The position numbers were made by a program, and so were the translations under genes. A stretch of 64,000 nucleotides of DNA from Peptococcaceae bacterium CEB3. Its GTDB lineage: Bacteria; Bacillota; Desulfitobacteriia; Desulfitobacteriales; Desulfitobacteriaceae. A model generated the notes under the pieces. The model was not told the DNA's origin and ran no database searches. It saw only the letters and a list, made by a program, of their open reading frames with translations. The DNA is taken from positions 124,001 through 188,000 of the forward strand of contig LDXJ01000058.1 of the NCBI GenBank assembly GCA_001029295.1, written 5' to 3'. This document shows positions 1 through 64,000 of the stretch, piece by piece (position 1 is the stretch's first letter; each line of letters starts with the position of its first letter).

Positions 1-522
1 GCAACCGTGGGTAAAGCAGTTATCGTAACCGGCAGTGATTATCCGGATGCCTTAGTGGCATCGAGCTGGGCGGCATTTAACGGGGCGCCGATTCTTTTCA
101 CCTCTGAAAACGCGGTACCGCCGGAAACTCAAAGCGCCCTGGCCCAGGCAAAAGTCACATCAACCGTCGTTGTGGGCGGAACAGGGGTCATCAGCGACCA
201 TGTTCTCAATTCCCTGCCCAAAGCAACCCGATACTCGGGCCTTGACCGTTTTGAGACAGCAACGGCGGTGGCAAGCGGTTTAAATCTGAAACCCAATTTC
301 GTCTACGTCGCTACCGGTATAAATTTCGTGGATGCGCTGGTAGCCGGCAACCTTGCCGCCCGCACCGATTCCCCGGTCGTCCTTGTAGACAATTCAGTAC
401 CAACAGCAACCCAGAACTATTTGACCACCCTCAAGGGCAAAAATAGCAGCCTTGTGGTTGTTGGCGGTAAGGCTGTGGTGTCAGACGACCAGGTTACCGC
501 CATGAGGACCCTAATTAAATAG
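1..522 (+). CDS. Cell wall-binding repeat 2 (CWB2) protein, C-terminal fragment
   Basis: The reading frame is open from the first base, so this is the 3' end of a longer gene. The visible 173 codons form CWB2 (PF04122) repeats: alternating Val/Ile-rich strands and Gly-Gly turns such as VVVGGTGVISDHV near residue 60 and VVVGGKAVVSDDQV near the end, plus the RFETA and FVDALVAGN motifs typical of the family. CWB2 repeats, usually in threes, anchor surface proteins to the secondary cell-wall polymer of Gram-positives. The catalytic or adhesive part lies outside the window, so its role cannot be named. A terminator follows. Confidence 0.85.
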   Translation, partial: ATVGKAVIVTGSDYPDALVASSWAAFNGAPILFTSENAVPPETQSALAQAKVTSTVVVGGTGVISDHVLNSLPKATRYSGLDRFETATAVASGLNLKPNFVYVATGINFVDALVAGNLAARTDSPVVLVDNSVPTATQNYLTTLKGKNSSLVVVGGKAVVSDDQVTAMRTLIK

Positions 523-554
523 CCGGCGGTTTCTTCGCGACAAAGTTCTTCAGA

Positions 555-584
555 AGGGGGTTCCTCGAAAGTGAGGAACCCCTT
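555..584 (+). terminator. Intrinsic terminator of the CWB2 gene
   Basis: A 10-bp stem GGGGTTCCTC/GAGGAACCCC (557-566 with 573-582) closes a short GAAAGT loop about 35 bases after the CWB2 stop. The tail is only partly T-rich (TTCCT), so it may be a moderate terminator. Confidence 0.6.
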
Positions 585-647
585 CCTGCAACACCCTGAG
601 CCTTTGAGGTCCTGTCACCCACTTTCTTGCCCCAAAAACGATCGAGA

Positions 648-682
648 GGGGCAGCACTAGATGATCAGTCTAGTGCTACCCC
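648..682. terminator. Bidirectional hairpin between convergent genes
   Basis: A 14-bp stem with one mismatch (648-661 with 669-682, seven-base loop) lies between the convergent CWB2 and glucosidase genes. It probably ends the minus-strand trehalose operon. No long T-run follows. Confidence 0.55.
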
Positions 683-699
683 GTTGACGGTTCCGAGTC

Positions 700-2475
700 T
701 CAGGGACAGGCCTGGAGCGTGTAAACTCTGGCTTCAAAAGGCCTCAGCTCCAGGCGCAACGGCGCTTCCTGGCCGGTGGGATAGTTGCAGAGGAGCAACT
801 GATAGGTCGAGAAGGCAACTTTCTCCGGTAAAACGAAAGCTGCCGGCTGGGCGGAGAAGTTGAGGACGACCAGGATCATCTCCTTGCCGGTGGCCTCAAA
901 CAACTCTTCCTCGACTTTTTTCACTTCTTCCAGTTGCTTTCCCGTCAAGCAGCGGCCTCCCCGGATCTTCGGGGTGCGCAGATACGCGAACACCTGCTCA
1001 TCCTCCGGCAAAAGAAGATGGTAGTCGCCATAGACCAAAAGCCGCCGTTCTTTGCGCAACTCGATTAACCGTTGGTAATAATAAAAGACGGAATCCGGCT
1101 GGTTCAGACTTTTCTTCACGTTGACCTCGGCATAATTCGGGTTGAGGTTCAGCCAGGGAATTCCGCTCGTAAAGCCGGCATTCTCCGTCTCGTCCCAGGG
1201 CATGGGTGTCCGGGCGTTATCACGTCCCCTGGCCCAGATCATCTTCAGGGCTTCCTGGGGACTTAAGCCGGAGCGCAACGCTTCTTCGTAAAAGTTGAGC
1301 GTATCCACATCCCGGTAATAGGAGATCTCGGGAAACTTGACATTGGTCATGCCAAGCTCTTCACCCTGGTAAATATAGGGCGTCCCCTGGAGGGTGTGCG
1401 TCAAGGTGGCCAACATTTTCGCCGCTTGCGCCCTGAAGACGCCGTCATCGCCAAAGCGGGAGACGGCCCTGGGTTGATCATGATTGTTAAGGAAGAGACT
1501 GTTCCAGCCTGTCCCCTCTAACCGGTCTTGCCACGACGAAATGATTTTCTTAAAATCGGGCAGTTTCCAGGGAATGATCTTCCATTTGTCACCGGCTTCA
1601 TAATCGATTTCCAACAGTTGAAACTGAAAGACCATGCTCAGTTCGTGCCGGTCCTCTCCTGCCAAGGCCTGGGCTTTGTCCGGGTCAACCCCCGGGGTCT
1701 CCCCCACCGTCATAATGTCGTACTTACTCAGAACTTTAGCATGCATCTCCCGCAGGAAATACTGAAGCCGGGGGCCATTGCGATAGAATTTCCTTCCCCA
1801 GGCCGGACTTCCCGGGCTTTCACTCTTGGCGTCGGGCAAAGTCGGATCTTTGGAAATCAGGTTGATCACGTCCATCCGGAAGCCGTCGATCCCTTTGTCC
1901 AACCACCAAGTCATCATCCGATAGATATCGAGACGCAGACTCCTGTTGTCCCAATTTAAGTCAGGCTGTTTGCGGGAAAAAAGGTGGAGATAATATTCCC
2001 CGCTCGCTTCATCGAATTCCCAGGCCGAACCGCCAAACTCGGAAGCCCAGTTATTGGGTTCACGGCCATCCTCTTTTCCCGGACGCCAAATATAATAGCC
2101 GCGATAGGGACTTTCGCGGTCACGGGAAGCGACAAACCAAGAGTGCTCATCCGAAGTATGGTTGACCACCAAGTCCATGATCAGTCTCATGCCGCGCCGG
2201 TGCACCGCGGCCAACAGATCCTCCCAGTCCGCCATCGTGCCGAATTCGGGCATGATGGCATAATAGTCGCTGATATCATAGCCGTTGTCATAGTTGGGCG
2301 AACGGTAAACCGGACTCAACCAGAGAATCGTTACACCCAAACGCTGCAGATAATCCAGCCGGGAAAGGATGCCTTTGAGATCTCCGACCCCGTCACCGTT
2401 GCTGTCCTGGAAACTGCGCGGATAAATTTGATAGACAACCCCTTCTTTCCACCAGGTTCGTTCCAAATCATTCAC
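700..2475 (-). CDS. GH13 alpha-glucosidase / oligo-1,6-glucosidase family
   Basis: A 591-residue glycoside hydrolase of family GH13, subfamily 31-like. The TIM barrel starts with WWKEGVVYQIYPRSF. Region I is MDLVVNH near residue 100, the nucleophile is Asp202 in GFRMDVIN, the acid/base is Glu259 in TVGETPG, and the transition-state stabiliser is Asp333 in NNHDQPR. The C-terminal beta domain is complete. Such enzymes split alpha-1,6- or alpha-1,4-linked oligosaccharides, sucrose or trehalose. Its place 95 bp downstream of a trehalose synthesis gene on the same strand suggests it acts on trehalose or related disaccharides, but substrate cannot be read from sequence. It is cytoplasmic (no signal peptide) and starts with GTG behind a weak ribosome site. 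Confidence 0.88.
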   Translation of the reverse strand: MNDLERTWWKEGVVYQIYPRSFQDSNGDGVGDLKGILSRLDYLQRLGVTILWLSPVYRSPNYDNGYDISDYYAIMPEFGTMADWEDLLAAVHRRGMRLIMDLVVNHTSDEHSWFVASRDRESPYRGYYIWRPGKEDGREPNNWASEFGGSAWEFDEASGEYYLHLFSRKQPDLNWDNRSLRLDIYRMMTWWLDKGIDGFRMDVINLISKDPTLPDAKSESPGSPAWGRKFYRNGPRLQYFLREMHAKVLSKYDIMTVGETPGVDPDKAQALAGEDRHELSMVFQFQLLEIDYEAGDKWKIIPWKLPDFKKIISSWQDRLEGTGWNSLFLNNHDQPRAVSRFGDDGVFRAQAAKMLATLTHTLQGTPYIYQGEELGMTNVKFPEISYYRDVDTLNFYEEALRSGLSPQEALKMIWARGRDNARTPMPWDETENAGFTSGIPWLNLNPNYAEVNVKKSLNQPDSVFYYYQRLIELRKERRLLVYGDYHLLLPEDEQVFAYLRTPKIRGGRCLTGKQLEEVKKVEEELFEATGKEMILVVLNFSAQPAAFVLPEKVAFSTYQLLLCNYPTGQEAPLRLELRPFEARVYTLQACP

Positions 2476-2570
2476 CCCATTGATCAGTCTGTGCCGCAGC
2501 CCGGGCCAATATTCCCGTAGGTTTCATGTCTCATTCTACTCCGTCTGCGGCAAAAAGTACCTACACCCGG

Positions 2571-4847
2571 CTACATTTTTTGGGGTGTTTGACTGGCCTC
2601 GATTCGCTCCGGTTCAAAGCCGCGCAGAAGTGCCAAAACTTCCGCGGGTCCCGCCACCGCAAAACGGGCCAGTGAATGCCCTTCGCCCACTTTGACGGAA
2701 TAAGCCCACGCCGGCAAAATCCTGAACATGCGCTCGTCCGTCTCGTCGTCTCCGATAGCCATGATGAAATCGTAGTTCACCCGCTGCAACCATTCGAGAG
2801 CCGCTTTGCCTTTGTCCACACCCTTAGGTATCACCTCGAGAACCCTGTTGCCCTGGAGCAATTCCAATTGCCAGCGCTCAGCCAAGGGTTGCAGGGTTTT
2901 ACTCACCTTCAGGATTAACCTTTCGGCCTCCTGAGGTCTGGCCATGCGGTAATGCCAAGCCAAGCCGTATTCCTTTTCTTCGACAAAGGTCCCCGGAAGC
3001 CTTTGCGACAACCCAAGCAGCACCGGCTTGACCTTGCTCTGCCAGCCATTGGCATAATCCGAGGTAAGGCGCCAGGCGTCTGCGCCCTTTTCCTTGGCCC
3101 AAATCCCGTGCTCAGCCACCATAGACAAGCCTCGGCCGCCGAACCAGCCGTCCAATAGCGCGCGTTCCCGGCCGCTGATCACGATCACGTCGTTCGCCGC
3201 ATCGGACGCAAGCCCATCTAAGGTTTCCGCCACCTCCGCATCCGGAATTGCCAACTCCGGCTTGGCCGCCAGCGGAACCAAAGTTCCGTCATAATCCAAG
3301 AGAATCAGCCTTCGCCGGGCACGGGCATAGCTCTGGGATAATTTGGCTTTCGCGTTTTGGTTTAAACCCTGGGGCCGCGATTCCAGAATATCCGGGCCGG
3401 GAGAACGGCCGGATTCCCCCACACTGACACCCGCTTCCGGCAAAAGTCTCTGCAAAAAGTTGCCTGACCACTGAACCACATTGTGCCTCCGAAAACGTTC
3501 CTGCATGATGGTATTGCGCCGGATCTGTTCCTCCGCCGGCATCAGAAGAGCCTCTTTTAGAGCCGCCGCAATTTCTTCCGGACTGTTGGGGTTGATGATC
3601 AAGGCCTCACTCGCTTCTTTGACAGCACCGGCCAAGTGACTCAGGATCAGGACGCCCGTCCGATCGGCCCGTGCCGAAATATACTCCTTAGCAATGAGAT
3701 TCATGCCGTCGCGTAGGGGGGTAATCAGGGCAACGTCACTGCTCCGGTACATGGCGAGAAGCGGCTCAAAGGGAAGAAATTTATATTGGTAATTGATCGG
3801 CGTCCAGCCTATCCGGCCAAAGCGGCCGTTAATTCGGCCCACCGTTTCATCAATTTGCCTCTTGAGCTGTCGATAATGCCCCACCCCGATCCGAGAGGGA
3901 ACCACGATCAGCAGCAGGACCACTTTCCCCAGCCATTCGGGATTTTCCTCCAGGAAGAGCGCATATCCCCGCAGGCGATGAACGATTCCCTTTGAGTAGT
4001 CCAGACGATCGATGGATAAGACCGTCTTCAGCCCGCCCAGGATTGGTTCGAGACTCCCCTGATATTTCTCGATTTCCGCTAACCCCACAGGATTATTGAA
4101 CCGGCCGAAATCAATGCCCATGGGGAAGGAAGCAGCCTGCACCGGATGCCCCAGATCACGGATCCAGCCTTCCACAACATCAAGCCCCAACTGGATACGC
4201 ACACAGTCGAGGAAATGCTGAGTGTAGTCTTGGGTATGAAAGCCTATCAAGCGGGACCCCAGCAGCCCCTCCAAGATCTTGTTTCCCCAATCGGTAGGCA
4301 GAAGCCTGAAGAGTTCATAGGACGGAAAGGGAATATGCAGAAAAAACCCCACTGGGGTTTCCGGTAATTCTTCACTCAATAGCTTGGGCAGCAGCATCAG
4401 GTGGTAATCATGAACCCAAATGATATCTCCCGGTTCGGCCACAGCTAAGACCGCATCCCGAAACAACCCGTTAACCTCTTGGTAATTTTGCCAATAGTCA
4501 CTTTCATACTCCGCGTAGGACGGGAAATAGTGAAAAAGCGGCCAGATAATTTCGTTGCAGAACCCGTGATAGAATTTGTCCATGGCTTCTTCCGTGAGAA
4601 AGACCGGATGTGCCCGGAAATCCGCGTGCAAGCGGCTTGTCACCTCCTCTTGCAGAGACTCGGGAACGGTCAGCCCCGGCCAGCCAATCCAAACATATTC
4701 GACATCGCCGGAAGCGGACCCACCCAGCGAATCGAGATAAGAACTGAGCCCGGAGACCAGCCCCCCCGTGCTCTGGGTAAAGTGAACCTGTCCGTCTGCC
4801 AAACTGACGTTCACCGGAAGCCTGTTTGAAACAACCAATAATCGCAT
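2571..4847 (-). CDS. otsAB: Fused trehalose-6-phosphate synthase / phosphatase
   Basis: 758 residues combine both steps of trehalose synthesis. Residues 1-470 are a GT20 OtsA domain: SNRLPVN, the Gly-Gly-Leu near residue 29, WIGWPG, VHDYHLMLLP, HIPFPS and DRLDYSKGI, which make trehalose-6-phosphate from UDP-glucose and glucose-6-phosphate. Residues 510-745 are a HAD phosphatase: LLDYDGT (518-522), VISGRE and the acidic GDDETDE motif, which remove the phosphate. A GAGGAGG ribosome site lies in front of the ATG. It is followed on the same strand by the GH13 gene, so synthesis and breakdown of a compatible solute may be co-expressed. Most bacteria encode OtsA and OtsB separately; the fused form is a minority arrangement. 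Confidence 0.92.
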   Translation of the reverse strand: MRLLVVSNRLPVNVSLADGQVHFTQSTGGLVSGLSSYLDSLGGSASGDVEYVWIGWPGLTVPESLQEEVTSRLHADFRAHPVFLTEEAMDKFYHGFCNEIIWPLFHYFPSYAEYESDYWQNYQEVNGLFRDAVLAVAEPGDIIWVHDYHLMLLPKLLSEELPETPVGFFLHIPFPSYELFRLLPTDWGNKILEGLLGSRLIGFHTQDYTQHFLDCVRIQLGLDVVEGWIRDLGHPVQAASFPMGIDFGRFNNPVGLAEIEKYQGSLEPILGGLKTVLSIDRLDYSKGIVHRLRGYALFLEENPEWLGKVVLLLIVVPSRIGVGHYRQLKRQIDETVGRINGRFGRIGWTPINYQYKFLPFEPLLAMYRSSDVALITPLRDGMNLIAKEYISARADRTGVLILSHLAGAVKEASEALIINPNSPEEIAAALKEALLMPAEEQIRRNTIMQERFRRHNVVQWSGNFLQRLLPEAGVSVGESGRSPGPDILESRPQGLNQNAKAKLSQSYARARRRLILLDYDGTLVPLAAKPELAIPDAEVAETLDGLASDAANDVIVISGRERALLDGWFGGRGLSMVAEHGIWAKEKGADAWRLTSDYANGWQSKVKPVLLGLSQRLPGTFVEEKEYGLAWHYRMARPQEAERLILKVSKTLQPLAERWQLELLQGNRVLEVIPKGVDKGKAALEWLQRVNYDFIMAIGDDETDERMFRILPAWAYSVKVGEGHSLARFAVAGPAEVLALLRGFEPERIEASQTPQKM

Positions 4848-4987
4848 CTGTTCGTTCCTCCTCTACCAGCCGAAACAAGAGCCTGTCCAGTTGTTTCCTG
4901 ACAACTCTATTATATCACACAAGGTTGTCATTCGTCCATGTGAATAAGTGTAGTACTTATTACAATACGCAATCAGCGGAAAAAATC

Positions 4988-5016
4988 TTGACAAGCCCTC
5001 CTTCTTCCTGTATAGT
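4988..5016 (+). promoter_or_regulatory. Sigma-A promoter of the cobalamin riboswitch transcript
   Basis: TTGACA (4988-4993) and TATAGT (5011-5016) are separated by exactly 17 bp, about 25-40 bp before the riboswitch. Confidence 0.8.
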
Positions 5017-5049
5017 CGGTCGTAAATTGAATAATGGATGAGTGATTCT

Positions 5050-5245
5050 TTCCCGAGGGAAGGAATTGAAAAGGGAAGTCAGTCGAAGCTGACGCGGTGC
5101 CCGCCACTGTAAAAGAGAGTTGACTCACAGCGTGTCACTGGGATTTTTGACCCGGGAAGACGTGGGTTGACGATGATCTTGAGCCAGGAGACCTGCTCAT
5201 TCAGAAGTTGCTGCGACCTACGGGAGTGTTAGGGGGTGGATTCGT
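5050..5245 (+). ncRNA. Cobalamin (AdoCbl) riboswitch
   Basis: The conserved core is present: GGGAAG, then GCGGTGCCCGCCACTGTAA (about 5094-5112), a GGGAAGAC segment, and the AGGAGACCTGC box near 5188-5198. It lies downstream of a consensus promoter and upstream of a terminator and a Ni/Co permease gene. In this family cobalamin binding normally promotes termination or blocks translation, so cobalt uptake would be shut off when B12 is plentiful. Confidence 0.92.
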
Positions 5246-5284
5246 GTGTCTTCGGAAAAGCGATTATTTCCCAGTACCGCCTGA

Positions 5285-5313
5285 AAAAACCCTTCGGTTA
5301 TGAAGGGTTTTTG
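5285..5313 (+). terminator. Riboswitch expression-platform terminator
   Basis: The stem AAAACCCTTC/GAAGGGTTTT with a short loop is followed by T residues, about 40 bases after the riboswitch and before the permease. It is placed to act as the regulated terminator. Confidence 0.8.
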
Positions 5314-5349
5314 TTTTCCTAATTCAGCGACTTGAGCGGTTTCCGGATC

Positions 5350-5421
5350 CGAGTTAGTGAACTCGTTCAGCTTAGGCTGAACATCACGTGGGACCCACTC
5401 CCACTTGTAGAAGTGGGAGTC
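5350..5421 (+). repeat. Interspersed hairpin element, copy A (short form)
   Basis: Two hairpins in tandem: GTTCAGC-loop-GCTGAAC (5365-5382) and ACTCCCACTT-gtag-AAGTGGGAGT (5397-5420). The outer motif GTGAACTCGTTCA and the second hairpin recur in copy B (36139-36311), which carries about 110 more internal bases, so copy A looks like a deletion derivative. It lies between the riboswitch terminator and the permease start. Subterminal hairpins of this kind resemble the ends of IS200/IS605-type elements, but no transposase gene is in the window. Confidence 0.7.
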
Positions 5422-5454
5422 TTACGTTTGGATAAACTTTACGGAGGTAAGAAC

Positions 5455-6474
5455 ATGAGCGACTTTGCGAGCCGGAAACACGTCGACGGGTTTAAATACG
5501 GTGCCGCCATCCTGGCGATTTTGCTCACCGGCTTGATCCTTCTCTCGACTGGCGTCTTTAAGTACCCGGAACTTCTGGGCATGGCCGTACTCTCTTATTC
5601 TTTCGGACTGCGCCATGCTTTCGATGCCGACCATATCGCCGCCATCGACAATATGACCCGCAAGTTGATACAAGAGCAGAAGAAGACTAAAGGAGTCGGG
5701 TTTTTCTTTTCATGCGGACATTCCACCGTGGTCATCATCATGGGCCTGCTTACCATTTTCGCCGTGAAGTGGGCTCAAGCCGCCCTTCCTCAATTTCAAG
5801 CCGTCGGAGGCGTCATTGCCACCCTTGTTTCCGGAGTCTTTCTTATCCTTTTGGCTGCCATAAATTTCGTAATACTTAAAGACATTCTGAAAACGTTCAG
5901 CAGCATGCGCAACGGCACCTACACTCCGGAGAGCGCGGAGCGACCCGACAAAGGAGTGGTCAATCGCACGATCAACCGTTTATTCGATATGGTCGCGAAT
6001 AACCGGCACGTTTATCTGGTGGGATTTCTCTTTGGACTTGGCTTTGACACCGCAACCCAAATCGCGGTACTCGCCACCTCGGCCAGCGCTTCCGCCGCGG
6101 GCATACCCTGGGTTGCCATCTTGGCTTTCCCCATTCTGTTTACAGCGGGTATGAGTATGATGGATACGTTGGATGGTTTCTTTATGAGCACCGCTTATCA
6201 GTGGGTGTTTTCTTCCCCTTTAAGGAAAGTGTATTACAATCTGACGATAACGGGCCTGTCAATTTTGGCCGCGGGAGTCATCGGCATTATCGAAGTGGGG
6301 CAGGTATTTGCTCAAGAAAGCGGCAGGGACAGTGGGTTTTGGCTCTGGCTGCAGCACTTGGATTTTAATGTCATGGGGTTCATCCTCGTCGGCCTGTTCG
6401 TGGTGGTTTGGGCTGTGTCCTTTGCCGGCTGGAAATTGCTTCACCTTAGCGAAAAAGAAAACAGCCTTGCCTGA
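5455..6474 (+). CDS. Nickel/cobalt permease, NiCoT family (first copy)
   Basis: A 339-residue polytopic membrane protein with the NiCoT signatures: RHAFDADHIAAIDN in transmembrane segment 2, FSCGHSTVV, LGFDTATQ and GMSMMDTLDG. It imports Co2+ and/or Ni2+ by secondary transport. The ATG at 5455 is chosen because GGAGGT (5443-5448) precedes it; the frame is open further upstream, but that stretch is the hairpin repeat. Control by the cobalamin riboswitch argues that cobalt for B12 synthesis is the physiological substrate. A paralogue lies at 9623-10639. A bidirectional hairpin separates it from the convergent ABC operon. Confidence 0.93.
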   Translation: MSDFASRKHVDGFKYGAAILAILLTGLILLSTGVFKYPELLGMAVLSYSFGLRHAFDADHIAAIDNMTRKLIQEQKKTKGVGFFFSCGHSTVVIIMGLLTIFAVKWAQAALPQFQAVGGVIATLVSGVFLILLAAINFVILKDILKTFSSMRNGTYTPESAERPDKGVVNRTINRLFDMVANNRHVYLVGFLFGLGFDTATQIAVLATSASASAAGIPWVAILAFPILFTAGMSMMDTLDGFFMSTAYQWVFSSPLRKVYYNLTITGLSILAAGVIGIIEVGQVFAQESGRDSGFWLWLQHLDFNVMGFILVGLFVVVWAVSFAGWKLLHLSEKENSLA

Positions 6475-6483
6475 GATGTAAAA

Positions 6484-6522
6484 CAACCTTCATCAAAGAC
6501 TTTTCCAGCTTTGACGAAGGTT
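6484..6522. terminator. Bidirectional terminator hairpin
   Basis: CAACCTTCaTCAAAG pairs with CTTTGAcGAAGGTTG across the 55-bp gap between two convergent genes. Confidence 0.7.
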
Positions 6523-6529
6523 GATCCTT

Positions 6530-7324
6530 CTATACCAAAATCATTCGGTCAGTGAGCATGTTGGCCCCGCCGGCCTTTTCAAACATCTCTAACAAGCCAG
6601 GAATTGTCATATTGGCCCGTTCCCTTTCCTGCAGGTCCAGGATGATCCGGCCTTCGTGCATCATGATCGTGCGGTTGCCCATCCCGAGGGCTTGATCAAG
6701 GTTGTGCGTGATCATGAGGGTCGTCAGACGTTGATCCTCCGCTACCTGACAAGTTAGGTCCAGCACCTTGGCCGCCGTTTTAGGATCCAAGGCTGCGGTG
6801 TGCTCATCCAATAAGAGCAGCTTGGGTTCCCGCAACGTCGCCATGAGCAGGGTCAGAGCCTGACGCTGCCCGCCGGAAAGAAGGCTGACTTTATTGGTGA
6901 GGCGCCCTTCCAAGCCGAGGCCCAGTTTACACAGTTCTGCCCGGAAATATTCCCGCTCTTTGTGTGTTATGGCCCGGCGCAAGCGCCGCCTGGAACCGCG
7001 GCGCAAGGCCATAACCAAATTCTCTTCAATGGTCATCGAGGCAGCCGTACCCTGCATCGGATCTTGAAAGACCCGGCCGATCCAGGCAGCCCTCTTATGC
7101 TGAGGAAGATAGGTGATCTCTTCACCCTCAATGAAAATTTGCCCCCGGTCCACCGGAAAATCGCCCGCTACGGAATTGAGTAAAGTGGATTTTCCCGCCC
7201 CATTACTTCCGATGACAGTGACAAAATCTCCCGCCGCCAATTCCAAGCTCAAAGAACTTAGAGCTGATTTCTCATTGATCGTTCCCTGATTGAAGATCTT
7301 TTGAATTTGACGGACACTAAGCAT
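6530..7324 (-). CDS. ABC transporter ATPase (TrpXYZ / ABC.X4-like)
   Basis: A 264-residue nucleotide-binding subunit. It has a Walker A GSNGAGKST near residue 40, the signature LSGGQRQALTLLMA, a Walker B LLLLDEHTAALDPKT and the switch histidine in MITHNLDQA. It pairs with the permease and binding protein directly upstream, which belong to the PF04392 (ABC_sub_bind) type importers for tryptophan, tyrosine or related small molecules. An AAAGGGG ribosome site precedes the ATG. The serine/glycine core is intact, but its system has lost a normal binding protein (see 8329-9232), so the transporter may no longer work. Confidence 0.87.
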   Translation of the reverse strand: MLSVRQIQKIFNQGTINEKSALSSLSLELAAGDFVTVIGSNGAGKSTLLNSVAGDFPVDRGQIFIEGEEITYLPQHKRAAWIGRVFQDPMQGTAASMTIEENLVMALRRGSRRRLRRAITHKEREYFRAELCKLGLGLEGRLTNKVSLLSGGQRQALTLLMATLREPKLLLLDEHTAALDPKTAAKVLDLTCQVAEDQRLTTLMITHNLDQALGMGNRTIMMHEGRIILDLQERERANMTIPGLLEMFEKAGGANMLTDRMILV

Positions 7325-7404
7325 TAATTCGCCCCTTTCCGCCTGCCAAGTCTAAAAGGTAGATATCCATTGATCAATGCTGGTTCATAGAATTTCACCA
7401 ATTC

Positions 7405-8289
7405 TTACTTGCGAAATGCAGGGAGAAACAATTTCTTTTTGACAGCGGGTGAAACTAAAGCGGTGATTACGATCAAAGCGGTAACCAGTTTCAGATCGGT
7501 TGGCGCTAAGCCTAACTGCAAAACAATCGAAATGATGAACCTGTAGATGATTCCGCCGGCAATGACGGCCACAACCGTCCGTCCGACGGAACGGGTCCCG
7601 ATCAGCACTTCACCGATGATTACCGAAGCTAAACCCGCGATAATCATCCCGATTCCCATGCTCACATCTGCGAACTCCTGATTTTGCGCCACATAACTGC
7701 CGGAAAAAGCCACCAGTCCGTTGGAAAGGGATAGCCCCAGAATCTTCATCGCATCCGTATTAACCCCCTGGCTCCGGATCATGTGCTCATTGTCTCCGGT
7801 CGCCCTCAAAGCGACTCCGATCTCCGTCTCAAGAAATAGATAGAGCAAGATGCCCAAAACTGTCACCGAAATAAAGCTCAGTAAGAGAACACTGTATGAT
7901 CCGACCCAGGGTACCTGAGCAAAGTCTGTAAAAACGGTCCGCATCCGCAGAAGTGGAATATTTGGGCGACCCATCACTCTTAGATTGACAGAATAAAGAG
8001 CTGTCATCGTCAGAATGCCCGAAAGAAGAGGGGTGATTTTGAATTTAGTATGCAGAAGGCCCGTAAAAGCTCCCGCGGCCAAGCCTCCTAAAGATGCCAG
8101 CCCAGTGGCGAGCCAGGGGTTAAAGCCCGCGTAGATCAAAGTAGCGGCAGTGGCAGCTCCGAGAGTGAAGCTGCCATCCACTGATAAGTCTGCGTAGTCC
8201 AGTACGCGAAAGGATAAATAGACTCCTAAGACCATGATCGCATACATGAGACCTTGCTCCAGAGTTCCGGACAGGACTTGCCACGACAT
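7405..8289 (-). CDS. ABC transporter permease (PF02653, TrpY-like)
   Basis: A 294-residue membrane protein with about 8-9 hydrophobic segments of the branched-chain-type permease fold (BPD_transp_2). The sequence runs SFRVLDYADLSVDGSFTLGA near the start, with EIGVALRATGDNEHMIRSQG in the cytoplasmic coupling loop. The ATG at 8289 follows TTGAGGTG; a GTG three codons upstream is possible. It sits between the binding-protein remnant and the ATPase in a three-gene importer operon. The substrate is not determined; family members carry aromatic amino acids or similar compounds. Confidence 0.87.
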   Translation of the reverse strand: MSWQVLSGTLEQGLMYAIMVLGVYLSFRVLDYADLSVDGSFTLGAATAATLIYAGFNPWLATGLASLGGLAAGAFTGLLHTKFKITPLLSGILTMTALYSVNLRVMGRPNIPLLRMRTVFTDFAQVPWVGSYSVLLLSFISVTVLGILLYLFLETEIGVALRATGDNEHMIRSQGVNTDAMKILGLSLSNGLVAFSGSYVAQNQEFADVSMGIGMIIAGLASVIIGEVLIGTRSVGRTVVAVIAGGIIYRFIISIVLQLGLAPTDLKLVTALIVITALVSPAVKKKLFLPAFRK

Positions 8290-8328
8290 TAAATACACCT
8301 CAATACGTTCACTTTAGCGCTCGCCCCG

Positions 8329-9232
8329 TTATTTTGTCTCCACAAATTTCGCTTTTTTCAAAGCATCAGGAACCTTAATCCCCAACAGATCAGCGCAGGT
8401 CCTATTAATGACGGTGTCAAAGTCCTTTTGGCCCTCGATCGGCATGCTCTCGGGTTTGGAGCCGTTGAGGACCTTAATCGCCATTTCACCGGTTTGTTTG
8501 CCTAAATTCTCGTAATTGATCCCAATGGTCGCCAAGCCTCCCTTGTCTACGACACTGCTTTCGCCGGAAATCACCGGAACTTTGGCCTGGTTAGCCACTT
8601 GCAGCACCGTCGGCGCCGCCGAAACAACCATGTTGTCCGTGGGAACATAGATGACGTCCACCTTGCCCACTACGGATTGGGTGGCTTGCTGCACATCGGC
8701 CGTACTGGCCACTGTCGCCTCAACCACTTGCAAGCCCATTTGACTCGCCACACCTTTGGCGATCTTCACCTGTACCTGGGAATTCACCTCCCCGGCATTA
8801 TAGATGATGCCAACCTTCTTGACTTGAGGAACTAATTCCTTAAGCAAGGCAAACTGTTCCTTGATCGGATTCATATCTGTCGTTCCCGTAACATTCGTGC
8901 CCGGGTTCTCGTTGCTATTGACGAGCTTCGCCGCCACCGGATCCGTAACCGCCGTGATCAAAATCGGAATATCCTTAGTGGCCGCCGCCATGGCTTGGGC
9001 CGAGGGAGTAGCGATGGCCAGGATCAAAGCAAGTTTTTCCGCAGATAACTTCTGCGCAATCGTGTTTAGTGTGGGCTGATCTCCTTGGGCATTTTCATAA
9101 TCAACCGTAAGGTTTTTACCTTCTTCATAACCGTTCGCCTTAAGTGTCGCCAGAAAACCTTTGCGAGCCGCGTCTAAGGCCGGATGTTCCACAATCTGAA
9201 TAATTCCAATTTTGACCGGTTTCTTCCCATTG
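8329..9232 (-). pseudogene. ABC substrate-binding protein (PF04392), N-terminus lost
   Basis: From the residues [17 protein letters not shown] to the end, this is a complete type-1 periplasmic-binding fold of the TrpX family: GYEEGKNLTVDYENAQGD, ATPSAQAM, DPVAAKLV and VPTDNMVV. The signal peptide and lipobox cysteine that every exported member needs are missing. Immediately before the mature domain the frame runs into sequence that is the antisense of a histidine-kinase C-terminus (9236-9355). The frame stays open to a start near 9366, but that leader is not a signal peptide. The simplest reading is a deletion or rearrangement that removed the promoter, start and export signal, leaving a non-functional or mislocalised protein. 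Confidence 0.8.
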
Positions 9233-9235
9233 CTT

Positions 9236-9355
9236 GGTCTGGGTCTGTGCATTGTGAAACATCTGGTTGAAGCCCACGGAGGGACAATAACTGTTGAAAG
9301 CGAAGTCGACCGAGGTACGAGCTTCACCATCACTTTACCGATGGCGGGCCCTTGA
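9236..9355 (+). pseudogene. Histidine-kinase C-terminal remnant (PhoR-like HATPase end)
   Basis: The plus strand encodes [16 protein letters not shown] followed by [19 protein letters not shown] and a stop at 9353-9355. This is the G2 box and last strands of a HATPase_c domain as found in PhoR/WalK-type sensor kinases. Everything upstream of the G2 box is gone, replaced by the binding-protein gene on the opposite strand. Only about 40 codons remain, so it cannot be functional. Confidence 0.85.
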
Positions 9356-9371
9356 CTCTCGGACAAAAAAC

Positions 9372-9563
9372 CTTGCAGAGAGACCCGTATTGCAAGAGAA
9401 AATAATTACTAAGAAGGTATTTGAGCTGTCCGTGTCGAAATTCTAGGTGTCGGTGTGCGGAGTCTAAAGGTTCCGGACTCGGATCAAAACTGTCACGATA
9501 ATTACAAAAAAAGGCCATGGAGGTCGACTGGGCAAGAAGCCTGAATCGATTTCTCATGGCCTT
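9372..9563 (+). other. Structured leader of the second NiCoT gene
   Basis: A hairpin CTTGCA/TGCAAG (9372-9396) and a GAGTC/GACTC hairpin near 9460-9480 precede a long imperfect hairpin. In that one AAGGCCATG (9511-9519) pairs with CATGGCCTT (9555-9563), with inner pairs TCGA and GGC/GCC, followed by GTTTGTG. No known riboswitch consensus was recognised. The last hairpin could act as a terminator or attenuator in front of the metal permease. Confidence 0.45.
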
Positions 9564-9622
9564 GTTTGTGTCAAGGGTGGAAAAACATGCGCACATTCAC
9601 TTTCAGTAAAGGGGTGTTCTTG

Positions 9623-10639
9623 ATGATCAAAAGAAGAAAGCCAATTGTTGTCTTGTACACTGGTCTATTGAGCCTTAATCTCGCGGCCTGGCTTTTTTTA
9701 ACTTTAGCCACACAGAGGTTTCCATTCCTATTCCCGATGGGCCTTTTGGCGTATGTTTTTGGCCTGCGCCATGGCGCCGATGCCGACCATATTGCCGCTA
9801 TAGACAATACAACCCGCAAATTAACCAACGAACGAAAAAGTGCCTTCGGGGTAGGCTTGTTCTTTTCCTTGGGCCATTCAACAGTCGTCATTGCCTTATC
9901 GATCGGTCTCGCGATTGCGGCCCATTTTGTTAAAGCGTATATTCCCGCACTTGAACACTATGGCAGCCTTATGGGCACCATGATTTCTGCTGCTTTTTTG
10001 TACCTTATTGCTTTCCTAAATCTGGCCGTTCTCAAGGATGTCTTCCAGCTTTTTCGTGAAATCAAATTGGCCCGAAATGACGACGGAAAACTAAAAGAGT
10101 TGGAGGAATTATTGCTCAAGCGGGGTTTCATGAGCCGATTTTTTCAGAAGTTATTTAAAACGATTGATGCAAGCTGGAAAATGTATCCTATCGGTGTGCT
10201 TTTTGGCTTAGGTTTCGACACTGCCAGCGAGATTGCCTTGCTGGGGCTCTCGGCGTCAGCCGGTTCAAAAGACATGCCTGTGGTTTTGGTCTTAATTTTG
10301 CCGCTTCTGTTCATGGCAGGCATGACCCTCGTCGACACAACCGATGGCATTGTCATGCAGTACGCCTACCATTGGGCCTTCGTAAATCCTGTGCGCAAGG
10401 CTTATTATAACCTGTCCATCACGGGCATTTCCGTTTTTGTGGCCCTGGCGGTCGGAGGGATCGAGTGGCTTCAGGTCATGTCGATGGAATTCTCTTTGAA
10501 GGGACCCTTTTGGAACTTACTGAATACGATAAGTTTCTCAAATCTCGGATTTATCATCATCGGTATCCTGTTCATGAGTTGGCTACTGGCGATCCTAGTC
10601 TATAAAGTAAGAGGATATGATCAAAGTATGTCCGTCTAA
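9623..10639 (+). CDS. Nickel/cobalt permease, NiCoT family (second copy)
   Basis: A 338-residue paralogue of the permease at 5455-6474, with LRHGADADHIAAIDNTTRKL, FSLGHSTVV, LGFDTASE and GMTLVDTTDG. The first motif has Gly-Ala where copy one has Ala-Phe, a position close to the metal-binding His/Asp cluster, so metal preference may differ (inference). The start at 9623 is chosen for AAAGGGGTG (9608-9616); in-frame ATGs at 9587 and further upstream lack a ribosome site. It has no cobalamin riboswitch; its leader contains a different long hairpin. Two NiCoTs with different control suggest separate Ni and Co supply lines. Confidence 0.9.
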   Translation: MIKRRKPIVVLYTGLLSLNLAAWLFLTLATQRFPFLFPMGLLAYVFGLRHGADADHIAAIDNTTRKLTNERKSAFGVGLFFSLGHSTVVIALSIGLAIAAHFVKAYIPALEHYGSLMGTMISAAFLYLIAFLNLAVLKDVFQLFREIKLARNDDGKLKELEELLLKRGFMSRFFQKLFKTIDASWKMYPIGVLFGLGFDTASEIALLGLSASAGSKDMPVVLVLILPLLFMAGMTLVDTTDGIVMQYAYHWAFVNPVRKAYYNLSITGISVFVALAVGGIEWLQVMSMEFSLKGPFWNLLNTISFSNLGFIIIGILFMSWLLAILVYKVRGYDQSMSV

Positions 10640-10732
10640 CATACTTATACTTCAGCCCTTAACTTCACGCGCCAACCGGACTTCCCTTTCTCTTTGAGCC
10701 AAAGCTTCCAGTTCTACCTGTTTAGAATTGAT

Positions 10733-11338
10733 TCATGGTTGGGCAACGATCAGCTTAACTATTTTGCTCTTTTGATCTTCCACGCTTCTAATGCGCAACC
10801 CTGCCGCCTCCACATTAATCACTGTGCGCCGATTGATATGCGGCCCTATAAAGCGGACAGTCAGCGGGTCCAATAAGTCCATGATCTTCCCGAGCACAGG
10901 ATTGTCGCTGCGAACATGTTCCAGAAGAATGACCCTCCCGGCGGGCTTGCAAACCCTGCGGATTTCCTGCAAACCTTTGATCGGGTCAGGCACGGAGCAG
11001 AACACACAAGTAGCTATCACCGTATCAAATGTGCCATCCGCAAACTCCATATTTTGAGCATCCATCTCATAAAGCTTGACCGGAACTTTGGCCTCCCGGA
11101 TTCTGGCTCTGGCTTTGCCCAACATTCCGGGGCTGAGGTCGATACCCACAACTTCGACACAGTCCTGAGTATAATAAGACAGGTTTTTGCCGGTACCAAC
11201 CCCTACTTCCAAGACCATCCCGTGCGCTTGGCTTAACACGTTGGCCCGTAGCTCAGGTTTAATCATACGATCCATTAGGTCGTAAACCCGTGACGTACGG
11301 TTATACCTCTTTCTGGTTTGTTCAGTCTCCCGATCCAT
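10733..11338 (-). CDS. Class I SAM-dependent methyltransferase (UbiE/Coq5-like)
   Basis: A 201-residue enzyme with motif I VLEVGVGTGKNLSYY, acidic motif GIDLSPGML, DAQNMEFADGTFDTV and the post-motif VILLEHVRSD. The fold matches the UbiE/phospholipid methyltransferase group, which acts on quinone precursors, phosphatidylethanolamine or small molecules. The start at 11338 follows GGAGGAAA; the frame continues upstream without a ribosome site. It lies convergent to the NiCoT gene and next to genes of the copper-type region. The exact substrate cannot be stated. Confidence 0.82.
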   Translation of the reverse strand: MDRETEQTRKRYNRTSRVYDLMDRMIKPELRANVLSQAHGMVLEVGVGTGKNLSYYTQDCVEVVGIDLSPGMLGKARARIREAKVPVKLYEMDAQNMEFADGTFDTVIATCVFCSVPDPIKGLQEIRRVCKPAGRVILLEHVRSDNPVLGKIMDLLDPLTVRFIGPHINRRTVINVEAAGLRIRSVEDQKSKIVKLIVAQP

Positions 11339-11357
11339 ATTGAGCGTTTCCTCCAGT

Positions 11358-11429
11358 CTACTGTAGATCCGTTTTGCGGCGTAGGTACTCTTCTTGCTCA
11401 ATTTCCCCCGGCGCATAACGCTCCCGCAT
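11358..11429 (-). pseudogene. SHOCT-domain remnant
   Basis: A 23-codon stretch reads MRERYAPGEIEQEEYLRRK and ends at a stop. This is the complete consensus of the SHOCT short C-terminal domain (ERYAkGEI..EEY..). It is in a different frame from the 89-residue gene that overlaps it and has no ribosome site, so it is most likely the surviving tail of a membrane SHOCT protein such as those usually found near copper-resistance genes. Confidence 0.6.
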
Positions 11430-11667
11430 AGTGTTCAGCGCCAAATTGCCACCGATACTTCTTTCTTAATTTCAAATTCTGTCTGTCGTATGATTTTTTT
11501 TTTGCGTTAACCTCATCCGGTGCCTTTTTGGGAAAATGCACCTGTAGCTCTTCCAACTCATCATCGACGTCCATCAAAGCTGTTAACCACTTGACCCGCC
11601 CTTCCGGGTTCTTCAGATTAGCAATTATCCGGTCCCTTTCCCAGAGGAGAATCTCAGAACGTGTCAC
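11398..11667 (-). CDS. Conserved-looking hypothetical protein, 89 aa
   Basis: A small acidic/basic soluble protein of 89 residues with no recognised domain. The GTG at 11667 is chosen because AAAGGAGG lies 8 bases upstream; the in-frame ATG at 11706 has no ribosome site. The middle is rich in Glu/Asp (VDDELEELQVHF) and the C-terminal third in Lys/Arg (KKKSYDRQNLKLRKKYR). A run of ten A residues occurs in the coding strand near 11505, a possible slippage site. Its last 11 codons overlap the SHOCT remnant in another frame, suggesting that the C-terminus was altered by a frameshift or fusion. Confidence 0.55.
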   Translation of the reverse strand: MTRSEILLWERDRIIANLKNPEGRVKWLTALMDVDDELEELQVHFPKKAPDEVNAKKKSYDRQNLKLRKKYRWQFGAEHYAGALCAGGN

Positions 11668-11896
11668 ACCAAAAACCTCCTTTTGAGCCAGAGTTTGCCA
11701 AGGCATTTTCTTTTCACTCTCTTGAGATACTATAGAACTTTCTCAGTGAAGAAGAATTCGACACCGTGGGTTCTTTTCACGATCTTACAATAGCACGACA
11801 ATTAGAATAACTGATGAACGAGGCATGAAGAAGCTATATCAGATAAGATTTTTTTTGTCTCCTGCCGTTTAACAGTGATTCTGTCCATGCCAGAAC

Positions 11897-12139
11897 TTAG
11901 TGCCTATGCAGTGAATGTGCTTCCTCACTGGGCGGTGCACCATTAGGCGATTTATTAAGGACTGGTGCACTGTCAGGCGATTCTCTCCGAGGTGATTCAC
12001 TGCGGCCCCCGCCGCAACATCCCCCGCCACCGCCACCGTGCCCCCCATGCCCACCCTGCATTCCTCCCGGTCTATGCATAAAGAACATCGCACCGACCAA
12101 CAAAATAACCCACCAATTCTGAGCAATAAATTGCGACAT
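11897..12139 (-). CDS. DUF2933-like small membrane protein with Gly/His/Cys tail
   Basis: An 80-residue protein: one transmembrane segment (WWVILLVGAMFFM) followed by a tail rich in Gly and His, the pair GGCCGGG, and a Ser/Pro/Glu/His end. DUF2933 proteins have this build and are found next to isoprenylcysteine-methyltransferase-like genes in copper and silver resistance loci, exactly as here. The Cys-Cys and His residues could bind metal. An AAGGAAGGA site precedes the ATG at 12139. A shorter near-identical paralogue is at 13118-13306, on the other side of the methyltransferase-like gene. Function is unknown. Confidence 0.7.
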   Translation of the reverse strand: MSQFIAQNWWVILLVGAMFFMHRPGGMQGGHGGHGGGGGGCCGGGRSESPRRESPDSAPVLNKSPNGAPPSEEAHSLHRH

Positions 12140-12196
12140 AGCTATCCTTCCTTTCCTACCAGCAATTCGGCTTCGCAAGGCTCTTTTTTGTCATCG

Positions 12197-12907
12197 TCAC
12201 CCTTTCTTCGCCGACATCTCTCTGTGAGTGTTTTTCGAGCTACTCTCCCCTCCTAGGGCATTGGCCGGGAAAACAAATCTATTCAGCCTTGGGAAAAACC
12301 TGCCTGTTTTACTGGCGTATACCAAGTATGCCTCCCCAAATCTCTCGATCGAATCTGCCTCCTCACGTTTTGCCAGCTTTATATACATAACTACGAGGAC
12401 AGGAAACATGATTAAGGTTAAAATCGTTGGCCACTGTAGGAGAAATCCAAACATTATCGTGATGAATCCTACGTACTGGGGATGACGAATGAAATAATAC
12501 GGTCCCGTTGTGGCAACCTTATTTTGCCGTTGGGCCCGATATAGGAAACCCCAGGTAATAGCGAGGAAAAGCAGCCCTCCTTCAATTAACCAGTCGCTAA
12601 GGATATGGATGGGATATTGATGAGGATCCCCTTTTAGGCCTAGCAGACTGAACCAGAGGTGTCCAGAATCGTGTGTCAGCAGCGCGAAGCGGGGATATCT
12701 GCGTCCTAACCAACCGGAAAGCAGATACAGGGTTAATGGAAACCCGTACATTTCCGTAAAAAGTGCGACGATAAAGGCCGAGAATCCGCCAAAGACACGC
12801 CAGTCAATCGCATTTTTCGGTCTGACAAAACTGAACGCAAAGACAATAAATATCAATGAGTTGACTAGGACAATTGACCAGAATCCATATTGATACAACC
12901 TGCTCAC
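12197..12907 (-). CDS. Isoprenylcysteine carboxyl methyltransferase-like membrane protein
   Basis: 236 residues with five to six hydrophobic segments and the PEMT/ICMT C-terminal signature GPYYFIRHPQYVGFI, followed by the KREEADSIERFGEAYLVYASKTGRFFP pattern that forms the SAM-binding half of this family. Bacterial members next to DUF2933 and copper P-type ATPases are common, but their substrate is unknown; phospholipids, thiols or methylated metals are only guesses. It sits between two DUF2933-like paralogues on the same strand. Confidence 0.82.
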   Translation of the reverse strand: MSRLYQYGFWSIVLVNSLIFIVFAFSFVRPKNAIDWRVFGGFSAFIVALFTEMYGFPLTLYLLSGWLGRRYPRFALLTHDSGHLWFSLLGLKGDPHQYPIHILSDWLIEGGLLFLAITWGFLYRAQRQNKVATTGPYYFIRHPQYVGFITIMFGFLLQWPTILTLIMFPVLVVMYIKLAKREEADSIERFGEAYLVYASKTGRFFPRLNRFVFPANALGGESSSKNTHREMSAKKG

Positions 12908-13117
12908 CTACCTTTTGAGGATAATATTGACCGGAGGATTCACTGGAACACCATTTTTAGCTTCATTGCTTTAGTGAATCTCAGTATACGGGCATGAACT
13001 TGGTTTTTTGGCTGACATATATTTCCCCAGGCACTACAGTGCAAACATTTAGTTGGAATCAGATGTTTCTTTGCCTTTGACATTTTGGTCTCACTTTCTT
13101 CAGCAACCCGCGTACTT

Positions 13118-13306
13118 TTATGGAAGTTTTCTTCTGGGCGGTTCACTGTGGCCCACAGTGTGGTCCCCACTGCGGCCCCCGCCGCAACATCCCCCGCCAC
13201 CACCGTCGCCCCCATGCCCACCCTGCATTCCTCCCGGTCTACACATAAAGAACATCGCACCGACCAACAAAATAACCCACCAGTACTGACCAATGAATTG
13301 CCACAT
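13118..13306 (-). CDS. DUF2933-like small membrane protein, second copy
   Basis: A 62-residue paralogue of the protein at 11897-12139. The first 45 residues are nearly the same (WWVILLVGAMFFMCRPGGMQ, then Gly/His and GGCCGGG), but the tail is shorter and contains Asp/His (SGDHTVGHSE). An additional Cys replaces the His after FFM. An AAAGGTGGG site precedes the ATG. The two copies flank the methyltransferase-like gene and are probably a local duplication. Confidence 0.68.
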   Translation of the reverse strand: MWQFIGQYWWVILLVGAMFFMCRPGGMQGGHGGDGGGGGCCGGGRSGDHTVGHSEPPRRKLP

Positions 13307-13685
13307 AGATTTCCCACCTTTCTTTTGCCTGCTGATTTTTCTTGCAACAGTGCAGCTTGAGATTGGAAACTGCTGAAGAGCCTTGAGATAGGGGCGCGAA
13401 TTCTAAAGAGGATGCCCCTAAAAAAGCAGAGGTCAGAGGCGATACTGCGTGGATACAGTATCGCCGCAGGATTTTCTTACCCCTCTTACCCTCTGCCGGG
13501 TCAATGTCTACTCTCCGAAGATGGCCCAGTCTAGCTAATGCCCTCCGTCACAATGAGCGACAGCCCGCAGCATCCATTGTTTTCTAAGCATGTTCTTTCC
13601 TCCTCTCAGTGTCTTTTATTTTTATCTACCGATTAAAGCCGGTAGAAAGCTCTCCGAAAAGTACCCGGGCCTCTTTGCTCTTCCT
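13307..13685. other. Gap with two hairpins, no gene seen
   Basis: A 10-bp perfect stem GGCGATACTG/CAGTATCGCC (13438-13447 with 13456-13465) and a smaller stem CTACCG/CGGTAG (13626-13645). Both lie downstream of the 82-aa gene on the minus strand and may end the copA transcript. No coding sequence was recognised. Confidence 0.5.
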
Positions 13686-13934
13686 TTAACCCACGATCTT
13701 TTTCTTCACCGACGGAATCACAATTGGCATTGAGACGATCATGCTCAGGACGAAAACCCAAATCATCCCCCCGATCCGAGCCACAGCAGTATAGGTATTT
13801 CCGTCAAACAAGGTAATGGCCAGGAAAACGAGCACAACAACCAGCGAGACTGTAGTATACGTCACCGATGCCTTCCTGGCCGCTTTTTTTTCCAGTGCGT
13901 TCATATTCATATTCATGTTCTCGTTCATACTCAT
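13686..13934 (-). CDS. Small membrane protein, 82 aa, unknown function
   Basis: 82 residues: a Met/Asn-rich N-terminus (MSMNENMNMNMN), then two hydrophobic segments. GGGGAGGT lies just before the ATG. It starts 16 bp downstream of copA on the same strand and is probably co-transcribed. The repeated Met residues at the N-terminus could bind Cu(I), but that is inference. No family was recognised. Confidence 0.6.
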   Translation of the reverse strand: MSMNENMNMNMNALEKKAARKASVTYTTVSLVVVLVFLAITLFDGNTYTAVARIGGMIWVFVLSMIVSMPIVIPSVKKKIVG

Positions 13935-13950
13935 GGTAAGACCTCCCCGC

Positions 13951-16530
13951 TTAGCGTGCCGGCTGCGGCTGATGGGCCGGAAGCATGCCAGATTTTTCCT
14001 GTTCTCTCCGAAAAGACGGTTGGAAGCGTTTTATGAGAAGTGTGTTCAAGGTCACGGACAGAGAACTCATGGCCATAAAGAAAGAAGCCAGTTCCGGGCT
14101 GACCAGAAGCCCTGTGAAAGGGTAGAGGATACCGGCAGCCAGGGGGATCCCTGTCACATTGTAGACGAAGGCCCAGACCAGGTTCTGCTTGATCTTGCGC
14201 ATGGTAGCCCGACCGATTTCAATGGCTCCCACCACATCGCGGATATCATCCTTAATCAGGATAATATCGCCGGTTTCTTTGGCCACGTCCGTTCCCGACC
14301 CGATGGCAATCCCCACATGAGCTTGGGCTAAAGCCGGAGCATCGTTGATCCCATCCCCCACCATGGCTACCTTCAGACCCTGCTCTTGCAGTTTTTTCAC
14401 TTCGGCGGCCTTATCCTGGGGCAGCACTTCTGCCAGCACTGTTTTGATCCCCACTTGCCGGGCGATAGCCTCCGCCGTCCGCCGGTTGTCCCCGGTAATC
14501 ATAACTACCTGCACGCCCATCTGATACAAGCGCTCCACGGCCGCTTTTGCGTTTTCTTTCAAGGTGTCGGCCACTGCGATGAGCCCGGCAGCCTTACCGT
14601 CTATGGCCATGAGCATGGCTGTCTTACCTTCTCCCTCAAGCTGCTCCATTTTTTCGTCCAAGTTTCCGATATGGATTTTTTGTTGTTGCATTAAGCGTCG
14701 GTTCCCTAACAGAACCTTCTGCCCTTGATAGGCTGCCCGCACACCGTGTCCCGGTATAGCCTCGAAATCATCCGTATCCCCAACTGCTAATCCCTCATCT
14801 TTAGCTCCTCTCACGATCGCTTCACCCAAGGGGTGTTCAGAAGACTTTTCCGCCATCGCCGCCAGCCTGAGAACATCATTCCGGGTAAAACCCGCAGTCA
14901 CATACACGTCAGTCACCGAAGGTTCCCCTATGGTCAGGGTCCCGGTCTTATCGAAAACAACGGCGTTCAGCTTGCTGCTCGTCTCCACAGCATCAGCCCC
15001 TTTAAACAAGATGCCATTCTCCGCACCCTTGCCTGTTCCGGCCATAACAGCACTGGGAGTAGCCAGACCGAGAGCGCAGGGGCAAGAAATGATCAAGGTC
15101 GTGACGGAAAGGAGAAGAGCAAAACCAAAGACCCCGACTTGGGACAAACTGTAGATAGAAAGGACGAACTGGCTTGTTGGCGTAAAGAAAGCAGCGTAGC
15201 CGATAAAGAACCAGAAAAAGAAAACAATCAAAGCGAGGACGTGCACCCCGGCGATGAAATGGCCGGCCACAAAATCAGCTAGTTTTTGGATGTGAGCCTT
15301 AGATGTCTGAGCATCTTCCACCATCTTGATGATTTGGGCCAAGGCGGTTTCGCTGCCGACCCGGGTAGCCCTGAACTTGAAGGAGCCGGTCTTGTTCATG
15401 GTGGCGCCGATGACCTGAGAGCCGGCGCGCTTTTCCACCGGCATGCTTTCCCCTGTGATCATCGCTTCAACAACTGTTGAATAACCCTCGGTCACTTCGC
15501 CATCCACAGGGATGCTTTCCCCGGGCCGCACAACCACGATATCCCCGATCTCCACCTCATCGGCAGCGATTTCTATTTCCTCACCCTTGCGGATAACCCG
15601 GGCCGTTTTAGCCTGCAAACTCATTAATTTGCGAATGGCATCCGAAGTTCGGCCGCGCGTGAGCGCTTCCAGAAAGCGACCTAAGACAATGAACGCCGTA
15701 AGTAAAGCCGCCGATTCGAAAAAGGTGGCTCCCGGGCCCCCGAAGCCTGCGTAAGGCCAAAAAGTATTAATTGTTGCAATGATGTAGGCTGCGCCGATCC
15801 CGGTCGCGTAGAGGAGGTTCATATCGGTCGCCCCGCGCTTCAGACCATTCCAGCTGTGTTTAAAAAACTGCCAACCCGGGATAAAGGCTATTGGGGTCGT
15901 CAAGGCCCAAAGGACATAGTGGTTCCCCAAGAACTTTGGCACAAAGTAAGGCAGAATCCAATAGTCCCGGAACATTCCAATCATCACCAGGCTGGCCAAG
16001 GGCCAGGCAATCCACATATTGCGGGTCTGGTATCTCAGTTCCTTTTGCCGGGCATCTTTCTCCCGATCCAGAGCTTCCTGCCCAGTCAGCTTTTCCGAAG
16101 CCTCATAACCTAAGGCCTTGATCTCTTTTTTGATCCTAGTCTTATCAATGGCCCCAGGGTAAAACTTCACTTTCGCGGACCCAGCCGGCAAATTGACCAC
16201 CACAGAAGTAACTCCCGGCAATCCCTTTACGGCCTTCTCGACTTTAGCGACGCAAGCCGCACAGGTCATACCGCGTACAGTGAGCAAGATCTCTTCTTCC
16301 GGCACCTCGTAACCAATTTCTTGGATTACCTTCACCATTTGGGGGACTCCGGCTTGTCCAGCTGAGAAAGTCACAGCCGCCTTGCCCGAAAGCAAATTAA
16401 CTTGAACTTCCTGAACGCCGCTAATGCTCTTCAGGGCTTTTTCCACTTTCGCCACACAAGCGGCACAGGTCATGCCCTCCACGGGCAAACTTACTTGAGC
16501 TGAATTCCCGCTTCTCATCGTTTCACTCAC
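13951..16530 (-). CDS. copA: Copper-exporting P1B-type ATPase
   Basis: 859 residues. Two N-terminal heavy-metal-associated domains each carry [14 protein letters not shown] (CxxC near residues 22-25 and 95). The core has [10 protein letters not shown] (actuator), CPC in [13 protein letters not shown] (the Cu(I)-specific membrane site), DKTGTLT (phosphorylation), SEHPLGEAI and [13 protein letters not shown]. This exports Cu+ or Ag+ from the cytoplasm. The GTG at 16530 is chosen since GGAGGT lies 7 bases upstream; the frame opens 3 codons earlier. Upstream on the same strand are a CsoR-family repressor gene and a CopZ-like chaperone, the usual copper efflux set. Confidence 0.95.
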
Positions 16531-16632
16531 AGCTATCACCTCCAGCCGCTATTCAGTTCGGTATTCCCTTTCACTGTCAATCTTTCGGGATGATTCTTTC
16601 CTGCTCAGTATTCGCTCAGTATTCCCTGCTAA

Positions 16633-16860
16633 CTACCTCAGCATACGGAACACCGTTTTCAGGACTTCGTCCACCACCTGCGGATAGCCGCTTTCCATCC
16701 GCTCCCTCACGCATGATTTCAAGTGTTTTTCCAGCAGCAGCTTCGATACACCGTCGAGGGCAGAGCGGACGGAAGAGATCTGATTTAAGACATTGTCACA
16801 GTATACACGCCGCTCAATCATCCCTTTGATACCCCTGATCTGACCCTCAATCCGGTTCAT
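16633..16860 (-). CDS. csoR: CsoR-family copper-sensing repressor, start unclear
   Basis: DUF156 (CsoR/RcnR) four-helix repressor: MNRIEGQIRGIKGMIERRVY, then CDNVL and LEKHLKSCV, giving the Cys-His-Cys ligand set of copper-type members. The listed ATG (16860) has no ribosome site, and family-like sequence continues upstream in frame (HHEEKTIRDLTTR, preceded by a CDCPD-containing stretch) to a TGA at 16978-16980 with no ATG, GTG or TTG. Either an unusual start is used, the original start was lost, or there is a base error. It is expected to repress copA and copZ and release DNA when Cu(I) binds. Confidence 0.82.
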   Translation of the reverse strand: MNRIEGQIRGIKGMIERRVYCDNVLNQISSVRSALDGVSKLLLEKHLKSCVRERMESGYPQVVDEVLKTVFRMLR

Positions 16861-17044
16861 GCGGGTGGTTAGATCTCGGATCGTCTTCTCTTCGTGGTGG
16901 CTCTTACGGGGGTGGTCGTCAGCTTCGGTAATATCCGGACAATCACATGAAAGAGTTAAAGTTGGTTCGTTCTGCCTTCAAAGTCGAAGTTCAAAGTATA
17001 CCATTCGAGCACCGGCACATGTCTGGCTCCGAAGGTCTAAAAGG

Positions 17045-17359
17045 TTAGGCTACCACAGAATAGCCGGCATTTTCCACAGCTTTAACCAAGGCGTCTCTTG
17101 CGGCCGAACCGCTTATGACCGCCTCTTTGCGGGTCAAATCCACGCTGGCGCTTGCGACACCGTGAACGCTTGCCAAAGCTTTTTCCACCGACATCTTGCA
17201 GTGCATGCAGGTCATTCCTTCTACCCGGAGAACCGTTTTCGACCCGGAGTCACTCGCGCCCATCCGGTGACCACCCCTTTCAGCCTGGGCATGTGCGCCA
17301 TGTTCCATATGACGATGCCCTGCCTGCTCTTTCTCAGCCTTACGTCCTAATCCAAACAT
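17045..17359 (-). CDS. copZ: CopZ-like copper chaperone with His-rich N-terminus
   Basis: 104 residues: a His/Gly-rich N-terminal 35 residues (HRHMEHGAHAQAERGGHRMG) followed by one HMA domain with GMTCMHCKMSVEKAL. HMA chaperones carry Cu(I) on the CxxC pair to CopA. The His-rich extension is unusual for CopZ and could hold extra metal. Its promoter (17419-17447) contains a G-rich CsoR-operator-like spacer and an upstream 11-bp direct-repeat array, so it may answer to copper and to a second signal. Confidence 0.87.
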   Translation of the reverse strand: MFGLGRKAEKEQAGHRHMEHGAHAQAERGGHRMGASDSGSKTVLRVEGMTCMHCKMSVEKALASVHGVASASVDLTRKEAVISGSAARDALVKAVENAGYSVVA

Positions 17360-17418
17360 TATTCGTTCCCTCCTGAAATTCGTTATTGAGCAAACCGTTA
17401 TCTTGCTCTCATGTAAAT

Positions 17419-17447
17419 AGGATAGTCCCCTACCCTATACTAGTCAA
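17419..17447 (-). promoter_or_regulatory. copZ promoter with G-rich operator-like spacer
   Basis: On the minus strand TTGACT (17442-17447) and TATCCT (17419-17424) are 17 bp apart. The spacer holds ATAG..TAGGGGA..TAT, a G-tract with inverted ATAG/CTAT flanks that resembles CsoR/RcnR-type operators. A near-identical promoter stands at 27161-27189. Confidence 0.65.
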
Positions 17448-17467
17448 GGGGAAAATCGTCTCAATTT

Positions 17468-17506
17468 ATGAATTCCCCATGAATTTCTGGTGAACAATTT
17501 GTAAAC
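17468..17506 (-). promoter_or_regulatory. Four direct repeats with 11-bp period (PhoB/PhoP-type box)
   Basis: ATGAAT, ATGAAT, GTGAAC and GTAAAC start at 17468, 17479, 17490 and 17501. Read on the minus strand they are TT(T/C)A(C/T) hexamers each separated by 5 bp, the layout of a Firmicutes PhoP box. The array begins 20 bp upstream of the copZ -35 element. Confidence 0.55.
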
Positions 17507-17547
17507 TACAATCCTGGAAAACTCTTGCACGCCCTATCCGGTCCTTG

Positions 17548-18708
17548 TTACTGCTTGATCACCCTTCTGGCGCCGATATATCTGGGCCCCCAATAAGGGC
17601 TTCCGAACAACCGGGTAACCACCACCCCACGGTTCTCGGCGTCAATCATGGTGTCATTCCCGATATATATGCCATTATGAGATGCTCCCGGAGCGTAGGT
17701 ACTGAAGAAGACGATGTCTCCCGGTTTCAAGTCTTCCCGCGAAACCGCTATTCCCTCCGTGTACTGCTCCTCAGATGTGCGGAGGAGGTTAATCCCAAAA
17801 TGTTTAAACACATATTGAACATAGCCGGAACAATCAAAGCCTTGCGGAGTTGTGCCACCCCATAAATAAGGCACTCCGGTATAACCCTCGGCATAGGAAA
17901 CGAGCGCCCCGACCGTCCCGCTTAGCTGCACCGGCTGACCTAAACTGCTTCCACCGCTTCCGCCCGTGACTGGATGATTCTTGGCGTTTTCCGCGTCAAT
18001 TTGTTGTTGTTGGATTAGCCCTTGGATATAATCGACGTTACTCTGAGCCCGGGATTTCGACTCAATCGTAGCCTTTTCCTGAGCGCTGAGCGATGAAATA
18101 AGGCTCTTTTCTTTGGTCAATGACTCCTGAACGGACAACTTGGCTGCTTGTTCAGCTTGTATGGAATTCTGAAGTTGTGCGGCCTTCTTCCGTACCACAA
18201 CGCCCTGGGCGACAATCGTGTTGCTTAGATCGGTAATTTCACTCTGTAACCGGTCGTACCGCTTGACCATATAGTTTAACTCATCCCATCGATCAAACAG
18301 GTCGGACCAACTGCTCGCTCCCAATAGAAACTCAATGTATCCGGACGAGCCGGCTTCATAACCGGCTCGCAGCAACGTTCCAAGATCCACTGTATAAACT
18401 TGCTTTTGACGAGCAAGATCTTGTTGTTTGTCATTTAGTCCCTTTAGTTCCATTTGGGTTTGAGCGATCTCAACCTTGTCCGTTAGTATTGTTTGGTTTA
18501 AGTTTTGCATAGTCAAGTGCACCCCGGCGACTCTGGATGCCATCAAAACCTCTTGTTGCTTTTGCTGTCGTCGTTCACTGCCCAATTGATTGTATTGCTG
18601 CTGATATTGAGAAAGTTGCTGTTGCAAAGTGCTGGCTGAGGCTGTTCCGGGCAGAACCAGTAATGAACCAATAGAAACCAAGGACAACAATCTTCGGTAA
18701 AAGCCCAT
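17548..18708 (-). CDS. Secreted NlpC/P60 peptidoglycan hydrolase with coiled coil
   Basis: 386 residues. An N-terminal signal peptide (RLLSLVSIGSLLVLPGTASA) is followed by a long Gln-rich coiled coil of the PcsB/CwlO type (residues 25-240), a Gly/Ser linker, and a C-terminal NlpC/P60 domain with catalytic Cys in GFDCSGYVQYVF, His in ASHNGIYIG and the conserved NPYLWGG-like VPYLWGG. It cleaves D-gamma-Glu to diamino-acid bonds in stem peptides and is probably exported for cell-wall remodelling. The ATG at 18708 follows GGGAGGAGA. A truncated relative of its catalytic end lies at 19303-19497. Confidence 0.9.
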   Translation of the reverse strand: MGFYRRLLSLVSIGSLLVLPGTASASTLQQQLSQYQQQYNQLGSERRQQKQQEVLMASRVAGVHLTMQNLNQTILTDKVEIAQTQMELKGLNDKQQDLARQKQVYTVDLGTLLRAGYEAGSSGYIEFLLGASSWSDLFDRWDELNYMVKRYDRLQSEITDLSNTIVAQGVVVRKKAAQLQNSIQAEQAAKLSVQESLTKEKSLISSLSAQEKATIESKSRAQSNVDYIQGLIQQQQIDAENAKNHPVTGGSGGSSLGQPVQLSGTVGALVSYAEGYTGVPYLWGGTTPQGFDCSGYVQYVFKHFGINLLRTSEEQYTEGIAVSREDLKPGDIVFFSTYAPGASHNGIYIGNDTMIDAENRGVVVTRLFGSPYWGPRYIGARRVIKQ

Positions 18709-18740
18709 TCTCTCCTCCCAATTTTCCCATCCCTTTTTCC

Positions 18741-18765
18741 AGTATAGCATAGGAGCCTATCCTAT
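18741..18765 (-). promoter_or_regulatory. Promoter -10 with inverted repeat, NlpC/P60 gene
   Basis: A minus-strand TATACT (18741-18746) abuts the perfect 6-5-6 inverted repeat ATAGGA-gccta-TCCTAT (18749-18765). Its position makes it a candidate operator; no clear -35 was found. Confidence 0.45.
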
Positions 18766-18805
18766 ATTTTTCTCCAAAAAAGATGCTGGGGTTTTGCAGG
18801 GTTTC

Positions 18806-19198
18806 CTACTGCATGTCGTTATGATTGTGCTGTACTCCCGGCTGCGTTGCCTGGTTAAACATGGGGCCAACCGTCTGCGGCACAACAGCAACCACCAGGA
18901 CGATGGAGATAATTGAAGAAATCAGATACACCCAGGCCGTTGCACGCTCATGATGCCATGTGCGTCTGGCGACAAAGAGAAACCTTACCGAAATTACCAG
19001 TGAAGCCAACAGAAAGAGAATTCTCACGGGCCCGGGTAGTGCTAATAAACCTGTACCCAAAGTGGTTAGGCCAAAAGCAATCAAGAGTGTGTGCAACCAA
19101 TGATGTGAAGATGCTATGATGGCCCAAAGGACAGAACCAACAGCTTTCAGAATACTCTTGTCCTTTCTTCCGTTCGAGACATTCGCCTTTTTTTTCAT
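18806..19198 (-). CDS. Hypothetical four-segment membrane protein, 130 aa
   Basis: 130 residues with a Lys-rich N-terminus, about four hydrophobic segments and a His-containing C-terminal tail (QPGVQHNHNDMQ). A GGGAGGTAATT ribosome site precedes the ATG. No family was recognised. It lies between the NlpC/P60 gene and a degenerate NlpC/P60 fragment on the same strand. Confidence 0.6.
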   Translation of the reverse strand: MKKKANVSNGRKDKSILKAVGSVLWAIIASSHHWLHTLLIAFGLTTLGTGLLALPGPVRILFLLASLVISVRFLFVARRTWHHERATAWVYLISSIISIVLVVAVVPQTVGPMFNQATQPGVQHNHNDMQ

Positions 19199-19302
19199 AA
19201 TTACCTCCCAAAAACTAATCAGACGTATGACTCAGGCTTTAGTTCAACACTAGAAATAGAATGCCAGTAATCCCATCGTTCTTTCACAACTGAGCCAATG
19301 AG

Positions 19303-19497
19303 TCAGTTTAGGACGCGACGAGCTCCCAAGTAGTGCTTGTCCCAATAGCTTTCTGACAAACTATGAATGGCAACGCCATCACTTGAGGACCCTATTGTAC
19401 GCCCACCGCCGATATAGATCCTGACATCTGAAGGGCCCTTTGTGTAAGTGGTGCGTTGTTCAAGCGCAAGGCTTAGTACATCTCCTCCTCTAACTCC
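19303..19497 (-). pseudogene. NlpC/P60 domain remnant
   Basis: An open stretch without start codon encodes [11 protein letters not shown], then [35 protein letters not shown] and a stop at 19303-19305. These match the last third of NlpC/P60 domains: GDIVFF, the GIYIGN strand and the SPYWGPRYIGARRV end of the intact neighbour at 17548. The catalytic Cys segment is missing, so this is a decayed duplicate or the remains of a second hydrolase. A strong GAGGAGGAG followed by ATG-TAC-TAA overlaps its start, but there is no longer frame. Confidence 0.75.
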
Positions 19498-19572
19498 TCA
19501 AAATTCCCACAGTAGTGAAAACAACACGTTAAGTAGCTTAACGGTGACTTGTAACAAGCCCAAGAAAAAGCG

Positions 19573-19611
19573 ATGAATTTCTCATGAATGTCTCGTGAAC
19601 AATTTGTAAAC
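19573..19611 (-). promoter_or_regulatory. Four direct repeats with 11-bp period (PhoB/PhoP-type box)
   Basis: ATGAAT, ATGAAT, GTGAAC and GTAAAC start at 19573, 19584, 19595 and 19606: the same hexamers, order and spacing as the copZ array (17468-17506). It stands upstream of the NlpC/P60 remnant and the 130-aa membrane protein. Confidence 0.55.
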
Positions 19612-19678
19612 AGCAAAAGCTCCAACACTGTAGGCTCATTCATCCCTGGGATGCCCTGGGTTTGGTGAAGAGATTAGG

Positions 19679-19702
19679 AAAAGGCCACCCCAAGGGTGAC
19701 CT
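19679..19702 (-). terminator. Intrinsic terminator after lgt
   Basis: On the minus strand GGTCACCC-ttg-GGGTGGCC is followed by TTTTCC, 45 bp downstream of the lgt stop. Confidence 0.8.
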
Positions 19703-19745
19703 CTGAATACCGCCTAACTTCTGGTTTCTTTCGTTTTCCGTAGCC

Positions 19746-20549
19746 TCAGGTCTCCACTTCAGCCGTACCCGGCGCTTCTTTGCCCCGCGACTTCCAAACA
19801 AGGACCACTCCCGAGATAACGGCCAGAATAATCATACCGATACTGCTCCATTGGGCGGCCGTCCAGTTAAAAAGATAACGTCCCCCGTCCCCCCGCAGGA
19901 ACTCCAGGCTGAAACGACCGATGGAATAGAGGATGACATACGTCAGGAAAACAATGCCCCTGGGCCATTTTCGCCAACGGGAAAGGATTAAGATCAGGGC
20001 AAAAACCACCATGTCCCATTGACCTTCCCACACTTCGGCCGGCCAGAGCGGCTGACTTCCATAGGCGGCATAAGCACCTGTCCCCGGCGGGTAGACCAGG
20101 CCAAAGCCCGAGTGAGTCGGGCTGCCATAAGCGTCTCCGTTGAGGAAACAGGCAATCCTGCCGATTGCCTGGCCCAAGATGAGTCCGGGAGCTGCCAGAT
20201 CAGCCAGCCGCCAGAAATCGATCCGGTGTCTCCTCGTATAAACAATCGCGACAAGGACTGCGCCAATAATTGATCCCTGAATAGCCAAACCCCCATGCCA
20301 AAGCATCAGAATCTCAACCGGATGTTGGGAGTAGAACGGCCAATCGTAAAAGAACACCTGCCAGAGGCGGGCGCCGACAATGGCCCCAATCACTCCATAG
20401 AACAACATGTTGAGCAAGTGCTCCCGGTATTCCTTTTCGGCGGGAGCCAAGACATAAGCGACACCTGCTCCCAGGATGATCGCTATGATCACAATCAGCC
20501 CGTAAGAACGCTGTGAATAACTTCCGATGGTAAATAGTACTTGTGCCAT
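19746..20549 (-). CDS. lgt: Prolipoprotein diacylglyceryl transferase
   Basis: 267 residues with seven membrane segments. The Lgt signature is present as GQAIGRIACFLNGDAYGSPT near residue 135, with the HGGLAIQGSIIGA segment near 90 and the C-terminal RFSLEFLRGDGGRY motif. Lgt transfers diacylglycerol from phosphatidylglycerol to the lipobox Cys of preprolipoproteins, the first step of lipoprotein maturation. AAAGGGGAAAGG precedes the ATG. An array of three 11-bp-spaced direct repeats lies upstream (20693-20720), at the decayed end of cysD. Confidence 0.95.
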   Translation of the reverse strand: MAQVLFTIGSYSQRSYGLIVIIAIILGAGVAYVLAPAEKEYREHLLNMLFYGVIGAIVGARLWQVFFYDWPFYSQHPVEILMLWHGGLAIQGSIIGAVLVAIVYTRRHRIDFWRLADLAAPGLILGQAIGRIACFLNGDAYGSPTHSGFGLVYPPGTGAYAAYGSQPLWPAEVWEGQWDMVVFALILILSRWRKWPRGIVFLTYVILYSIGRFSLEFLRGDGGRYLFNWTAAQWSSIGMIILAVISGVVLVWKSRGKEAPGTAEVET

Positions 20550-20692
20550 GCCTTTCCCCTTTCAGCTTGCCAGTCAACCTTTTAACCTGACCCAAGCGAG
20601 CCATGCCTAAACCTAACCCAGGCCCATTCAGACTTAATCCGGTTCCGAACAAGCCACACTAACTAATGCTAACATACTTCTTCACTTGTCTC

Positions 20693-20720
20693 ATGAAAAA
20701 CTTGTGAATTTCTTATGACC
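20693..20720 (-). promoter_or_regulatory. Three direct repeats with 11-bp period upstream of lgt
   Basis: ATGAAA, GTGAAT and ATGACC start at 20693, 20704 and 20715, giving TT(T/C)A(C/T)-type hexamers on the minus strand, as in the arrays at 17468 and 19573 but with only three units. Confidence 0.4.
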
Positions 20721-21306
20721 TTTCCTTTTTGCCCTTCCTTTTTCTCCCGTTCCCAGCGGCAGTCTCTATGCACTCACCTGCCCACTTCGACCGGAATTTC
20801 CCTGACGGTCGGCAAAACTGATCCCACATTTCCGGCGCCTGGTGCACATTGTCCCACTCCGCATCCCGATTGCGCTCACTGAAGACCCTCTCCTTGGATC
20901 GTGAAACTTCTTCATCGCGTCGGATGCCCAAGACCAGCCCCTGGAAATTATGCTCTTCTACCACCTGCTGCAACCCATCTGTCTTCAAGGCTTTGCAGCA
21001 GACTAACCGGCCCTTCTCCGGCCCCATACCCTCTTTTAAAGCCTAAGCATTTTTATGCACAATCAGTTCGAACCCGTGCGTCCGCACAAATTAGTCCCGG
21101 TAGGTAATCATCTGCGGAATTTTGTAAGTCGTATCCACATGGACCAAGGGGAAAGGGCAGTGCCCGAAAAAGGCCTTCTTCGTCAGCCACAGCAGCACTG
21201 TGGAGTCCTTGCCAATAGACCAGAGCATCCCGGTCTTACCCAGTTTCCTGTACGCCTCACGCAGGATATAGATACTGTAAGCCTCCAAACGTTCAAGATG
21301 ATCCAT
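20713..21306 (-). pseudogene. cysD: Sulfate adenylyltransferase subunit 2, broken
   Basis: The frame begins with [20 protein letters not shown] and [16 protein letters not shown], the N-type PP-loop of CysD, continues through [17 protein letters not shown], and then meets an in-frame TAA (21082-21084). Homology goes on without frame change (FVRTHGFELIVHKNA), is cut again by TAG, and resumes with GMGPEKGRLVCCKALKTDGL and GIRRDEEVSRSKERVFS. After PEMWDQF the normal C-terminus (about 100 residues) is replaced by unrelated Lys-rich sequence. The GTPase partner gene cysN, normally downstream, is absent; lgt follows instead. ATP sulfurylase activity must come from elsewhere, such as a Sat enzyme. 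Confidence 0.88.
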
Positions 21307-21320
21307 GGCTCAGCCCCCCT

Positions 21321-21632
21321 CTAATAAATGTTTGCTTCTTTCTTATTCACACGTATATGGGTATGCAACCCATTTTTATTTATCTGCCAATGCAAGCAGC
21401 CTTGCTCATCCTTGACAACCAGATAAGCACCCTGGCCTCCCATGTCAGATCCCAGAAAATACCGAATCGCTCCGTAACCGCATTCCTTGAGACAGGCGGC
21501 GCAGCCCCAACAGTCGCGCGGCTCCGGAATAAAAGCCTTTTTCCTCTCGTCTTGGCGGATAAGCCCTCCTGGGCAGACATCCCTGCACAGACCGCAGCCT
21601 GTGCACAGACTCTGATCAATCCGAATGCTCAT
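21321..21632 (-). CDS. aprB: APS reductase beta subunit, 2x[4Fe-4S] ferredoxin type
   Basis: 103 residues. The N-terminal half holds two ferredoxin cysteine motifs, CTGCGLCRDVCPGG and CWGCAACLKECGYGAI, followed by a short beta domain. It is the iron-sulfur electron-transfer partner of the flavin subunit encoded upstream, whose 3' end it overlaps by 17 bp. The ATG at 21632 is preferred over the upstream GTG because GGGTGAG acts as ribosome site. This compact form is typical of the AprBA-like assimilatory pairs of clostridia rather than of dissimilatory AprB, which is longer. Confidence 0.88.
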   Translation of the reverse strand: MSIRIDQSLCTGCGLCRDVCPGGLIRQDERKKAFIPEPRDCWGCAACLKECGYGAIRYFLGSDMGGQGAYLVVKDEQGCLHWQINKNGLHTHIRVNKKEANIY

Positions 21633-23304
21633 AGAACTCACCCTTTTTCACAATATCTCTGAATACTATTTCTACCTTGCCTGCCCTGTAGCGGGAATTG
21701 ACGTACTTCAGCCAGTTCGGGTCATCTCGTTCCGGATAATCAGCATTTTGCTGATACCCGGGCCAGCGGGTCTCTTTCCGGGCCTGCATATGGGCGATCA
21801 CCACTTTGCAGACATAAAGGCGATCCACTACCTCCTGAATGTGCAGCAGCTCCGGTAAATTTTCGGCGTGCATTTCTGTCGCACACTGAAGCAGCTCTTG
21901 GATCTTCCGGGCAGCGATGGCTAATTTACGGCCGTCAATCAGGTAACCCGTTCCTATGCCGCCGGCATACTCATCCATAATCTTTTGCATTGCTTCTTCT
22001 GTTTGCTCGGCGTTGTAGAGAGACTGCCTGGAATCGAAGCAGCGATTCATCCGAACCCGCACAGCATCCATTTCATCGTCTGAGAAAGTTTGGCTTTCCT
22101 GCCCCCGGCTGTATTCCAGAGCGGACAACGCGGCAATTTCACCCTCTGCCAGACAACCCGGGACGTATTTTTTAGGGCACCCCCCGGCTGCGTCTCCCGC
22201 CACGAAAAGGCCGGGCAGCGTAGTCGCCCGCCGGCTATCCACCCAGTACCCGCTGGCACAATGGCCGCCCACAATGTACGGCTCCGTGCCCGTAATTTCC
22301 ACATTGGCCAAACGCGGATTCCTGCCACTGTCCAGCCATGACAAGACCTGGGCAGGGGCCATGTTAAGGTAGGCCTTGTAAAGTTCTTCTTCTTGTTGCA
22401 CTGTAATTCCTTCGGTCTGTAAATAACACGGTCCCAAACCCCTCTGGTTTTCTGCCACCGTAGCCCATAATCGCATAGGAGTGGAGAGTATCCCTGCGTA
22501 CCTGCCTAAGTACTCTTCGCCCCGGCCGTTTACCTGTACCGCCTTCACCCCTTGGGCGATGGTCCCTGTCGGGGCAATGGTATCCTTGCATCGAAGAGCA
22601 ATAAAACGCATCTCAAACCCAGTCATTTCGGCACCCGCCCGGATCCCCATGGCATAACCCGCACCTGTATTAAACGGGCAATACCACATTTTATGCCGGG
22701 AAAAACCGGGATTATTGGGTCGATAAAGGCCTGCCGCCCCGCCGGTGGCACAGATCACGGCTTTGGCATAGATGACATAAAAAACATCTTTCTCCAGAGA
22801 AAAGGCTAGCACGCCAACCACCTTATGCTCTCTACAGATATAATCCGTGACGTTGACCCGATTAAGTACCCGGATGTTTGTGTATTGGGCCACAGACGAC
22901 GCCAGCAGCGGCTTGATATTCTCTCCGTTAATCTTGATACTGTGTCGCCCCCGCACCACATAATGACCATCGGCATCCTTTAAAATTCGCAAACCCAGCT
23001 CTTCCAGCTTCCGGGTTACCCGATTAAAGTTTTGAGCGAGCGAGAAGACTAAATCCTCGCGGACTACTCCTGCTGCATCCTGCCGGACATACTCGAGATA
23101 GGACTCCGGTGTTTCCCCTTCCGGCAAATAGGCGTTCAAGGCGTTTACCCCGGCTGCCAGGCAACCGCTGCGTTTGATATGAGCCTTTTCCACAATCAGA
23201 ACCTGAGCCTGAGAGGTTTCGGCAGCCGTTAAAGCCGCAAAACATCCAGCCGTACCTCCGCCCACAATCAAAATATCCGTTGTCAGGATTTTGGGCTTTA
23301 ACAT
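21616..23304 (-). CDS. aprA: APS reductase alpha subunit-like flavoprotein
   Basis: 562 residues of the succinate dehydrogenase/AprA flavoprotein family. The FAD-binding [20 protein letters not shown] is near residue 10, with [28 protein letters not shown], and the FAD-closing [28 protein letters not shown] near residue 365. With AprB it reduces adenylyl sulfate to sulfite and AMP. Location between cysC and aprB/cysD in a sulfur-assimilation operon supports an assimilatory role. It overlaps cysC by 7 bp and aprB by 17 bp, so translation is probably coupled. Confidence 0.9.
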
Positions 23305-23930
23305 CTTGCTGCGCTCACCTCTAACCCCCCGGTGCGCTCATTGATATAGGCTAAGAGCTGCGCAAGGCACTGGGCAACAGAGTCCTCCGCTGTCCGCACG
23401 ACAATTTCGGGTTTTTGCGGGGGCTCATAGGGCGCGCTGATCCCGGTAAATTCAGGGATCAAACCCGCACGGGCTTTTGCGTATAAGGCTTTCGGGTCCC
23501 GCTGTTCACAGACCGCCAACGGGCAATCCACAAAAACTTCGATGTAGTCTGCGCCCAGAACCGCACGCAGTTGCTCTCTTTCCGCCCTGAGAGGAGAAAT
23601 AAAGGCTGCCAGAACGATAACACCGCTATCCAGCATTAGCTTAGCAACCTCCCCGATCCGGCGCAAATTTTCCCGCCTATCGGCCTGAGAAAAACCCAGA
23701 TCACTGTTGAGTCCGTGTCGGATATTATCCCCATCTAAGGTATAGGTGAGCCTGCCCAGAGCGTGGAGCTCCGCCTCTAAGGCGTGGGCCAGGGTAGATT
23801 TTCCGGACCCTGACAAGCCTGAAAGCCATAAAACCATACCTCTCTGTCTGAGCATATTTTCCCGGTGCGTACGCAAGACTTGTCCTGTATGCCAATAGAC
23901 ATTTCTTTTCTCCACCAAACTATCCCCCAT
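23298..23930 (-). CDS. cysC: Adenylylsulfate (APS) kinase
   Basis: 210 residues: P-loop GLSGSGKST near residue 38, [20 protein letters not shown] with the family's DGD motif, and [24 protein letters not shown]. The enzyme makes PAPS from APS and ATP. Its presence beside an APS reductase is notable because PAPS is not needed for the APS route; PAPS may serve sulfation. A GTG five codons after the listed ATG has the better-spaced GGGGGAT site, so the true protein may be slightly shorter. Confidence 0.92.
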
Positions 23931-24066
23931 TTTTCCCTTATCATACGCTGCACTCTGTACGCTGCAGCTGCGACCAGCGCTCCGAGTCAGTACCCACAGT
24001 CCTTTTTAATGTCATATTATCCAGACTGTTTACCGGGTTATCAAGATAAAAAACCTTTTCTTTTGC

Positions 24067-25302
24067 TCAGAGCGCTAAACTCATCCGGTCTAGAGCCTGA
24101 GCGAAGTCCAGCTTCAGATCCCGGATATCCTCGATCCCGACACTGATTCTTACCAGATCCTCGTAGACGCCCATCTGCTCCCTTTCCTCGCAGGTGTGAT
24201 GGAGACAAAGTGTAGAAGCAGGATGAATCACCAAGGTCCGGACATCCCCAATATTGGCCAGATTCGCCCCGTACTTCAACTTCTCAATGAAGCGAAAGGC
24301 TTTATGCTTGCTGCCCAGGCGCACAGTCAAAAGTCCCCCGAACTTCCCTCTGAATTGCTGACAAGCCGTGCTACGGCTTAAACTGGACTCCAACCCCGGA
24401 TAGTTCACGGCTGTGACCTGATGTTGTTCTTGGAAGAAGACGGCCAATTCCTGAGCATTGTCACAGATTCTTTCCATGCGCAACCCCAGAGTCTCCAGTC
24501 CCAGACTGTTCAAATAGGCGGCAAGCGGTGCCATCGAAGCACCAAAATCCGTGAGCAGTCCTTTCCTAACCCTGGCCAAATAAGCATAAGGACCAAACTT
24601 GTGGTACTCCTGAAGGGCTGGATATCGCCTCCCATCCCAAGGGAATCGGCCACTGTCCACAATGATGCCTCCGATAGAATTGCCGCTGCCATTAATATAT
24701 TTAGAGGTTGAGTGGAGAACAATATCTGCGCCTAACTCAAGGGGACGGCAAATGTAAGGTGAAGCAGCCGTATTGTCAACCACCAAAGGCACTCCCCGGC
24801 TGTGGGCCAGCTCCGCCAAGCCTGCAATGTCCGGCACATCCAGCTTAGGATTGCCGATACTCTCCACGTAAATGAGACGTGTCTGCTCATTTATATTGGC
24901 GGCAAAACTCGCGATCGTGTTGTCTGTCACCCAGCGGCTGGTAATTCCGAAACGCTGAAGTTCCTTAAATAAGGCGAACGTCCCACCGTAAAGCCCACTG
25001 CCTGAAAGGATCTCCTGCCCGCCCTGAACAATACTCAGCAAAGACAAGGTGATAGCTGCCATGCCGGAAGCACAGGCTACTGCACCCACACCTTGCTCCA
25101 AAGCGGCCACCTTTTTCTCGAAAGCTGCCAAGGTTGGATTGCTAATGCGGGTATAGATGTAACCGAAATCCGTGCCTTGGAAAACCCTTTCAAGTTCTTC
25201 CGCCGTGGGATACTGAAAAGCTGTGGTTTGATAGATAGGCTCCAGCGGAGTTCCCCTTTTGCCAGCCGTTTCAGTGTGCAGCAGAGCTGTATTAAACTCC
25301 AT
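24067..25302 (-). CDS. metY: O-acetylhomoserine sulfhydrylase (MetY), cluster copy
   Basis: 411 residues of the Cys/Met metabolism PLP family. GLYGGTFALF (phosphate-binding), VDNTAASPYICRP and the PLP lysine in HSTSKYINGSGNSIGG near residue 205 are present. It makes homocysteine (or cysteine) from an O-acetylated amino acid and a sulfide donor. In this operon it follows a ThiS-like sulfur carrier and its activating enzyme, so the donor may be a protein thiocarboxylate, as shown for Wolinella succinogenes MetY/HcyS, rather than free sulfide. A second MetY under S-box control is at 27186-28514. Confidence 0.9.
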   Translation of the reverse strand: MEFNTALLHTETAGKRGTPLEPIYQTTAFQYPTAEELERVFQGTDFGYIYTRISNPTLAAFEKKVAALEQGVGAVACASGMAAITLSLLSIVQGGQEILSGSGLYGGTFALFKELQRFGITSRWVTDNTIASFAANINEQTRLIYVESIGNPKLDVPDIAGLAELAHSRGVPLVVDNTAASPYICRPLELGADIVLHSTSKYINGSGNSIGGIIVDSGRFPWDGRRYPALQEYHKFGPYAYLARVRKGLLTDFGASMAPLAAYLNSLGLETLGLRMERICDNAQELAVFFQEQHQVTAVNYPGLESSLSRSTACQQFRGKFGGLLTVRLGSKHKAFRFIEKLKYGANLANIGDVRTLVIHPASTLCLHHTCEEREQMGVYEDLVRISVGIEDIRDLKLDFAQALDRMSLAL

Positions 25303-25352
25303 CTTCTCTTAACCACCTTTTTTTCTGCCGCCTTCTTGCCGTAAAGGCGGAC

Positions 25353-26162
25353 CTATTTCTGACCACAAACAGCCTGTTCATGGTCGATTAGCTCGCTAAT
25401 TGTGGGACAGTCTCCGCAAACCTGGCACGTAGCCCGCCTGGCCAGCGTGATCTGGCGAAAGTTCATCGTCGAAGCATCAAAAGTTAACAGCCTTCCGGTT
25501 AAGAGCTCTCCTGTGCCCAGGATATATTTAAGTGCCTCCGCGGCCTGGATAGTCCCTATAATACCGCCCATAACCCCCAGAACACCGGCCTGTCTGCAAG
25601 TGGGCACCGCATCGGGCGGTGGAGGAGTCACAAAGACACATCGATAGCAGGGCCCCTGACCGGGTACATAAGTCATAGTCTGACCTTGAAAGCGAATAAT
25701 ACCGGCATGAGAAAAGGGCCTGCTCATAAGGACACATGCATCATTAATTAGAAATTTAGCCGGGAAATTATCCGTAGCATCAATGATGAAATCGTAGTTA
25801 CGGTCCTTGACAATGTCTGCGATATTGGCCGCGCTCACCCACTCCTGATAAGTGACCACCTCCACCTCAGGATTCAGGTCCCATATCGTTTCCTGGCCCG
25901 AAACAACCTTGGGCTTACCCACATCTCCGGTCGAGTGGATGATCTGGCGTTGCAGGTTCGATAACTCCACCTTGTCACAATCGACCAGGCCAACTGTGCC
26001 CACTCCGGCAGCTGCTAGGTACATTGCAGCCGGCGCCCCCAGCCCGCCCGTGCCAATGATCAATACCTTAGCCTTGAGAAACTTCTCCTGGCCCTTAACC
26101 CCCACTTCCTTGAGAATAATCTGCCGGGAATATCTCTCCAGCTGCCCATCACTGAACTTCAT
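25353..26162 (-). CDS. E1-like sulfur-carrier adenylyltransferase (ThiF/MoeB/HcyF family)
   Basis: 269 residues with the E1 nucleotide-binding GTGGLGAPAAMYLAAAGVG near residue 40, DNFPAKFLIND, the GPCYRCVF loop and zinc-binding CQVCGDC near the C-terminus. Such enzymes adenylate the C-terminal Gly of a ubiquitin-like carrier so that it can accept sulfur as a thiocarboxylate. Its ATG overlaps the stop of the carrier gene (ATGA), and metY follows 50 bp later. It therefore probably activates this carrier for homocysteine or cysteine synthesis rather than thiamine or molybdopterin synthesis. Confidence 0.88.
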   Translation of the reverse strand: MKFSDGQLERYSRQIILKEVGVKGQEKFLKAKVLIIGTGGLGAPAAMYLAAAGVGTVGLVDCDKVELSNLQRQIIHSTGDVGKPKVVSGQETIWDLNPEVEVVTYQEWVSAANIADIVKDRNYDFIIDATDNFPAKFLINDACVLMSRPFSHAGIIRFQGQTMTYVPGQGPCYRCVFVTPPPPDAVPTCRQAGVLGVMGGIIGTIQAAEALKYILGTGELLTGRLLTFDASTMNFRQITLARRATCQVCGDCPTISELIDHEQAVCGQK

Positions 26163-26374
26163 GATTTCGCCTGCCCTCCCCCCATAAAGTAAAGAAACTC
26201 AACCACGTCTCCGTCATTCAGCAGGGTCCCATCCAACTCCGCCGCGCTGACAAATTCTTCGTTCAGTTGCACAGTGACATATTCCGGGGTCGCAACTTCC
26301 TGAGATACAATAAGCTGTCTGATGGAAACAGACTGGCTGAGTTCAACTTCTTTACCGTTAACCATGATGTGCAT
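26159..26374 (-). CDS. ThiS/HcyS-like sulfur carrier with masked Gly-Gly
   Basis: 71 residues with a ubiquitin-like beta-grasp fold: MVNGKEVELSQSVSIRQLI near the start and LLNDGDVVEFLYFMGGG at the end. Functional carriers normally end in Gly-Gly; here four more residues (QAKS) follow Gly67. In the homocysteine system of Wolinella such tails are removed by the JAMM metalloprotease HcyD before activation. No JAMM protease gene is in the window, so processing must use a protease encoded elsewhere. The codons for the tail also supply the GGGAGGG ribosome site of the next gene, which could explain their presence. Confidence 0.85.
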   Translation of the reverse strand: MHIMVNGKEVELSQSVSIRQLIVSQEVATPEYVTVQLNEEFVSAAELDGTLLNDGDVVEFLYFMGGGQAKS

Positions 26375-26456
26375 GCGTTTGTCCCGCCTTTCCCAGATGA
26401 TCCACCCTGCTCTTTCCTCTTGTCTGCAAGCCCACTTCGCGATCTGACATTATACT

Positions 26457-26515
26457 ACATATTTCCGGTATGTTTACTATGAATAGATATTAAACGATTT
26501 TCACCCAATCGTCAA
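26457..26515 (-). promoter_or_regulatory. Promoter and palindrome of the sulfur operon
   Basis: Minus-strand TTGACG (26510-26515) and TAATAT (26487-26492) are 17 bp apart. Just downstream lies ACATA-ccggaaa-TATGT (26457-26473 region), a palindrome well placed to be a repressor operator. Confidence 0.65.
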
Positions 26516-26621
26516 CAACCCGGGTAAAGATTATAGCTACTATAATCTTCAAAACAGTTGGCGCTTGGTACTTAACCTTTTATCCCAGACGTGTTTCTCA
26601 CTTTTCAACCAGACGGAAAAG

Positions 26622-26652
26622 GCCCTGACCGCGCAGGAAACGCGGTCAGGGC
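26622..26652 (-). terminator. Strong hairpin downstream of the 99-aa orphan gene
   Basis: A perfect 12-bp stem GCCCTGACCGCG/CGCGGTCAGGGC with a 7-base loop; on the minus strand it is followed by CCTTTTCC. Confidence 0.75.
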
Positions 26653-26729
26653 TTACCACTTTCAGCCGTAGTCGGAACAAGAACCCAGAGAGCACACTTT
26701 AAAATACCCAGTCCTGCCTGAGAAATGAC

Positions 26730-27029
26730 TCAAACGGCACAGACGTCTTGGCGGGCTGGCGCCTGGAGCCTTGTTTTAATCCCCTCGTAACGCCGGATAA
26801 CATTGATCAGTTCGCGGTCGAACTCGTGAACAAAATGCGTCTGTTCATCAGGCTGAAGGGTAAGAAACCCACGCAGCATCTCTTCGTTGTCCAGGCACAG
26901 ACAGAGTTCCATAGGACTCATCAACCTCAAGTGTTCACGAAAGACATTTTTGGCCGCCATCTCTTCAACTCCCTTTCTCTTGTGCTGGAGCACGTCCGGC
27001 CCATCGCTCGGCGCTGCTTCGGTGTTCAT
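26730..27029 (-). CDS. Hypothetical protein sharing the copZ promoter type
   Basis: A 99-residue soluble acidic protein without a recognised domain; it contains CLCLDNEEMLRGF and FVHEFDRELINVIRRYEGI, which suggests an all-helical fold. The ATG at 27029 is chosen for GGAAGG 7 bases before it; ATGs at 27044 and 26960 (the latter behind AAAGGGAG) are alternatives. Its promoter at 27161-27189 matches that of copZ at 27 of 31 positions and has the same kind of upstream direct repeats, so the two genes probably belong to one regulon. A strong terminator follows. Confidence 0.6.
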   Translation of the reverse strand: MNTEAAPSDGPDVLQHKRKGVEEMAAKNVFREHLRLMSPMELCLCLDNEEMLRGFLTLQPDEQTHFVHEFDRELINVIRRYEGIKTRLQAPARQDVCAV

Positions 27030-27160
27030 CAGAATGCCTTCCATCTCGGCTTAGGGATATCCTCAGCTCAGCGATGTCGCGCCATCCTGCCTGCGGAATA
27101 CCGTGCTTAAGTATTTCCGACTGAACCTATCAATTTGATAGATACGAATTTGATAGTTAT

Positions 27161-28517
<1,357 letters not shown>

Positions 28518-28561
28518 TTACTCCTCCTTTAGATCAGCAAATATTCCTCTTTTGTCCAGCA

Positions 28562-28590
28562 AAAAACCTCTTCAGAGTGAAGAGGTTTTT
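28562..28590 (-). terminator. SAM riboswitch terminator
   Basis: On the minus strand AAAACCTCTTC-loop-GAAGAGGTTTTTT forms an 11-bp stem with a T-run between the S-box and the metY start. Confidence 0.88.
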
Positions 28591-28602
28591 GTCGCCGACA
28601 AC

Positions 28603-28735
28603 CCTCTCATCTCTCAGAACTCATGTTCTGCAGGAATTAGCACCTCGTAGTCCGAAGCTCCATTAAAGAGCTCCCACCGACTACCGGTTGCCGGGCATCA
28701 TCGGGCCAGTCCCTCCGCCGCTCTTGATGAGTGGA
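28603..28735 (-). ncRNA. SAM-I (S-box) riboswitch
   Basis: The minus strand shows the S-box core in order: ATCAAGAG, GGCGGAGGGACTGGCCC, GATGATGCCCGGCAACC, a GTGCTAATTCC segment, and AGATGAGAG at the 3' end. It is followed by a terminator and metY. SAM binding favours termination. Confidence 0.94.
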
Positions 28736-28874
28736 AATATAAAATTGACTAACTCACTAGGTTTACTATCCTATGGTTAAAATTATATCCGAAAAAACCC
28801 GCAAGTCAAGAAAAATATTGACCCAACGATTGCCCCGTCGTCCGCAAAAGGAGTAGAGGAAGCAAGTTCGCTGC

Positions 28875-29552
28875 CTAGCGCCGGGCCACTCTTTGGTAGA
28901 GGACATAAGAATAGACAATGGAACCGAGGGCTAAGACAAGAGTGACCACCAAAATCAACGGAAACGCGAACTGTTTGGGCAAGAAGCCTGAAAACAGAAA
29001 GATGAGACCCCCGATCACCCAAACCGGTCCGACCGCGCGATGTGTCTTGTACCAGACTTCTTCATTGGCCAAAGTCCAGGGTGTGCGTATGCCAAAGAAA
29101 TAATTGAACTTCACTTTCCCCATATAGTTCCCCGTCACAATGAACAAAAGCCCGATCCCGGCGGGAATGAGCACCGGAACAATGCCCGTGCGCAGCAGTC
29201 CCAAAGCGACGAGAAGGGTCACGCTGTGCAGCAAGCCGAGAAACAAGACGATGACGAAACTAATTAGCCAAAAGACCCTGTTCATCAAGAGGTAATTCGC
29301 TTTCCGGGGGTCGATGCGGGGGATGAGCCAGAAGAGGAGCCAAACTCCCACAGTGATCGCCGGCAACAGGAACGCTCCGACAAAAGGTGTGCTGTAACCG
29401 TTCACTTCTCCGGCGGCATTCCAATGAGAAGGAACCCTGGCCGGCAATTTCGGATAAGCCCAAAGGGAAAGGGCAAACATCAGGACCACGATTAAAGCGG
29501 ATAGGATCTGAAACAGTCTGTCATTACGAGATGTCAACGGGTCTTCCTGCAT
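28875..29552 (-). CDS. sdpI: SdpI-family immunity-like membrane protein
   Basis: 225 residues with about six membrane segments. The DUF1648 part (WAYPKLPARVPSHWNAAGEVNGY) near residue 30 is followed by the SdpI part (GNYMGKVKFNYFFGIRTPWTLANEEVWYKTHRAVG). SdpI protects Bacillus from its own SdpC toxin and signals to SdpR. Here only the immunity protein and an ArsR-type regulator are present; no sdpC-like toxin gene is nearby. It may give protection from toxins of neighbours or act in envelope stress. Confidence 0.87.
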   Translation of the reverse strand: MQEDPLTSRNDRLFQILSALIVVLMFALSLWAYPKLPARVPSHWNAAGEVNGYSTPFVGAFLLPAITVGVWLLFWLIPRIDPRKANYLLMNRVFWLISFVIVLFLGLLHSVTLLVALGLLRTGIVPVLIPAGIGLLFIVTGNYMGKVKFNYFFGIRTPWTLANEEVWYKTHRAVGPVWVIGGLIFLFSGFLPKQFAFPLILVVTLVLALGSIVYSYVLYQRVARR

Positions 29553-29617
29553 AACAATCTCTCCTTTCGCTCCGGAAAACTGAACTCGTTCAGTCTAATT
29601 GAACCGCGCCCAAATAA

Positions 29618-29938
29618 TTACTTCCCCTTCCCCTTCCCCTTCTCCTGCCCCTGGCTCCCAGGCCTTTCCGTCCCTAAGAAATCCGCAAACCATTCAAGGA
29701 TGTCCTCGAAAACCGAGGTATTCAAGGAATAGACTATATTTTGCCCACTGCGGCGGTCACTAATCAGGTCCGCCTGTTTCAGGATGTTGAGATGGTGCGA
29801 AATACTGGGCTTAGTAATCGTAAACTTGGCCGCGATTTCGCCCGCGGTCAGATCCCCGTCCCGCAAATAGCGGAGGATTCGCCTTCGGGTCGGGTCGGAC
29901 AAAGCCTGGAAAGTAGACTGTTGTTTCGTCACTCTCAT
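29618..29938 (-). CDS. sdpR: SdpR/ArsR-family transcriptional repressor
   Basis: 106 residues with the winged-helix ArsR pattern ALSDPTRRRILRYLRDGDLTAGEIA, recognition helix ITKPSISHHLNILKQADLI and wing RRSGQNIVYSL; no metal-binding CxC motif. The ATG at 29938 follows GAAGGAAG; a GTG six codons upstream lies inside the repeat. It pairs with sdpI in the usual sdpRI order. A consensus promoter lies at 30127-30155, and 2.6 tandem 44-bp repeats fill the leader up to the start codon. The C-terminus is a Lys/Gly-rich tail. Confidence 0.88.
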   Translation of the reverse strand: MRVTKQQSTFQALSDPTRRRILRYLRDGDLTAGEIAAKFTITKPSISHHLNILKQADLISDRRSGQNIVYSLNTSVFEDILEWFADFLGTERPGSQGQEKGKGKGK

Positions 29939-30052
29939 CACTTCCTTCAGCCACACTTGTCACTTCATTCGGTCACCCTGGTCACTTCCTTCAGCCACAC
30001 TTGTCACTTCATTCGGTCACCCTGGTCACTTCCTTCAGCCACACTTGTCACT
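29939..30052. repeat. 44-bp tandem repeat in the sdpR leader
   Basis: Two identical 44-bp units (29939-29982, 29983-30026) and a 26-bp partial third. Each unit contains three GTCAC-type pentamers and, on the minus strand, a GAAGGAAGTG ribosome-site-like stretch. The array ends one base before the start codon. Confidence 0.9.
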
Positions 30053-30126
30053 CCTTCAGGCACACTTGCTCACGTGTAATTATACCGTTTTTTACTTAGC
30101 TAATCGTCTAAATATATCTAAGGCTG

Positions 30127-30155
30127 ATTATAGTATCCCGCCCTCTCCTTGTCAA
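30127..30155 (-). promoter_or_regulatory. sdpRI promoter
   Basis: Minus-strand TTGACA (30150-30155) and TATAAT (30127-30132), 17-bp spacer, both perfect. Just downstream TTAG-ctaatcgt-CTAA (about 30099-30114) may be the ArsR operator. Confidence 0.85.
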
Positions 30156-30222
30156 GCCGGGGATACTTGGAAACCAATATGTGCCACCATGCGCCAACCG
30201 GCGCGGCATCACCTACACGGCA

Positions 30223-30642
30223 TCACTTAACCGATCGCTCGTATTTTTCTATAAAATCTTCCATTGCCGATTTGCGATCGCGGAATTCCTCAATCCAAGC
30301 CTTCAGCATATCCTGGCCATCCGGGGTAATAGAGTAAATACGCTTAGCGGGCCCCGCGTCTCCGGTTTCCCAGCGTGATTCGACGTAATCGCTGTTTTCC
30401 AGGCGGCGCAAATGGCGGTAAACCGCGCCTGTATCGGGCGAACCGGGATAGAAGCGGAAACCGGTCAAACGCTCCAGCAGTTCATAGCCATGAGACGGAT
30501 GCTGCAGTAAACTAAGAAGCAGGCAAGGCTGAATAAATCTTTCCACTTTGCCAGACAGTTTGCAGTGGCAATCGCCGTGACCGCCTCCATGACCCATTCC
30601 ATGGTCATGGCCATGTTCGGGTCCATGGCAGGTATCGCACAT
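30223..30642 (-). CDS. PadR-family regulator with Cys/His-rich N-terminus
   Basis: 139 residues. The first 30 are unusual: CDTCHG, a run of His/Gly (HGHDHGMGHGGGHGD) and CHC, a likely metal or redox sensor. The PadR winged helix follows: ERFIQPCLLLSLLQHPSHGYELLERL, TGAVYRHLRRLENSDYV, and AKRIYSITPDGQDML. The ATG at 30642 is preferred for GGGAGGAAA. Its promoter (30683-30711) holds a TAGGGGACT motif, in reverse orientation to that of copZ. Homologues with such N-termini are widespread in clostridia; their effectors are not known to me. Confidence 0.85.
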   Translation of the reverse strand: MCDTCHGPEHGHDHGMGHGGGHGDCHCKLSGKVERFIQPCLLLSLLQHPSHGYELLERLTGFRFYPGSPDTGAVYRHLRRLENSDYVESRWETGDAGPAKRIYSITPDGQDMLKAWIEEFRDRKSAMEDFIEKYERSVK

Positions 30643-30682
30643 TTTAGCTGTTTCCTCCCTTGCGAGCATCCCACTGCCCTAT

Positions 30683-30711
30683 ATGCTACTATCAGATAGG
30701 GGACTTGTCAA
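30683..30711 (-). promoter_or_regulatory. padR promoter with inverted G-tract motif
   Basis: Minus-strand TTGACA (30706-30711) and TAGCAT (30683-30688), 17-bp spacer containing AGTCCCCTATCTGATAG, the reverse of the copZ spacer core and itself holding CTATC/GATAG. Confidence 0.6.
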
Positions 30712-30890
30712 CAAGACACCTGTCTGTTGGCCAATCATTCCTTAATCCGATTCTGCAAGTACCCATGCTAGCCACCCTCAAATCGAGCATTAAAAATTTT
30801 TACCCGGGCCTCACAAACTCGCAAGGGGATTTCGCTAACGCCGGCCAAGCTTTTTGGTCAAAAATATCGGAGCCGTTGGTTTCCGATGGA

Positions 30891-30930
30891 CAGAGAAAAT
30901 GGGAGGGGCAAACCCCTCCCATTTTCTCTG
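30891..30930. terminator. Perfect 18-bp hairpin downstream of the 481-aa membrane protein
   Basis: CAGAGAAAATGGGAGGGG (30891-30908) pairs perfectly with 30913-30930 around a 4-base loop. The outer arms are A-rich on one side and T-rich on the other, so it could act in either direction. Confidence 0.65.
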
Positions 30931-31014
30931 TGAAGAACACTTTCCTGCAAAGAATATGATATTGACGCGTTTCCGTATAACCTGCTCGCAGTGGGGCATG
31001 AATATCCTTAAGTG

Positions 31015-32460
31015 TCACGCCCGCGACGTTTGGGCCTCGGGCACGCTTAAAAGTACTTCCTTTTCCTCCACATCGGCTACCTTGCGCAAGCTTCCTATGA
31101 GCAGAAGCGTTGTTCCGACAATGACTATGATGCCGATACCGACAAGAAAATATCCGGCACCGTAAGCGACCATCGGATCGAGGAAAACATGGACGAAACC
31201 GCCGACGAGGGCGACGAAAACACCAAGGCTCATCCCCCGGGCAATGGTCTTGACGTGGCTCTTCTTGAGGTAAACATCCGCGATCAGCAGTAAAATCATC
31301 ACGGCTGGCAACAGGAAGAAGGCATAGTCCTGATGCAGGAAGGTGAATACGGCATCCCCCGCGGCTAAGGGGGCTTTGGGATCACCCGCGCCAAAAATAT
31401 TCGTATTCAGTTCAATGCCAAACCCGCCGCCGACGACCATGAACACCAGGGAAATCCAAGAAGTTCCGACCGCAACCAGGGCCGGTTTCAGCCAACCAGG
31501 TTTGGCGTCAACACCCTTTTTGTTGAGAATCATACCCAGCAGGACTAAGAGTCCTCCCAGCATGATCCCCACCCCGGAAATCACATCGTCGCTGGCAATC
31601 CCGTTAATCCCTCCCGGGCCGGATTGGAACCACGTCGGCGGCTGAATCCAGGTGAACCCTGCCAAGAGATAAACCACTGTTATAACTCCGGTACCGACAA
31701 TGACGAACCAAAAGCCCACCCGGGCCAACAAACGCGGTCCTCCTTGCAAAGCCTGATAACCAAAGCGCCAAGCACTCATGGCGACCAACACACTGAGCAA
31801 GGCGACAATCATGAGATGTGAATGGGAACCGATTAAGTTGCCCATCAGGTCACCGGTCTTTTCTCCAACCAAGCGAGCGTAAGCGCCGATAAGATGCGGA
31901 AAATCACCGAACTCCAGAATCCATCCCGCCAGGTGGCCCATCACGGCCGCGAGAAAGAGACCCACGGTCCCCAACATGGCGGACCAGAACGGGAGTGAAC
32001 GCGATGAGGTTGATTTGTTTTTCCATTCCAGATAAAAGCCAATCAACAGGGAAATGAGGATATCGTCCAAAGCGAAGAAACTAAAAATCTGGATCCAGAG
32101 CCAGAAACTCGCCTCCACATGGGTATCAAAGATTCCGCCTATGGTGGCAAGAATCACGGCGGCCGTTACTGCTCCCAGAATTGAGTGGCGAACATGTTTC
32201 GAACGGATTAAGAAGACCTGGCAGGCCGCCAAAGCCACCAGCCCTACTAAAGATATCAACAAGCCGTGCAAATACATCGTGTGCGCATAATTAATATCGG
32301 CTCCCGCCGAGGTTTCAGTCCAGAACGGATTTGAAACAAAAATGCTCCCTAAACCGTAAATAACTAACCAGCCCATAAGAACAACCAGGACATGCTGACA
32401 GGAAAAGCGGCCGATTTTTAGAGGCTGCCACTCTTCCTGTTTGGCTTGATTCGCGCTCAT
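31015..32460 (-). CDS. Polytopic membrane protein, distantly heme-copper-oxidase-like
   Basis: 481 residues with about twelve membrane segments and several membrane-embedded histidines: NYAHTMYLHGLLISLVG, GGIFDTHVEASFW, LIGSHSHLMIVALLS and FTFLHQDYAFFLLP. The distribution recalls subunit I of cbb3/NorB-type oxidases or NnrS-like proteins, but the HPEVY and HH motifs of true oxidases were not found, so the function is open. GAGGAGGTAT precedes the ATG. It lies between a PadR regulator, a two-component system and cytochrome c maturation genes, which fits a respiratory or nitric-oxide role (inference). Confidence 0.55.
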   Translation of the reverse strand: MSANQAKQEEWQPLKIGRFSCQHVLVVLMGWLVIYGLGSIFVSNPFWTETSAGADINYAHTMYLHGLLISLVGLVALAACQVFLIRSKHVRHSILGAVTAAVILATIGGIFDTHVEASFWLWIQIFSFFALDDILISLLIGFYLEWKNKSTSSRSLPFWSAMLGTVGLFLAAVMGHLAGWILEFGDFPHLIGAYARLVGEKTGDLMGNLIGSHSHLMIVALLSVLVAMSAWRFGYQALQGGPRLLARVGFWFVIVGTGVITVVYLLAGFTWIQPPTWFQSGPGGINGIASDDVISGVGIMLGGLLVLLGMILNKKGVDAKPGWLKPALVAVGTSWISLVFMVVGGGFGIELNTNIFGAGDPKAPLAAGDAVFTFLHQDYAFFLLPAVMILLLIADVYLKKSHVKTIARGMSLGVFVALVGGFVHVFLDPMVAYGAGYFLVGIGIIVIVGTTLLLIGSLRKVADVEEKEVLLSVPEAQTSRA

Positions 32461-32776
32461 AAATTATACCTCCTCTAGCTAGAAACTCCTACCCCGGACC
32501 CTTTGGGAAAGACCCCGTGTCTTTTTTATCACCTCCTCATCCCTTTTTCACCCGCCACGTTTAAGCTATAATAGGTGGGGCGATCACGAGCCAGCCGTTA
32601 CATAAGACTGTTTTATGGTTAGCATAATCTTTGACGGGTTCAACCTAAGTTTATCTCCTTGAGTGCACTTTCACATGATGTTTTAGACCTGTTTCTCGTC
32701 CAGGTAAAAAGTGTGAACTTTGCCCAGTACTTTTTACCTACCTAGTGAATTTTTCATCCGCCGCACTGCCGGCCGG

Positions 32777-32839
32777 GCGGCATGACGATCATCGAAATCC
32801 TTGCTCATGCGGCATAGCGATCATACAAATCCCTGCTCA
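32777..32839. repeat. Imperfect 31-bp direct repeat before the sensor kinase
   Basis: GCGGCATGACGATCATCGAA..TGCTCA (32777-32807) recurs as GCGGCATAGCGATCATACAA..TGCTCA (32809-32839), one base apart. The copies end four bases before the GGAGG of the kinase gene. The rest of the 390-bp divergent gap (32461-32850) shows no other clear signal. Confidence 0.7.
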
Positions 32840-32853
32840 GACGGAGGAACGTG

Positions 32854-34299
32854 ATGGCAATCCAGTTTCTATTTATTGACTATATTAAGTTCCGGGACTT
32901 TGTCCATGGGCTGGTCTATTTTTCCCTGGGCATTGGGATTTTCATGCAGCATCGCAGCCGCAGTCCCTTCCCGATCATTCGTAACCTCTGGCTGCTCGGC
33001 CTCTTTTCCGTCCTCCACGGGCTCAGTGAATGGGGTGAGTTGTTCTACCCTCTGGAAACTCACTACGATCCGTTTGGAACTTTGGTTTTCTTACAGGGCC
33101 TGCAATATGTGTTCGTCCTCGTTTCTTATGTCGCCCTCTATGCCTTCGGGTTAAAGTTGCTCACCGCTAAAAGCAAAACCGCAGCCGAAAGCCTTGCGGT
33201 AATCATCTTGCTCCTCTGGCTTGCCCTCAGCCTCAGCTTAACAGGCCTGCCCTCACTGGCCCTGGAAACCAAACTGACTATGTTTGACACTTACACACGC
33301 TATTGTATTGCTCTCCCCGCCGCCTTGGTGGCTGCTTTTGCCCTATTCCGCCAGAGGGCGGAAAACAGCGGTCTTATGGCCTCCTCCGCCATTTCCCGCC
33401 TGCTCCTCCTGTTCTCCCTCTCTTTCGGCCTTTTCGCCGTTTTTGAAGGAATCTTCGTCTTGCCTACGGGATTCTTCCCGGCCAATTGGTTAAACGAAGA
33501 ATGGCTCCGCCTGCACACGGGCATCCCAGTGGAAATTTACCGGACCGCAGTCGGTATCGGCATCTTTATTTTGACGTTTCGCCTTTTCAACCTGTATTAT
33601 TTAGAGACCGAGTACCAAATCGAAAAATTCAAGGGAGAGCAGATTGTCTTTCTGGAACGGGAACGCATCAGCCGGGACCTGCACGACGGGATCCTGCAAA
33701 ATTTGTACGGGCTTGGCCTTCGTCTGAGCCATTGTCTCTCCCAACTGCCCCCTGAGGCTGAGGCAGTCCGCCGGGAAATTACGGAAATAATCGCCGGAGC
33801 CAACCAAGCTATTGCGGACACCCGCCAGTACGTCCACCGACTCAAATACCTCAACAGCACCTCTCCGGATTTACTGCAAATGCTGGACTTTTTAGCCCGG
33901 GAGTACAAAAACAACCAGGGGTTGACCGTATCCGTGCATTCCCGGCCTCTATCGATCTATCTGACTCCCGAGCAACACTACCAGCTTTACCATGTTGCCA
34001 TGGAAGCCCTAACCAACGTCGTTAGGCACGCGGGTGTTCACGAGGCCGAGATTCACGTGGAACTCAGAGGCAATCAATTGCATTTGCACATTCTTGACCA
34101 CGGCTCGGGATTTCGTCCCGGCAGGCTGCAGTTGGCGGAAAGCAGAGAGCATCAAGGGATCACCAATATGCAAGAACGGGCAAAAATCATGGGCGGCATA
34201 CTCAACGTTCGTTCCGCTCCCGGCAAGGGAACAAACATCGGGCTCCGCATCCCCTTCGTACCGGCCCTCCCCCCCTACGATCCCGCGGCCGTTGACTGA
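32854..34299 (+). CDS. Membrane sensor histidine kinase, NarX/DegS type (HisKA_3)
   Basis: 481 residues. Residues 1-245 hold about seven hydrophobic segments. The dimerisation domain has the phospho-acceptor in ERERISRDLHDGILQNL, near residue 275. The HATPase domain has ALTNVVRHAGVHEAEIHV, LDHGSGF and HQGITNMQERAKIMGG near residue 430. The ATG at 32854 follows GGAGGAAC. It forms a two-gene system with the response regulator 52 bp downstream. The signal is unknown; the location beside respiratory genes suggests redox or quinone sensing. Confidence 0.9.
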   Translation: MAIQFLFIDYIKFRDFVHGLVYFSLGIGIFMQHRSRSPFPIIRNLWLLGLFSVLHGLSEWGELFYPLETHYDPFGTLVFLQGLQYVFVLVSYVALYAFGLKLLTAKSKTAAESLAVIILLLWLALSLSLTGLPSLALETKLTMFDTYTRYCIALPAALVAAFALFRQRAENSGLMASSAISRLLLLFSLSFGLFAVFEGIFVLPTGFFPANWLNEEWLRLHTGIPVEIYRTAVGIGIFILTFRLFNLYYLETEYQIEKFKGEQIVFLERERISRDLHDGILQNLYGLGLRLSHCLSQLPPEAEAVRREITEIIAGANQAIADTRQYVHRLKYLNSTSPDLLQMLDFLAREYKNNQGLTVSVHSRPLSIYLTPEQHYQLYHVAMEALTNVVRHAGVHEAEIHVELRGNQLHLHILDHGSGFRPGRLQLAESREHQGITNMQERAKIMGGILNVRSAPGKGTNIGLRIPFVPALPPYDPAAVD

Positions 34300-34351
34300 G
34301 CTAAATATGTTCGGTCACCGTCAGAACTTGTTAGAACAAAGAGGGATTCAG

Positions 34352-34999
34352 ATGGCAGTGATAAAAATCTTAATCGTCGATGATCATGAAGTTGTTCGCA
34401 TCGGCCTCAAGACCGCCTTGGCCTCCGAGCAGGATTTCCAAATCATAGGGGAAGCGGCCACCGGGCAGGCAGCCCTTGACTTCGTCCGGGAGCAAAAGCC
34501 CGACGTGGTCGTACTGGATGTCCGCTTGCCGGACATAAGCGGGATCGAGGTCTGCCGGGAAATTCGTTCCCACTACGACAACGTTCACATCCTAATGCTC
34601 ACGAATTACGGGGAAGATGAGTCCGTCTACGCGGCTGTTCTAGCCGGAGCTTCCGCTTTTCTGCTCAAGGATATCAATTTGTCCTCCTTGATCGAGACCA
34701 TTCACGCCATTCATACCGGTAAAGTACTCCTTGACCTCCCCGTCGTCAGCCGTCTTCTGACCCACTTGCAGCCGGAAAACAATCCCAAAGTAAAATCGGC
34801 CTTAACCCCGCGCGAGCAAGAGATTTTGAAACTCATGGCTCAGGGAAAGACCAATAAAGAAATCGCCGCGACTTTGATTTTAAGTGAAAGTACGGTGAAA
34901 AATCACATCAGCAATGTCTTGGGCAAGTTGAACTTGGGCAGCCGTTCCCAGGCTGTGGCTTATTACTACAAGAAACAACAGGAGCCGGAATCGTCCTAA
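34352..34999 (+). CDS. NarL/FixJ-family response regulator
   Basis: 215 residues: receiver domain with acidic pair VDDHE (residues 9-10), phospho-Asp in VVVLDVRLPD near residue 55, and the conserved Lys in AFLLKDINLS near residue 105; then a LuxR-type HTH with LTPREQEILKLMAQGKTNKEIA and ESTVKNHISNVLGKLN. GAGGGAT precedes the ATG. It is the cognate partner of the kinase at 32854-34299. Candidate targets are the neighbouring membrane protein and cytochrome maturation genes. Confidence 0.92.
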   Translation: MAVIKILIVDDHEVVRIGLKTALASEQDFQIIGEAATGQAALDFVREQKPDVVVLDVRLPDISGIEVCREIRSHYDNVHILMLTNYGEDESVYAAVLAGASAFLLKDINLSSLIETIHAIHTGKVLLDLPVVSRLLTHLQPENNPKVKSALTPREQEILKLMAQGKTNKEIAATLILSESTVKNHISNVLGKLNLGSRSQAVAYYYKKQQEPESS

Positions 35000-35098
35000 A
35001 CCGGCTTCGCTGCCAAAGCGAACCGCCGTCAAGGAGAAAACCGGCCCCGCAAGGGTCGTAAGGTTCACCTATTGCCCAAAATGACACTCGCCGCGCGG

Positions 35099-36085
35099 TC
35101 ACCCGCTGGGATTCGCGTAGGAATGGAGGCCCGGCAGGAAGTAATTAACCCCAAAAAATGTGAAGAGCACGGCCGCGAAGCCGAGCACCGCCAGCCAAGC
35201 GGCCGGCCTTCCTTTCCATCCCCGGGTAAAGCGGACATGGAGATAGCCCGCGTAAACCAGCCAGGTAATCAGGGACCAAGTCTCTTTCGGATCCCAGGAC
35301 CAGTAAGTTCCCCAGGTATAGTTAGCCCAAACGGCTCCCGTAATGATGCAGAGAGTCAGGAGAGGAAACCCGAAAGCAACGACTTTGTAAGCCAGTTCAT
35401 CGAGAACTTCGAGAGCGGGAAAGCGAGCGAGTATGCCACTGTTCACTTCAACGACTCCGGCTGCCAAACCTGAACCGTCCGGCAAACCCCCAGTCATTGA
35501 ACTTTCCGCAGGCGACGCTGCCCTGCGCTCATCAGCTCCCGAGTCACCCGGAACCGGCCCTCCTATCCGCGCGGCTGCTCGCATCTTACGCTCTTTGAGC
35601 AGATACATAACCCCCAAGCCAAAGGAAACCGCAAAAGCGCCGTAGGCCAGCATGGCGGTAGCGACATGGATCGTCAGCCACTGGCTTTTTAGGGCCGGCA
35701 TAATCACTGTCGAGCTCCTCTCCGCCGGACTGATGGCAATCTCGACGAAGAGCAGGAGCAAGGCCGGAACGGGCAGGACAAAGGAACCCAAAGCCCGCAG
35801 CCGGTAACGGAATTCGGCAAAAAGATAAACCGCCACGATACCCCAACAGAATGTGAGAATGAACTCATACCCATTGGCGAGCGGAGGGCGGTGGGCAATC
35901 AGCATCCTCACCACAATGGTGACTGTATTGATGACGAGACCCGCCACCGCCACCCAGGTGGCCGCCCGGCTTAGGCCGTTCTTTTTCCCAAGCGCGCCAC
36001 CCCAATAGAGCAGCGTCGCCACGACATACGCCGCCAGCAACAGGTAAAATAACGGTCCTTCAAACCCCTTCAGTATTTGACTCAT
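35099..36085 (-). CDS. resC: System II cytochrome c synthase subunit CcsA/ResC
   Basis: 328 residues, about eight membrane segments, with the tryptophan-rich WWD haem-handling motif as WGTYWSWDPKETWSLITWLVYAGYLH near residue 270, and flanking His residues. With ResB it carries haem across the membrane and attaches it to apocytochrome c CXXCH motifs. A soluble insert (residues 175-215, rich in Ala, Gly, Ser) is larger than usual. GAGGAGGTTGACC precedes the ATG at 36085. It is separated from resB by a 173-bp interspersed repeat. Confidence 0.9.
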   Translation of the reverse strand: MSQILKGFEGPLFYLLLAAYVVATLLYWGGALGKKNGLSRAATWVAVAGLVINTVTIVVRMLIAHRPPLANGYEFILTFCWGIVAVYLFAEFRYRLRALGSFVLPVPALLLLFVEIAISPAERSSTVIMPALKSQWLTIHVATAMLAYGAFAVSFGLGVMYLLKERKMRAAARIGGPVPGDSGADERRAASPAESSMTGGLPDGSGLAAGVVEVNSGILARFPALEVLDELAYKVVAFGFPLLTLCIITGAVWANYTWGTYWSWDPKETWSLITWLVYAGYLHVRFTRGWKGRPAAWLAVLGFAAVLFTFFGVNYFLPGLHSYANPSG

Positions 36086-36138
36086 GGTCAACCTCCTCTG
36101 CCCGGCCCCAAATTCCTGCCGGATCCCCTATTCAGTGA

Positions 36139-36311
36139 GACTCCCACTTCTACAAGTGGGAGTGGTTCCCCCGTACCTTGCTTCGATGGGGTAGACTCCA
36201 TCCTTCGCCGCGAAGTATCCTTTGGGGATAGGCGGCTTCGGCGAAACCCTCCACTGGAGGCTTTCGTCACCGAAGTCTCGATTGTTCAACTTTAGTTGAA
36301 CGAGTTCACTC
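36139..36311 (-). repeat. Interspersed hairpin element, copy B (long form)
   Basis: Read on the minus strand: GTGAACTCGTTCAACT hairpin with its complement, about 110 bp of structured interior, then ACTCCCACTTGTAGAAGTGGG (36140-36162 region) ending in GTCTCAC. Copies C, D and E (41373, 41778, 63409) share the second hairpin and its flanks. The element sits between resB and resC and must be transcribed with them. It resembles a non-autonomous IS200/IS605-type element or a stranded TnpB guide-RNA scaffold; no tnpA or tnpB is present. Confidence 0.75.
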
Positions 36312-36332
36312 AAACTTTCTTCTCTTGCAGGC

Positions 36333-37631
36333 TTATACGTCCTCGCTTGATTTTCTTATCTCGCTCAGGAAACTTTCCGAACCTTTTCCCGCGGTCATCC
36401 CCAGAGCCAAAATTCCTTCCTTCGTCTCCTCCGCGTGGCTGAGCACCCCGGCCACCCTGGCGGGCCGCCAATAAAACGAGAGGAACAACCCGACCAGAAG
36501 CAGGGCCGATCCCAACCAGACCACCCCGACACCGGGATCTTTCTTTACCTGTATTCCCGTAAACGGAGCATACCCATCAAGGGTCACTTTGTATTCTCCC
36601 TGAATGTTGGCCGTCTGGCCCTTGCTGAGCGTTCCCTGTTGCACGACTCGCAAATTGTTATTATAGACTAAATACATCATTTCAGGTTGCTGCTCATTTC
36701 CCGCAATCTGGGCTACCACGAAATAGAGGTCCGTCCCTGGAGCATAGTAATAGTTATAGCCGTTCTGTTCGCTCAAAAGGACCTTCTGCTCCTTTCCCCT
36801 CACATCGGCCGTAAGATGTACCCCGCTGGTAAAATCACTCTGATAAAAGGTAATTCCGCGGTAAGTTAAGGGATGGTTGACCGAGATTATCTTCCGCACC
36901 AACACATGTCCGCCCGGGCTGAGCAGGCTCAAATCCGTGAACCAGTTGTCCAGTTGTCCGTTAGGCAGGTACTTCTTTTCCGCCGCATTTACCCGCACAT
37001 TGAAATTCTGATCGATCCTGCCCTCGGTCATGATCGATTGGATCGACAGGGTGCTCCCCGCTCCCACCATGAAATACCCTTTGGCGCCGAGGAGACTGCT
37101 TAAAAACGCACCCAGCACCAAGATGACAAAAGCCATGTGAGTCAGGAACGAACCCCAATAGCCCCAACGCCGCCGCAGGCCCAAAAAAGACCAACCTGTT
37201 TCAGTCTCCCGCCCCGTCAGGCGGAATCCATGATGCGCGAGGGTTCTCTGCACAGAGTCTTGCAGAATCTGATAATCACCCTTGATCTCCGTCCGGATCT
37301 TGGCTGGCAGATCCCCCGCGGTTCTCGGCGGACGGGGACGAAAAACCCGCCCGTAAATCCCGTTAAAGCGACGAACGCTGCAGGCCACCAGGTTCAGGCA
37401 CAGTAAACCCAGCAGAAAGCGGAACCAGAATGTACTGTAAATCTGGGTCAACCCCAGCGTTTGCCAGAGCTGCCCCACCTTGGCGGCCTCCTGGGGACTT
37501 TGATCGACCTGGGGGATGAAAGTTCCCATGCCGGCGGTAACGGCAATGATCCCCAAAAGAATCAGCCCCAACTTCATGGAGGTCAGCCATTCCTCCACCA
37601 GGCCCCATCCGGTGCGCATTTCTCTTCCCAT
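36333..37631 (-). CDS. resB: System II cytochrome c biogenesis protein ResB/Ccs1
   Basis: 432 residues. Three membrane segments lie in the first 180 residues (MKLGLILLGIIAVTAGMGTFIPQ; FRFLLGLLCLNLVAC; SFLTHMAFVILVLGAF), then a large extracytoplasmic beta-rich domain with ISVNHPLTYRGITFYQSDF, and a last segment VGVVWLGSALLLVGLFLSFYW. This is the standard ResB layout. AAAGGAGA precedes the ATG; a GTG two codons upstream is possible. Transcribed with resC from a promoter at 37780-37808. Confidence 0.9.
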   Translation of the reverse strand: MGREMRTGWGLVEEWLTSMKLGLILLGIIAVTAGMGTFIPQVDQSPQEAAKVGQLWQTLGLTQIYSTFWFRFLLGLLCLNLVACSVRRFNGIYGRVFRPRPPRTAGDLPAKIRTEIKGDYQILQDSVQRTLAHHGFRLTGRETETGWSFLGLRRRWGYWGSFLTHMAFVILVLGAFLSSLLGAKGYFMVGAGSTLSIQSIMTEGRIDQNFNVRVNAAEKKYLPNGQLDNWFTDLSLLSPGGHVLVRKIISVNHPLTYRGITFYQSDFTSGVHLTADVRGKEQKVLLSEQNGYNYYYAPGTDLYFVVAQIAGNEQQPEMMYLVYNNNLRVVQQGTLSKGQTANIQGEYKVTLDGYAPFTGIQVKKDPGVGVVWLGSALLLVGLFLSFYWRPARVAGVLSHAEETKEGILALGMTAGKGSESFLSEIRKSSEDV

Positions 37632-37779
37632 GTTCACGTCTCCTTTGACTTGAACCCAGCCAGATTCTTCCTGCCTGTTCTCTCGTTCCTGTTCTCTTAT
37701 TCCTGTTCTCTTATTCCGGTTCCCTTGTCTTATCGGGCTGCAGTCTGTCGGGATAAAAGTCCAGAAATCCTACCCACCC

Positions 37780-37808
37780 ATATTATTATTATTTTTGGCA
37801 TAAGACAA
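37780..37808 (-). promoter_or_regulatory. resBC promoter
   Basis: Minus-strand TTGTCT (37803-37808) and TAATAT (37780-37785) with a 17-bp A/T-rich spacer. Confidence 0.6.
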
Positions 37809-37842
37809 GCCTTATGGGGAGAGAAATTGGCTACACGAGAAT

Positions 37843-37884
37843 AACAAAAGACGCCCTCTGGGCTCTGTCAGACCAGACTGACAA
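37843..37884 (-). terminator. Terminator region after pheA
   Basis: On the minus strand TGTCAG-tctggt-CTGACA is followed by GCCC-aga-GGGC and TCTTTTGTT. Between it and pheA a short frame reads VYEDDNGTKLDIPIQGIPEV (about 38000-37935, minus strand), which looks protein-like but is only 28 codons long. Confidence 0.5.
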
Positions 37885-38035
37885 CAGCCGCAAGGACATC
37901 CGCCAAAATCAGGATGAACGTACCCGAACAAAACCTCATCTCCCGCCGGGTGTACTTTTAGGAACCTCGGGAATTCCTTGAATCGGAATATCGAGCTTAG
38001 TTCCGTTGTCGTCTTCATACACGAGCTGAGCATGT

Positions 38036-38884
38036 TCACATCTGTCTCGGATATGACCCCAACAGCCGGATCGCGACTCGGTTGGTTTTCAAAACCCAGA
38101 GGGCCTCCTGCATCTCCGGCGCAAAGGCGTAACCGTCCACATCGATAAAGAAAACGTACTCACCCAGCCTGGCTTTGGCCGGGCGGGATTCAATCCTGGT
38201 CAGATTAAGCCCGCGGCTGGCAAACTCCTGCAGCACCCGGCAGAGAGAACCCGGGGAATCCTCAATGCGCAACAGAAGAGACGTCTTGTCCACCCCGGAT
38301 AATTCGCGCAAGCAATGTCCCAATAAGATGAAACGGGTGGCATTGTCCTTGTTATCCTGGACCCCCTGTTCCAAGCAATAAAGACCATATATATCCGCGG
38401 CCCGCCGAGGAGCAATGGCCGCCCAGGCTTGATCTGACCCGGCCACGATTCTTGCCGCCTCCGCCGTACTCAGACAAACGGCCTGGTCGGCTTGACTCAG
38501 ATGATCCTCCAGAAACTCCCGGCACTGGCCGAATCCCTGTGGGTGGGAATATACGCGCCGAATTTGCTCAAGCCCCACAGGCCGTGGAGTAAGCAGGCAC
38601 TGGCTGACAGGATGAAGAAATTCCCCATAAATGAGAAGTCCCTCGCTTTCCGTCACGCAGTCCAAGGTTGTACTCACCTGACCTTCGGTCGAGTTCTCCA
38701 GCGGCACAAAAGCCCAGTCGACTCGGCGCTCCTCGCACGCCTGGATAACTCGGGAAATCGTGGGAAAACCCTCCGCAGCAATCTCACCCTGAAAATCAAG
38801 CTTCTCCCGTTGCAGAAATGACCATAAGGCCTCTTCGGAGAAGCTTCCCTGAGGACCCAAATAGCCAATCTTTGTCCCTTCCAT
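38036..38884 (-). CDS. pheA: Prephenate dehydratase
   Basis: 282 residues. The catalytic domain begins IGYLGPQGSFSEEAL and holds VPLENSTEGQV and the active-site DNATRFILLG near residue 180; a C-terminal ACT domain (LLLRIEDSPGSLCRVLQEFASRGLNLTRIESRP) binds phenylalanine for feedback control. It converts prephenate to phenylpyruvate. AAGGAGGT precedes the ATG at 38884. It stands alone with a long T-box leader that carries two antiterminator modules. Confidence 0.95.
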   Translation of the reverse strand: MEGTKIGYLGPQGSFSEEALWSFLQREKLDFQGEIAAEGFPTISRVIQACEERRVDWAFVPLENSTEGQVSTTLDCVTESEGLLIYGEFLHPVSQCLLTPRPVGLEQIRRVYSHPQGFGQCREFLEDHLSQADQAVCLSTAEAARIVAGSDQAWAAIAPRRAADIYGLYCLEQGVQDNKDNATRFILLGHCLRELSGVDKTSLLLRIEDSPGSLCRVLQEFASRGLNLTRIESRPAKARLGEYVFFIDVDGYAFAPEMQEALWVLKTNRVAIRLLGSYPRQM

Positions 38885-38989
38885 GACAAAACGACCTCCT
38901 TCAGCGTTGCTGCATCTTTCGGCTTCATATGGTTTAAACTTGGCGTTCCAATCCGTTCCAACCCAGTTCACTGCTATGAACCCAGACAA

Positions 38990-39385
38990 ATAGAAAAAGT
39001 CCACGGTTGTTCCCCTTTGGGACGAAAACCGTGGACTTCCGTGTTACCACCCAATTTGGCCAAAAATGGCCCGCTCTCCAGGGTACCGAACGTACCAGAA
39101 TGAAACAAAAAGAGAGCCCTCATCCCTAAGGGACGAGAAGCTCGCGTTACCACCCTGCTTGGCAAAAATTGCCCGCTCAATAAAGGTACGGGACCAACAA
39201 TCCGATACCCCCTTCCTTTTAACGGGGAAGAACCGTTCCAGCCTACTTTTTCTTGTTCAGCCGACAGCTCAAGAGGGAACTTCAACCGCCGCCTCCTTAG
39301 AAGGGCTCCCAGTCAGCGACCCTTCCTCCCTGAAAATCAGCCTGCAGTCTACTTTACTCTGTCATCGCCTTTGCCTATGAAGTTT
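38990..39385 (-). ncRNA. T-box leader with two antiterminator/terminator modules
   Basis: On the minus strand, a stem I region (GATGACAGAGTAAAGTAGAC at about 39360) carries a candidate Phe specifier TTC near 39277-39279 within GAAGTTCCC. Then come T-box AGGGTGGTAACGCG (39143-39156) with terminator GAGC..GCTC and TCTTTTTG (about 39105-39143), and a second T-box GGGTGGTAACACGG (39039-39052) with terminator AAGTCCACGG/CCGTGGACTT plus TTTTTC (38992-39038). Each T-box is preceded by a GAGCGGGC..TTTTTG segment, so the module is duplicated. Uncharged tRNA-Phe is expected to allow readthrough into pheA. Confidence 0.88.
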
Positions 39386-39390
39386 AGTCT

Positions 39391-39419
39391 AGTGTAGCCC
39401 AGTTGCGTTCAGGTGTCAA
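39391..39419 (-). promoter_or_regulatory. Promoter of the pheA T-box transcript
   Basis: Minus-strand TTGACA (39414-39419) and TACACT (39391-39396), 17-bp spacer, overlapping the 3' end region of the neighbouring gene. Confidence 0.75.
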
Positions 39420-39427
39420 TACGTATC

Positions 39428-39892
39428 TCAGGAAATGTACACCGCTTCGGTATAGGAATATCCAGTTTCGTAGGTGGTGCCGTTATAGGCGGTATGTTCG
39501 GCAAACACTCTGTAGGAATAGCCGTGAGACACTGCCAAGTGCTGTCCGCCGGACAGGTACGACGTATCATAGCCGCTATAGCTGTAGGTCTCAATCGTGT
39601 ACCAGCTTCCCTTAGACAGGTATTGGAGGTACAAAGTTAAACCCACCTGAGCCACCGATGAATAGGTCGAGGTTGAACCCGAAACATTGATGGTTCCGTC
39701 CCCTATGTCGGCGAGTTGGCAACTGCCATTTTCTATCATTCGATATGTTTGGGGATGCAGTATTTCGCTGCTGCTGGTATCCAAATGGCGGGTTGCAGCC
39801 TGAGCGGCTGCCGGAGTTATTGGAATCAGGAGCAAGAACAGGAGCAAGGAGATCATCAAGGATACCGGCCAAAACCTTTTCAACCTTTTCAT
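39428..39892 (-). CDS. Secreted DUF6147-like protein
   Basis: 154 residues: signal peptide (WPVSLMISLLLFLLLIPITPAAAQA) followed by a beta-rich, Ser/Thr/Tyr-rich domain with NVSGSTSTYSSVAQVGLTLYLQ and SYSGYDTSYLSGGQHLAVSHGYSYRV. This pattern is seen in DUF6147 proteins of spore formers; their function is unknown. AAGGAGG precedes the ATG. It lies 65 bp downstream of an anti-sigma gene on the same strand and could be a target of that ECF system. Confidence 0.7.
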   Translation of the reverse strand: MKRLKRFWPVSLMISLLLFLLLIPITPAAAQAATRHLDTSSSEILHPQTYRMIENGSCQLADIGDGTINVSGSTSTYSSVAQVGLTLYLQYLSKGSWYTIETYSYSGYDTSYLSGGQHLAVSHGYSYRVFAEHTAYNGTTYETGYSYTEAVYIS

Positions 39893-39957
39893 AAATATTC
39901 CTCCTTAAAAATGCCTTCATAATACAGACGACATGATTAAGGAAAATTTACACAGGT

Positions 39958-40710
39958 TCACTGGATGGACTTGGCAATCGCCAAAAACGTGTCTTTGGGG
40001 AGCTCCCCCGTCATTTTCAGTAGGAGGCCCCGCAGATGCCACGTCAACACGTTAACCCCGCTCTTATCTGTGGAGAAAGACGCCTGGGTGCCATTGACCC
40101 GGATGTTTTCAGTCTTGGTGTCATCAGTGTCGTACAGAAGTCCTTGGGATACTCCCGCCGATGTATTCTGCTGACTAAAGATAAGGGTCTTCCCCCGGAA
40201 GACATATTCCATGCGCAGTTTATAAACACCCTTGCCGATATTGGTCAGCGAGATTTTGGCTGGTGCCATGCCCACAGGCAGGTACGCGGGTTCCGCAATT
40301 TCAAAAGGCACCAGTTTCCGTGCTTCATCTAAAGTGACTTGCCTCTCGACATCAGAGCCCAGGTTCTTTACCACGGGCGGCCCGGCGTTCCCGGCACCGT
40401 TACCGATGGTTTCGGTTTTATCCTTCGTTGTCGCACCCACTAAATGATTAAGTATCTGCATGATGCCCTCTCCGAAAGCATAAGCCTGAACCGGTCTAAA
40501 TAAGGTCAGGGAAGTTGATAAGGCGACGATAAGCATTACCGACGCCACCGCTGCTTTTGCAGCCACACGCCGACGTCTGTTCTGTTGTTTTACGGCAAAA
40601 TCCTTAAACTTGCTCCACGCTTGATCAACCGAGGGGACCTGTATTTGCCGCATTTCCTTTTCCAGCCGCTGTCTTATCATGCTCTCCAGCTGTTCATCAT
40701 CCAGGCTCAT
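39958..40710 (-). CDS. Probable anti-sigma factor (membrane, DUF4367-like C-terminus)
   Basis: 250 residues: a cytoplasmic N-terminus (MSLDDEQLESMIRQRLEKEM), one membrane segment (AAVASVMLIVALSTSLTLF, residues 50-70) and an extracellular domain with DEARKLVPFEIAEPAYLPVGM, a pattern common to DUF4367 anti-sigma factors. It overlaps the ECF sigma gene by 14 bp, so the two are translated together. It presumably holds the sigma factor at the membrane until an envelope signal is met. Confidence 0.8.
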   Translation of the reverse strand: MSLDDEQLESMIRQRLEKEMRQIQVPSVDQAWSKFKDFAVKQQNRRRRVAAKAAVASVMLIVALSTSLTLFRPVQAYAFGEGIMQILNHLVGATTKDKTETIGNGAGNAGPPVVKNLGSDVERQVTLDEARKLVPFEIAEPAYLPVGMAPAKISLTNIGKGVYKLRMEYVFRGKTLIFSQQNTSAGVSQGLLYDTDDTKTENIRVNGTQASFSTDKSGVNVLTWHLRGLLLKMTGELPKDTFLAIAKSIQ

Positions 40711-41314
40711 TGATCTCTCCCCCTAACCCCACGGCATCTGACTCATCCCGGATGGTCAGAGTTCGCCTAAAGTGGGCTTTCGCCCTACGCAGACGGGCAT
40801 AAGCCGTGGAACGATTTATGTTCAAAGCGGAAGCGATTTCTTCCATAGTCAGGTCTGCATAATATCTTAAGACCAAGATCTGAGCCTCATCTTCTGACAA
40901 AGCCTTGAGGACATGGGCCACTTCGTCTTTGAGCAGAAAAGCTTGTTCCCAGGAATCCGCTATGCCGGCCCTTGGCATGTCATCAGCGATGGGTATTACC
41001 TTGTGGCGCCTGGCAGACTTGACTAGATCCTTCGCTTGATTCACGGTGATAGTCGTGACCCACGCCGAGAACTTGCTTTTGTCCCTAAGCTGATTCATTT
41101 TCACATAGGCTTGGGCAAAGGCCTGCTGAACAGCATCCTCGCTCAGTTCTCTATCACCGGTTATGGAAAAGGCGATGAGATAAAGTTTCCTGTAGGATTG
41201 CCTAAAGAGAATCTCGAACAACTCAAGATTCCGGTCAAGAGATGCCAATGCACGAACCCCCCGCTCTCTCCATCCGACTGGGGAAGCCTGACCCTCAATT
41301 AATTCACTTTTCAT
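40697..41314 (-). CDS. ECF-type RNA polymerase sigma factor
   Basis: 205 residues: region 2 (LFRQSYRKLYLIAFSITGDRELSEDAVQQAFAQAYVKM.. FSAWVTTITVNQAKDLVKS) and region 4 (LSEDEAQILVLRYYADLTMEEIASALNINRSTAYARLRRA) with no sigma 1.1 or region 3. GGTGGAG precedes the ATG. It is encoded with its probable anti-sigma factor. Genes under its control are unknown; the secreted protein downstream is the closest candidate. Confidence 0.9.
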   Translation of the reverse strand: MKSELIEGQASPVGWRERGVRALASLDRNLELFEILFRQSYRKLYLIAFSITGDRELSEDAVQQAFAQAYVKMNQLRDKSKFSAWVTTITVNQAKDLVKSARRHKVIPIADDMPRAGIADSWEQAFLLKDEVAHVLKALSEDEAQILVLRYYADLTMEEIASALNINRSTAYARLRRAKAHFRRTLTIRDESDAVGLGGEINEPG

Positions 41315-41372
41315 TATACTCCACCCGCTCGCTGCACTCCATACTGCCTCGATCCTTTTTCATTCAATCGTG

Positions 41373-41403
41373 AGACTCCCACTTCTACAAGTAGGAGTGG
41401 TTC
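41373..41403 (+). repeat. Interspersed hairpin element, copy C (fragment)
   Basis: GACTCCCACTTCTACAAGTA with flanks CAATCGTGA and GGAGTGGTTC, as in copies B, D and E, with one stem mismatch. Only the end hairpin is left. Confidence 0.7.
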
Positions 41404-41492
41404 ACTGTACCGCGCTTTTTTTACTATTGCCCAACATCGGGAGTCAAATAAGCAAACTTAAGCGCGGCAGTTTATCCCCTTATGCTCCATAC

Positions 41493-41533
41493 CCCTATCT
41501 TAACGTGCGAAAAACCCTATCTTAAGGTGCGAA
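41493..41533. promoter_or_regulatory. 19-bp direct repeats two helix turns apart
   Basis: CCCTATCTTAACGTGCGAA (41493-41511) recurs as CCCTATCTTAAGGTGCGAA (41515-41533): 18 of 19 bases are the same, 22 bp centre to centre. Same-face spacing suggests a protein-binding pair. It lies upstream of the small transcript at 41637 and the nif region. Confidence 0.55.
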
Positions 41534-41603
41534 GGCGTAAGCAAAACCCCGCATTTTCCTAAAATTAGGCCCCATCTGCCTGTATTTGCCCGCCAATCGC
41601 CGA

Positions 41604-41706
41604 TGACAAATGATCCGTTCTGGTTTATACTAACAACAGATATTAATTGATTTGGCAAAGGCGCCGTAAATCGCGGAGATCCGCGACGAGCGGCGTTTTT
41701 TTTGCC
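41604..41706 (+). ncRNA. Candidate small RNA or attenuated leader upstream of hutP-nif
   Basis: A promoter TGACAA (41604-41609), 16 bp, TATACT (41626-41631) is followed within about 30 bases by a two-part stem, CGCCG/CGGCG (41662-41666 with 41691-41695) and TCGCGG/CCGCGA (41671-41686), and eight T residues (41696-41703). The product would be a transcript of about 65-70 nt. It matches no riboswitch I know. Further downstream (41735-41776) are two GC palindromes. Confidence 0.5.
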
Positions 41707-41777
41707 CTGTCAGAGCGTATGGCTTCGGTTCAATCACTCGCTCGCTTGAGCGAGCGCGGCCCCGGCCGGGGTCTCTT

Positions 41778-41824
41778 CATCCAATCGTGGGACTTCCACT
41801 TCTAAAAGTGGGAGTGGTTCCCTC
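41778..41824 (+). repeat. Interspersed hairpin element, copy D (fragment)
   Basis: CATCCAATCGTGGGACTTCC, then ACTTCTAAAAGTGGGAGTGG and TTCCCTC. The flank TTCATCCAATCGTG is shared with copy E. It ends 12 bases before the ribosome site of the HutP-like gene. Confidence 0.7.
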
Positions 41825-41852
41825 AATCTCGGCACAAGGAGGTGGCTCCGGT

Positions 41853-42296
41853 GTGAAATCCATGCCGGCAGAATCCGAAAACAAGTTCTCACTCGAACGA
41901 GCCGCTTTGCTCCTGGCTCTCAGTGAAACCCGGCAGGAAGAGAATAGTCTGAAAGAACATTACACCGTCCATGAGAAAATCACCTGTGGCGTCACCGAAA
42001 CCGGCGGAACGGTTGCCGCTCTGCAACACACGGGGAAACTGACAAATTCTGTGCTCTCAACCGGCCTTAACACCGGGGTGATCCGCAAAGACGCCAAACA
42101 GATCCACGCTTTGGTGCACGCGGCTTTGGAAGCCAGCAACAGCATTTTTATTCACACCCATGGCAATGCCAGCTTTGCCCTCAAAATCGGTCTGACGACC
42201 GATGGAGACTGGCTGGCGGTGGCAATTTTCGGCCGCTCCTCCCTGCACCCCCTCTCAGAGCACTGCCGGGTAGGATTGGGCTACATGCATCTCTGA
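41853..42296 (+). CDS. HutP-family RNA-binding antiterminator, upstream of nif
   Basis: 147 residues, the length of Bacillus HutP (148). His85 and His89 in AKQIHALVHAALEA and His137 in LSEHCRVGLGYMH match the three metal-binding histidines of HutP (H73, H77, H138), and DGDWLAVAIFG matches DWIAVSLYG. The region between (residues 95-116) is shorter and differs where HutP binds L-histidine, so the effector may not be histidine. The GTG at 41853 follows AAGGAGGT by 9 bases. HutP hexamers bind NAG-repeat RNA and prevent termination. Here the gene is followed by a NAG-rich repeat tract, a terminator and the nif operon, not by hut genes, so control of nif is inferred. Confidence 0.85.
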   Translation: MKSMPAESENKFSLERAALLLALSETRQEENSLKEHYTVHEKITCGVTETGGTVAALQHTGKLTNSVLSTGLNTGVIRKDAKQIHALVHAALEASNSIFIHTHGNASFALKIGLTTDGDWLAVAIFGRSSLHPLSEHCRVGLGYMHL

Positions 42297-42417
42297 GCGA
42301 AGGATTGAGCTATATGCATCTCTAAGTTGGGAGGCTCAGCCACAGCGCGTGGAGCGGGCCGGGTATCACCCGAAAGTTTGCCCGATGCCATCAGAACATG
42401 AACATTGAATCAGCAAA

Positions 42418-42545
42418 GATACAGAGATACGGGGATACAAGGATACAAGGATACAGAGGCGTAGGGATGTAGAGACGCAGAGACGAGAGATTTAGAGAAG
42501 AAGAGATGTGGGGATGCAGAGCCGCGGAGAGCAAAGCAGCAAAGC
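42418..42545 (+). promoter_or_regulatory. Sixteen degenerate 8-nt repeats in the nif leader RNA
   Basis: From GATACAGA at 42418 the sequence can be cut into sixteen consecutive octamers without gaps. The first eight or nine fit GAYRYAGR (for example GATACAAG twice, GATGTAGA, GACGCAGA), and the later ones end mostly in AGAG. Nearly every unit brings a NAG triplet, so NAG recurs about every 8 nt; known HutP sites have NAG every 7 nt. The RNA would be purine-rich and unstructured, a good protein-binding platform. Confidence 0.65.
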
Positions 42546-42638
42546 GCGCCGCCATGCCCCAATATGGTGACATATTTCGCTAGGTCGTTTTATAGAAGTA
42601 CGGGCACCTGAGAACCTCAGGAGCGTCAGAGTGTAAAA

Positions 42639-42680
42639 AGAGAGCCCTTAAAACACGTGTTTAGGGGCTCTCTTTCTCAT
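42639..42680 (+). terminator. Terminator in the nif leader
   Basis: AGAGAGCCC (42639-42647) pairs with GGGCTCTCT (42665-42673), extended by the perfect AAACAC/GTGTTT inner stem, followed by TTTCTCATTTTCC. A small hairpin CCTGAG/CTCAGG (42607-42621) lies just before and may be an alternative structure. It separates the HutP-like gene from nifI1. Confidence 0.85.
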
Positions 42681-42730
42681 TTTCCTCGAAGTCCCTTCCT
42701 CGCCACCGAAACGATAGCAACGGTAATTTA

Positions 42731-42782
42731 AGGGGGTGATGCCGCCGAGTACGCAGCGGCGAGACGTCGGTGACCCAAACAG
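42731..42782 (+). other. Structured segment between terminator and nifI1
   Basis: GGGGGTGATGCCGCCGAGTA followed by CGCAGCGGCGAGACG and TCGGTGACCC can fold into CCGC/GCGG and GGGT/ACCC helices. It lies 45 bases before the nifI1 start. I did not match it to a known riboswitch. Confidence 0.35.
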
Positions 42783-42826
42783 AACATCTTTGAAGTGCAA
42801 ACGGCAAAATACGGGAGGTAAACAAA

Positions 42827-43144
42827 ATGAAAATGATCAGAGCGATTATCCGTCCGGAAAAGGCGGACACAGTGGCCGAGGCTTTGGCGGCGGCCGGGCT
42901 GCCCTCCCTGACGAAAGCGCATGTCTTCGGGCGTGGGAGAACGAAAGGCATCCGGATAGGGGACGTGGTCTATGATGAATTTCCCAAAGTGATGCTCCTG
43001 ATGGTAGTGGAGGATGAGCGCCTGGAGCAGGCGGTCAGCACGATTACGGAAACGGCGCGAACCGGCAGCATGGGCGACGGCAAGATCTTCATTGCCCCGG
43101 TGGAAGAGACTTACACCATCAGCAGCGGGAGCAAAGGGCTGTAG
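42827..43144 (+). CDS. nifI1: PII-like nitrogenase regulator NifI1
   Basis: 105 residues of the PII (GlnB) fold: MIRAIIRPEKADTVAEALAAAG, the T-loop region GRGRTKGIRIGDVVYDEFPK and the ATP-binding TGSMGDGKIFIAPVEE. NifI1 works with NifI2 as a hetero-oligomer that binds and inhibits dinitrogenase when ammonium rises and releases it with 2-oxoglutarate. It is the first gene of the nif operon after the leader, as in heliobacteria, whereas methanogens place nifI1I2 between nifH and nifD. GGGAGGT precedes the ATG. Confidence 0.94.
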   Translation: MKMIRAIIRPEKADTVAEALAAAGLPSLTKAHVFGRGRTKGIRIGDVVYDEFPKVMLLMVVEDERLEQAVSTITETARTGSMGDGKIFIAPVEETYTISSGSKGL

Positions 43145-43191
43145 GCCAAAGCAGGCAAACCAGCGTCGGAAAGGAGTGCTAAAAACAAATT

Positions 43192-43575
43192 ATGAAGGAA
43201 ATTGTGGCTTTTGTACGCCGGCATCAAGTGCCGGCCACCAAAAAGGCCCTGGAAGACGCCAACTTCCCGGCCCTGACGCTTCAAAGTGTGGAAGGGCGGG
43301 GAAAACAAGGGGGTATCGGCGGTTGGGCAGCCGAAATCGATCCTGAACTCAATGGAGTCCTCCCGGCGGGAATAGCCTGTGAAGCCCGCATCAGTTGGAT
43401 TCCCAAAAGGATGTTGACCTTGGCAGTGCAAGACGAGGAAGTCCAACGGGCCGTGCAGATCATCATCAGCGCCAATCAGACAGGGCATATGGGCGACGGC
43501 AAAATCTTTGTCTGTCCGCTGGCAGATACACTCAGGGTGCGCACGGGCGAAAACGGCCCGGCTGCAGTGACTTGA
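43192..43575 (+). CDS. nifI2: PII-like nitrogenase regulator NifI2
   Basis: 127 residues, PII fold with the longer T-loop of NifI2: VEGRGKQGGIGGWAAEIDPE and PKRMLTLAVQDEEV, and the conserved TGHMGDGKIFVCPLADTLRVRTGE end. Partner of NifI1 in post-translational switch-off of nitrogenase. AAAGGAG lies 13 bases before the ATG, rather far, so translation may be modest. Confidence 0.94.
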   Translation: MKEIVAFVRRHQVPATKKALEDANFPALTLQSVEGRGKQGGIGGWAAEIDPELNGVLPAGIACEARISWIPKRMLTLAVQDEEVQRAVQIIISANQTGHMGDGKIFVCPLADTLRVRTGENGPAAVT

Positions 43576-43580
43576 TCTGA

Positions 43581-44495
<915 letters not shown>

Positions 44496-44623
44496 ACCGT
44501 CCCGCGGACAGAGCAAAACGAAGAGAAAGGCGAACCGTGAAGCGAGGAGCAAAGGTGAACACGTAAGCAAAGAGAACATGTAAGCCAAGGGCAAAGGCGA
44601 GAGAAAGGAGCGGATCAAGCGCT
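44496..44623 (+). other. Purine-rich nifH-nifD spacer
   Basis: 128 bases, almost free of T on the plus strand, with repeated AGCAAA, GCGAG and AAAGGCGA words and many AAG/GAG triplets. No hairpin stands out. Its composition resembles the octamer tract of the nif leader. Confidence 0.5.
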
Positions 44624-46099
44624 ATGGAAAATACGGGGCCCGCCGCGGTCGCACAGATTGAGCTCAGTCAAAAAGCCGTGGAAGAAGTCTTAAACCTCTA
44701 TCCGGAAAAAGCCCGCAAGAACCGGAGTCAGCACTTGACGGTCAAAGACGGGGATTGTGCCGGCTGCCAACTCAAATCCAATGTCAAATCCGTACCGGGA
44801 GTCATGACATCTCGGGGTTGTGCCTACGCCGGTTCCAAAGGAGTGGTCTGGGGCCCGGTCAAAGACGTCATTCACCTCTCCCACGGACCGGTGGGCTGCG
44901 GCTATTACTCCTGGGCCACACGCCGCAACTTGGCGGAAGGAACCATCGGTTGGGATAATTTTGTTCCTTTCCAATTTACTTCCGATTTTCAGGAAAATGA
45001 CATCGTCTACGGCGGAGACAAAAAGCTGGAGCGCATCCTGCGCGAAATCGCACAACTCTTTCCCCGGGCGCAGGGAATATCCATCCAGTCGGAATGTCCG
45101 GTGGGCCTGATCGGCGACGACATTGAGAGCGTCGCCCGCCGCCTGGCCAAAGAACTCGGACTGCCGATCATTCCTGTGCGCTGTGAGGGGTTTCGCGGCA
45201 TCAGCCAATCCCTGGGCCACCACATTGCCAATGACAGCATCCGGGATCACGTCCTGGCTAAGAAACAGGGAGAGCCCCCCGGCCCCTATGACGTCGGTCT
45301 CATCGGGGATTACAACATCGGCGGCGACGCTTGGGCTACTAAGAAGCTTCTGGAAGAGAGCGGCCTCAAGGTCCGCCATGTCTGGACCGGGGATTCCAGC
45401 TTGGAAATGCTGCAAACCGGTCACCGGGTCCAATTAAACCTCATTCACTGTTACCGCAGCATGAACTATATCGCCCGCCATATGGAAGAAACCTACGGTA
45501 TCCCTTGGCTGGAAGTGAATTTTTTCGGCCCCACCAAGATCAGGGAATCCCTGCGGCAAATCGCCGCCCGCTTTGACCGGACGATCCAAGAGCGAGCGGA
45601 AGAGGTCATCGCCAAACATGAACCGGAAATGTCCCGAATCATTGCGGCCTACCGTCCCCGCCTTGAGGGGAAAAAGGTGCTCCTCTACGTAGGGGGGCTG
45701 CGCCCCCGCCACATCATCGGGGCGTACGAAGACCTTGGGATGCAAGTCATCGGCACCGGCTACGAATTTGCCCACGGGGATGACTACGAGCGAACTGTTC
45801 CCAGAGTACAGGATGGCACCCTGATTTACGACGATCTGAGCGCTTTCGAGATGGAAAACTTCGTGGACGGCCTGCGCCCGGATTTGGTCGGCGCCGGCAT
45901 TAAAGAAAAATACGTCATCGAAAAAATGGGCATCCCCTTCCGCCAGATGCATTCCTGGGATTACTCCGGGCCCTACCACGGGTATGAAGGATTTCCGATT
46001 TTTGCCCGGGACATGGACATGGCAATCAACAGCCCGGTCTGGTCCCTGCTCGCAAGCCCTTGGGGAGAGAAACTGGTCGACAAAAACCGACTTGACTGA
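44624..46099 (+). CDS. nifD: Nitrogenase molybdenum-iron protein alpha chain
   Basis: 491 residues. P-cluster cysteines Cys66 (RGCAYAG), Cys92 ([10 protein letters not shown]) and Cys158 ([11 protein letters not shown]); FeMo-cofactor ligands Cys276 ([11 protein letters not shown]) and His443 ([13 protein letters not shown]); Gln195 and His199 in [11 protein letters not shown], as in molybdenum enzymes. No vnfG/anfG gene follows, which also argues for the Mo type. Forms the alpha2beta2 dinitrogenase with NifK, 13 bp downstream. GAAAGGAGCG precedes the ATG. Confidence 0.97.
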
Positions 46100-46112
46100 G
46101 GAGGTGTAAGTC

Positions 46113-47531
46113 ATGAGTATTCCGGCCCCGCTCACCGCTGATTGGCTGAAAACCGAAGAATACAGGGAACTGAATTTTGCCCGCCGCGACTTGGTCATCA
46201 ATCCGGCTAAAGCCTGCCAGCCTCTGGGGGCCCTCGTCTGCGCCCTGGGGTTCGACGGCTGCCTGCCGTTTATTCACGGTTCTCAGGGCTGTGCCGCCTA
46301 TTTCCGCAACAGTCTTTCCCGTCATTACCGGGAGCCGATCTCGGCCGTCTCCGATTCTATGACAGAGGACGCCGCCGTATTTGGCGGGCAGAACAACCTC
46401 ATTGAAGGGCTCAGAAATGCCCATACCCTTTACAAACCGAAGATGATGGCCATCTTCACGACCTGCATGGCCGAGGTGATCGGGGATGACATCAAAGCCT
46501 ACCTGGAAAATGCCCGCAAACAAAACGCCCTGCCGGAAGATTTCCCGGTAGCCCTGGCCCATACACCCAGCTTTAAAGGGTCTCACATCACGGGCTATGA
46601 CAATATGCTTAAAGGTTTCTTGGAAACTTTAGCCGAACCCCGCCGCCACTCCACTCATCTCAGGCTCTATGTTGTGCCCGGCTTTGACCCCTACCCGGCC
46701 AACCTGCGGGAATACAAGCGCCTCCTGAACTACCTGGGGGTGACCTATACTCTAATGCCGGATTACAGTGATGTCGTGGACGCTCCCAACACCGGCGAGT
46801 TCAAGATGTTTCCCGGTGGGACCCCTTTCTCCGCTTTGCGTGAAGCGCTCAACGCATCCGGTTATCTCTTCCTCCAGACCTATTCCACTCAGGCCAGCTT
46901 GAAATTCGTTAAAAACGTACAAAAGATCCCTACGGAAGCCGTGCCCATCCCTTTGGGCATCCGTAACACAGATCGTTTCCTGACGACGGTTGCCGACATG
47001 ACCGGCCGGAGGATCCCGGCGGAAATTACTGCCGAACGGGGACGCGCCCTTGATGCGGCCACAGACGCTCACCCCTATCTACACGGCAAACGCTTTGCCC
47101 TTTTCGGAGACCCTGATATTCTCCTCGGGCTAACGTCTTTCCTTCTGGAAATGGGAGGAGTGCCTGTGCATATCCTCTCCAGCAACGGCAGTCAGGCTTT
47201 TGCCAAAGAAATGGAGGACCTCCTGCACGCCAGTCCCTACGGCCGGGAAGGAAAAGTCTATGTCGGCAAAGATCTCTGGCACTTGCGCTCTCTCCTCCTC
47301 AGCGAACCGGTCGATATGCTGCTCGGGGATTCGCACGGCAAATACGCGGCCCGTGACGCCGGAATTCCCCTGGTGCGGGTCGGATTTCCGGTGACGGACC
47401 GGGTTAACGTGCACCGTTACCCGATTGTGGGTTATGCCGGGGTCATCAACCTAATCAGCCTGATTGCCAACACTTTCCTGGAGGATAAAGATCGGAACGC
47501 CGATGAGGCGCACTTCGAGCTCTTGCGTTAA
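46113..47531 (+). CDS. nifK: Nitrogenase molybdenum-iron protein beta chain
   Basis: 472 residues with P-cluster cysteines Cys35 (AKACQPLGA), Cys60 (HGSQGCAAYFR) and Cys118 (FTTCMAEVIGDD). The N-terminal extension of Azotobacter-type NifK is missing, as in clostridial and heliobacterial forms. GAGGAGGTG precedes the ATG. The downstream gap of 173 bp to nifE is longer than others in the operon but has no clear terminator. Confidence 0.97.
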   Translation: MSIPAPLTADWLKTEEYRELNFARRDLVINPAKACQPLGALVCALGFDGCLPFIHGSQGCAAYFRNSLSRHYREPISAVSDSMTEDAAVFGGQNNLIEGLRNAHTLYKPKMMAIFTTCMAEVIGDDIKAYLENARKQNALPEDFPVALAHTPSFKGSHITGYDNMLKGFLETLAEPRRHSTHLRLYVVPGFDPYPANLREYKRLLNYLGVTYTLMPDYSDVVDAPNTGEFKMFPGGTPFSALREALNASGYLFLQTYSTQASLKFVKNVQKIPTEAVPIPLGIRNTDRFLTTVADMTGRRIPAEITAERGRALDAATDAHPYLHGKRFALFGDPDILLGLTSFLLEMGGVPVHILSSNGSQAFAKEMEDLLHASPYGREGKVYVGKDLWHLRSLLLSEPVDMLLGDSHGKYAARDAGIPLVRVGFPVTDRVNVHRYPIVGYAGVINLISLIANTFLEDKDRNADEAHFELLR

Positions 47532-47704
47532 CCGCGGCGGCAAGGGCAACAGAGAAAACGCGGGCCAACCTCGAACCTTCATAATAAGTGACAGGTCCCC
47601 TACAGGATATTGAAAAACGATCTCCGCAAAGAATTTTGCCACCGGAGGAGATCCGCCTGGCATAATTCGGCACGTGATGAGTGAATGAAAGGGGGGTCCA
47701 CCCC

Positions 47705-49084
47705 ATGTACGTCCAATTGGACCAGTCGGAACCAAAAGACTTCTGCTCCTCGCCGTTACCCGGAAACCCCCTGCTGTGCCGGAGAGCCCTTCCGGGCGAG
47801 GGGGCGGAACGGAGTTGCGCCTTTGACGGAGCACGGGTCGTCCTTATGCCGGTGACCGACGCGGCCCATCTGATTCACGGTCCCATTGCCTGTGCCGGCA
47901 ATTCCTGGGATAACCGGGGAGCCCTCTCCACCGGCTCCCAACTATACCGCCGGGGCTTTACCACGGATTTAGGAGAAAATGATGTCGTCTATGGTGGAGA
48001 GGAAAAACTCTATCAGGCCATCTTGGAAATCTCCGCCAAGCACCGGCCGCAGGCGATTTTCGTTTACAGTACCTGTGTCTCCGCTCTCATCGGGGATGAT
48101 ATAGCCGGAGTGTGTGCCAGGGCCCGGAAAAAAGTCTCCGTTCCCGTCATCCCGGTCGACGCTCCGGGTTTCTTGGGGGACAAGAACATCGGCAACCGCA
48201 TAGCCGGTGAGACGCTTTGGCAACACGTGATTGGCAGCCGGAATGCCGGCGCTCCGAAAATACCCCGTTCCATTAATTTGATCGGAGAATACAACATCGC
48301 CGGGGACCTCGGGGGCATCCTGCCGGATTTAACGAAACTGGGAATTAAGCTGCAGACAGCGATTACAGGGGATGCCCGTTATACCGATTTAACCCAAGCC
48401 CACCGAGCCGCTCTCAATGTCCTGGTCTGCTCCAAGAGTCTGACCAACCTCGCCTGTTCTTTGGAACAGCAATGGCAAACTCCTTATATTGAGGCCTCGT
48501 TTTACGGCATTGAGGACACCTCCCGGGCCTTGCGCAACATCGCGCGCGGTTTGGCCGACCGGGGTTTGTCAGGCTGGACTGAGGAATATATCCTCCGCCA
48601 AGAGAGAGAAACCCGGCAGGCTATCGCCCCCTACCGGGAGCGCCTGCAAGGCAAAAGTGCCGTTCTGTTTACGGGAGGGGTGAAAACATGGTCCATGGTT
48701 TCTGCTTTAACCGAACTCGGGATTACCATTCTGGCCGGAGGGACGCAGAATTCCACGCCTGCGGATTTCGAACGGATGAAGGCCCGGCTGGATCCGGCAG
48801 CCCGGATTATCGAGGACACCAGTGCCGCCGGATTTTTGACCTTGATCCGCGAGAAGAAGCCCGATTTACTCGTCGCCGGAGGCAAGATCAAGTACTTGGC
48901 CCATAAAATGCGCCTGCCGTTTCTGGATATCAATCACGGGCGGAAACGTCCTTATGCCGGGTACCCGGGAATGATAACCCTGGCGGAAGCGATAGCCCGA
49001 ACCGTTTTCAGTCCTGTCTGGGATCTCACTCGCCGGCCCTATCCACCCGCCCGCGGCGGCGAAGGAGGAAACGAAGATGTCTAA
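47705..49084 (+). CDS. nifE: FeMo-cofactor scaffold NifE
   Basis: 459 residues, NifD-like: CAFDGARVVLMPVTDAAHLIHGPIACAGNSW, YSTCVSALIGDDI and EYNIAGDLGG, and a nitrogenase-like C-terminus INHGRKRPYAGYPGMITLA. NifEN forms the scaffold where the NifB cofactor precursor is matured with molybdenum and homocitrate. The ATG at 47705 follows AAAGGGGGG; a GTG eight codons upstream is less likely. The 3' end overlaps nifN by 8 bp. Confidence 0.93.
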   Translation: MYVQLDQSEPKDFCSSPLPGNPLLCRRALPGEGAERSCAFDGARVVLMPVTDAAHLIHGPIACAGNSWDNRGALSTGSQLYRRGFTTDLGENDVVYGGEEKLYQAILEISAKHRPQAIFVYSTCVSALIGDDIAGVCARARKKVSVPVIPVDAPGFLGDKNIGNRIAGETLWQHVIGSRNAGAPKIPRSINLIGEYNIAGDLGGILPDLTKLGIKLQTAITGDARYTDLTQAHRAALNVLVCSKSLTNLACSLEQQWQTPYIEASFYGIEDTSRALRNIARGLADRGLSGWTEEYILRQERETRQAIAPYRERLQGKSAVLFTGGVKTWSMVSALTELGITILAGGTQNSTPADFERMKARLDPAARIIEDTSAAGFLTLIREKKPDLLVAGGKIKYLAHKMRLPFLDINHGRKRPYAGYPGMITLAEAIARTVFSPVWDLTRRPYPPARGGEGGNEDV

Positions 49085-50609
49085 CGAAGACCGTCACGCC
49101 GAAAGTCCTCACCCTAAAGGCTGCTACACTGAAGTTCCCCACACTGAAGGATGCCCCACCGAACTTCCCCATTCCGAACGCCATTACCAGGGAAACCCGC
49201 AAAAAAACAGCCCCTCTCTGGGAGCAACTCTGGCCTTTCTGGGCATGAACGGCATGCTGGCCCTCCTGCACGGCTCCCAAGGGTGCTCCACTTTCATCCG
49301 CCTGCAACTCTCCCGGCATTTCCAAGAACCCATCCCTCTGAACTCCACCGCCATGACTGAGGAAAATCTCGTTTTTGGCGGCTGGGAACAGCTTCAGAAA
49401 GGGATCATCAAAGCCGTTGAAAAATTCCACCCGGAGATTGTGGGTGTCATGAGTTCAGGTCTCAGTGAAACAATGGGCGAGGATATGGCCTCCGCCCTGC
49501 GGACTTTGCGCAGAGAACGGCCGGAACTGGCCGGAGTACCGGTTGTGACTGTCAGTACCCCGGACTATATAGGGTCCATGCAAGAGGGCTACCGCCTAGC
49601 GGTGACCGCTCTGCTCGCTGCTTTCCGGCCGAAAGAGCCGGAGACGCAAGGAACGGAGACAGAAAGGGTGGAGACAGAAGACCAAGCAGATGAACCTGCC
49701 CCGGAAATCAGAGACCAGGGATCAGATGCCAAAAGTCAGAGATCAAAGACCGGAGGCCGGAGTGAAGGTACTCTTACCTCCGCCCTTTCCCGGGAAACCA
49801 CCCTCATCCCGGAAGTAATTCTTCTACCCGGCTGTCACCTGACTCCCGCCGACGTGGAGGAGTTGAAAGAAACCGTCTCTCTCTTTGGCCTGCGTCCGCT
49901 CGTCCTGCCGGACCTGTCCACCTCCTTGGACGGGCACCTGGAATCTGAGCCCAGTCCCATTGTCCAAGGAGGAGCCACACTCTCGCGTCTGAAACGTCTG
50001 CCCCAGGCTGTGGCTGTCTTTTCCTTTGGCTTGAGCATGGCTCAACCGGGAGATTATCTCCGGGAAGCCTATGGAATTCCCCATTATCCCATCCCTTCCC
50101 TGACAGGGTTGGAGGCTACCGATCGCTTCTTGCTGACCCTGGCCTCTTTAAGCGGGCAACCGGTACCGGAATCACTGCTGCGGCAAAGAAGCCGCCTACT
50201 GGATACGCTGACCGATTATCACGACCGTCTGGCAGGCCTGCGGGCGGCCTTGGCTTTGGAATCGGACCTGTTATATTCTCTGAGTTTAGCCCTGGCCGAA
50301 ACCGGAGCCAAGATCTCTTTGGCCTTGGCGGCCACCCCCGAGGGTGCAAAGAATTTCCCGGCCACAATCCCCTTCCGGGTGGGAGATTTAGAGGACCTGG
50401 AGGACTTGGGTAACATGGGTGATCAAAAGTCCTTCAATCTGATCATCGCCAACTCCAACGGACGTCAAGCGGCAAAACTCCTGGAATGCCCCCACCTGCG
50501 GGCCGGATTGCCGGTCTTTGACCGCGCCGGCTACCCTCAAAAGGTCTGGATCGGATATAGGGGCAGCCAAAGTTTCTTCTTTGATGTTTTAAATGTCATG
50601 GCTGGATAG
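49077..50609 (+). CDS. nifN: FeMo-cofactor scaffold NifN with internal low-complexity insert
   Basis: 510 residues, NifK-like: LHGSQGCSTFIRLQLSRHFQEPIP, SGLSETMGEDM, VSTPDYIGSMQEGY and C-terminal IANSNGRQAA with RVGDLEDLEDLGNMGD. Compared with the family (about 430-460), it is long. Residues 1-38 are a repetitive His/Glu/Pro stretch (PHPKGCYTEVPHTEGCPTELP) and residues 187-242 are a charged, Gln/Glu/Ser-rich insert (KEPETQGTETERVETEDQAD and on) between the first and second domains. Both are likely disordered. It should still pair with NifE. Confidence 0.88.
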   Translation: MSNEDRHAESPHPKGCYTEVPHTEGCPTELPHSERHYQGNPQKNSPSLGATLAFLGMNGMLALLHGSQGCSTFIRLQLSRHFQEPIPLNSTAMTEENLVFGGWEQLQKGIIKAVEKFHPEIVGVMSSGLSETMGEDMASALRTLRRERPELAGVPVVTVSTPDYIGSMQEGYRLAVTALLAAFRPKEPETQGTETERVETEDQADEPAPEIRDQGSDAKSQRSKTGGRSEGTLTSALSRETTLIPEVILLPGCHLTPADVEELKETVSLFGLRPLVLPDLSTSLDGHLESEPSPIVQGGATLSRLKRLPQAVAVFSFGLSMAQPGDYLREAYGIPHYPIPSLTGLEATDRFLLTLASLSGQPVPESLLRQRSRLLDTLTDYHDRLAGLRAALALESDLLYSLSLALAETGAKISLALAATPEGAKNFPATIPFRVGDLEDLEDLGNMGDQKSFNLIIANSNGRQAAKLLECPHLRAGLPVFDRAGYPQKVWIGYRGSQSFFFDVLNVMAG

Positions 50610-50645
50610 GGAATAAAGCTTGTTTTATTGAGGGAGGAATGTCTC

Positions 50646-51056
50646 ATGATTCGCGTTGCGTTTTGCAGTCAAAACGGACAGTATGTCGATGCTCATTTTG
50701 CCTCCTGCCCTCATCTTTTTGTTTATGAGATCGGGGTCCGGGGCGCCAGGCCGTTAGAAAAAATCAGCTTTTCCGAAGCGGAACAAGGGGAAGAGGACCG
50801 GGTTGCCCGACGCCTGCAGGCCCTGCGGGGGTGTTCCTTTCTCTATTGCCGCCAAATCGGGGGCCCGGCGGCGGCCCGCTTAGTGCAGAGCGGTATCTAT
50901 CCCCTGAAAGCTGAAGCAGAGACCACGATCGCCGCAGCGAGCAACCGTTTGGAAAAGCTTTTGCAGACAAACCCACCTCCCTGGCTGAAAAAGCAGATGT
51001 TCCGGAAACCGATCCCCGAGCAAAGTGATGTTAAAGGAGGCTCCGCACATGGATAG
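50646..51056 (+). CDS. nifX: NifX/NafY-type cofactor-binding protein
   Basis: 136 residues of the dinitrogenase iron-molybdenum cofactor (PF02579) fold: MIRVAFCSQNGQYVDAHFAS and FVYEIG near the start, then CSFLYCRQIGGPAAARLVQSGIYPLK. NifX holds the NifB cofactor or FeMo-co precursors in transit to NifEN. The ATG at 50646 follows GGGAGGAA. It overlaps nifB by 8 bp. The ferredoxin gene found between nifX and nifB in heliobacteria is absent. Confidence 0.87.
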   Translation: MIRVAFCSQNGQYVDAHFASCPHLFVYEIGVRGARPLEKISFSEAEQGEEDRVARRLQALRGCSFLYCRQIGGPAAARLVQSGIYPLKAEAETTIAAASNRLEKLLQTNPPPWLKKQMFRKPIPEQSDVKGGSAHG

Positions 51057-51894
51057 CCATTGTCCGGAGGCCGGAAGCGGAATTTGCACCGCCACGCCTG
51101 AGCCAACAGAGCATCCTTGTTTTTCCCCGGACGGACACGGCCGGGCCGGGCGGATTCACCTGGCTGTAGCCCCGGAATGCAATATTTCCTGCAACTACTG
51201 TGTGCGCAAATATGATTGTGCGAATGAGTCCCGCCCCGGAGTGACCAGCAAAGTTATCGGGGCTGAGGAAGCCATGCGGGTGGTACAAGGCGCAAAACTC
51301 TCTTCCTTGGGAGCGTATCTGCATGTGATCGGCATTGCCGGCCCCGGCGAGCCGCTCGCCAATCGGGAAACTTTTGCCACTTTGGCACTGCTGCAACAAA
51401 AGTTTCCTGACATGAAACGCTGTCTGAGCAGCAACGGCCTCCTCTTACCCGAGAAACTGCCCGAACTCCTGACCCTGGGCGTATCTCATGTCACGGTGAC
51501 ACTCAATACGCTGGACACGTCGTCCGCCCTACAGATTTACAGCTATGTACGCTGGCGCGGACAGACCCTCATCGGCCGACCGGCAGTCACTTTGCTTCTG
51601 GAAAATCAGCTGCTGGGAATTGAACAAGCGGTCCGGGCCGGGCTCCACGTCAAAGTCAACACCGTGGTGATTCCCGGAATCAATGACGATAAGCTCACGG
51701 CCCTGGCCCGGGAGATGAAGCAAAGAGGGGTGGAAATTCATAACCTTCTCCCCCTCATCCCCCAAGGAAAGTTTGCCTGGCGCCCGGCGCCTCGTCCCGC
51801 CGATATGCACACTTACCGGCGAGAATTGGGCCGTGTTCTTCCCCAGATGAGCCACTGCCGGCAATGCCGGGCCGATGCCATCGGTTTGGTCTAG
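51049..51894 (+). CDS. nifB: FeMo-cofactor radical SAM synthase NifB (short form)
   Basis: 281 residues: radical-SAM motif Cys44-x3-Cys48-x2-Cys51 (ECNISCNYCVRKYDC), GIAGPGEPLAN, VTVTLNTLD and C-terminal cysteine pair SHCRQCRADAIG. NifB fuses two [4Fe-4S] clusters and inserts the carbide to make NifB-co. There is no fused NifX domain, as in other short NifBs of clostridia and archaea. AAAGGAGG precedes the ATG at 51049. Confidence 0.94.
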   Translation: MDSHCPEAGSGICTATPEPTEHPCFSPDGHGRAGRIHLAVAPECNISCNYCVRKYDCANESRPGVTSKVIGAEEAMRVVQGAKLSSLGAYLHVIGIAGPGEPLANRETFATLALLQQKFPDMKRCLSSNGLLLPEKLPELLTLGVSHVTVTLNTLDTSSALQIYSYVRWRGQTLIGRPAVTLLLENQLLGIEQAVRAGLHVKVNTVVIPGINDDKLTALAREMKQRGVEIHNLLPLIPQGKFAWRPAPRPADMHTYRRELGRVLPQMSHCRQCRADAIGLV

Positions 51895-51995
51895 CGGCTG
51901 GCTTCGGCTGTGGTTTCGGCTGTCCGCCGGACAGTCACGGACCGACCCCTTTTTGAAAATGACAGCATCCGATTAAAGCTGGGCAGGTGAAAGTG

Positions 51996-53117
51996 ATGAA
52001 TGACCATATCATGCTGTGTGACACGACCTTGCGGGATGGGGAGCAAACTCCGGGAGTAGCCTTCACCTATGCCGAAAGGGAAATGATCGCCCGTGTTCTT
52101 ACGGATGCCGGTATTGATGAGTTGGAAATTGGCGTTCCGGCTTTGGGAACGGACGAGGTAGACGTTATCCAACAACTGGTTTCTCTGCGCTTACCCGTAC
52201 GCATGCTCACTTGGAACCGGGCGGTAAAAGCCGATCTGGAAGCCAGTTTCCGCACCGGCTGCGCCGGGGTGGCCGTCTCCGTTCCGGTCTCAGAACAGCA
52301 GATGAGCCGCAAATTGAAAAAGAGTCCCGCCTGGGTGGTGGAACAGATGGGACAATGCGTTGTACAGGCCAAACAGAACGCGGATTACGTTTGTGTGGGC
52401 TTGGAAGACGCCAGCCGGGCTTCTGCGGATTTTCTGATCAAGGTTTGCCGGGAGGCGGAAAAACTGGGGGTGAACAGAATCCGGCTGGCCGATACGCTCG
52501 GCATCCTGACGCCTCTGGAACTCGCCAACCGCTTGAGCGGCCTGCCGTCAGAACTCAGCATTCCCCTGGAGTTTCATGCTCACAATGATTTGGGCCTGGC
52601 CACAGCCAATGCCGTAACCGCGGTTCAATGCGGCTTCCGGGCTGTCAGCGTCACGGTGGGAGGCTTGGGAGAAAGGGCCGGTAACGCCGCTCTGGAAGAA
52701 GTGGCTGTCATCTTAAAACAGATGTTACAAAGGAAGGTCCGCTTCGATCTCCGTCGCTTGGGAACGATCTGTTTTATGCTCAGCCTGGCGACTCACCGCG
52801 AAATTCAAAGAAATAAGCCCATTTCCGGGCAAGACGTTTTCACGCATACGTCTTCCCTGCACATTGATGGCATAAAAAAAGATCCTGCCAACTACGAACC
52901 TTTTCCCCCGGAAACAGTATCGCGCCGGCATTCCCTGGCCCTCGGCAAATATTCAGGGGTCAAGACTTTAAACCAGTTGCTGGAGCAAAACGACATCTTT
53001 TTGGATAACGAACAAATCGACGAGACGATCAAGAAAGTGAGAGTTCTGAGCACGCATTTGAAAAGGCCGCTGCAGCCACAGGACATTATCGGGAAATGTT
53101 GCCAGGTTAAGCAGTAA
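51996..53117 (+). CDS. nifV: Homocitrate synthase NifV
   Basis: 373 residues of the DRE-TIM family: LCDTTLRDGEQTPGVAF at the start, VGLEDASRA, LADTLGILTPLELA and the metal-binding EFHAHNDLGLATANAV; the C-terminal part has GIKKDPANYEPFPPE. It condenses acetyl-CoA and 2-oxoglutarate to homocitrate, the organic ligand of FeMo-co. A 100-bp gap with a CTGTCCG/CGGACAG hairpin (51920-51934) separates it from nifB. Last gene of the nif operon. Confidence 0.93.
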   Translation: MNDHIMLCDTTLRDGEQTPGVAFTYAEREMIARVLTDAGIDELEIGVPALGTDEVDVIQQLVSLRLPVRMLTWNRAVKADLEASFRTGCAGVAVSVPVSEQQMSRKLKKSPAWVVEQMGQCVVQAKQNADYVCVGLEDASRASADFLIKVCREAEKLGVNRIRLADTLGILTPLELANRLSGLPSELSIPLEFHAHNDLGLATANAVTAVQCGFRAVSVTVGGLGERAGNAALEEVAVILKQMLQRKVRFDLRRLGTICFMLSLATHREIQRNKPISGQDVFTHTSSLHIDGIKKDPANYEPFPPETVSRRHSLALGKYSGVKTLNQLLEQNDIFLDNEQIDETIKKVRVLSTHLKRPLQPQDIIGKCCQVKQ

Positions 53118-53383
53118 GATGCCTCCCCCTTTAACTACTGATGTCTTGGCCATTCCCGACCATTGCAGCGGCGCTGCGCCGCTATGTCTCCCCATCGTCT
53201 CTTGCCCCCGTTGTCGGGCAGATCTTGCAAAGACTCAAACATGGCTATCCCCGTAAAGGAGAGAAGGTGCAAAAAAAGGAAACCCCGGTCGGTCGAAAAA
53301 AGAAGGAATCCGTAAACCGAAAGTCGAATGCCTAAGACAACAAGATCGCCGGACAGACACGGCGTGCAAACGAGGTGTCTTTG

Positions 53384-54568
53384 GTGCCCAAACGCTATGT
53401 GATTCCAGCCATCGCCGCTACGACCTTACTCGCCGGGGCGCTCGCCTTTTTCGTCTTCCCCCGGCCCGCCTTTCTTTCGGGTCATACTTCCGCTTTTTCC
53501 TTTCTCTCCGGACAGACTCCCTCCCCCTCCTCGCCGAATACTTCCGTCTCCCCCTCGCCGGCGGAAGAACCTTATCCGTCGGCTTCTGTACCGCCACTTA
53601 AACGGGGCCAAAATCCGCATTTGCCACCTTCGACCAACGCTGCCCATGGCTCTTCTCCCGGAGCCAGTTCCCCTAACCCCGGACACCCCCCCGCACCCGC
53701 GGGCAACCCACCCGTCCCTTCCGGGACAAACGCAAAAGGTGCGGCCGACATTGTCTGGTCCCTGGCGGTTAAAGAGCGGGCTGTTTTTATAACCGTTGAC
53801 GACGGCTGGTTTCCCAGCCAACCCCTGCTTCAGCTCATGCGGCAAAAGCACTTGCCTGTCACCGCCTTTCTCATCCAGCAGGCTGCACAGGAGCACCCCG
53901 ATTATTGGCGGGCGTTTTTAGCCGCCGGAGGCAGTATTGAAAACCACACCTTCTCCCACCCGGACCTGGCCAAGCTCCCCTTTCAAGCGGTTGAAAACCA
54001 GGTCCATACGGCCGAAACCTATCTTTCTTCCTTGGGACCGGCACCCACCCTCTTCCGCCCACCCTACGGCGATTACAGCACCTCCGTCCGCCAGGCGGTC
54101 TACCGGGCCGGAATCAAGCATGTCATCATGTGGGACGCGGTCATGAGCGGGGATACCGTGCAGACTTACAATAGCCAGCCTCTTCAACCCGGTTCTATTA
54201 TCCTCCTCCATTGGGACCCCGGGCTCAGTGGCGAAGTTCGCCGGCTGCTCGACATCTTGTACCAAAATAATTTGGGCGTGGCTTCCTTGCCCCAAGCCCT
54301 GGCCAACCCGAACAGTTTCCCCGTCATCTGGCCGCATGGCCAAAACTCAAGCCTCAAAAGCGCCCGCCAAGCACCGAAAGACAGCACGGCTAAGCCACCG
54401 ATCTCTTCGTCTCCCTCCTCTTCGTCTCCCTCTTCTTCGTCTCCCTCTTCTTCGTCTCCCTCCTCTTCGTCTCCCTCCTCTTCGTCTCCCTCTTCTTCGT
54501 CTCCCTCCTCTTCGTCCCCGTCTCCCTCTTCTTCTCCCTCTTCCGGTGACGCTCCCAACGGAGCCTGA
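53384..54568 (+). CDS. Membrane-anchored polysaccharide deacetylase (NodB domain)
   Basis: About 394 residues. N-terminal anchor (VIPAIAATTLLAGALAFFVF), a Pro/Ser-rich linker (residues 30-125), then a NodB domain: VFITVDDGWF with the Asp-Asp motif, ENHTFSHPDL with the zinc histidines, LFRPPYGDYS, MWDAVMSGDT and ILLHWD. It removes acetyl groups from peptidoglycan or another glycan at the cell surface. The C-terminal 45 residues are Ser/Pro repeats encoded by a 15-bp DNA repeat. The GTG at 53384 follows AGGTG; a GTG at 53375 is possible. It is not obviously linked to nif. Confidence 0.88.
   Translation: MPKRYVIPAIAATTLLAGALAFFVFPRPAFLSGHTSAFSFLSGQTPSPSSPNTSVSPSPAEEPYPSASVPPLKRGQNPHLPPSTNAAHGSSPGASSPNPGHPPAPAGNPPVPSGTNAKGAADIVWSLAVKERAVFITVDDGWFPSQPLLQLMRQKHLPVTAFLIQQAAQEHPDYWRAFLAAGGSIENHTFSHPDLAKLPFQAVENQVHTAETYLSSLGPAPTLFRPPYGDYSTSVRQAVYRAGIKHVIMWDAVMSGDTVQTYNSQPLQPGSIILLHWDPGLSGEVRRLLDILYQNNLGVASLPQALANPNSFPVIWPHGQNSSLKSARQAPKDSTAKPPISSSPSSSSPSSSSPSSSSPSSSSPSSSSPSSSSPSSSSPSPSSSPSSGDAPNGA
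54409..54541 (+). repeat. 15-bp coding repeats (Ser-Ser-Ser-Pro-Ser)
   Basis: About eight near-identical units of TCTTCGTCTCCCTCC (or CTCTT variants) in frame, then shorter Ser/Pro codon runs. The copy number may vary by slippage, changing the length of the wall-spanning tail. Confidence 0.9.
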
Positions 54569-54658
54569 GAGCCAACCGCTCCGTCATCTTTTAGACCATT
54601 TGCTTTGCTTTACAGAAATCCTATATGTAGCGAGCAAACCATATGGACCAATTTTTAG

Positions 54659-54684
54659 AGCCCCCAGCACCGCCGGGGGCTTTA
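54659..54684 (+). terminator. Terminator after the deacetylase
   Basis: AGCCCCC-agcaccgc-GGGGGCT followed by TTATCCTTT, about 90 bp after the stop. Confidence 0.75.
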
Positions 54685-54860
54685 TCCTTTCACTCCATAC
54701 CGTACTTAACCGGCAGCGGCCGAGAACGAAAAACTGCGGGTAAACGTGTTGTCCAAGCGAACACGAACAAATGGTCCTCGTTGTGACCCCCGATAGAACA
54801 GGCAGGCCCCGCACTTCTGCTCACGCTATACCCGCGCCGACAGAAAGGGTCTAACGACGC

Positions 54861-54889
54861 TTGATTCTATACGTATACTATGTTATACT
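54861..54889 (+). promoter_or_regulatory. Promoter of the EXLDI-ABC operon
   Basis: TTGATT (54861-54866) and TATACT (54884-54889), 17-bp spacer that contains the palindrome TATACGTATA, a possible operator. Confidence 0.7.
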
Positions 54890-54960
54890 GAGCCAAGGGA
54901 AGGCGGTTCTTCTCTTCGCACGTAAGATCCCTTACCACTTTCACTCAAGGAGGGCCATTC

Positions 54961-55587
54961 ATGATGCCAAATAAAACCATTTATGTCTCCGACGGCGATT
55001 TGCCGATTTTCGAGCGAGCCCAGGAACTAGCCGGTGAAAATCTATCCGCCACCATTGCCGGAGCGCTGCGCCGTTATGTTGAAAATGCGGAAGCCAGAGC
55101 CAAAGGGTTAGAAGAGATTATCGTCAAGGTGGGAAAAGTCGCCATCACCCGCAAGAGATTTTGGGGTAAATTACTGGCCAAAGGGCACATCTCGGACGAC
55201 GCTGAGAAAAAACAACAATGGTACAAGATTTACCAAACGGCCAAGGGTGCCTTTGCCGTCTCAGTCACGAGCCATCCCAAGTGGTGGTACTCGAACGGCT
55301 CAGACTGGAAAGATTGGGATTGGGATTGGGACCGGCAGTCCGGGAACTGGGGAGAATGGTGGAAAGCCTGGAAACAAGACCACTCGGGAGCCAGGCCAGA
55401 GTCGGATCAGCACACCATGAAGGAGTATCCCCAAATGAAAGATTGGCCGGATTGGTCTGAACAAGCGGAACACCGCCTGGAAGTCTATGCCACGCTCGAA
55501 GAGGTCGGGGAACACGTTCCGGAAGAGTTGTATCAGGCAACCCGTCAAGCCTTGCGCGACGACCCGATAGAAGACCTGGACATTTAG
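54961..55587 (+). CDS. EXLDI-motif protein
   Basis: 208 residues ending in PIEDLDI, the C-terminal E-x-L-D-I signature after which this family is named. The N-terminus (NKTIYVSDGDLPIFERAQELAGENLSATIAGALRRYVE) looks like a ribbon-helix-helix DNA-binding unit, and the middle is a Trp/Asp-rich stretch (DWKDWDWDWDRQSGNWGEWWKAW). AAGGAGGG precedes the ATG. It lies 25 bp before a DrrAB-type exporter, the known neighbourhood of this family, and is probably its regulator (inference). Confidence 0.8.
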   Translation: MMPNKTIYVSDGDLPIFERAQELAGENLSATIAGALRRYVENAEARAKGLEEIIVKVGKVAITRKRFWGKLLAKGHISDDAEKKQQWYKIYQTAKGAFAVSVTSHPKWWYSNGSDWKDWDWDWDRQSGNWGEWWKAWKQDHSGARPESDQHTMKEYPQMKDWPDWSEQAEHRLEVYATLEEVGEHVPEELYQATRQALRDDPIEDLDI

Positions 55588-55612
55588 AAAATCCGCATGA
55601 AGGAGGCATCTT

Positions 55613-56596
55613 GTGTCTAATTCGATCATCGTAACGAAGAACCTGCGCAAAACCTTTATAACCAAAGCCAAAGGCAAGAAACAGTCAGTCGAAGCCGTCA
55701 AAGGCATCAATTTGGAGATCGGCAAAGGAGAAATTTTCGGTTTCCTCGGTCCCAATGGCGCCGGCAAATCGACGACTCAAAAAATGCTGGCGACCTTGCT
55801 TTTGCCCAGCGCGGGCGAAGCTCGGGTCAACGGCTATGATCTGTCCACACAGCAACAGGACATACGCCGGTGCATCGGCTATGTCAGTCAGTCCGGCGGA
55901 ACGGATTCCCTCTCCACCGGACTGGAAAACCTGGTCTTGCAAGCACAGCTCTACGGTCTGGACGGGGTCACGGCCGCCAAGCGAGCAGAGGAATTTATCG
56001 ACCGCTTTCAGATGACTTCCTTTGCCGAGCGGCGGGCCCTCAGCTATTCCGGCGGTCAGCGCCGCCGCCTGGACCTGGCTCTGGGCATGATTCACCATCC
56101 GGACGTTTTACTGCTCGATGAGCCCACGGTCGGTCTCGATCCCCAAAGCAGAGCTTACTTGTGGAGAGAAATCCGACACTTGCGCGACGAAGGCATCACG
56201 GTCCTCCTCACCACGCATTACTTGGATGAGGCGGATAAGCTCTGCGATACCGTAGCTATTATCGATAACGGAGAAATCGTGGCCGCAGGCACACCGAGTC
56301 AACTGAAAGACGATATCGGCGCCGACTCGTTGGTATTCGGCTTTGCAAGCGAGCAAACCGCTCAGCAGGCCCAAGCGCTGCTGGTGGATAGAGCCCCGGC
56401 GGAGAACACCCAAGTGGAAGACCATCTTCTCCGCCTTCGTCTGAGCCGGGGGGAACAGGCGCTGCCCGCTCTCCTGCGCCTGCTGGATACGCAACACTTA
56501 CCGGTACTGAGCATCTCTTTGGCTAAGCCCAGTTTAGATGATGTATTCCTAAAACACACGGGCCGTTCACTGAGGGAGGATCAAGCTCATGGATAA
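55613..56596 (+). CDS. ABC exporter ATPase (DrrA-like)
   Basis: 327 residues: Walker A GPNGAGKST near residue 48, Q-loop YVSQSGGTDSL, signature YSGGQRRRLDLALG, Walker B VLLLDEPTVGLDPQS and His switch TTHYLDEAD, followed by a DUF4162-like C-terminal domain that ends HTGRSLRED. This is the DrrA/CcmA class, which exports drugs or lipids with an ABC-2 permease. GTG start behind AAGGAGG. Overlaps the permease gene by 8 bp. Confidence 0.9.
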   Translation: MSNSIIVTKNLRKTFITKAKGKKQSVEAVKGINLEIGKGEIFGFLGPNGAGKSTTQKMLATLLLPSAGEARVNGYDLSTQQQDIRRCIGYVSQSGGTDSLSTGLENLVLQAQLYGLDGVTAAKRAEEFIDRFQMTSFAERRALSYSGGQRRRLDLALGMIHHPDVLLLDEPTVGLDPQSRAYLWREIRHLRDEGITVLLTTHYLDEADKLCDTVAIIDNGEIVAAGTPSQLKDDIGADSLVFGFASEQTAQQAQALLVDRAPAENTQVEDHLLRLRLSRGEQALPALLRLLDTQHLPVLSISLAKPSLDDVFLKHTGRSLREDQAHG

Positions 56597-57359
56597 AATG
56601 AAGACACTCCGCGAAACCGGTTTAATGTTCCGCAGAAGTATGCAGCATACCTTGCGAAATCCCATCTGGGTCTTTCTCAACCTGTTCCAGCCCCTCTTGT
56701 ACCTGTTCCTCTTCATGCCGCTCTTGAAAAGCTTGGGCGGAGTACCCGGTTTGCCCGCCGGCAAGACCGTACAGGTGTTTATCCCGGGGCTGTTGGTCAT
56801 GCTGGCCCTGTTCGGCTCCGCCTTTGTCGGGTTTGGTCTGGTTGACGAGATCCGCACGGGAGTCATCGAACGTTTTCTGGTCACCCCGGCCCACAGATCG
56901 GCCATTCTCCTGGGCAGGCTCCTGAAGGATGTGGTCGTGCTTCTGGTCCAATGTCTCTTGATCACGGTCTGTGCGCTCCCTTTCGGCTTAGGGGTCAACT
57001 TGGGTGGATTTTTGATCTCTTTGCTGCTCTACGCCTTGATTGCCATCGCCATGGCCTCCATGTCCTACGCCTTCGCCCTTCTCTTCAAGTCTGAGGATAC
57101 CCTCGCTTCCACCCTGAACACGATTGCCCTGCCGGTGTCCCTGCTCTCGGGCATCATGCTGCCCCTTGCCTTGGCTCCCCTCTGGTTACGAGACTTGGCC
57201 AGGGTCAATCCCTTTTCCTATGGCGTAAATGCCTCCCGTGCCCTGTTCGCCGGGAACATCCATAACGGAGACGTTATCAAGGGGTTCATCATCGTCATCC
57301 TCCTGGCCGGCATCACCTTCTGGTCGGCGATAAGGTCTTTGAGGAAGATGGCGGCCTGA
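56589..57359 (+). CDS. ABC-2 type exporter permease (DrrB-like)
   Basis: 256 residues with six membrane segments: an N-terminal MFRRSMQHTLRNPIWVFLNLFQPLLYLFLF, the VDEIRTGVIERFLVTPAHRSAILLGRLLKD coupling loop near residue 85 and NTIALPVSLLSGIMLPLALAP. It forms the membrane part of the exporter with the ATPase upstream. The substrate is unknown. Confidence 0.9.
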   Translation: MDKMKTLRETGLMFRRSMQHTLRNPIWVFLNLFQPLLYLFLFMPLLKSLGGVPGLPAGKTVQVFIPGLLVMLALFGSAFVGFGLVDEIRTGVIERFLVTPAHRSAILLGRLLKDVVVLLVQCLLITVCALPFGLGVNLGGFLISLLLYALIAIAMASMSYAFALLFKSEDTLASTLNTIALPVSLLSGIMLPLALAPLWLRDLARVNPFSYGVNASRALFAGNIHNGDVIKGFIIVILLAGITFWSAIRSLRKMAA

Positions 57360-57429
57360 GCACCCCGGTTCGCAGGAAGAGGAGTGAAGGTAATGTTCCA
57401 CAAGGGGACGGGAAGCGCGGGCCAGAAAC

Positions 57430-58242
57430 TCACCGGAAGGTCGTTTCCGCTATACCCGGAAGCAATTCGTAGACAGAGCAGCCCAGGCTGTCCTCAAATT
57501 TCTGCTTAAGGGCGAAAACCGCCTGCCATTTCGGCACGGTCAGCTCGTTGACCCCGTAGCGCAAAGCCACGTCCACCATCCGTTTCTCCAATAAACAGAA
57601 ACCCTGCGGCGTTACCAACGAATCACAGAGCTGAATTAATTCATCATACAGAGTGTAATGAATCCTCCCGACGTAGGCCCGAAGAAACGTGAGTTCATCC
57701 GCCGTACAGTCTTTGTTTCCCGAATAAGATTCCAGGTCGGGCAAAGGGAAGGAATGGGTAAGACATATCCTGGCACACCCCTCGTAGCCCCGCTTATTCA
57801 TAAATTTGTAGCCGTCGATCGTATGACGCAAATGAGATACCCCTGTACGCCTGCCAATATCGTGCAGACATCCGAAGACATAGGCGGTCTCCGGATCAAG
57901 CTCACGGTGATGGCAGGCTATATTGCGCGCCGCCTCCGCGGTGACGATAGAGTGTTGCACCCAAGGCCCGGGGTTCAATCTTTCCGCTTCCGCCAATATA
58001 AGTCTGGCTTCAGCGGCGGTGGGTACGCCCGTAACCTTAACTCCGGAGGGCACTCCCATAGCCCCGGCTGCGGAACTGTCCGCAGACTTATTCCGCAGCC
58101 TGCCCCCTGCCTGCTCAGCCGCGTCGACGGCGTTACCCACCGCGTCATCCACACTCCTAGCCGAAACGCCACCCACAGTTTTATCCGCGACAGCGCCCGC
58201 AGTCTTATCCGCGGCACCACCCGCAGTCTTATCCGTATGCAT
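57430..58242 (-). CDS. HD-domain phosphohydrolase-like protein with repetitive N-terminus
   Basis: 270 residues. The C-terminal 200 residues are an HD domain: QHSIVTAEAARNIACHH, GCLHDIGRRTG with the HD pair, and RHTIDGYKFM and LTHSFP with further metal histidines. Such proteins hydrolyse phosphoester bonds in nucleotides or signalling molecules; the substrate is unknown. The first 60 residues are Ala/Asp/Gly-rich with three degenerate copies of ADKTAGG encoded by 27-bp repeats, quite unlike the domain. GGAGGTGG lies before the first ATG, so the tail seems to be translated; a start at the later MGVPSG is the alternative. Confidence 0.78.
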   Translation of the reverse strand: MHTDKTAGGAADKTAGAVADKTVGGVSARSVDDAVGNAVDAAEQAGGRLRNKSADSSAAGAMGVPSGVKVTGVPTAAEARLILAEAERLNPGPWVQHSIVTAEAARNIACHHRELDPETAYVFGCLHDIGRRTGVSHLRHTIDGYKFMNKRGYEGCARICLTHSFPLPDLESYSGNKDCTADELTFLRAYVGRIHYTLYDELIQLCDSLVTPQGFCLLEKRMVDVALRYGVNELTVPKWQAVFALKQKFEDSLGCSVYELLPGIAETTFR

Positions 58243-58484
58243 GTGCGTAAGTCCACCTCCACCTTCCTCAAAAAATTTAACTCCCTTTTTACCTTTCGGT
58301 AACAGTCGTTTTACGTCATCTTGCTATTATCCAAGCGTGAAACCGGATACCCTCAATCGAAAGGGTGGAGCGCGAAATCATCAGCCGCCTTCAAGCGCAA
58401 AATTTGAAAGCTCTGCCGAAGGCCAACAAGGGTAAAACCCACGGTCGGACATAACGGGGGACAGAAATCGCAGTGAGGAGGAGT

Positions 58485-59639
58485 ATGAGGACTATGGGCG
58501 GATTTTTCATCGTCACCAAAATCTCAAAGTCCTTTGGCCCGCATAAAGTTGTGGATGAGGTTTCTTTCACTTTAAACGCGGGTGAAATTGTCTCCATCCT
58601 CGGCCCCTCAGGCTGTGGCAAAACGACCCTTCTCCGCCTGCTGGCGGGCCTGGAACTTCCCGATGATGGCAGCATCATCTGCGACGGACACACGTTTTAT
58701 CAGGCGGAAACCGGAGTTTTTCTGCCGCCGGAGAAACGGGAGTTAAGCCTCGTCTTTCAAGATTACGCCCTCTGGCCCCACCTCACAGTGTATCAGAATG
58801 TGGAGATGGTCCTCAAGTACCGGCGGCAAAATGCCCCGGACCGTCGCAAGAGCACCCTTCCTGTGCGGGAACGCGTCTTGGAGGCCTTGGACCTTCTCAA
58901 CATCGGGTCCCTGGCCGGAAGATATCCCCAGCAGCTATCCGGCGGTCAGCAGCAGCGGGTGGCCGTCGCCCGGGCCATCGTCGCCCGGCCGAAGCTGGTA
59001 TTGCTTGACGAGCCCTTCAGCGCCTTGGACCGCCGTTTGCGGCTTGAGTTGCGGCATGAACTCGGCACACTGCTCAGGCGGCGGCACTTGACGGTTTTGC
59101 ACGTAACCCACGACCAGGAGGAGGCTCTGACCATGTCGGACAAGGTTATCGTCATGGACGGAGGGAAAATCCTCCAGCTTGATCAACCCGACAAAGTCTA
59201 CAGCTGCCCGGTCAGCGCCCAGGTGGCCGAATTCATCGGCAAGTCTAATCTGATACCCGTCACGGTTCACAACACAGGCAACGCGGTGGCCATTGAATTT
59301 CCCAATGGTGTCACCCTGGTCGAACTCGACCCCCACACTTTTCCCCCTGCCCTCTCGACTCACCGCGGTTCCGCGCGGGCGCTTGCCTTGGTCAGACCCG
59401 AAGGAATTCGGATTGCCACCGGAAACAAAGAGGTTTCCCCCGCTCCCGCCGCCAAAGGCCGGACCATTTGTCTGCCGGGAAAAGTCCGGAACGTGGAGTA
59501 CCTCGGTGACCGCTACCTCATCACAGTTGAGGCCGATACCCACGGGGACCTCTACTGTTATTCTCCCCATCCTTATCGAGCGGCAGAGCCGCTGGACCTG
59601 CGAATACCGCTTACCGCGCTCTGGCTCGTCCCCGCTTAG
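58485..59639 (+). CDS. ABC importer ATPase, Fe(III)/phosphonate (FbpC/PhnT) type
   Basis: 384 residues: Walker A GPSGCGKTT near residue 45, signature LSGGQQQRVAVARAI, Walker B LVLLDEPFSALD, His switch HVTHDQEEALTMSD, and a C-terminal TOBE-like regulatory domain (VRPEGIRIATG, VEYLGDRYLITVE). First gene of a three-gene importer with a lipoprotein and a fused permease. GTGAGGAGGAG lies just before the ATG, a tight ribosome site. Confidence 0.88.
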   Translation: MRTMGGFFIVTKISKSFGPHKVVDEVSFTLNAGEIVSILGPSGCGKTTLLRLLAGLELPDDGSIICDGHTFYQAETGVFLPPEKRELSLVFQDYALWPHLTVYQNVEMVLKYRRQNAPDRRKSTLPVRERVLEALDLLNIGSLAGRYPQQLSGGQQQRVAVARAIVARPKLVLLDEPFSALDRRLRLELRHELGTLLRRRHLTVLHVTHDQEEALTMSDKVIVMDGGKILQLDQPDKVYSCPVSAQVAEFIGKSNLIPVTVHNTGNAVAIEFPNGVTLVELDPHTFPPALSTHRGSARALALVRPEGIRIATGNKEVSPAPAAKGRTICLPGKVRNVEYLGDRYLITVEADTHGDLYCYSPHPYRAAEPLDLRIPLTALWLVPA

Positions 59640-59891
59640 CCTGACACACTATAAAAGAGCTAAAACTAGACTGGACTGGACCGGACCGGCCCGAAGGCCG
59701 GAGCCCGAGGGCAAAATCCCGGAGGCCAATTTGCCAGGCTTTAGCCTTGGGGACCCCTAAGCATATTCTTAACCCCAAATAGCAGCGCGTCGGCGGCCCG
59801 GACACGGAGTATTGCCAGACCTTCCAAGCGTCACAGGATATGTCCGATATTGATGATATACAAGGCATAAAGAAAGGAAAGGAAAGAAAAA

Positions 59892-60932
59892 ATGAGTTAC
59901 TTTAGTAAGTTCGGGCGCTACGGCCTGATGAGTGTCCTGGTCGCAGGGCTCCTGGTTTTGACGACGGCCTGCGGAGCCACTTCCCCCAATAAAACTTTCA
60001 GTTCCGCGACTCCCTCCGCGCCCTCCGGGAATCACGACCTCGTCCTGTATTGTGCCGGGCCTGCCGGCCTGGAAAAGAAGATAACCAAAGACTTTGAGAA
60101 GAAAACCGGCATCAAGGTGAGCGTCTTCGACGGCACAACCGGTAAAATCCTCGCCCGCCTGCAAGCGGAAAAGAGCAATCCCAAAGCTGATGTCGTGATC
60201 TTAGCCGATTGGTCTGCCGCAGGGGGTTTAAAAGAGCAAAGGATGACTCTCTCGTATAAACCCAAGAACTCCGACCAGTTGATCTGGTTCGACCCGGATT
60301 ACAATTATTTTGCTTACAGTGCCTCTGCCTTGGGTATAACTTACAACACCAAGGAAGTTAAGACGCCCCCCAGGGATTGGCAGGACGCTCTAGCCCCGGC
60401 ATTCAAGAACAAAGTGGTTATGCCTGACCCAGCCCAATCCGGCTCGGCACTGGATTTTACCGGCGCCTACCTGCAAAATCACCAAAACTCTTGGGACTTC
60501 TTTAAGGCGTTAAAAGCCAACGGCGCGATTGTCCAAGGAGCCAACGCGGAATCCCTTAATCAGGTTTTGACGGGCGCCAAAAGCATGGTTTTGGCTGGAG
60601 TCGATTACATGGCTTACGCCGACAAGGCAAAAGGCGAACCCATCGACATCATCTATCCCTCCAGTGGAACCGTTGTTAATCCCCGGCCGGTCATGATTCT
60701 GAAGTCGACCAAAAACCTGACCGCCGCCAAAAAATACGTGGATTTTCTCCTCTCGCATGAGGGGCAGCAGGACGTCGTCAACGCCTACCTCCTTCCAGGC
60801 AGGAAGGACATCTCGGTCGGTTCCAAAAGGGCCGGTCTGGCTCAGATCAAACAATTCCAAGTCGACTGGAAAGCCCTGACTTCTGATGAAAAGAACGTCA
60901 TCCATCAGCTCGACAATATCCTCGGCCAATAA
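59892..60932 (+). CDS. Extracellular solute-binding lipoprotein (Fe(III)/2-aminoethylphosphonate type)
   Basis: 346 residues. Signal peptide with lipobox LVLTTAC (Cys near residue 27), then a class II binding fold: LVLYCAGPAGLEKKITKDFEKKTGIKVSVFDGTTGKILARLQ, ADVVILADWSAA, ALGITYNTKEVKTPPRDWQD and QSGSALDFTGAYL. This is the AfuA/FutA/PhnS group, which binds ferric iron or phosphonates. The YNYFAYSAS segment lies where iron-binding tyrosines occur in the family, so ferric iron is plausible but not proven. The 250-bp gap before it holds GC-rich hairpins near 59670-59710. Confidence 0.88.
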   Translation: MSYFSKFGRYGLMSVLVAGLLVLTTACGATSPNKTFSSATPSAPSGNHDLVLYCAGPAGLEKKITKDFEKKTGIKVSVFDGTTGKILARLQAEKSNPKADVVILADWSAAGGLKEQRMTLSYKPKNSDQLIWFDPDYNYFAYSASALGITYNTKEVKTPPRDWQDALAPAFKNKVVMPDPAQSGSALDFTGAYLQNHQNSWDFFKALKANGAIVQGANAESLNQVLTGAKSMVLAGVDYMAYADKAKGEPIDIIYPSSGTVVNPRPVMILKSTKNLTAAKKYVDFLLSHEGQQDVVNAYLLPGRKDISVGSKRAGLAQIKQFQVDWKALTSDEKNVIHQLDNILGQ

Positions 60933-60942
60933 TGGGCAAGCA

Positions 60943-62622
60943 ATGAGTGAAACACGCGGCCTAGCCGCGCTCCGCACCTTGCCGGCGCGGCGGAAAAAAT
61001 ACCTGATTCCGCTTATCTTGACGCCGGTGCTCACATTTTTTTACGCTTCCCCGGTGCTTATGATTTTACTCCGAGCTTTTGAATCCGTCTCGCCGGCCGG
61101 CGTTCTCGCAGCCTTATCAGGCACCGCACTGACCGCGGCTTTACATTCCGCCGTACTCGGGTTGTGTGTGGTTTTCTTCTCCACCCTCGTCGCTCTGCCC
61201 CTGGCCTTAGCTACCCGTAACAGCCTTCTCTTAAACTCGCCCTATTTCGATGTCGTCTTTTTGATTCCCTTCATGACTCCCCCTTACATTTCGTCCATAG
61301 GCTGGATCCTTTTCCTGCAGCCCCATGGTTATCTGGAAAGTTTTCTGCCCTCCGCCTCGCATCTCGAACCTTTTTTCTTCTCTGTTTGGGGTCTGAGTCT
61401 GATTATGAGCCTCCACCTATTTCCCCTCGTGTATCTGGCTTTAAAGCAGACCCTGTCCGCGGCCGGCGGGCGGCTGGAAGAGGCAGCCCGCATCGGCGGC
61501 ATACCCGCCCGTATTCGCTTCATTCGCATTTGGCTGCCTCTGCTGACAAGACCGTTGCTGGCCACCGGTGTTCTGGTCTTCATCAAGGCGATCGGCGAAT
61601 TCGGCACACCCCTCGTTTTCGGCAGTCTCATTCATTACTCCGTCTTAACCACCGCCATCTATCAAGACATTTCCACTTGGCCGGTGAGTTTTGCCCGGGC
61701 CGCCCAATTGTCCCTCCCTCTTTTGGGCATGAGTTTTGCCGTCTGGTTTGTGAATAACCTTTATCAGAAGAGAAAGAACTACACCTTGATGAGCGGCAAA
61801 TCATCCCCGCCCGGGCTCGAGACGAAACGGCCTTGGGCTGTCATCGCACCTATTTATGCCGGGCTCACCCTGGTTCTCGCCCTCGGCATCCCTTACGGTT
61901 CGGTCTTGATCACTTCCCTGCTGAGAATCGAGGGAAACGGCTTTCACCTGAGCAACCTAACTCTGAGTCATTACACCGCCTTGCTGGAGCCCGGTTCCAG
62001 CGCTTTGCGGGCTTTGATCACCAGCTTTGAATTAGCCTTCATTGCGGCTGGCATCTGCGCCCTCCTCGGCCTCGTCATAGCCGGCGTGACCCGTTTCTCC
62101 GCCTCTGCTTGGACACAATATCTCGGATTTCTGGTGATCCTGCCTTACGCCGTTCCGGATGTCCTGATCGTGATCGGTATGATTCTCTTTTGGAACGCGC
62201 CTTGGCTGAAATGGACTCTCTACAACACCCCGGCTATGCTGGTCGCTTGCTATGCCGTCCTGTTTCTGCCTTATGCGGTCACATACACCACAGGTGCCTT
62301 AAACAATCTGTCTTCGTCCTTGTGGGAAGCGGGGCTCGCGCACCATCTGCCCAAATGGCGGGTAGCACAGCGTATTGTGCTACCGCTCTTATTTCCTTCT
62401 GTCCTAGCCGGTTGGATCACGGTCTTTTCCATCGGCGTGCGTGATTTGGTCGCTCCCATGCTGGTGAGCCCGCCCGGCCTGCAAACCGTTTCCACCTACA
62501 TCTTCCAGCAGTTTGATCAGGGGGATCTGTCCAGCGGCATGGCCATGGCGATCACGGTCGTGTTACTGACCCTTCTCCTCCATTTCGTCGTTCAGAGACT
62601 TCAAATCCGCGGCAGCCGCTGA
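60943..62622 (+). CDS. Fused two-domain ABC importer permease (FbpB-like)
   Basis: 559 residues with about twelve membrane segments and two copies of the BPD_transp_1 domain. Each has an EAA-type loop: LEEAARIGGIPARIRFIRIWLPLL near residue 190 and LWEAGLAHHLPKWRVAQRIVLPLL near residue 470. A single chain thus replaces a permease dimer, as in FbpB/AfuB proteins. The ATG at 60943 is 10 bp after the lipoprotein stop and has a weak ribosome site. A terminator follows. Confidence 0.9.
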   Translation: MSETRGLAALRTLPARRKKYLIPLILTPVLTFFYASPVLMILLRAFESVSPAGVLAALSGTALTAALHSAVLGLCVVFFSTLVALPLALATRNSLLLNSPYFDVVFLIPFMTPPYISSIGWILFLQPHGYLESFLPSASHLEPFFFSVWGLSLIMSLHLFPLVYLALKQTLSAAGGRLEEAARIGGIPARIRFIRIWLPLLTRPLLATGVLVFIKAIGEFGTPLVFGSLIHYSVLTTAIYQDISTWPVSFARAAQLSLPLLGMSFAVWFVNNLYQKRKNYTLMSGKSSPPGLETKRPWAVIAPIYAGLTLVLALGIPYGSVLITSLLRIEGNGFHLSNLTLSHYTALLEPGSSALRALITSFELAFIAAGICALLGLVIAGVTRFSASAWTQYLGFLVILPYAVPDVLIVIGMILFWNAPWLKWTLYNTPAMLVACYAVLFLPYAVTYTTGALNNLSSSLWEAGLAHHLPKWRVAQRIVLPLLFPSVLAGWITVFSIGVRDLVAPMLVSPPGLQTVSTYIFQQFDQGDLSSGMAMAITVVLLTLLLHFVVQRLQIRGSR

Positions 62623-62656
62623 TCGACCTACACGCTGATTAACGTACAAAACAGAG

Positions 62657-62696
62657 AAAACCGCCCAGCGAGGTCAATCCTCGCAAGGCGGTTTTT
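62657..62696 (+). terminator. Terminator of the importer operon
   Basis: AAAACCGCC (62657-62665) pairs with GGCGGTTTT, with an inner GCGAGG/CCTCGC stem, followed by TTCC. Confidence 0.85.
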
Positions 62697-62821
62697 CCTT
62701 TCGGTACACCTTTATCCGTACACCTTTATTCGTACAGTTTTATTCACTCATACAGTTTTAGACTAGTGCCCTCGTGAAAAATAACCGATTTCAGTGCATC
62801 CAACGCTTAGCGCCTATCCCT

Positions 62822-63370
62822 TCACCCATTTCCAATCCCCGCTGCGCGTTCATAAGTGTCAATCAGTTCCTGGGGCAATTTCTTGATCAGCAGAACCGGT
62901 ATCGGAGACCTGTTGAGCATGGTATGAGCCACACTGCCGAAGATCAACCCTTTCAGGTCGGTCAAGCCTCGGGTACCCATAATGATCAGGTTGAACGAAT
63001 TCTTCACCGCATAGTCGATAATGGCATCGGCCGTTTCCGAAATCGTCGCTTTGGCAATCAACATCTGATAGTTTATTTCCAATCCTTTCTTGAGAAAAAC
63101 GGCTTGGGTTTGCTTCAGGATGTCCGAATATTCCCTTTTGGTCTCTTCGTCAGCTTCTTCAAGAATCTTTTTCATCCAGGCCGAATTGGGACTGATGGGC
63201 CACGTGTCGATCCACCGATATTCTGAGCCAATCACATGTTCTTGCACCTGGACGACGGTCAAATGCATATAGGGCATGTTTTGCATTAACCTGGCGGTAT
63301 AAACCGCTGCCGAAAAGGAATGCAGTGACCCGTCCGAATAGAGAAGCACGTTGAAATTAGGATCACTCAT
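62822..63370 (-). CDS. Universal stress protein (UspA family)
   Basis: 182 residues: FNVLLYSDGSLHSFSAAVYTARL at the start and the nucleotide-binding IIMGTRGLTDLKGLIFGSVAHTMLNRSPIPVLLI at the end, a G-2x-G-9x-G(S/T) motif of ATP-binding Usp proteins. A central helical insert (residues 60-95) is longer than usual. AGAGGTG precedes the ATG. Hairpin element copy E stands 40 bp upstream, in the orientation seen before resC and the first NiCoT. Confidence 0.9.
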   Translation of the reverse strand: MSDPNFNVLLYSDGSLHSFSAAVYTARLMQNMPYMHLTVVQVQEHVIGSEYRWIDTWPISPNSAWMKKILEEADEETKREYSDILKQTQAVFLKKGLEINYQMLIAKATISETADAIIDYAVKNSFNLIIMGTRGLTDLKGLIFGSVAHTMLNRSPIPVLLIKKLPQELIDTYERAAGIGNG

Positions 63371-63408
63371 GTTCAGCACCTCTTTCCCCAGACTCAGCCT
63401 GGAAACTT

Positions 63409-63480
63409 CATCCAATCGTGAGACTCCCACTTCTACCAGTGGGAGTGGTTCCCCCGTACCTTGCTTCGGTGGGGGTAGAG
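63409..63480 (-). repeat. Interspersed hairpin element, copy E
   Basis: Shares CATCCAATCGTG with copy D, the hairpin GACTCCCACTTCTACCAGTG (complement follows) and the interior CCCCCGTACCTTGCTTCG with copy B, then breaks off at TAGAG. It lies between the partial MFS gene and usp. Confidence 0.75.
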
Positions 63481-63508
63481 AACAACTTGAGGACAACTTA
63501 AGAACAGC

Positions 63509-64000
63509 TCAGTGAAGTGAGACGTATTGATCCGGCGACAGCTTGTTGGGCTTGGTGCGGCTGTAAACAAAGATGCAGATCAAAGCGGCGATAATCCCCA
63601 TGGCCGCCATCCCTTCGAAACCCACATGAAAGGCAAGGATGCGGGCCCTGACCAAAGTATGCTTGATGAGATGAAAACTGTGGAGATCGCTGTTGTACAG
63701 GGTTCCCGCAATGGCCACCCCCATGCTCATACCCAAAGATCTCGACATGTTCAGGATGCCCCCGGCCACCCCGACGTGTTCGGGCGGGGCACTGCCCATC
63801 ACGGAACTGTTGTTGGGAGGAGTAAATAATCCCATACCGACTCCGACCATGATCAATCCCAACAGGTCGATAAAAACAGAGGTTCTCCGCCCAAGGAAAA
63901 TCAAAACGCCGGCACCCATTGAGGCGACTAGCATACCCGCACTGGTCAGAATCCGGGTGCCGATGCGATCGGCGATCGCCCCGGAAATGGGAGACATGAT
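63509..64000 (-). CDS. MFS drug exporter, DHA2 (EmrB/QacA) type, C-terminal part
   Basis: The gene enters from beyond the window; at least 163 codons are visible. SPISGAIADRIGTRILTSAGM is the second-half signature loop, GVGMGLFTPPNNSSVMGSAPPEHVGVAGGILNMSRSLGMSMG is the drug-exporter motif C region, and a last membrane segment ends in a short tail. DHA2 members have 14 segments and expel drugs or organic ions with protons. Confidence 0.85.
   Translation of the reverse strand: MMSPISGAIADRIGTRILTSAGMLVASMGAGVLIFLGRRTSVFIDLLGLIMVGVGMGLFTPPNNSSVMGSAPPEHVGVAGGILNMSRSLGMSMGVAIAGTLYNSDLHSFHLIKHTLVRARILAFHVGFEGMAAMGIIAALICIFVYSRTKPNKLSPDQYVSLH

Follow-up and report, generated by a model that had tools for sequence, protein, structure and literature searches.

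One stem I and two discriminator modules: a partially tandem T-box leader of pheA and a possible strand exchange in its linker

Introduction

T-boxes of a "duplicated terminator-antiterminator" class were reportedly described by Vitreschak et al. in 2008. In the pertinent section of a review from 2020, the mode of action of partially tandem T-boxes is called unknown, and stem III, its flanking purines and the antiterminator are treated as the necessary and sufficient unit for sensing aminoacylation (PMC7583486). A sharper response has already been stated in print in a passage on double T-boxes (PMC9413887), and tighter or steeper control in one on tandem riboswitches (PMC9481103).

The leader described here lies in a stretch of 64,000 nucleotides from Peptococcaceae bacterium CEB3 (contig LDXJ01000058.1, positions 124,001 to 188,000), which is called the window in the following. 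An initial annotation of the window had noted two T-box sequences behind one stem I; the point absent from this first reading is how two discriminators can be served by one stem I and a single tRNA 3′ end. Comparative data suggest linker strand exchange as a route by which this could be achieved.

Anatomy of the pheA leader

The tRNA-Phe T-box leader was located upstream of pheA at 39386-38990 on the minus strand of the window, to which all coordinates of the leader refer. It follows a promoter TTGACA-17-TACACT (39391-39419) with 10 of 12 consensus matches, 25 of whose 29 bases are the same in a congener, and transcription presumably starts near 39386. The regulated gene (38036-38884) encodes a prephenate dehydratase (NCBIfam PRK11898.1, 280.1 bits, cut-off 219). 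The same window contains a cobalamin riboswitch (5023-5214, plus strand, 115 bits) and a SAM-I riboswitch (28604-28733, minus strand, 84 bits).

Stem I and module 1 are covered by a full match to RF00230 (39374-39126; 107.4 bits, cut-off 93). According to the RF00230 alignment, stem I is present in a sole copy (39262-39374), and 107 of 115 bases (39374-39260) are the same in the congener. Its specifier UUC (39277-39279) complements the anticodon GAA of a tRNA-Phe gene (3′ end ACCA) found in the same genome and fits the downstream pheA as well, and the UGGU of both modules fits ACCA; the leader would depend on tRNA-Phe. Stem I is followed by stem II and the IIA/B region with CCGUUA (F-box) and a GGAAG strand (39211-39261, from the same alignment; 75 of 80 bases between 39259 and 39180 are the same in the congener) and by the linker hairpin L1 (39185-39210), in which GGUA and CGG of GGGUAUCGG (39210-39202) pair with CCGUACC (39191-39185).

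The two T-box sequences which the initial annotation had seen downstream of the single stem I were both recovered on the minus strand, AGGGTGGTAACGCG at 39156-39143 and GGGTGGTAACACGG at 39052-39039. Discriminator 1 (39129-39178, UGGU at 39152-39149) and discriminator 2 (39018-39076, UGGU at 39049-39046) each consist of the purine string GAGCG, stem III (GGCC..GGCC in discriminator 2), AA and the strands A1 and A2 round a UGGUAAC bulge, and each module ends in a terminator with a U-run. Module 2 appears as a separate partial match to RF00230 (model 158-216, window 39077-39018, E 1.2e-4 in a genome search), and a 32-nt direct repeat common to both modules has 78% identity over a distance of 103 nt. 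The "GAGCGGGC..TTTTTG arm" which the annotation had ascribed to each module is indeed a repeated element, but the label of an antiterminator arm does not hold: the element corresponds to the purine string (GAGCG), stem III and AA, so the whole discriminator domain is duplicated. Since the part of the 2020 review on this unit regards stem III, purines and antiterminator as the sensing unit (PMC7583486), the duplication would comprise the whole sensing end.

That each module has its own terminator, as the annotation had it, is borne out by the folding energies. The terminator 1 region (39107-39143, hairpin 39143-39114, U-run) reaches -20.0 kcal/mol and the terminator 2 region (38994-39040, hairpin 39040-38995, U-run) -26.9 kcal/mol, and 0 of 200 shuffles were as good for each hairpin. 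The antiterminator pieces alone were no better than chance (55 of 200 shuffles as good for piece 1, 43 of 200 for piece 2). For the module 1 piece, the canonical antiterminator is the best predicted fold and is mutually exclusive with terminator 1, whereas the canonical pairs are possible in the module 2 piece, yet another fold is best there and terminator 2 is strong. In module 2, all 31 rows have A1 (GGG/CCC) paired, and for A2 the same holds in 99.5% of cells.

The two modules are connected by a spacer (39077-39106) with the copy-2 strand UCGGUACCC (39089-39081) and a local GGUAC (39096-39092), for which copy 2 and the 3′ strand of copy 1 are possible partners. About 30 nt separate U-run 1 from discriminator 2 and no further stem I match to RF00230 was obtained, in agreement with the single stem I of the annotation.

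Conservation of both modules

A like leader precedes pheA in one congener of the same genus, where the T-boxes are 232 nt apart compared with 103 nt here. Between the two leaders, module 1 is 90.3% and module 2 89.5% identical, compared with 64.3% for the spacer and 59.6% for the 3′ leader; as module 2 keeps this identity despite a spacer difference of about 129 nt, it looks selected. When 73 genomes of the order were searched with a 32-nt stretch of module 2 (up to three mismatches), 38 gave matches; the family, represented by 45 of the genomes, accounts for 30 of these. The 31 of 40 matches that were inspected comprise 30 with loci, including the window and the congener, and one further match (L186); the nine left out are second copies in two genomes (G025, G029) and seven three-mismatch matches from another family of the order. 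A first module lies 104-233 nt upstream in every one of the 31, window and congener included, the search pattern favouring conserved module 2 sequence and making no selection for the first module. In several relatives the gene after module 2, read by eye, is aroF-like (DAHP synthase).

Changes on both sides of a helix were counted against 500 shuffles. Terminator 2, with three such pairs and six cells, was matched by 0 of 500 shuffles in each count. For stem III of module 2, two pairs (120 of 500 shuffles) and nine cells (0 of 500) were found, and for terminator 1, where the 30 loci were used, two pairs (67 of 500) and seven cells (0 of 500). A1 and A2 of module 2 show very little variation and gave no covariation signal either way. 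Here as throughout, the sequences are related, and the counts are not exact probabilities.

The variable base of UGGN is the same in both modules in 92 of 118 tandem pairs, with 33% expected and 0 of 10000 permutations as high. Across the class, terminator 2 is on average only slightly stronger than terminator 1 (-20.8 compared with -19.3 kcal/mol); it is the stronger one in 67 and the weaker one in 43 of the 113 pairs (of 118) in which both were found. The sequence data give good support to a single stem I followed by two conserved modules in series.

The bulge combines AAC in the first module with ACC in the second in 22 of 118 pairs and the reverse in four, the sequences (loci L044-L160) being related. 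AAC instead of ACC as a marker of tandem first modules was dropped, because AAC also occurs in single T-boxes, which precede tyrS-, pheS- and proC-like genes as read by eye.

Distribution of the architecture

Genomes were scanned for two T-box sequences 76-136 nt apart (start to start) with a U-run between them; owing to the fixed T-box sequence and spacing, wider pairs such as that of the congener are missed. In one scan of genome contigs, the pattern was found in at least 117 stretches, among them one of Desulfosporosinus metallidurans (L091, contig 58, positions 276-373). It occurs in 26 of 45 genomes of the family, where the reversed pattern used as a control gave 0 of 45, and at least once in 47 of 398 genomes of the phylum. 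The partially tandem architecture is not rare but common. In 3 of 199 scanned loci (L069 4430-4615, L115 1547-1740, L284 265-440), three T-box sequences follow one another at distances below 170 nt.

Among 30 pheA loci, the tandem form is present in two, both of this genus, while a clear single T-box motif was found in five and nothing certain by regular expression in 23. The genome of the window has a second partially tandem T-box before a serC-like gene (L007, G000:C63:214759), with the T-boxes 135 nt apart, and a second pheA-like gene (G000:C61:56317-57138) that is 55% identical to pheA of the window; a regular expression search of 1.3 kb upstream of this second gene gave no T-box motif.

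Some other leaders deviate from the usual anatomy. Before an aroF-like gene (L195, about 360-500, G007), a discriminator and terminator directly follow a promoter-like sequence; no stem I was seen there apart from a weak end-to-end fit to RF00230 (35 bits), and this may be a headless T-box. Before a valS-like gene of the window's genome (L013, about 1480-1560), the RF00230 match covers only the antiterminator end (model 183-216), with no stem I. A purine-rich repetitive spacer lies between a T-box terminator and a pheS-like gene (L009) and is shorter in the congener.

Complementarity of linker and spacer across the class

Downstream of the IIA/B region, L1 is formed by GGUAUCGG of the linker and CCGUACC before discriminator 1, and a second GUACC-like strand lies before discriminator 2. 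In leaders across the phylum, the spacer before discriminator 2 often complements the 5′ strand of the linker and the L1 loop. As a test of the 9-nt strand by itself was not convincing for most of the 31 Phe leaders, the hairpin loop was then included and permuted partners were used as control. A recognisable linker strand was required, and the sets comprised 39 of 51 phylum leaders, 22 of 118 contig-scan leaders and 31 Phe leaders, with overlap in few leaders. All energies given here are computed and take no account of tRNA, kinetics or tertiary contacts.

The duplex of a leader's own linker and spacer was more stable than permuted combinations in the phylum set (-19.1 compared with -13.5 kcal/mol; 0 of 5000 permutations) and the contig-scan set (-19.1 compared with -13.0 kcal/mol; 0 of 5000), and also in the Phe set (-15.7 compared with -14.7 kcal/mol; 22 of 5000). 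The own spacer outranked every other partner in only 6 of 39, 3 of 22 and 1 of 31 leaders, respectively. When the own spacers were dinucleotide-shuffled, at most 5% of shuffles were as good in 30 of 39, 19 of 22 and 20 of 31 leaders. Among 192 leaders with non-identical sequence between the T-boxes, 179 were kept for a repeat with the whole linker, 149 for minimum-energy folds and 178 for the gain on joining the spacer. The repeat gave -17.5 compared with -11.5 (n = 105), -24.0 compared with -18.0 (n = 43) and -29.5 compared with -27.1 (31 Phe leaders). At least seven linker/spacer pairs are present in the minimum-energy folds of 30 of 40, 65 of 78 and 28 of 31 leaders, compared with 33%, 23% and 18% for shuffled spacers. 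The mean gain on joining the spacer is -10.1, -8.4 and -14.2 kcal/mol (43, 104 and 31 leaders) against -6.1, -4.6 and -5.7 kcal/mol for shuffled ones, and it exceeds all ten shuffles in 14 of 43, 45 of 104 and 23 of 31 leaders.

Part of this signal is explained by duplication. In 86 leaders (duplicates removed), the linker G/A and the copy-2 C/U combine as G:C in 44, G:U in 3, A:U in 14 and A:C in 0 cases, no copy-2 strand being found in the remaining 25, and linker GAUA goes with copy-2 UAUC. Copy 1 covaries with the linker just as copy 2 does, so the covariation alone could be due to duplication. Homology of the two copies as the whole explanation was rejected, because specificity persists with both conserved strands removed: for the L1 loop against the piece preceding copy 2, 0 (28 leaders), 2 (11 leaders) and 45 (23 leaders) of 5000 permutations were as good. 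The loop-only means are -4.6, -4.9 and -3.5, to which shuffled own pre-copy-2 pieces come closer (-3.5, -3.5 and -2.5). In leaders with copy 1, the long helix of linker and spacer is stronger than L1 in 27 of 31, 15 of 16 and 28 of 28 cases (duplex energies, loop cost excluded).

Leaders with other linkers were taken from the rest of the contig scan, as far as enough upstream sequence was available (93 leaders, many from Lactobacillales). Their mean of -18.7 compares with -15.3 for permuted combinations (sd 0.30, 60 permutations), with a median z of -0.85 relative to shuffles and the 5% level reached in 28 of 93; in the best of them, for example L104 (Lactiplantibacillus songbeiensis) and L147, the helix runs to about 15-16 contiguous pairs. 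The simple copy-2 motif was found in 12 of the 118 contig-scan leaders, and a close copy-2 strand is present in 30 of the 62 other-linker leaders with a simple L1 hairpin. In these 30, the L1 loop pairs in register at 60% of positions, and over its whole length in 12, compared with 44.5% in the permuted control (sd 4.6; maximum of 5000 permutations 59.7%). The exchange signal occurs in two unlike linker types, the GGUAUCGG type and the GNAGUUUA type of lactobacilli. As judged from sequence, the predicted linker/spacer complementarity is specific across the class, and the signal for the class as a whole is strong.

Linker and spacer of the window

In the window, GGGUAUCGG (39210-39202) and UCGGUACCC (39089-39081) can form nine contiguous pairs, and 0 of 300 shuffled spacers were as good in this short-strand test. 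A local hairpin GGUAC/GUACC competes with the pairing of linker and copy 2: of two states drawn by hand, L1 with the local hairpin (-38.6 kcal/mol) is 1.4 kcal/mol better than the simple swapped one (-37.2 kcal/mol). The best fold of the region concerned, at -52.2 to -53.3 kcal/mol, is a swapped one in which the local GGUACG is additionally paired with the copy-1 strand. Folded apart, the parts reach -40.5 and -6.8 kcal/mol, which leaves a gain of -6.0 kcal/mol on joining that was equalled by 25 of 300 shuffled spacers. The window (four pairs), the congener (six) and L205 (four) are the three of the 31 Phe leaders with fewer than seven linker/spacer pairs. The signal is thus mixed for the window, and a relay by exchange in the linker, for which the class gives good support, is no more than plausible in this member.

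A related leader shows a different arrangement of these strands. The aroF-like leader of the congener (L188, G001) has two modules, and its counterpart in the genome of the window (L191, G000) lacks module 1; there, the linker GUAUCGG has come to lie opposite the CCCGUAC that used to be copy 2, which interchangeable strands would permit.

Proposed mechanism and alternative explanations

The explanation that accounts best for these data, and which we consider moderately probable, is a partially tandem T-box with a serial double check and a handoff by strand exchange in the linker. A single stem I/II would read the anticodon of tRNA-Phe, followed by two modules of discriminator and terminator. 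Since pheA is reached only by RNA polymerase that has got past both terminators, each transcript would be checked twice for uncharged tRNA-Phe, which corresponds to a serial AND. During the first check, GGGUAUCGG would pair with CCGUACC and place discriminator 1 beside stem I and the bound tRNA. After passage of terminator 1, the spacer would emerge and its copy-2 strand, whose proposed partner is the 5′ strand of L1, would pair with this same linker strand and open L1. Module 1 would then be folded away, and the second check would take place with discriminator 2 presented to the stem I already used in the first. Transcripts that are past the first check are the only ones in which the long helix can form, terminator 1 being upstream of the copy-2 strand. 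The tighter or steeper control which the initial annotation had expected from two serial checkpoints is a reasonable inference, and the response may be sharper.

For the class, chances appear even that partially tandem T-boxes are strand-displacement relays, with the L1 loop and the 5′ strand as landing site for the spacer made after terminator 1, the first docking being dismantled and discriminator 2 put beside the single tRNA-bound stem I. If so, co-transcriptional strand exchange would hand one sensor domain from one decision point to the next, and the double check of a single bound tRNA would be explained.

Serial checkpoints could also work without a handoff, the tRNA 3′ end leaving discriminator 1 and finding discriminator 2 unaided or a second tRNA being bound there, while the complementarity merely folds module 1 away. 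This is rather unlikely, though it fits several observations: each module has stem III, flanking purines and T-box, and hence the sensing unit as outlined in a section of the 2020 review (PMC7583486), some tandem leaders such as L284 have no linker helix, and little separates the simple swap from the local hairpin before discriminator 2 in the window. Mere folding away, however, needs no match to the L1 loop, so the loop-specific complementarity, which in two sets far exceeds the permuted level and is seen again with other linker sequences, counts against it and for the handoff.

A single functional module, with the other left over from a duplication or acting as a fail-safe terminator blind to tRNA, is improbable. 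An altered bulge in the first T-box of one relative (G037, UGGUUUU) next to an intact terminator, the single module of the aroF-like leader of the same genome and the canonical antiterminator 2, which is not the best fold of its piece, speak for it; against it, both modules are about equally conserved relative to the congener with UGGU kept in both, both are kept in 31 of 31 inspected loci, and UGGN agrees in 92 of 118 tandem pairs.

A tandem of two full T-boxes with a stem I apiece is extremely improbable: such leaders are common in Bacillota according to the relevant part of one source (PMC12452182), but the roughly 30 nt between U-run 1 and discriminator 2 are too short, which refutes this arrangement here, and no second stem I was matched, nor was one found with RF00230 in the longer spacers, that of the congener included. 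Low-scoring end-to-end model fits in L183, L185, L188 and L195 (31-44 bits, 138-230 nt) are probably forced. A chance or assembly duplicate of the antiterminator, for which only the repeat itself speaks, is already refuted by its presence in the congener with a different spacer and in 31 of 31 inspected loci, the compensatory changes in terminator 2 and the reversed pattern in 0 of 45 genomes.

Comparison with known systems

The architecture belongs to a known kind, and the exchange element is new as far as the openly licensed literature goes: no description of linker strand exchange in T-boxes was found in openly licensed papers. Like the partially tandem T-boxes in the section of the 2020 review devoted to them, the leader has one stem I and more than one terminator/antiterminator module; what is added here to that section is a discriminator duplicated in full, stem III included, and the putative strand exchange between linker and spacer (PMC7583486). 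A relay of this type would bear on the question how partially tandem T-boxes act, which the same section leaves open (PMC7583486). The single T-box before pheA of relatives, for example in L190 (G004), also has UGGU, but only one T-box motif and one terminator were seen there.

With fully tandem T-boxes (trp, ilv-leu, thrS), as far as they are covered in the part of PMC12452182 concerned, the leader would share serial termination decisions on the same tRNA and the expectation of a sharper response. In contrast to these, which have a stem I and a tRNA per unit, one stem I would serve two decisions here (PMC12452182). A relay would also offer a natural design for multi-step RNA switches sharing one aptamer. 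Pseudo-cooperative tandem riboswitches, in the passage describing them, likewise have two expression platforms in series with a digital output expected, but they use an aptamer per platform, whereas in the pheA leader one stem I would serve two (PMC9481103).

Follow-up and report, generated by a model that had tools for sequence, protein, structure and literature searches.

Within the window (the whole stretch of 64,000 nt of Peptococcaceae bacterium CEB3 that was analysed), a HutP-family gene (stop at 42296) is separated from nifI1 (from 42827) by a gap of 530 nt. The gap holds a tract of octamers rich in NAG triplets. Its position in a nif leader is as given in an earlier sequence-only reading; the flanking genes are the HutP-family gene and nifI1-nifI2-nifHDK. 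The operon predicted to be controlled has the order nifI1-nifI2-nifH-D-K-E-N in the list of open reading frames. The order of the leader, from 5′ to 3′, is HutP-family gene, octamer tract, hairpin P1, NAG triplets, terminator, Shine-Dalgarno-like motif, nifI1 (Table 1).

Table 1. Position and supporting evidence of the features of the leader, in window coordinates
Feature	Position	Strand	Evidence and remarks
Promoter-like site, ATGACA-17-TATACT	41603..41631	+	Sole sigma-70-like match in 41300-43700; weak, 1.4 expected by chance
ANTAR-like hairpin, TGGC-AAAGGC-GCCG (loop A1, G4)	41652..41703	+	3′ arm common to an intrinsic terminator
nif-type HutP gene	41847..42296	+	Pfam PF09021, fold, orthologues; start codon uncertain (open frame from 41787)
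Octamer (NAG) tract, proposed extended binding platform 5′ of the core site	42418..42545	+	AG recurrence; counterpart tracts in relatives
GGGC and hairpin P1 (GC-A-CCTGAG / CTCAGG-A-GC)	42602..42625	+	Covariance model R1, covariation
Core site GAG-N5-GAG-N6-AAG, three conserved NAG triplets (8-8 or 8-9 nt pitch)	42621..42640	+	Triplets in 67/69 elements
Intrinsic terminator, 16 pairs, then T-rich tail	42637..42675	+	GCCC arm pairable with GGGC of P1
Extended Shine-Dalgarno-like motif AAGGGGGTGATG, conserved	42730..42743	+	In 41/69 elements
nifI1 (PII family)	42827..43144	+	Pfam P-II, E 3e-25; first gene of the operon

The protein encoded 5′ of the tract matches PF09021 with E 4.5e-34 (117.9 bits, cut-off 25). 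Its profile matches HutP crystal structures. The AlphaFold model has a pLDDT of 89.2; the top Foldseek match is 1vea (E 5e-8, TM 0.75), and HutP structures fill the first 11 places among the PDB matches (TM 0.66-0.75). By this predicted structure, the gene encodes a HutP-fold protein. H87, H91 and H139 (numbering of the window fragment) are conserved in the nif-type proteins and align with the metal ligands of Bacillus HutP, presumably H73, H77 and H138. The protein falls outside the Bacillus HutP equivalog NF002838, the histidine utilisation antiterminator (30.4 bits, threshold 155 bits). The activator is likely a nitrogen-status ligand. The own genome (C27, L118:2790-3215) and the loci L071-L080 encode another HutP-family protein, distant at about 32% identity. 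It adjoins chorismate mutase/trpE in the own genome and azlC in another, has EGAVAGA for IHALVHA, lacks the metal-binding histidines and is not accompanied by such an RNA element.

The functionally conserved part of the leader (42590-42684) begins about 45 nt 3′ of the tract end. It is matched by the covariance model R1, built from 27 copies of the element, with 63.8 bits (E 4.7e-14). The whole element folds at -36.8 kcal/mol, against -23.0 kcal/mol in shuffles (z -3.9). Two of the core NAG triplets lie between P1 and the terminator; the third abuts the terminator 5′ arm. The usual form in relatives is NAG-N5-NAG-N5-NAG, with N6 as the second spacer in the window. The pitch is 8/8 in 53 of 69 elements and within 7-10 in 14 more (8/9, 9/8, 8/10 or 8/7). 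The AG itself never changes, unlike the first base and the spacers. Three NAG triplets at a fixed short spacing beside an intrinsic terminator, as in a HutP-type leader, are present in all but two of the elements, the spacer being 5, not 4. Across copies, P1 and the terminator are paired in 94.6% of cells, and changes on both sides of a pair number 31 (9.0 in shuffles). An alternative pairing of GGGY at P1 with RCCC of the terminator 5′ arm, of 3-4 pairs, is possible in 27/27 elements. Both amtB leaders have U-A for C-G in this pairing (GGGU/ACCC), and their terminator itself is mismatched; L074 has A-U for G-C (AGGC/GCCU). Judged by its sequence, the covarying GGGY/RCCC pairing is the signature expected of an antiterminator, and the GGGC before P1 is proposed to double as the antiterminator 5′ strand. 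The alternative pairing, of 4 bp only, must rely on the protein.

No match was found in 41500-42830 of the window among 4227 Rfam covariance models at E up to 1; the four relatives searched gave just two sub-threshold matches, both away from the element. The P1-NAG-terminator element is absent from Rfam and previously uncatalogued. An R1 match in G045 (E 2e-4) is attributed to chance, being without the core motif and beside an unrelated gene. Minus-strand R1 matches are the palindromic terminator read in reverse. The motif AGGAGGTGATG is an extended match to the 16S anti-Shine-Dalgarno sequence and is located 3′ of the terminator, well before the first gene. A short, non-conserved open reading frame (MALYSSPCES... 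type) follows it in many species.

The tract is 128 nt long and 75.8% purine, which bears out the purine-richness claimed for it. AG pairs exactly 8 nt apart number 12-13, against 4.2 ± 1.8 in dinucleotide shuffles (z 4.9); the runner-up 128-nt stretch on both strands of the whole 64 kb has 6. A search of the whole 5.3-Mb genome for three degenerate octamers (at most 2 mismatches) gave 10 matches, 9 of them inside the tract. Sixteen octamers in perfect register had been described. The tract is indeed divisible into 16 contiguous octamers, but the NAG phase slips and 2 of the 16, at 42426 and 42506, are without NAG. The AG position is 6, none, 7, 7, 6, 6, 6, 6 in units 1-8 and 5/7, 5/7, 5/7, none, 5/7, 7, 1/6, 1/6 in units 9-16. 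Tandem Repeats Finder detects only 5.2 clean octamers (42417-42458), followed by mixed periods. The stated lack of hairpins is only weakly true: the tract alone folds at -12.8 kcal/mol, on a par with its shuffles (-11.7 ± 2.3 kcal/mol, z -0.5). Coding of a repeat peptide by the tract is rejected; the frames are interrupted and a period of 8 nt is out of frame. Octamer repeats alone are not diagnostic, because the exact pattern of six AG at 8-nt spacing is unspecific genome-wide, with many matches from simple repeats and from a repeated family in G004 and G012.

HutP-like orthologues, 60-92% identical, occupy the same location in most family members. The closest relative is Acididesulfobacillus acetoxydans (same genus); the others are mostly Desulfosporosinus and Paradesulfitobacterium. 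The leader order is kept: hutP, AG-rich tract (30-470 nt), P1, NAG triplets, terminator, extended Shine-Dalgarno motif, nifI1. The comparison of related leaders proposed in the sequence-only reading had the outcome hoped for there: in relatives with the same gene order, an AG-rich tract with an 8-nt period stands at the same place and its other bases drift. The core of A. acetoxydans aligns with that of the window (89% over 89 nt); its tract does not align and has mixed spacings of 6, 8 and 10 nt, lags 6, 8, 10 and 12 all being raised. Nif-type HutP (best profile E of 1e-45 or lower) is encoded by 41 genomes of the class. R1 matches 38 of these and none of the other 42; one of the three exceptions has a contig that stops at hutP. 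Among 299 genomes sampled from the phylum, the element and nif-type HutP occur in exactly the same 5. The order hutP-element-nifI1-nifI2-nifH is found in a second family too (f4, heliobacteria by gene content).

The element precedes nif, anf (twice in tandem), amtB, ABC transporter genes (NitT/TauT-like) and the gene of a 506-aa protein. In the alternative-nitrogenase-like cluster, a nifH homologue 62-64% identical is followed by nifI genes. To judge by gene content, the targets nif, anf, amtB and the NitT/TauT-like transporter all fit nitrogen supply; control of hut genes is not indicated, the downstream genes being nif, anf, amtB and the transporter. Six anfH-like operons have two complete modules of NAG array, P1 and terminator in tandem, each with the extended Shine-Dalgarno motif and sometimes a tiny open reading frame. 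The protein family of about 506 aa stands behind the element at eight loci, without a NAG array. It has no Pfam match and a weak likeness to the sigma-32 C-terminal region; the copy in L102 looks frameshifted. By its recurrent position, the family is a putative conserved member of the nitrogen regulon. Neither the sites before the 506-aa gene nor two heliobacterial nif leaders have a long tract.

The pitch of the tract is that of the core, 8 nt. Upstream of 49 non-redundant elements, a set that excludes the window, there are 208 recurrences of AG at 8 nt, where shuffles give 87.6 (z 13.7, a score that, like those by target, overstates the evidence, related species' leaders not being independent and the nif and anf modules possibly sharing descent). 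By target, z is 10.0 for nif, 10.7 for anf, 7.3 for amtB and 4.1 for ABC genes. The control stretch downstream of the terminator gives z -1.3. Counterpart tracts in relatives are not homopurine (rich in UAG and GAUU) and keep AG at 8 nt. AG has the highest persistence of any dinucleotide at +8 (0.28; others at most 0.18), and the other positions between successive NAGs 8 nt apart agree in 43-61%.

With L-histidine and Mg2+ as activators, Bacillus HutP attaches to NAG triplets in the region of the hut terminator and so permits read-through. The tract is read here as part of a HutP-type RNA antitermination leader governing the nif operon, with a probability of about three in four; nitrogen fixation is probably switched on in these bacteria through an RNA antitermination device. 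For the binding of the protein, its stoichiometry, its ligand and the direction of control, the following course is predicted. The transcript would begin 5′ of the HutP-family gene and run through the gene into the leader. By default the strong intrinsic terminator would fold, and nifI1-nifHDK would be off. An active HutP-like oligomer would take the single-stranded NAG triplets, the octamer tract being bound first or cooperatively and the three-NAG core decisively. Occupancy of the core would keep the terminator 5′ arm single-stranded; GGGC at the P1 base could then pair with GCCC of the terminator, and polymerase would read through. The octamer tract may offer a second set of triplets (a second triple-NAG face) or recruit several oligomers, raising local occupancy. 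A multi-site platform, as first proposed for the tract, agrees with the HutP-fold neighbour and with a core of the same 8-nt pitch. Because core copies without a long tract exist, and because spacings are mixed in the closest relative, the tract is best seen, on the comparison of leaders, as a putative accessory platform joined to a core antitermination site, which the sequence-only reading had not noted.

The core could be a real HutP-type antiterminator and the tract a neutral simple-sequence expansion, grown by slippage from an ancestral NAG octamer and of little function. Some related genomes have octamer simple repeats at other places, and the tract is missing at some core copies and ranges in length from under 30 to over 300 nt; many dinucleotides besides AG recur at 8 nt, as tandem duplication predicts. 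However, AG recurs at 8 nt ahead of operons of four kinds but not in the downstream stretch, it persists more than any other dinucleotide and the remaining positions drift, the pitch matches the conserved core, and no second such array is found in the own genome. Neutral expansion is on these grounds unlikely. A role at the level of DNA (purine-strand structure, a dsDNA-binding protein), or as an unstructured spacer or ribosome-loading region with no tie to HutP, would suit the strong purine bias (76%); it is highly improbable, given that relatives' tracts keep AG at 8 nt without being homopurine and accompany an RNA element with covarying pairs.

Control could also be of the opposite sign, with the HutP-like protein blocking the GGGC/GCCC pairing or stabilising the terminator, so that nif is repressed by attenuation. 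Sequence cannot reveal the direction, and TRAP, which also reads NAG, attenuates the trp leader. Against this, protein on the core NAGs, two of them between P1 and the terminator and one against its 5′ arm, should impede the terminator; GGGY/RCCC, the covarying pairing, is incompatible with the terminator; and the characterised member of the HutP family is an antiterminator. Repression is rather improbable. TRAP (MtrB) itself, in place of the HutP-like protein, was considered as reader of the tract: it recognises GAG/UAG triplets, and the own genome encodes a homologue (PF02081, E 1.1e-38). Yet TRAP sites have spacers of 2-3 nt and the tract has 5 (5-6 in the test for TRAP sites), the leaders co-occur with HutP, and leaders are present without TRAP in the Desulfosporosinus genomes searched, G004 and G007. 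TRAP as reader is rejected, most tract-bearing genomes being without it, and its probability is close to negligible.

The HutP-type leader may have a further layer 5′ of the HutP gene. The promoter-like site likely starts the leader transcript. The ANTAR-like hairpin that follows agrees with the ANTAR loop rule, a loop of 6 nt with A1 and G4 (PMC3369931). With a simple pattern, the same arrangement of hairpin and terminator before hutP was seen in only about half of the tested relatives. A single ANTAR protein is encoded in the own genome (L134:1108-1686). The hairpin suggests, as a lead from its sequence, a two-step antitermination cascade. That in Desulfitobacteriaceae and Heliobacteriaceae an ANTAR protein permits production of nif-type HutP, which then coats long NAG arrays of 8-nt pitch and antiterminates nif, anf and amtB, is a tentative reading, short of an even chance. 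If true, the ANTAR-HutP cascade would govern the molybdenum nitrogenase, the alternative nitrogenases and ammonium transport alike, and would include a processive or filament-like multi-hexamer platform of a kind not known for HutP. The ANTAR-like hairpin before hutP is also seen at eleven other loci. At L125, in the heliobacteria-like G080, nif-type HutP is present, the leader is without R1, and an ANTAR-like hairpin (GGC-AATGCT-GCC) stands before nifI1; one antitermination system has possibly been replaced by another there, as far as the motifs indicate.

The nif leader resembles the HutP/hut leader of Bacillus subtilis in its HutP-fold protein, the metal-binding histidines and the NAG triplets near or in a terminator 5′ of an operon. 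It differs in its targets (nif, anf, amtB), in P1 and the GGGY/RCCC pairing, in the long upstream NAG array and in the triplet pitch: 8 nt (N5), against a period of 7 (N4) for the triplets of Bacillus HutP. With the TRAP-trp leader, which has 11 GAG/UAG repeats, it shares tandem NAG triplets, the leader position, a terminator/antiterminator switch and an oligomeric reader, here predicted. TRAP-trp differs in its 2-3 nt spacers, another protein family and attenuation, whereas antitermination is predicted for the nif leader. As in ANTAR systems (EutV, NasR), antitermination by a protein-stabilised RNA structure is proposed; unlike these, the nif element is without dual hexaloop hairpins and its predicted reader is HutP-like.

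The orf1 upstream of nif in Heliobacterium chlorum and Heliobacterium modesticaldum is a probable homologue of nif-type HutP and very likely the same gene, a HutP-family gene standing upstream of nifI1 in heliobacteria-like genomes. It was called 'a possible regulatory gene' (Enkh-Amgalan 2006, cited in PMC7143216). The text on orf1 in PMC7143216 describes no RNA target, no relationship to HutP and no NAG array. Little is known of how nif is switched on in these heliobacteria and Gram-positive sulfate reducers; in the genome papers, as far as PMC7143216 represents them, orf1 is a likely regulator and no mechanism is given. A literature search for HutP with nitrogenase or nifI1, mostly of papers outside subscription, found no paper. 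HutP-type antitermination itself is known. New here are the targets, the 8-nt pitch, the RNA element and the long arrays; the leader is regarded as a new form of HutP-type antitermination because no paper joining HutP with nitrogenase or nifI1 was found and orf1 figures only as a possible regulator. It is the first candidate role of HutP beyond histidine use found in this search. It offers a concrete, testable proposal for an RNA mechanism, and an RNA element by which a nitrogen regulon can be delimited in searches. The NAG arrays, of differing length, form a natural series in which the reading of repeated triplets by an oligomeric RNA-binding protein can be studied.

Rfam matches above gathering thresholds elsewhere in the window are a cobalamin riboswitch at 5023-5214 (+), a SAM riboswitch at 28604-28733 (-) and a T-box leader at 39126-39374 (-). 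A 15-nt repeat (GAGGGAGACGAAGAG, minus strand), present nine times at 54403-54540, probably encodes an acidic protein repeat.
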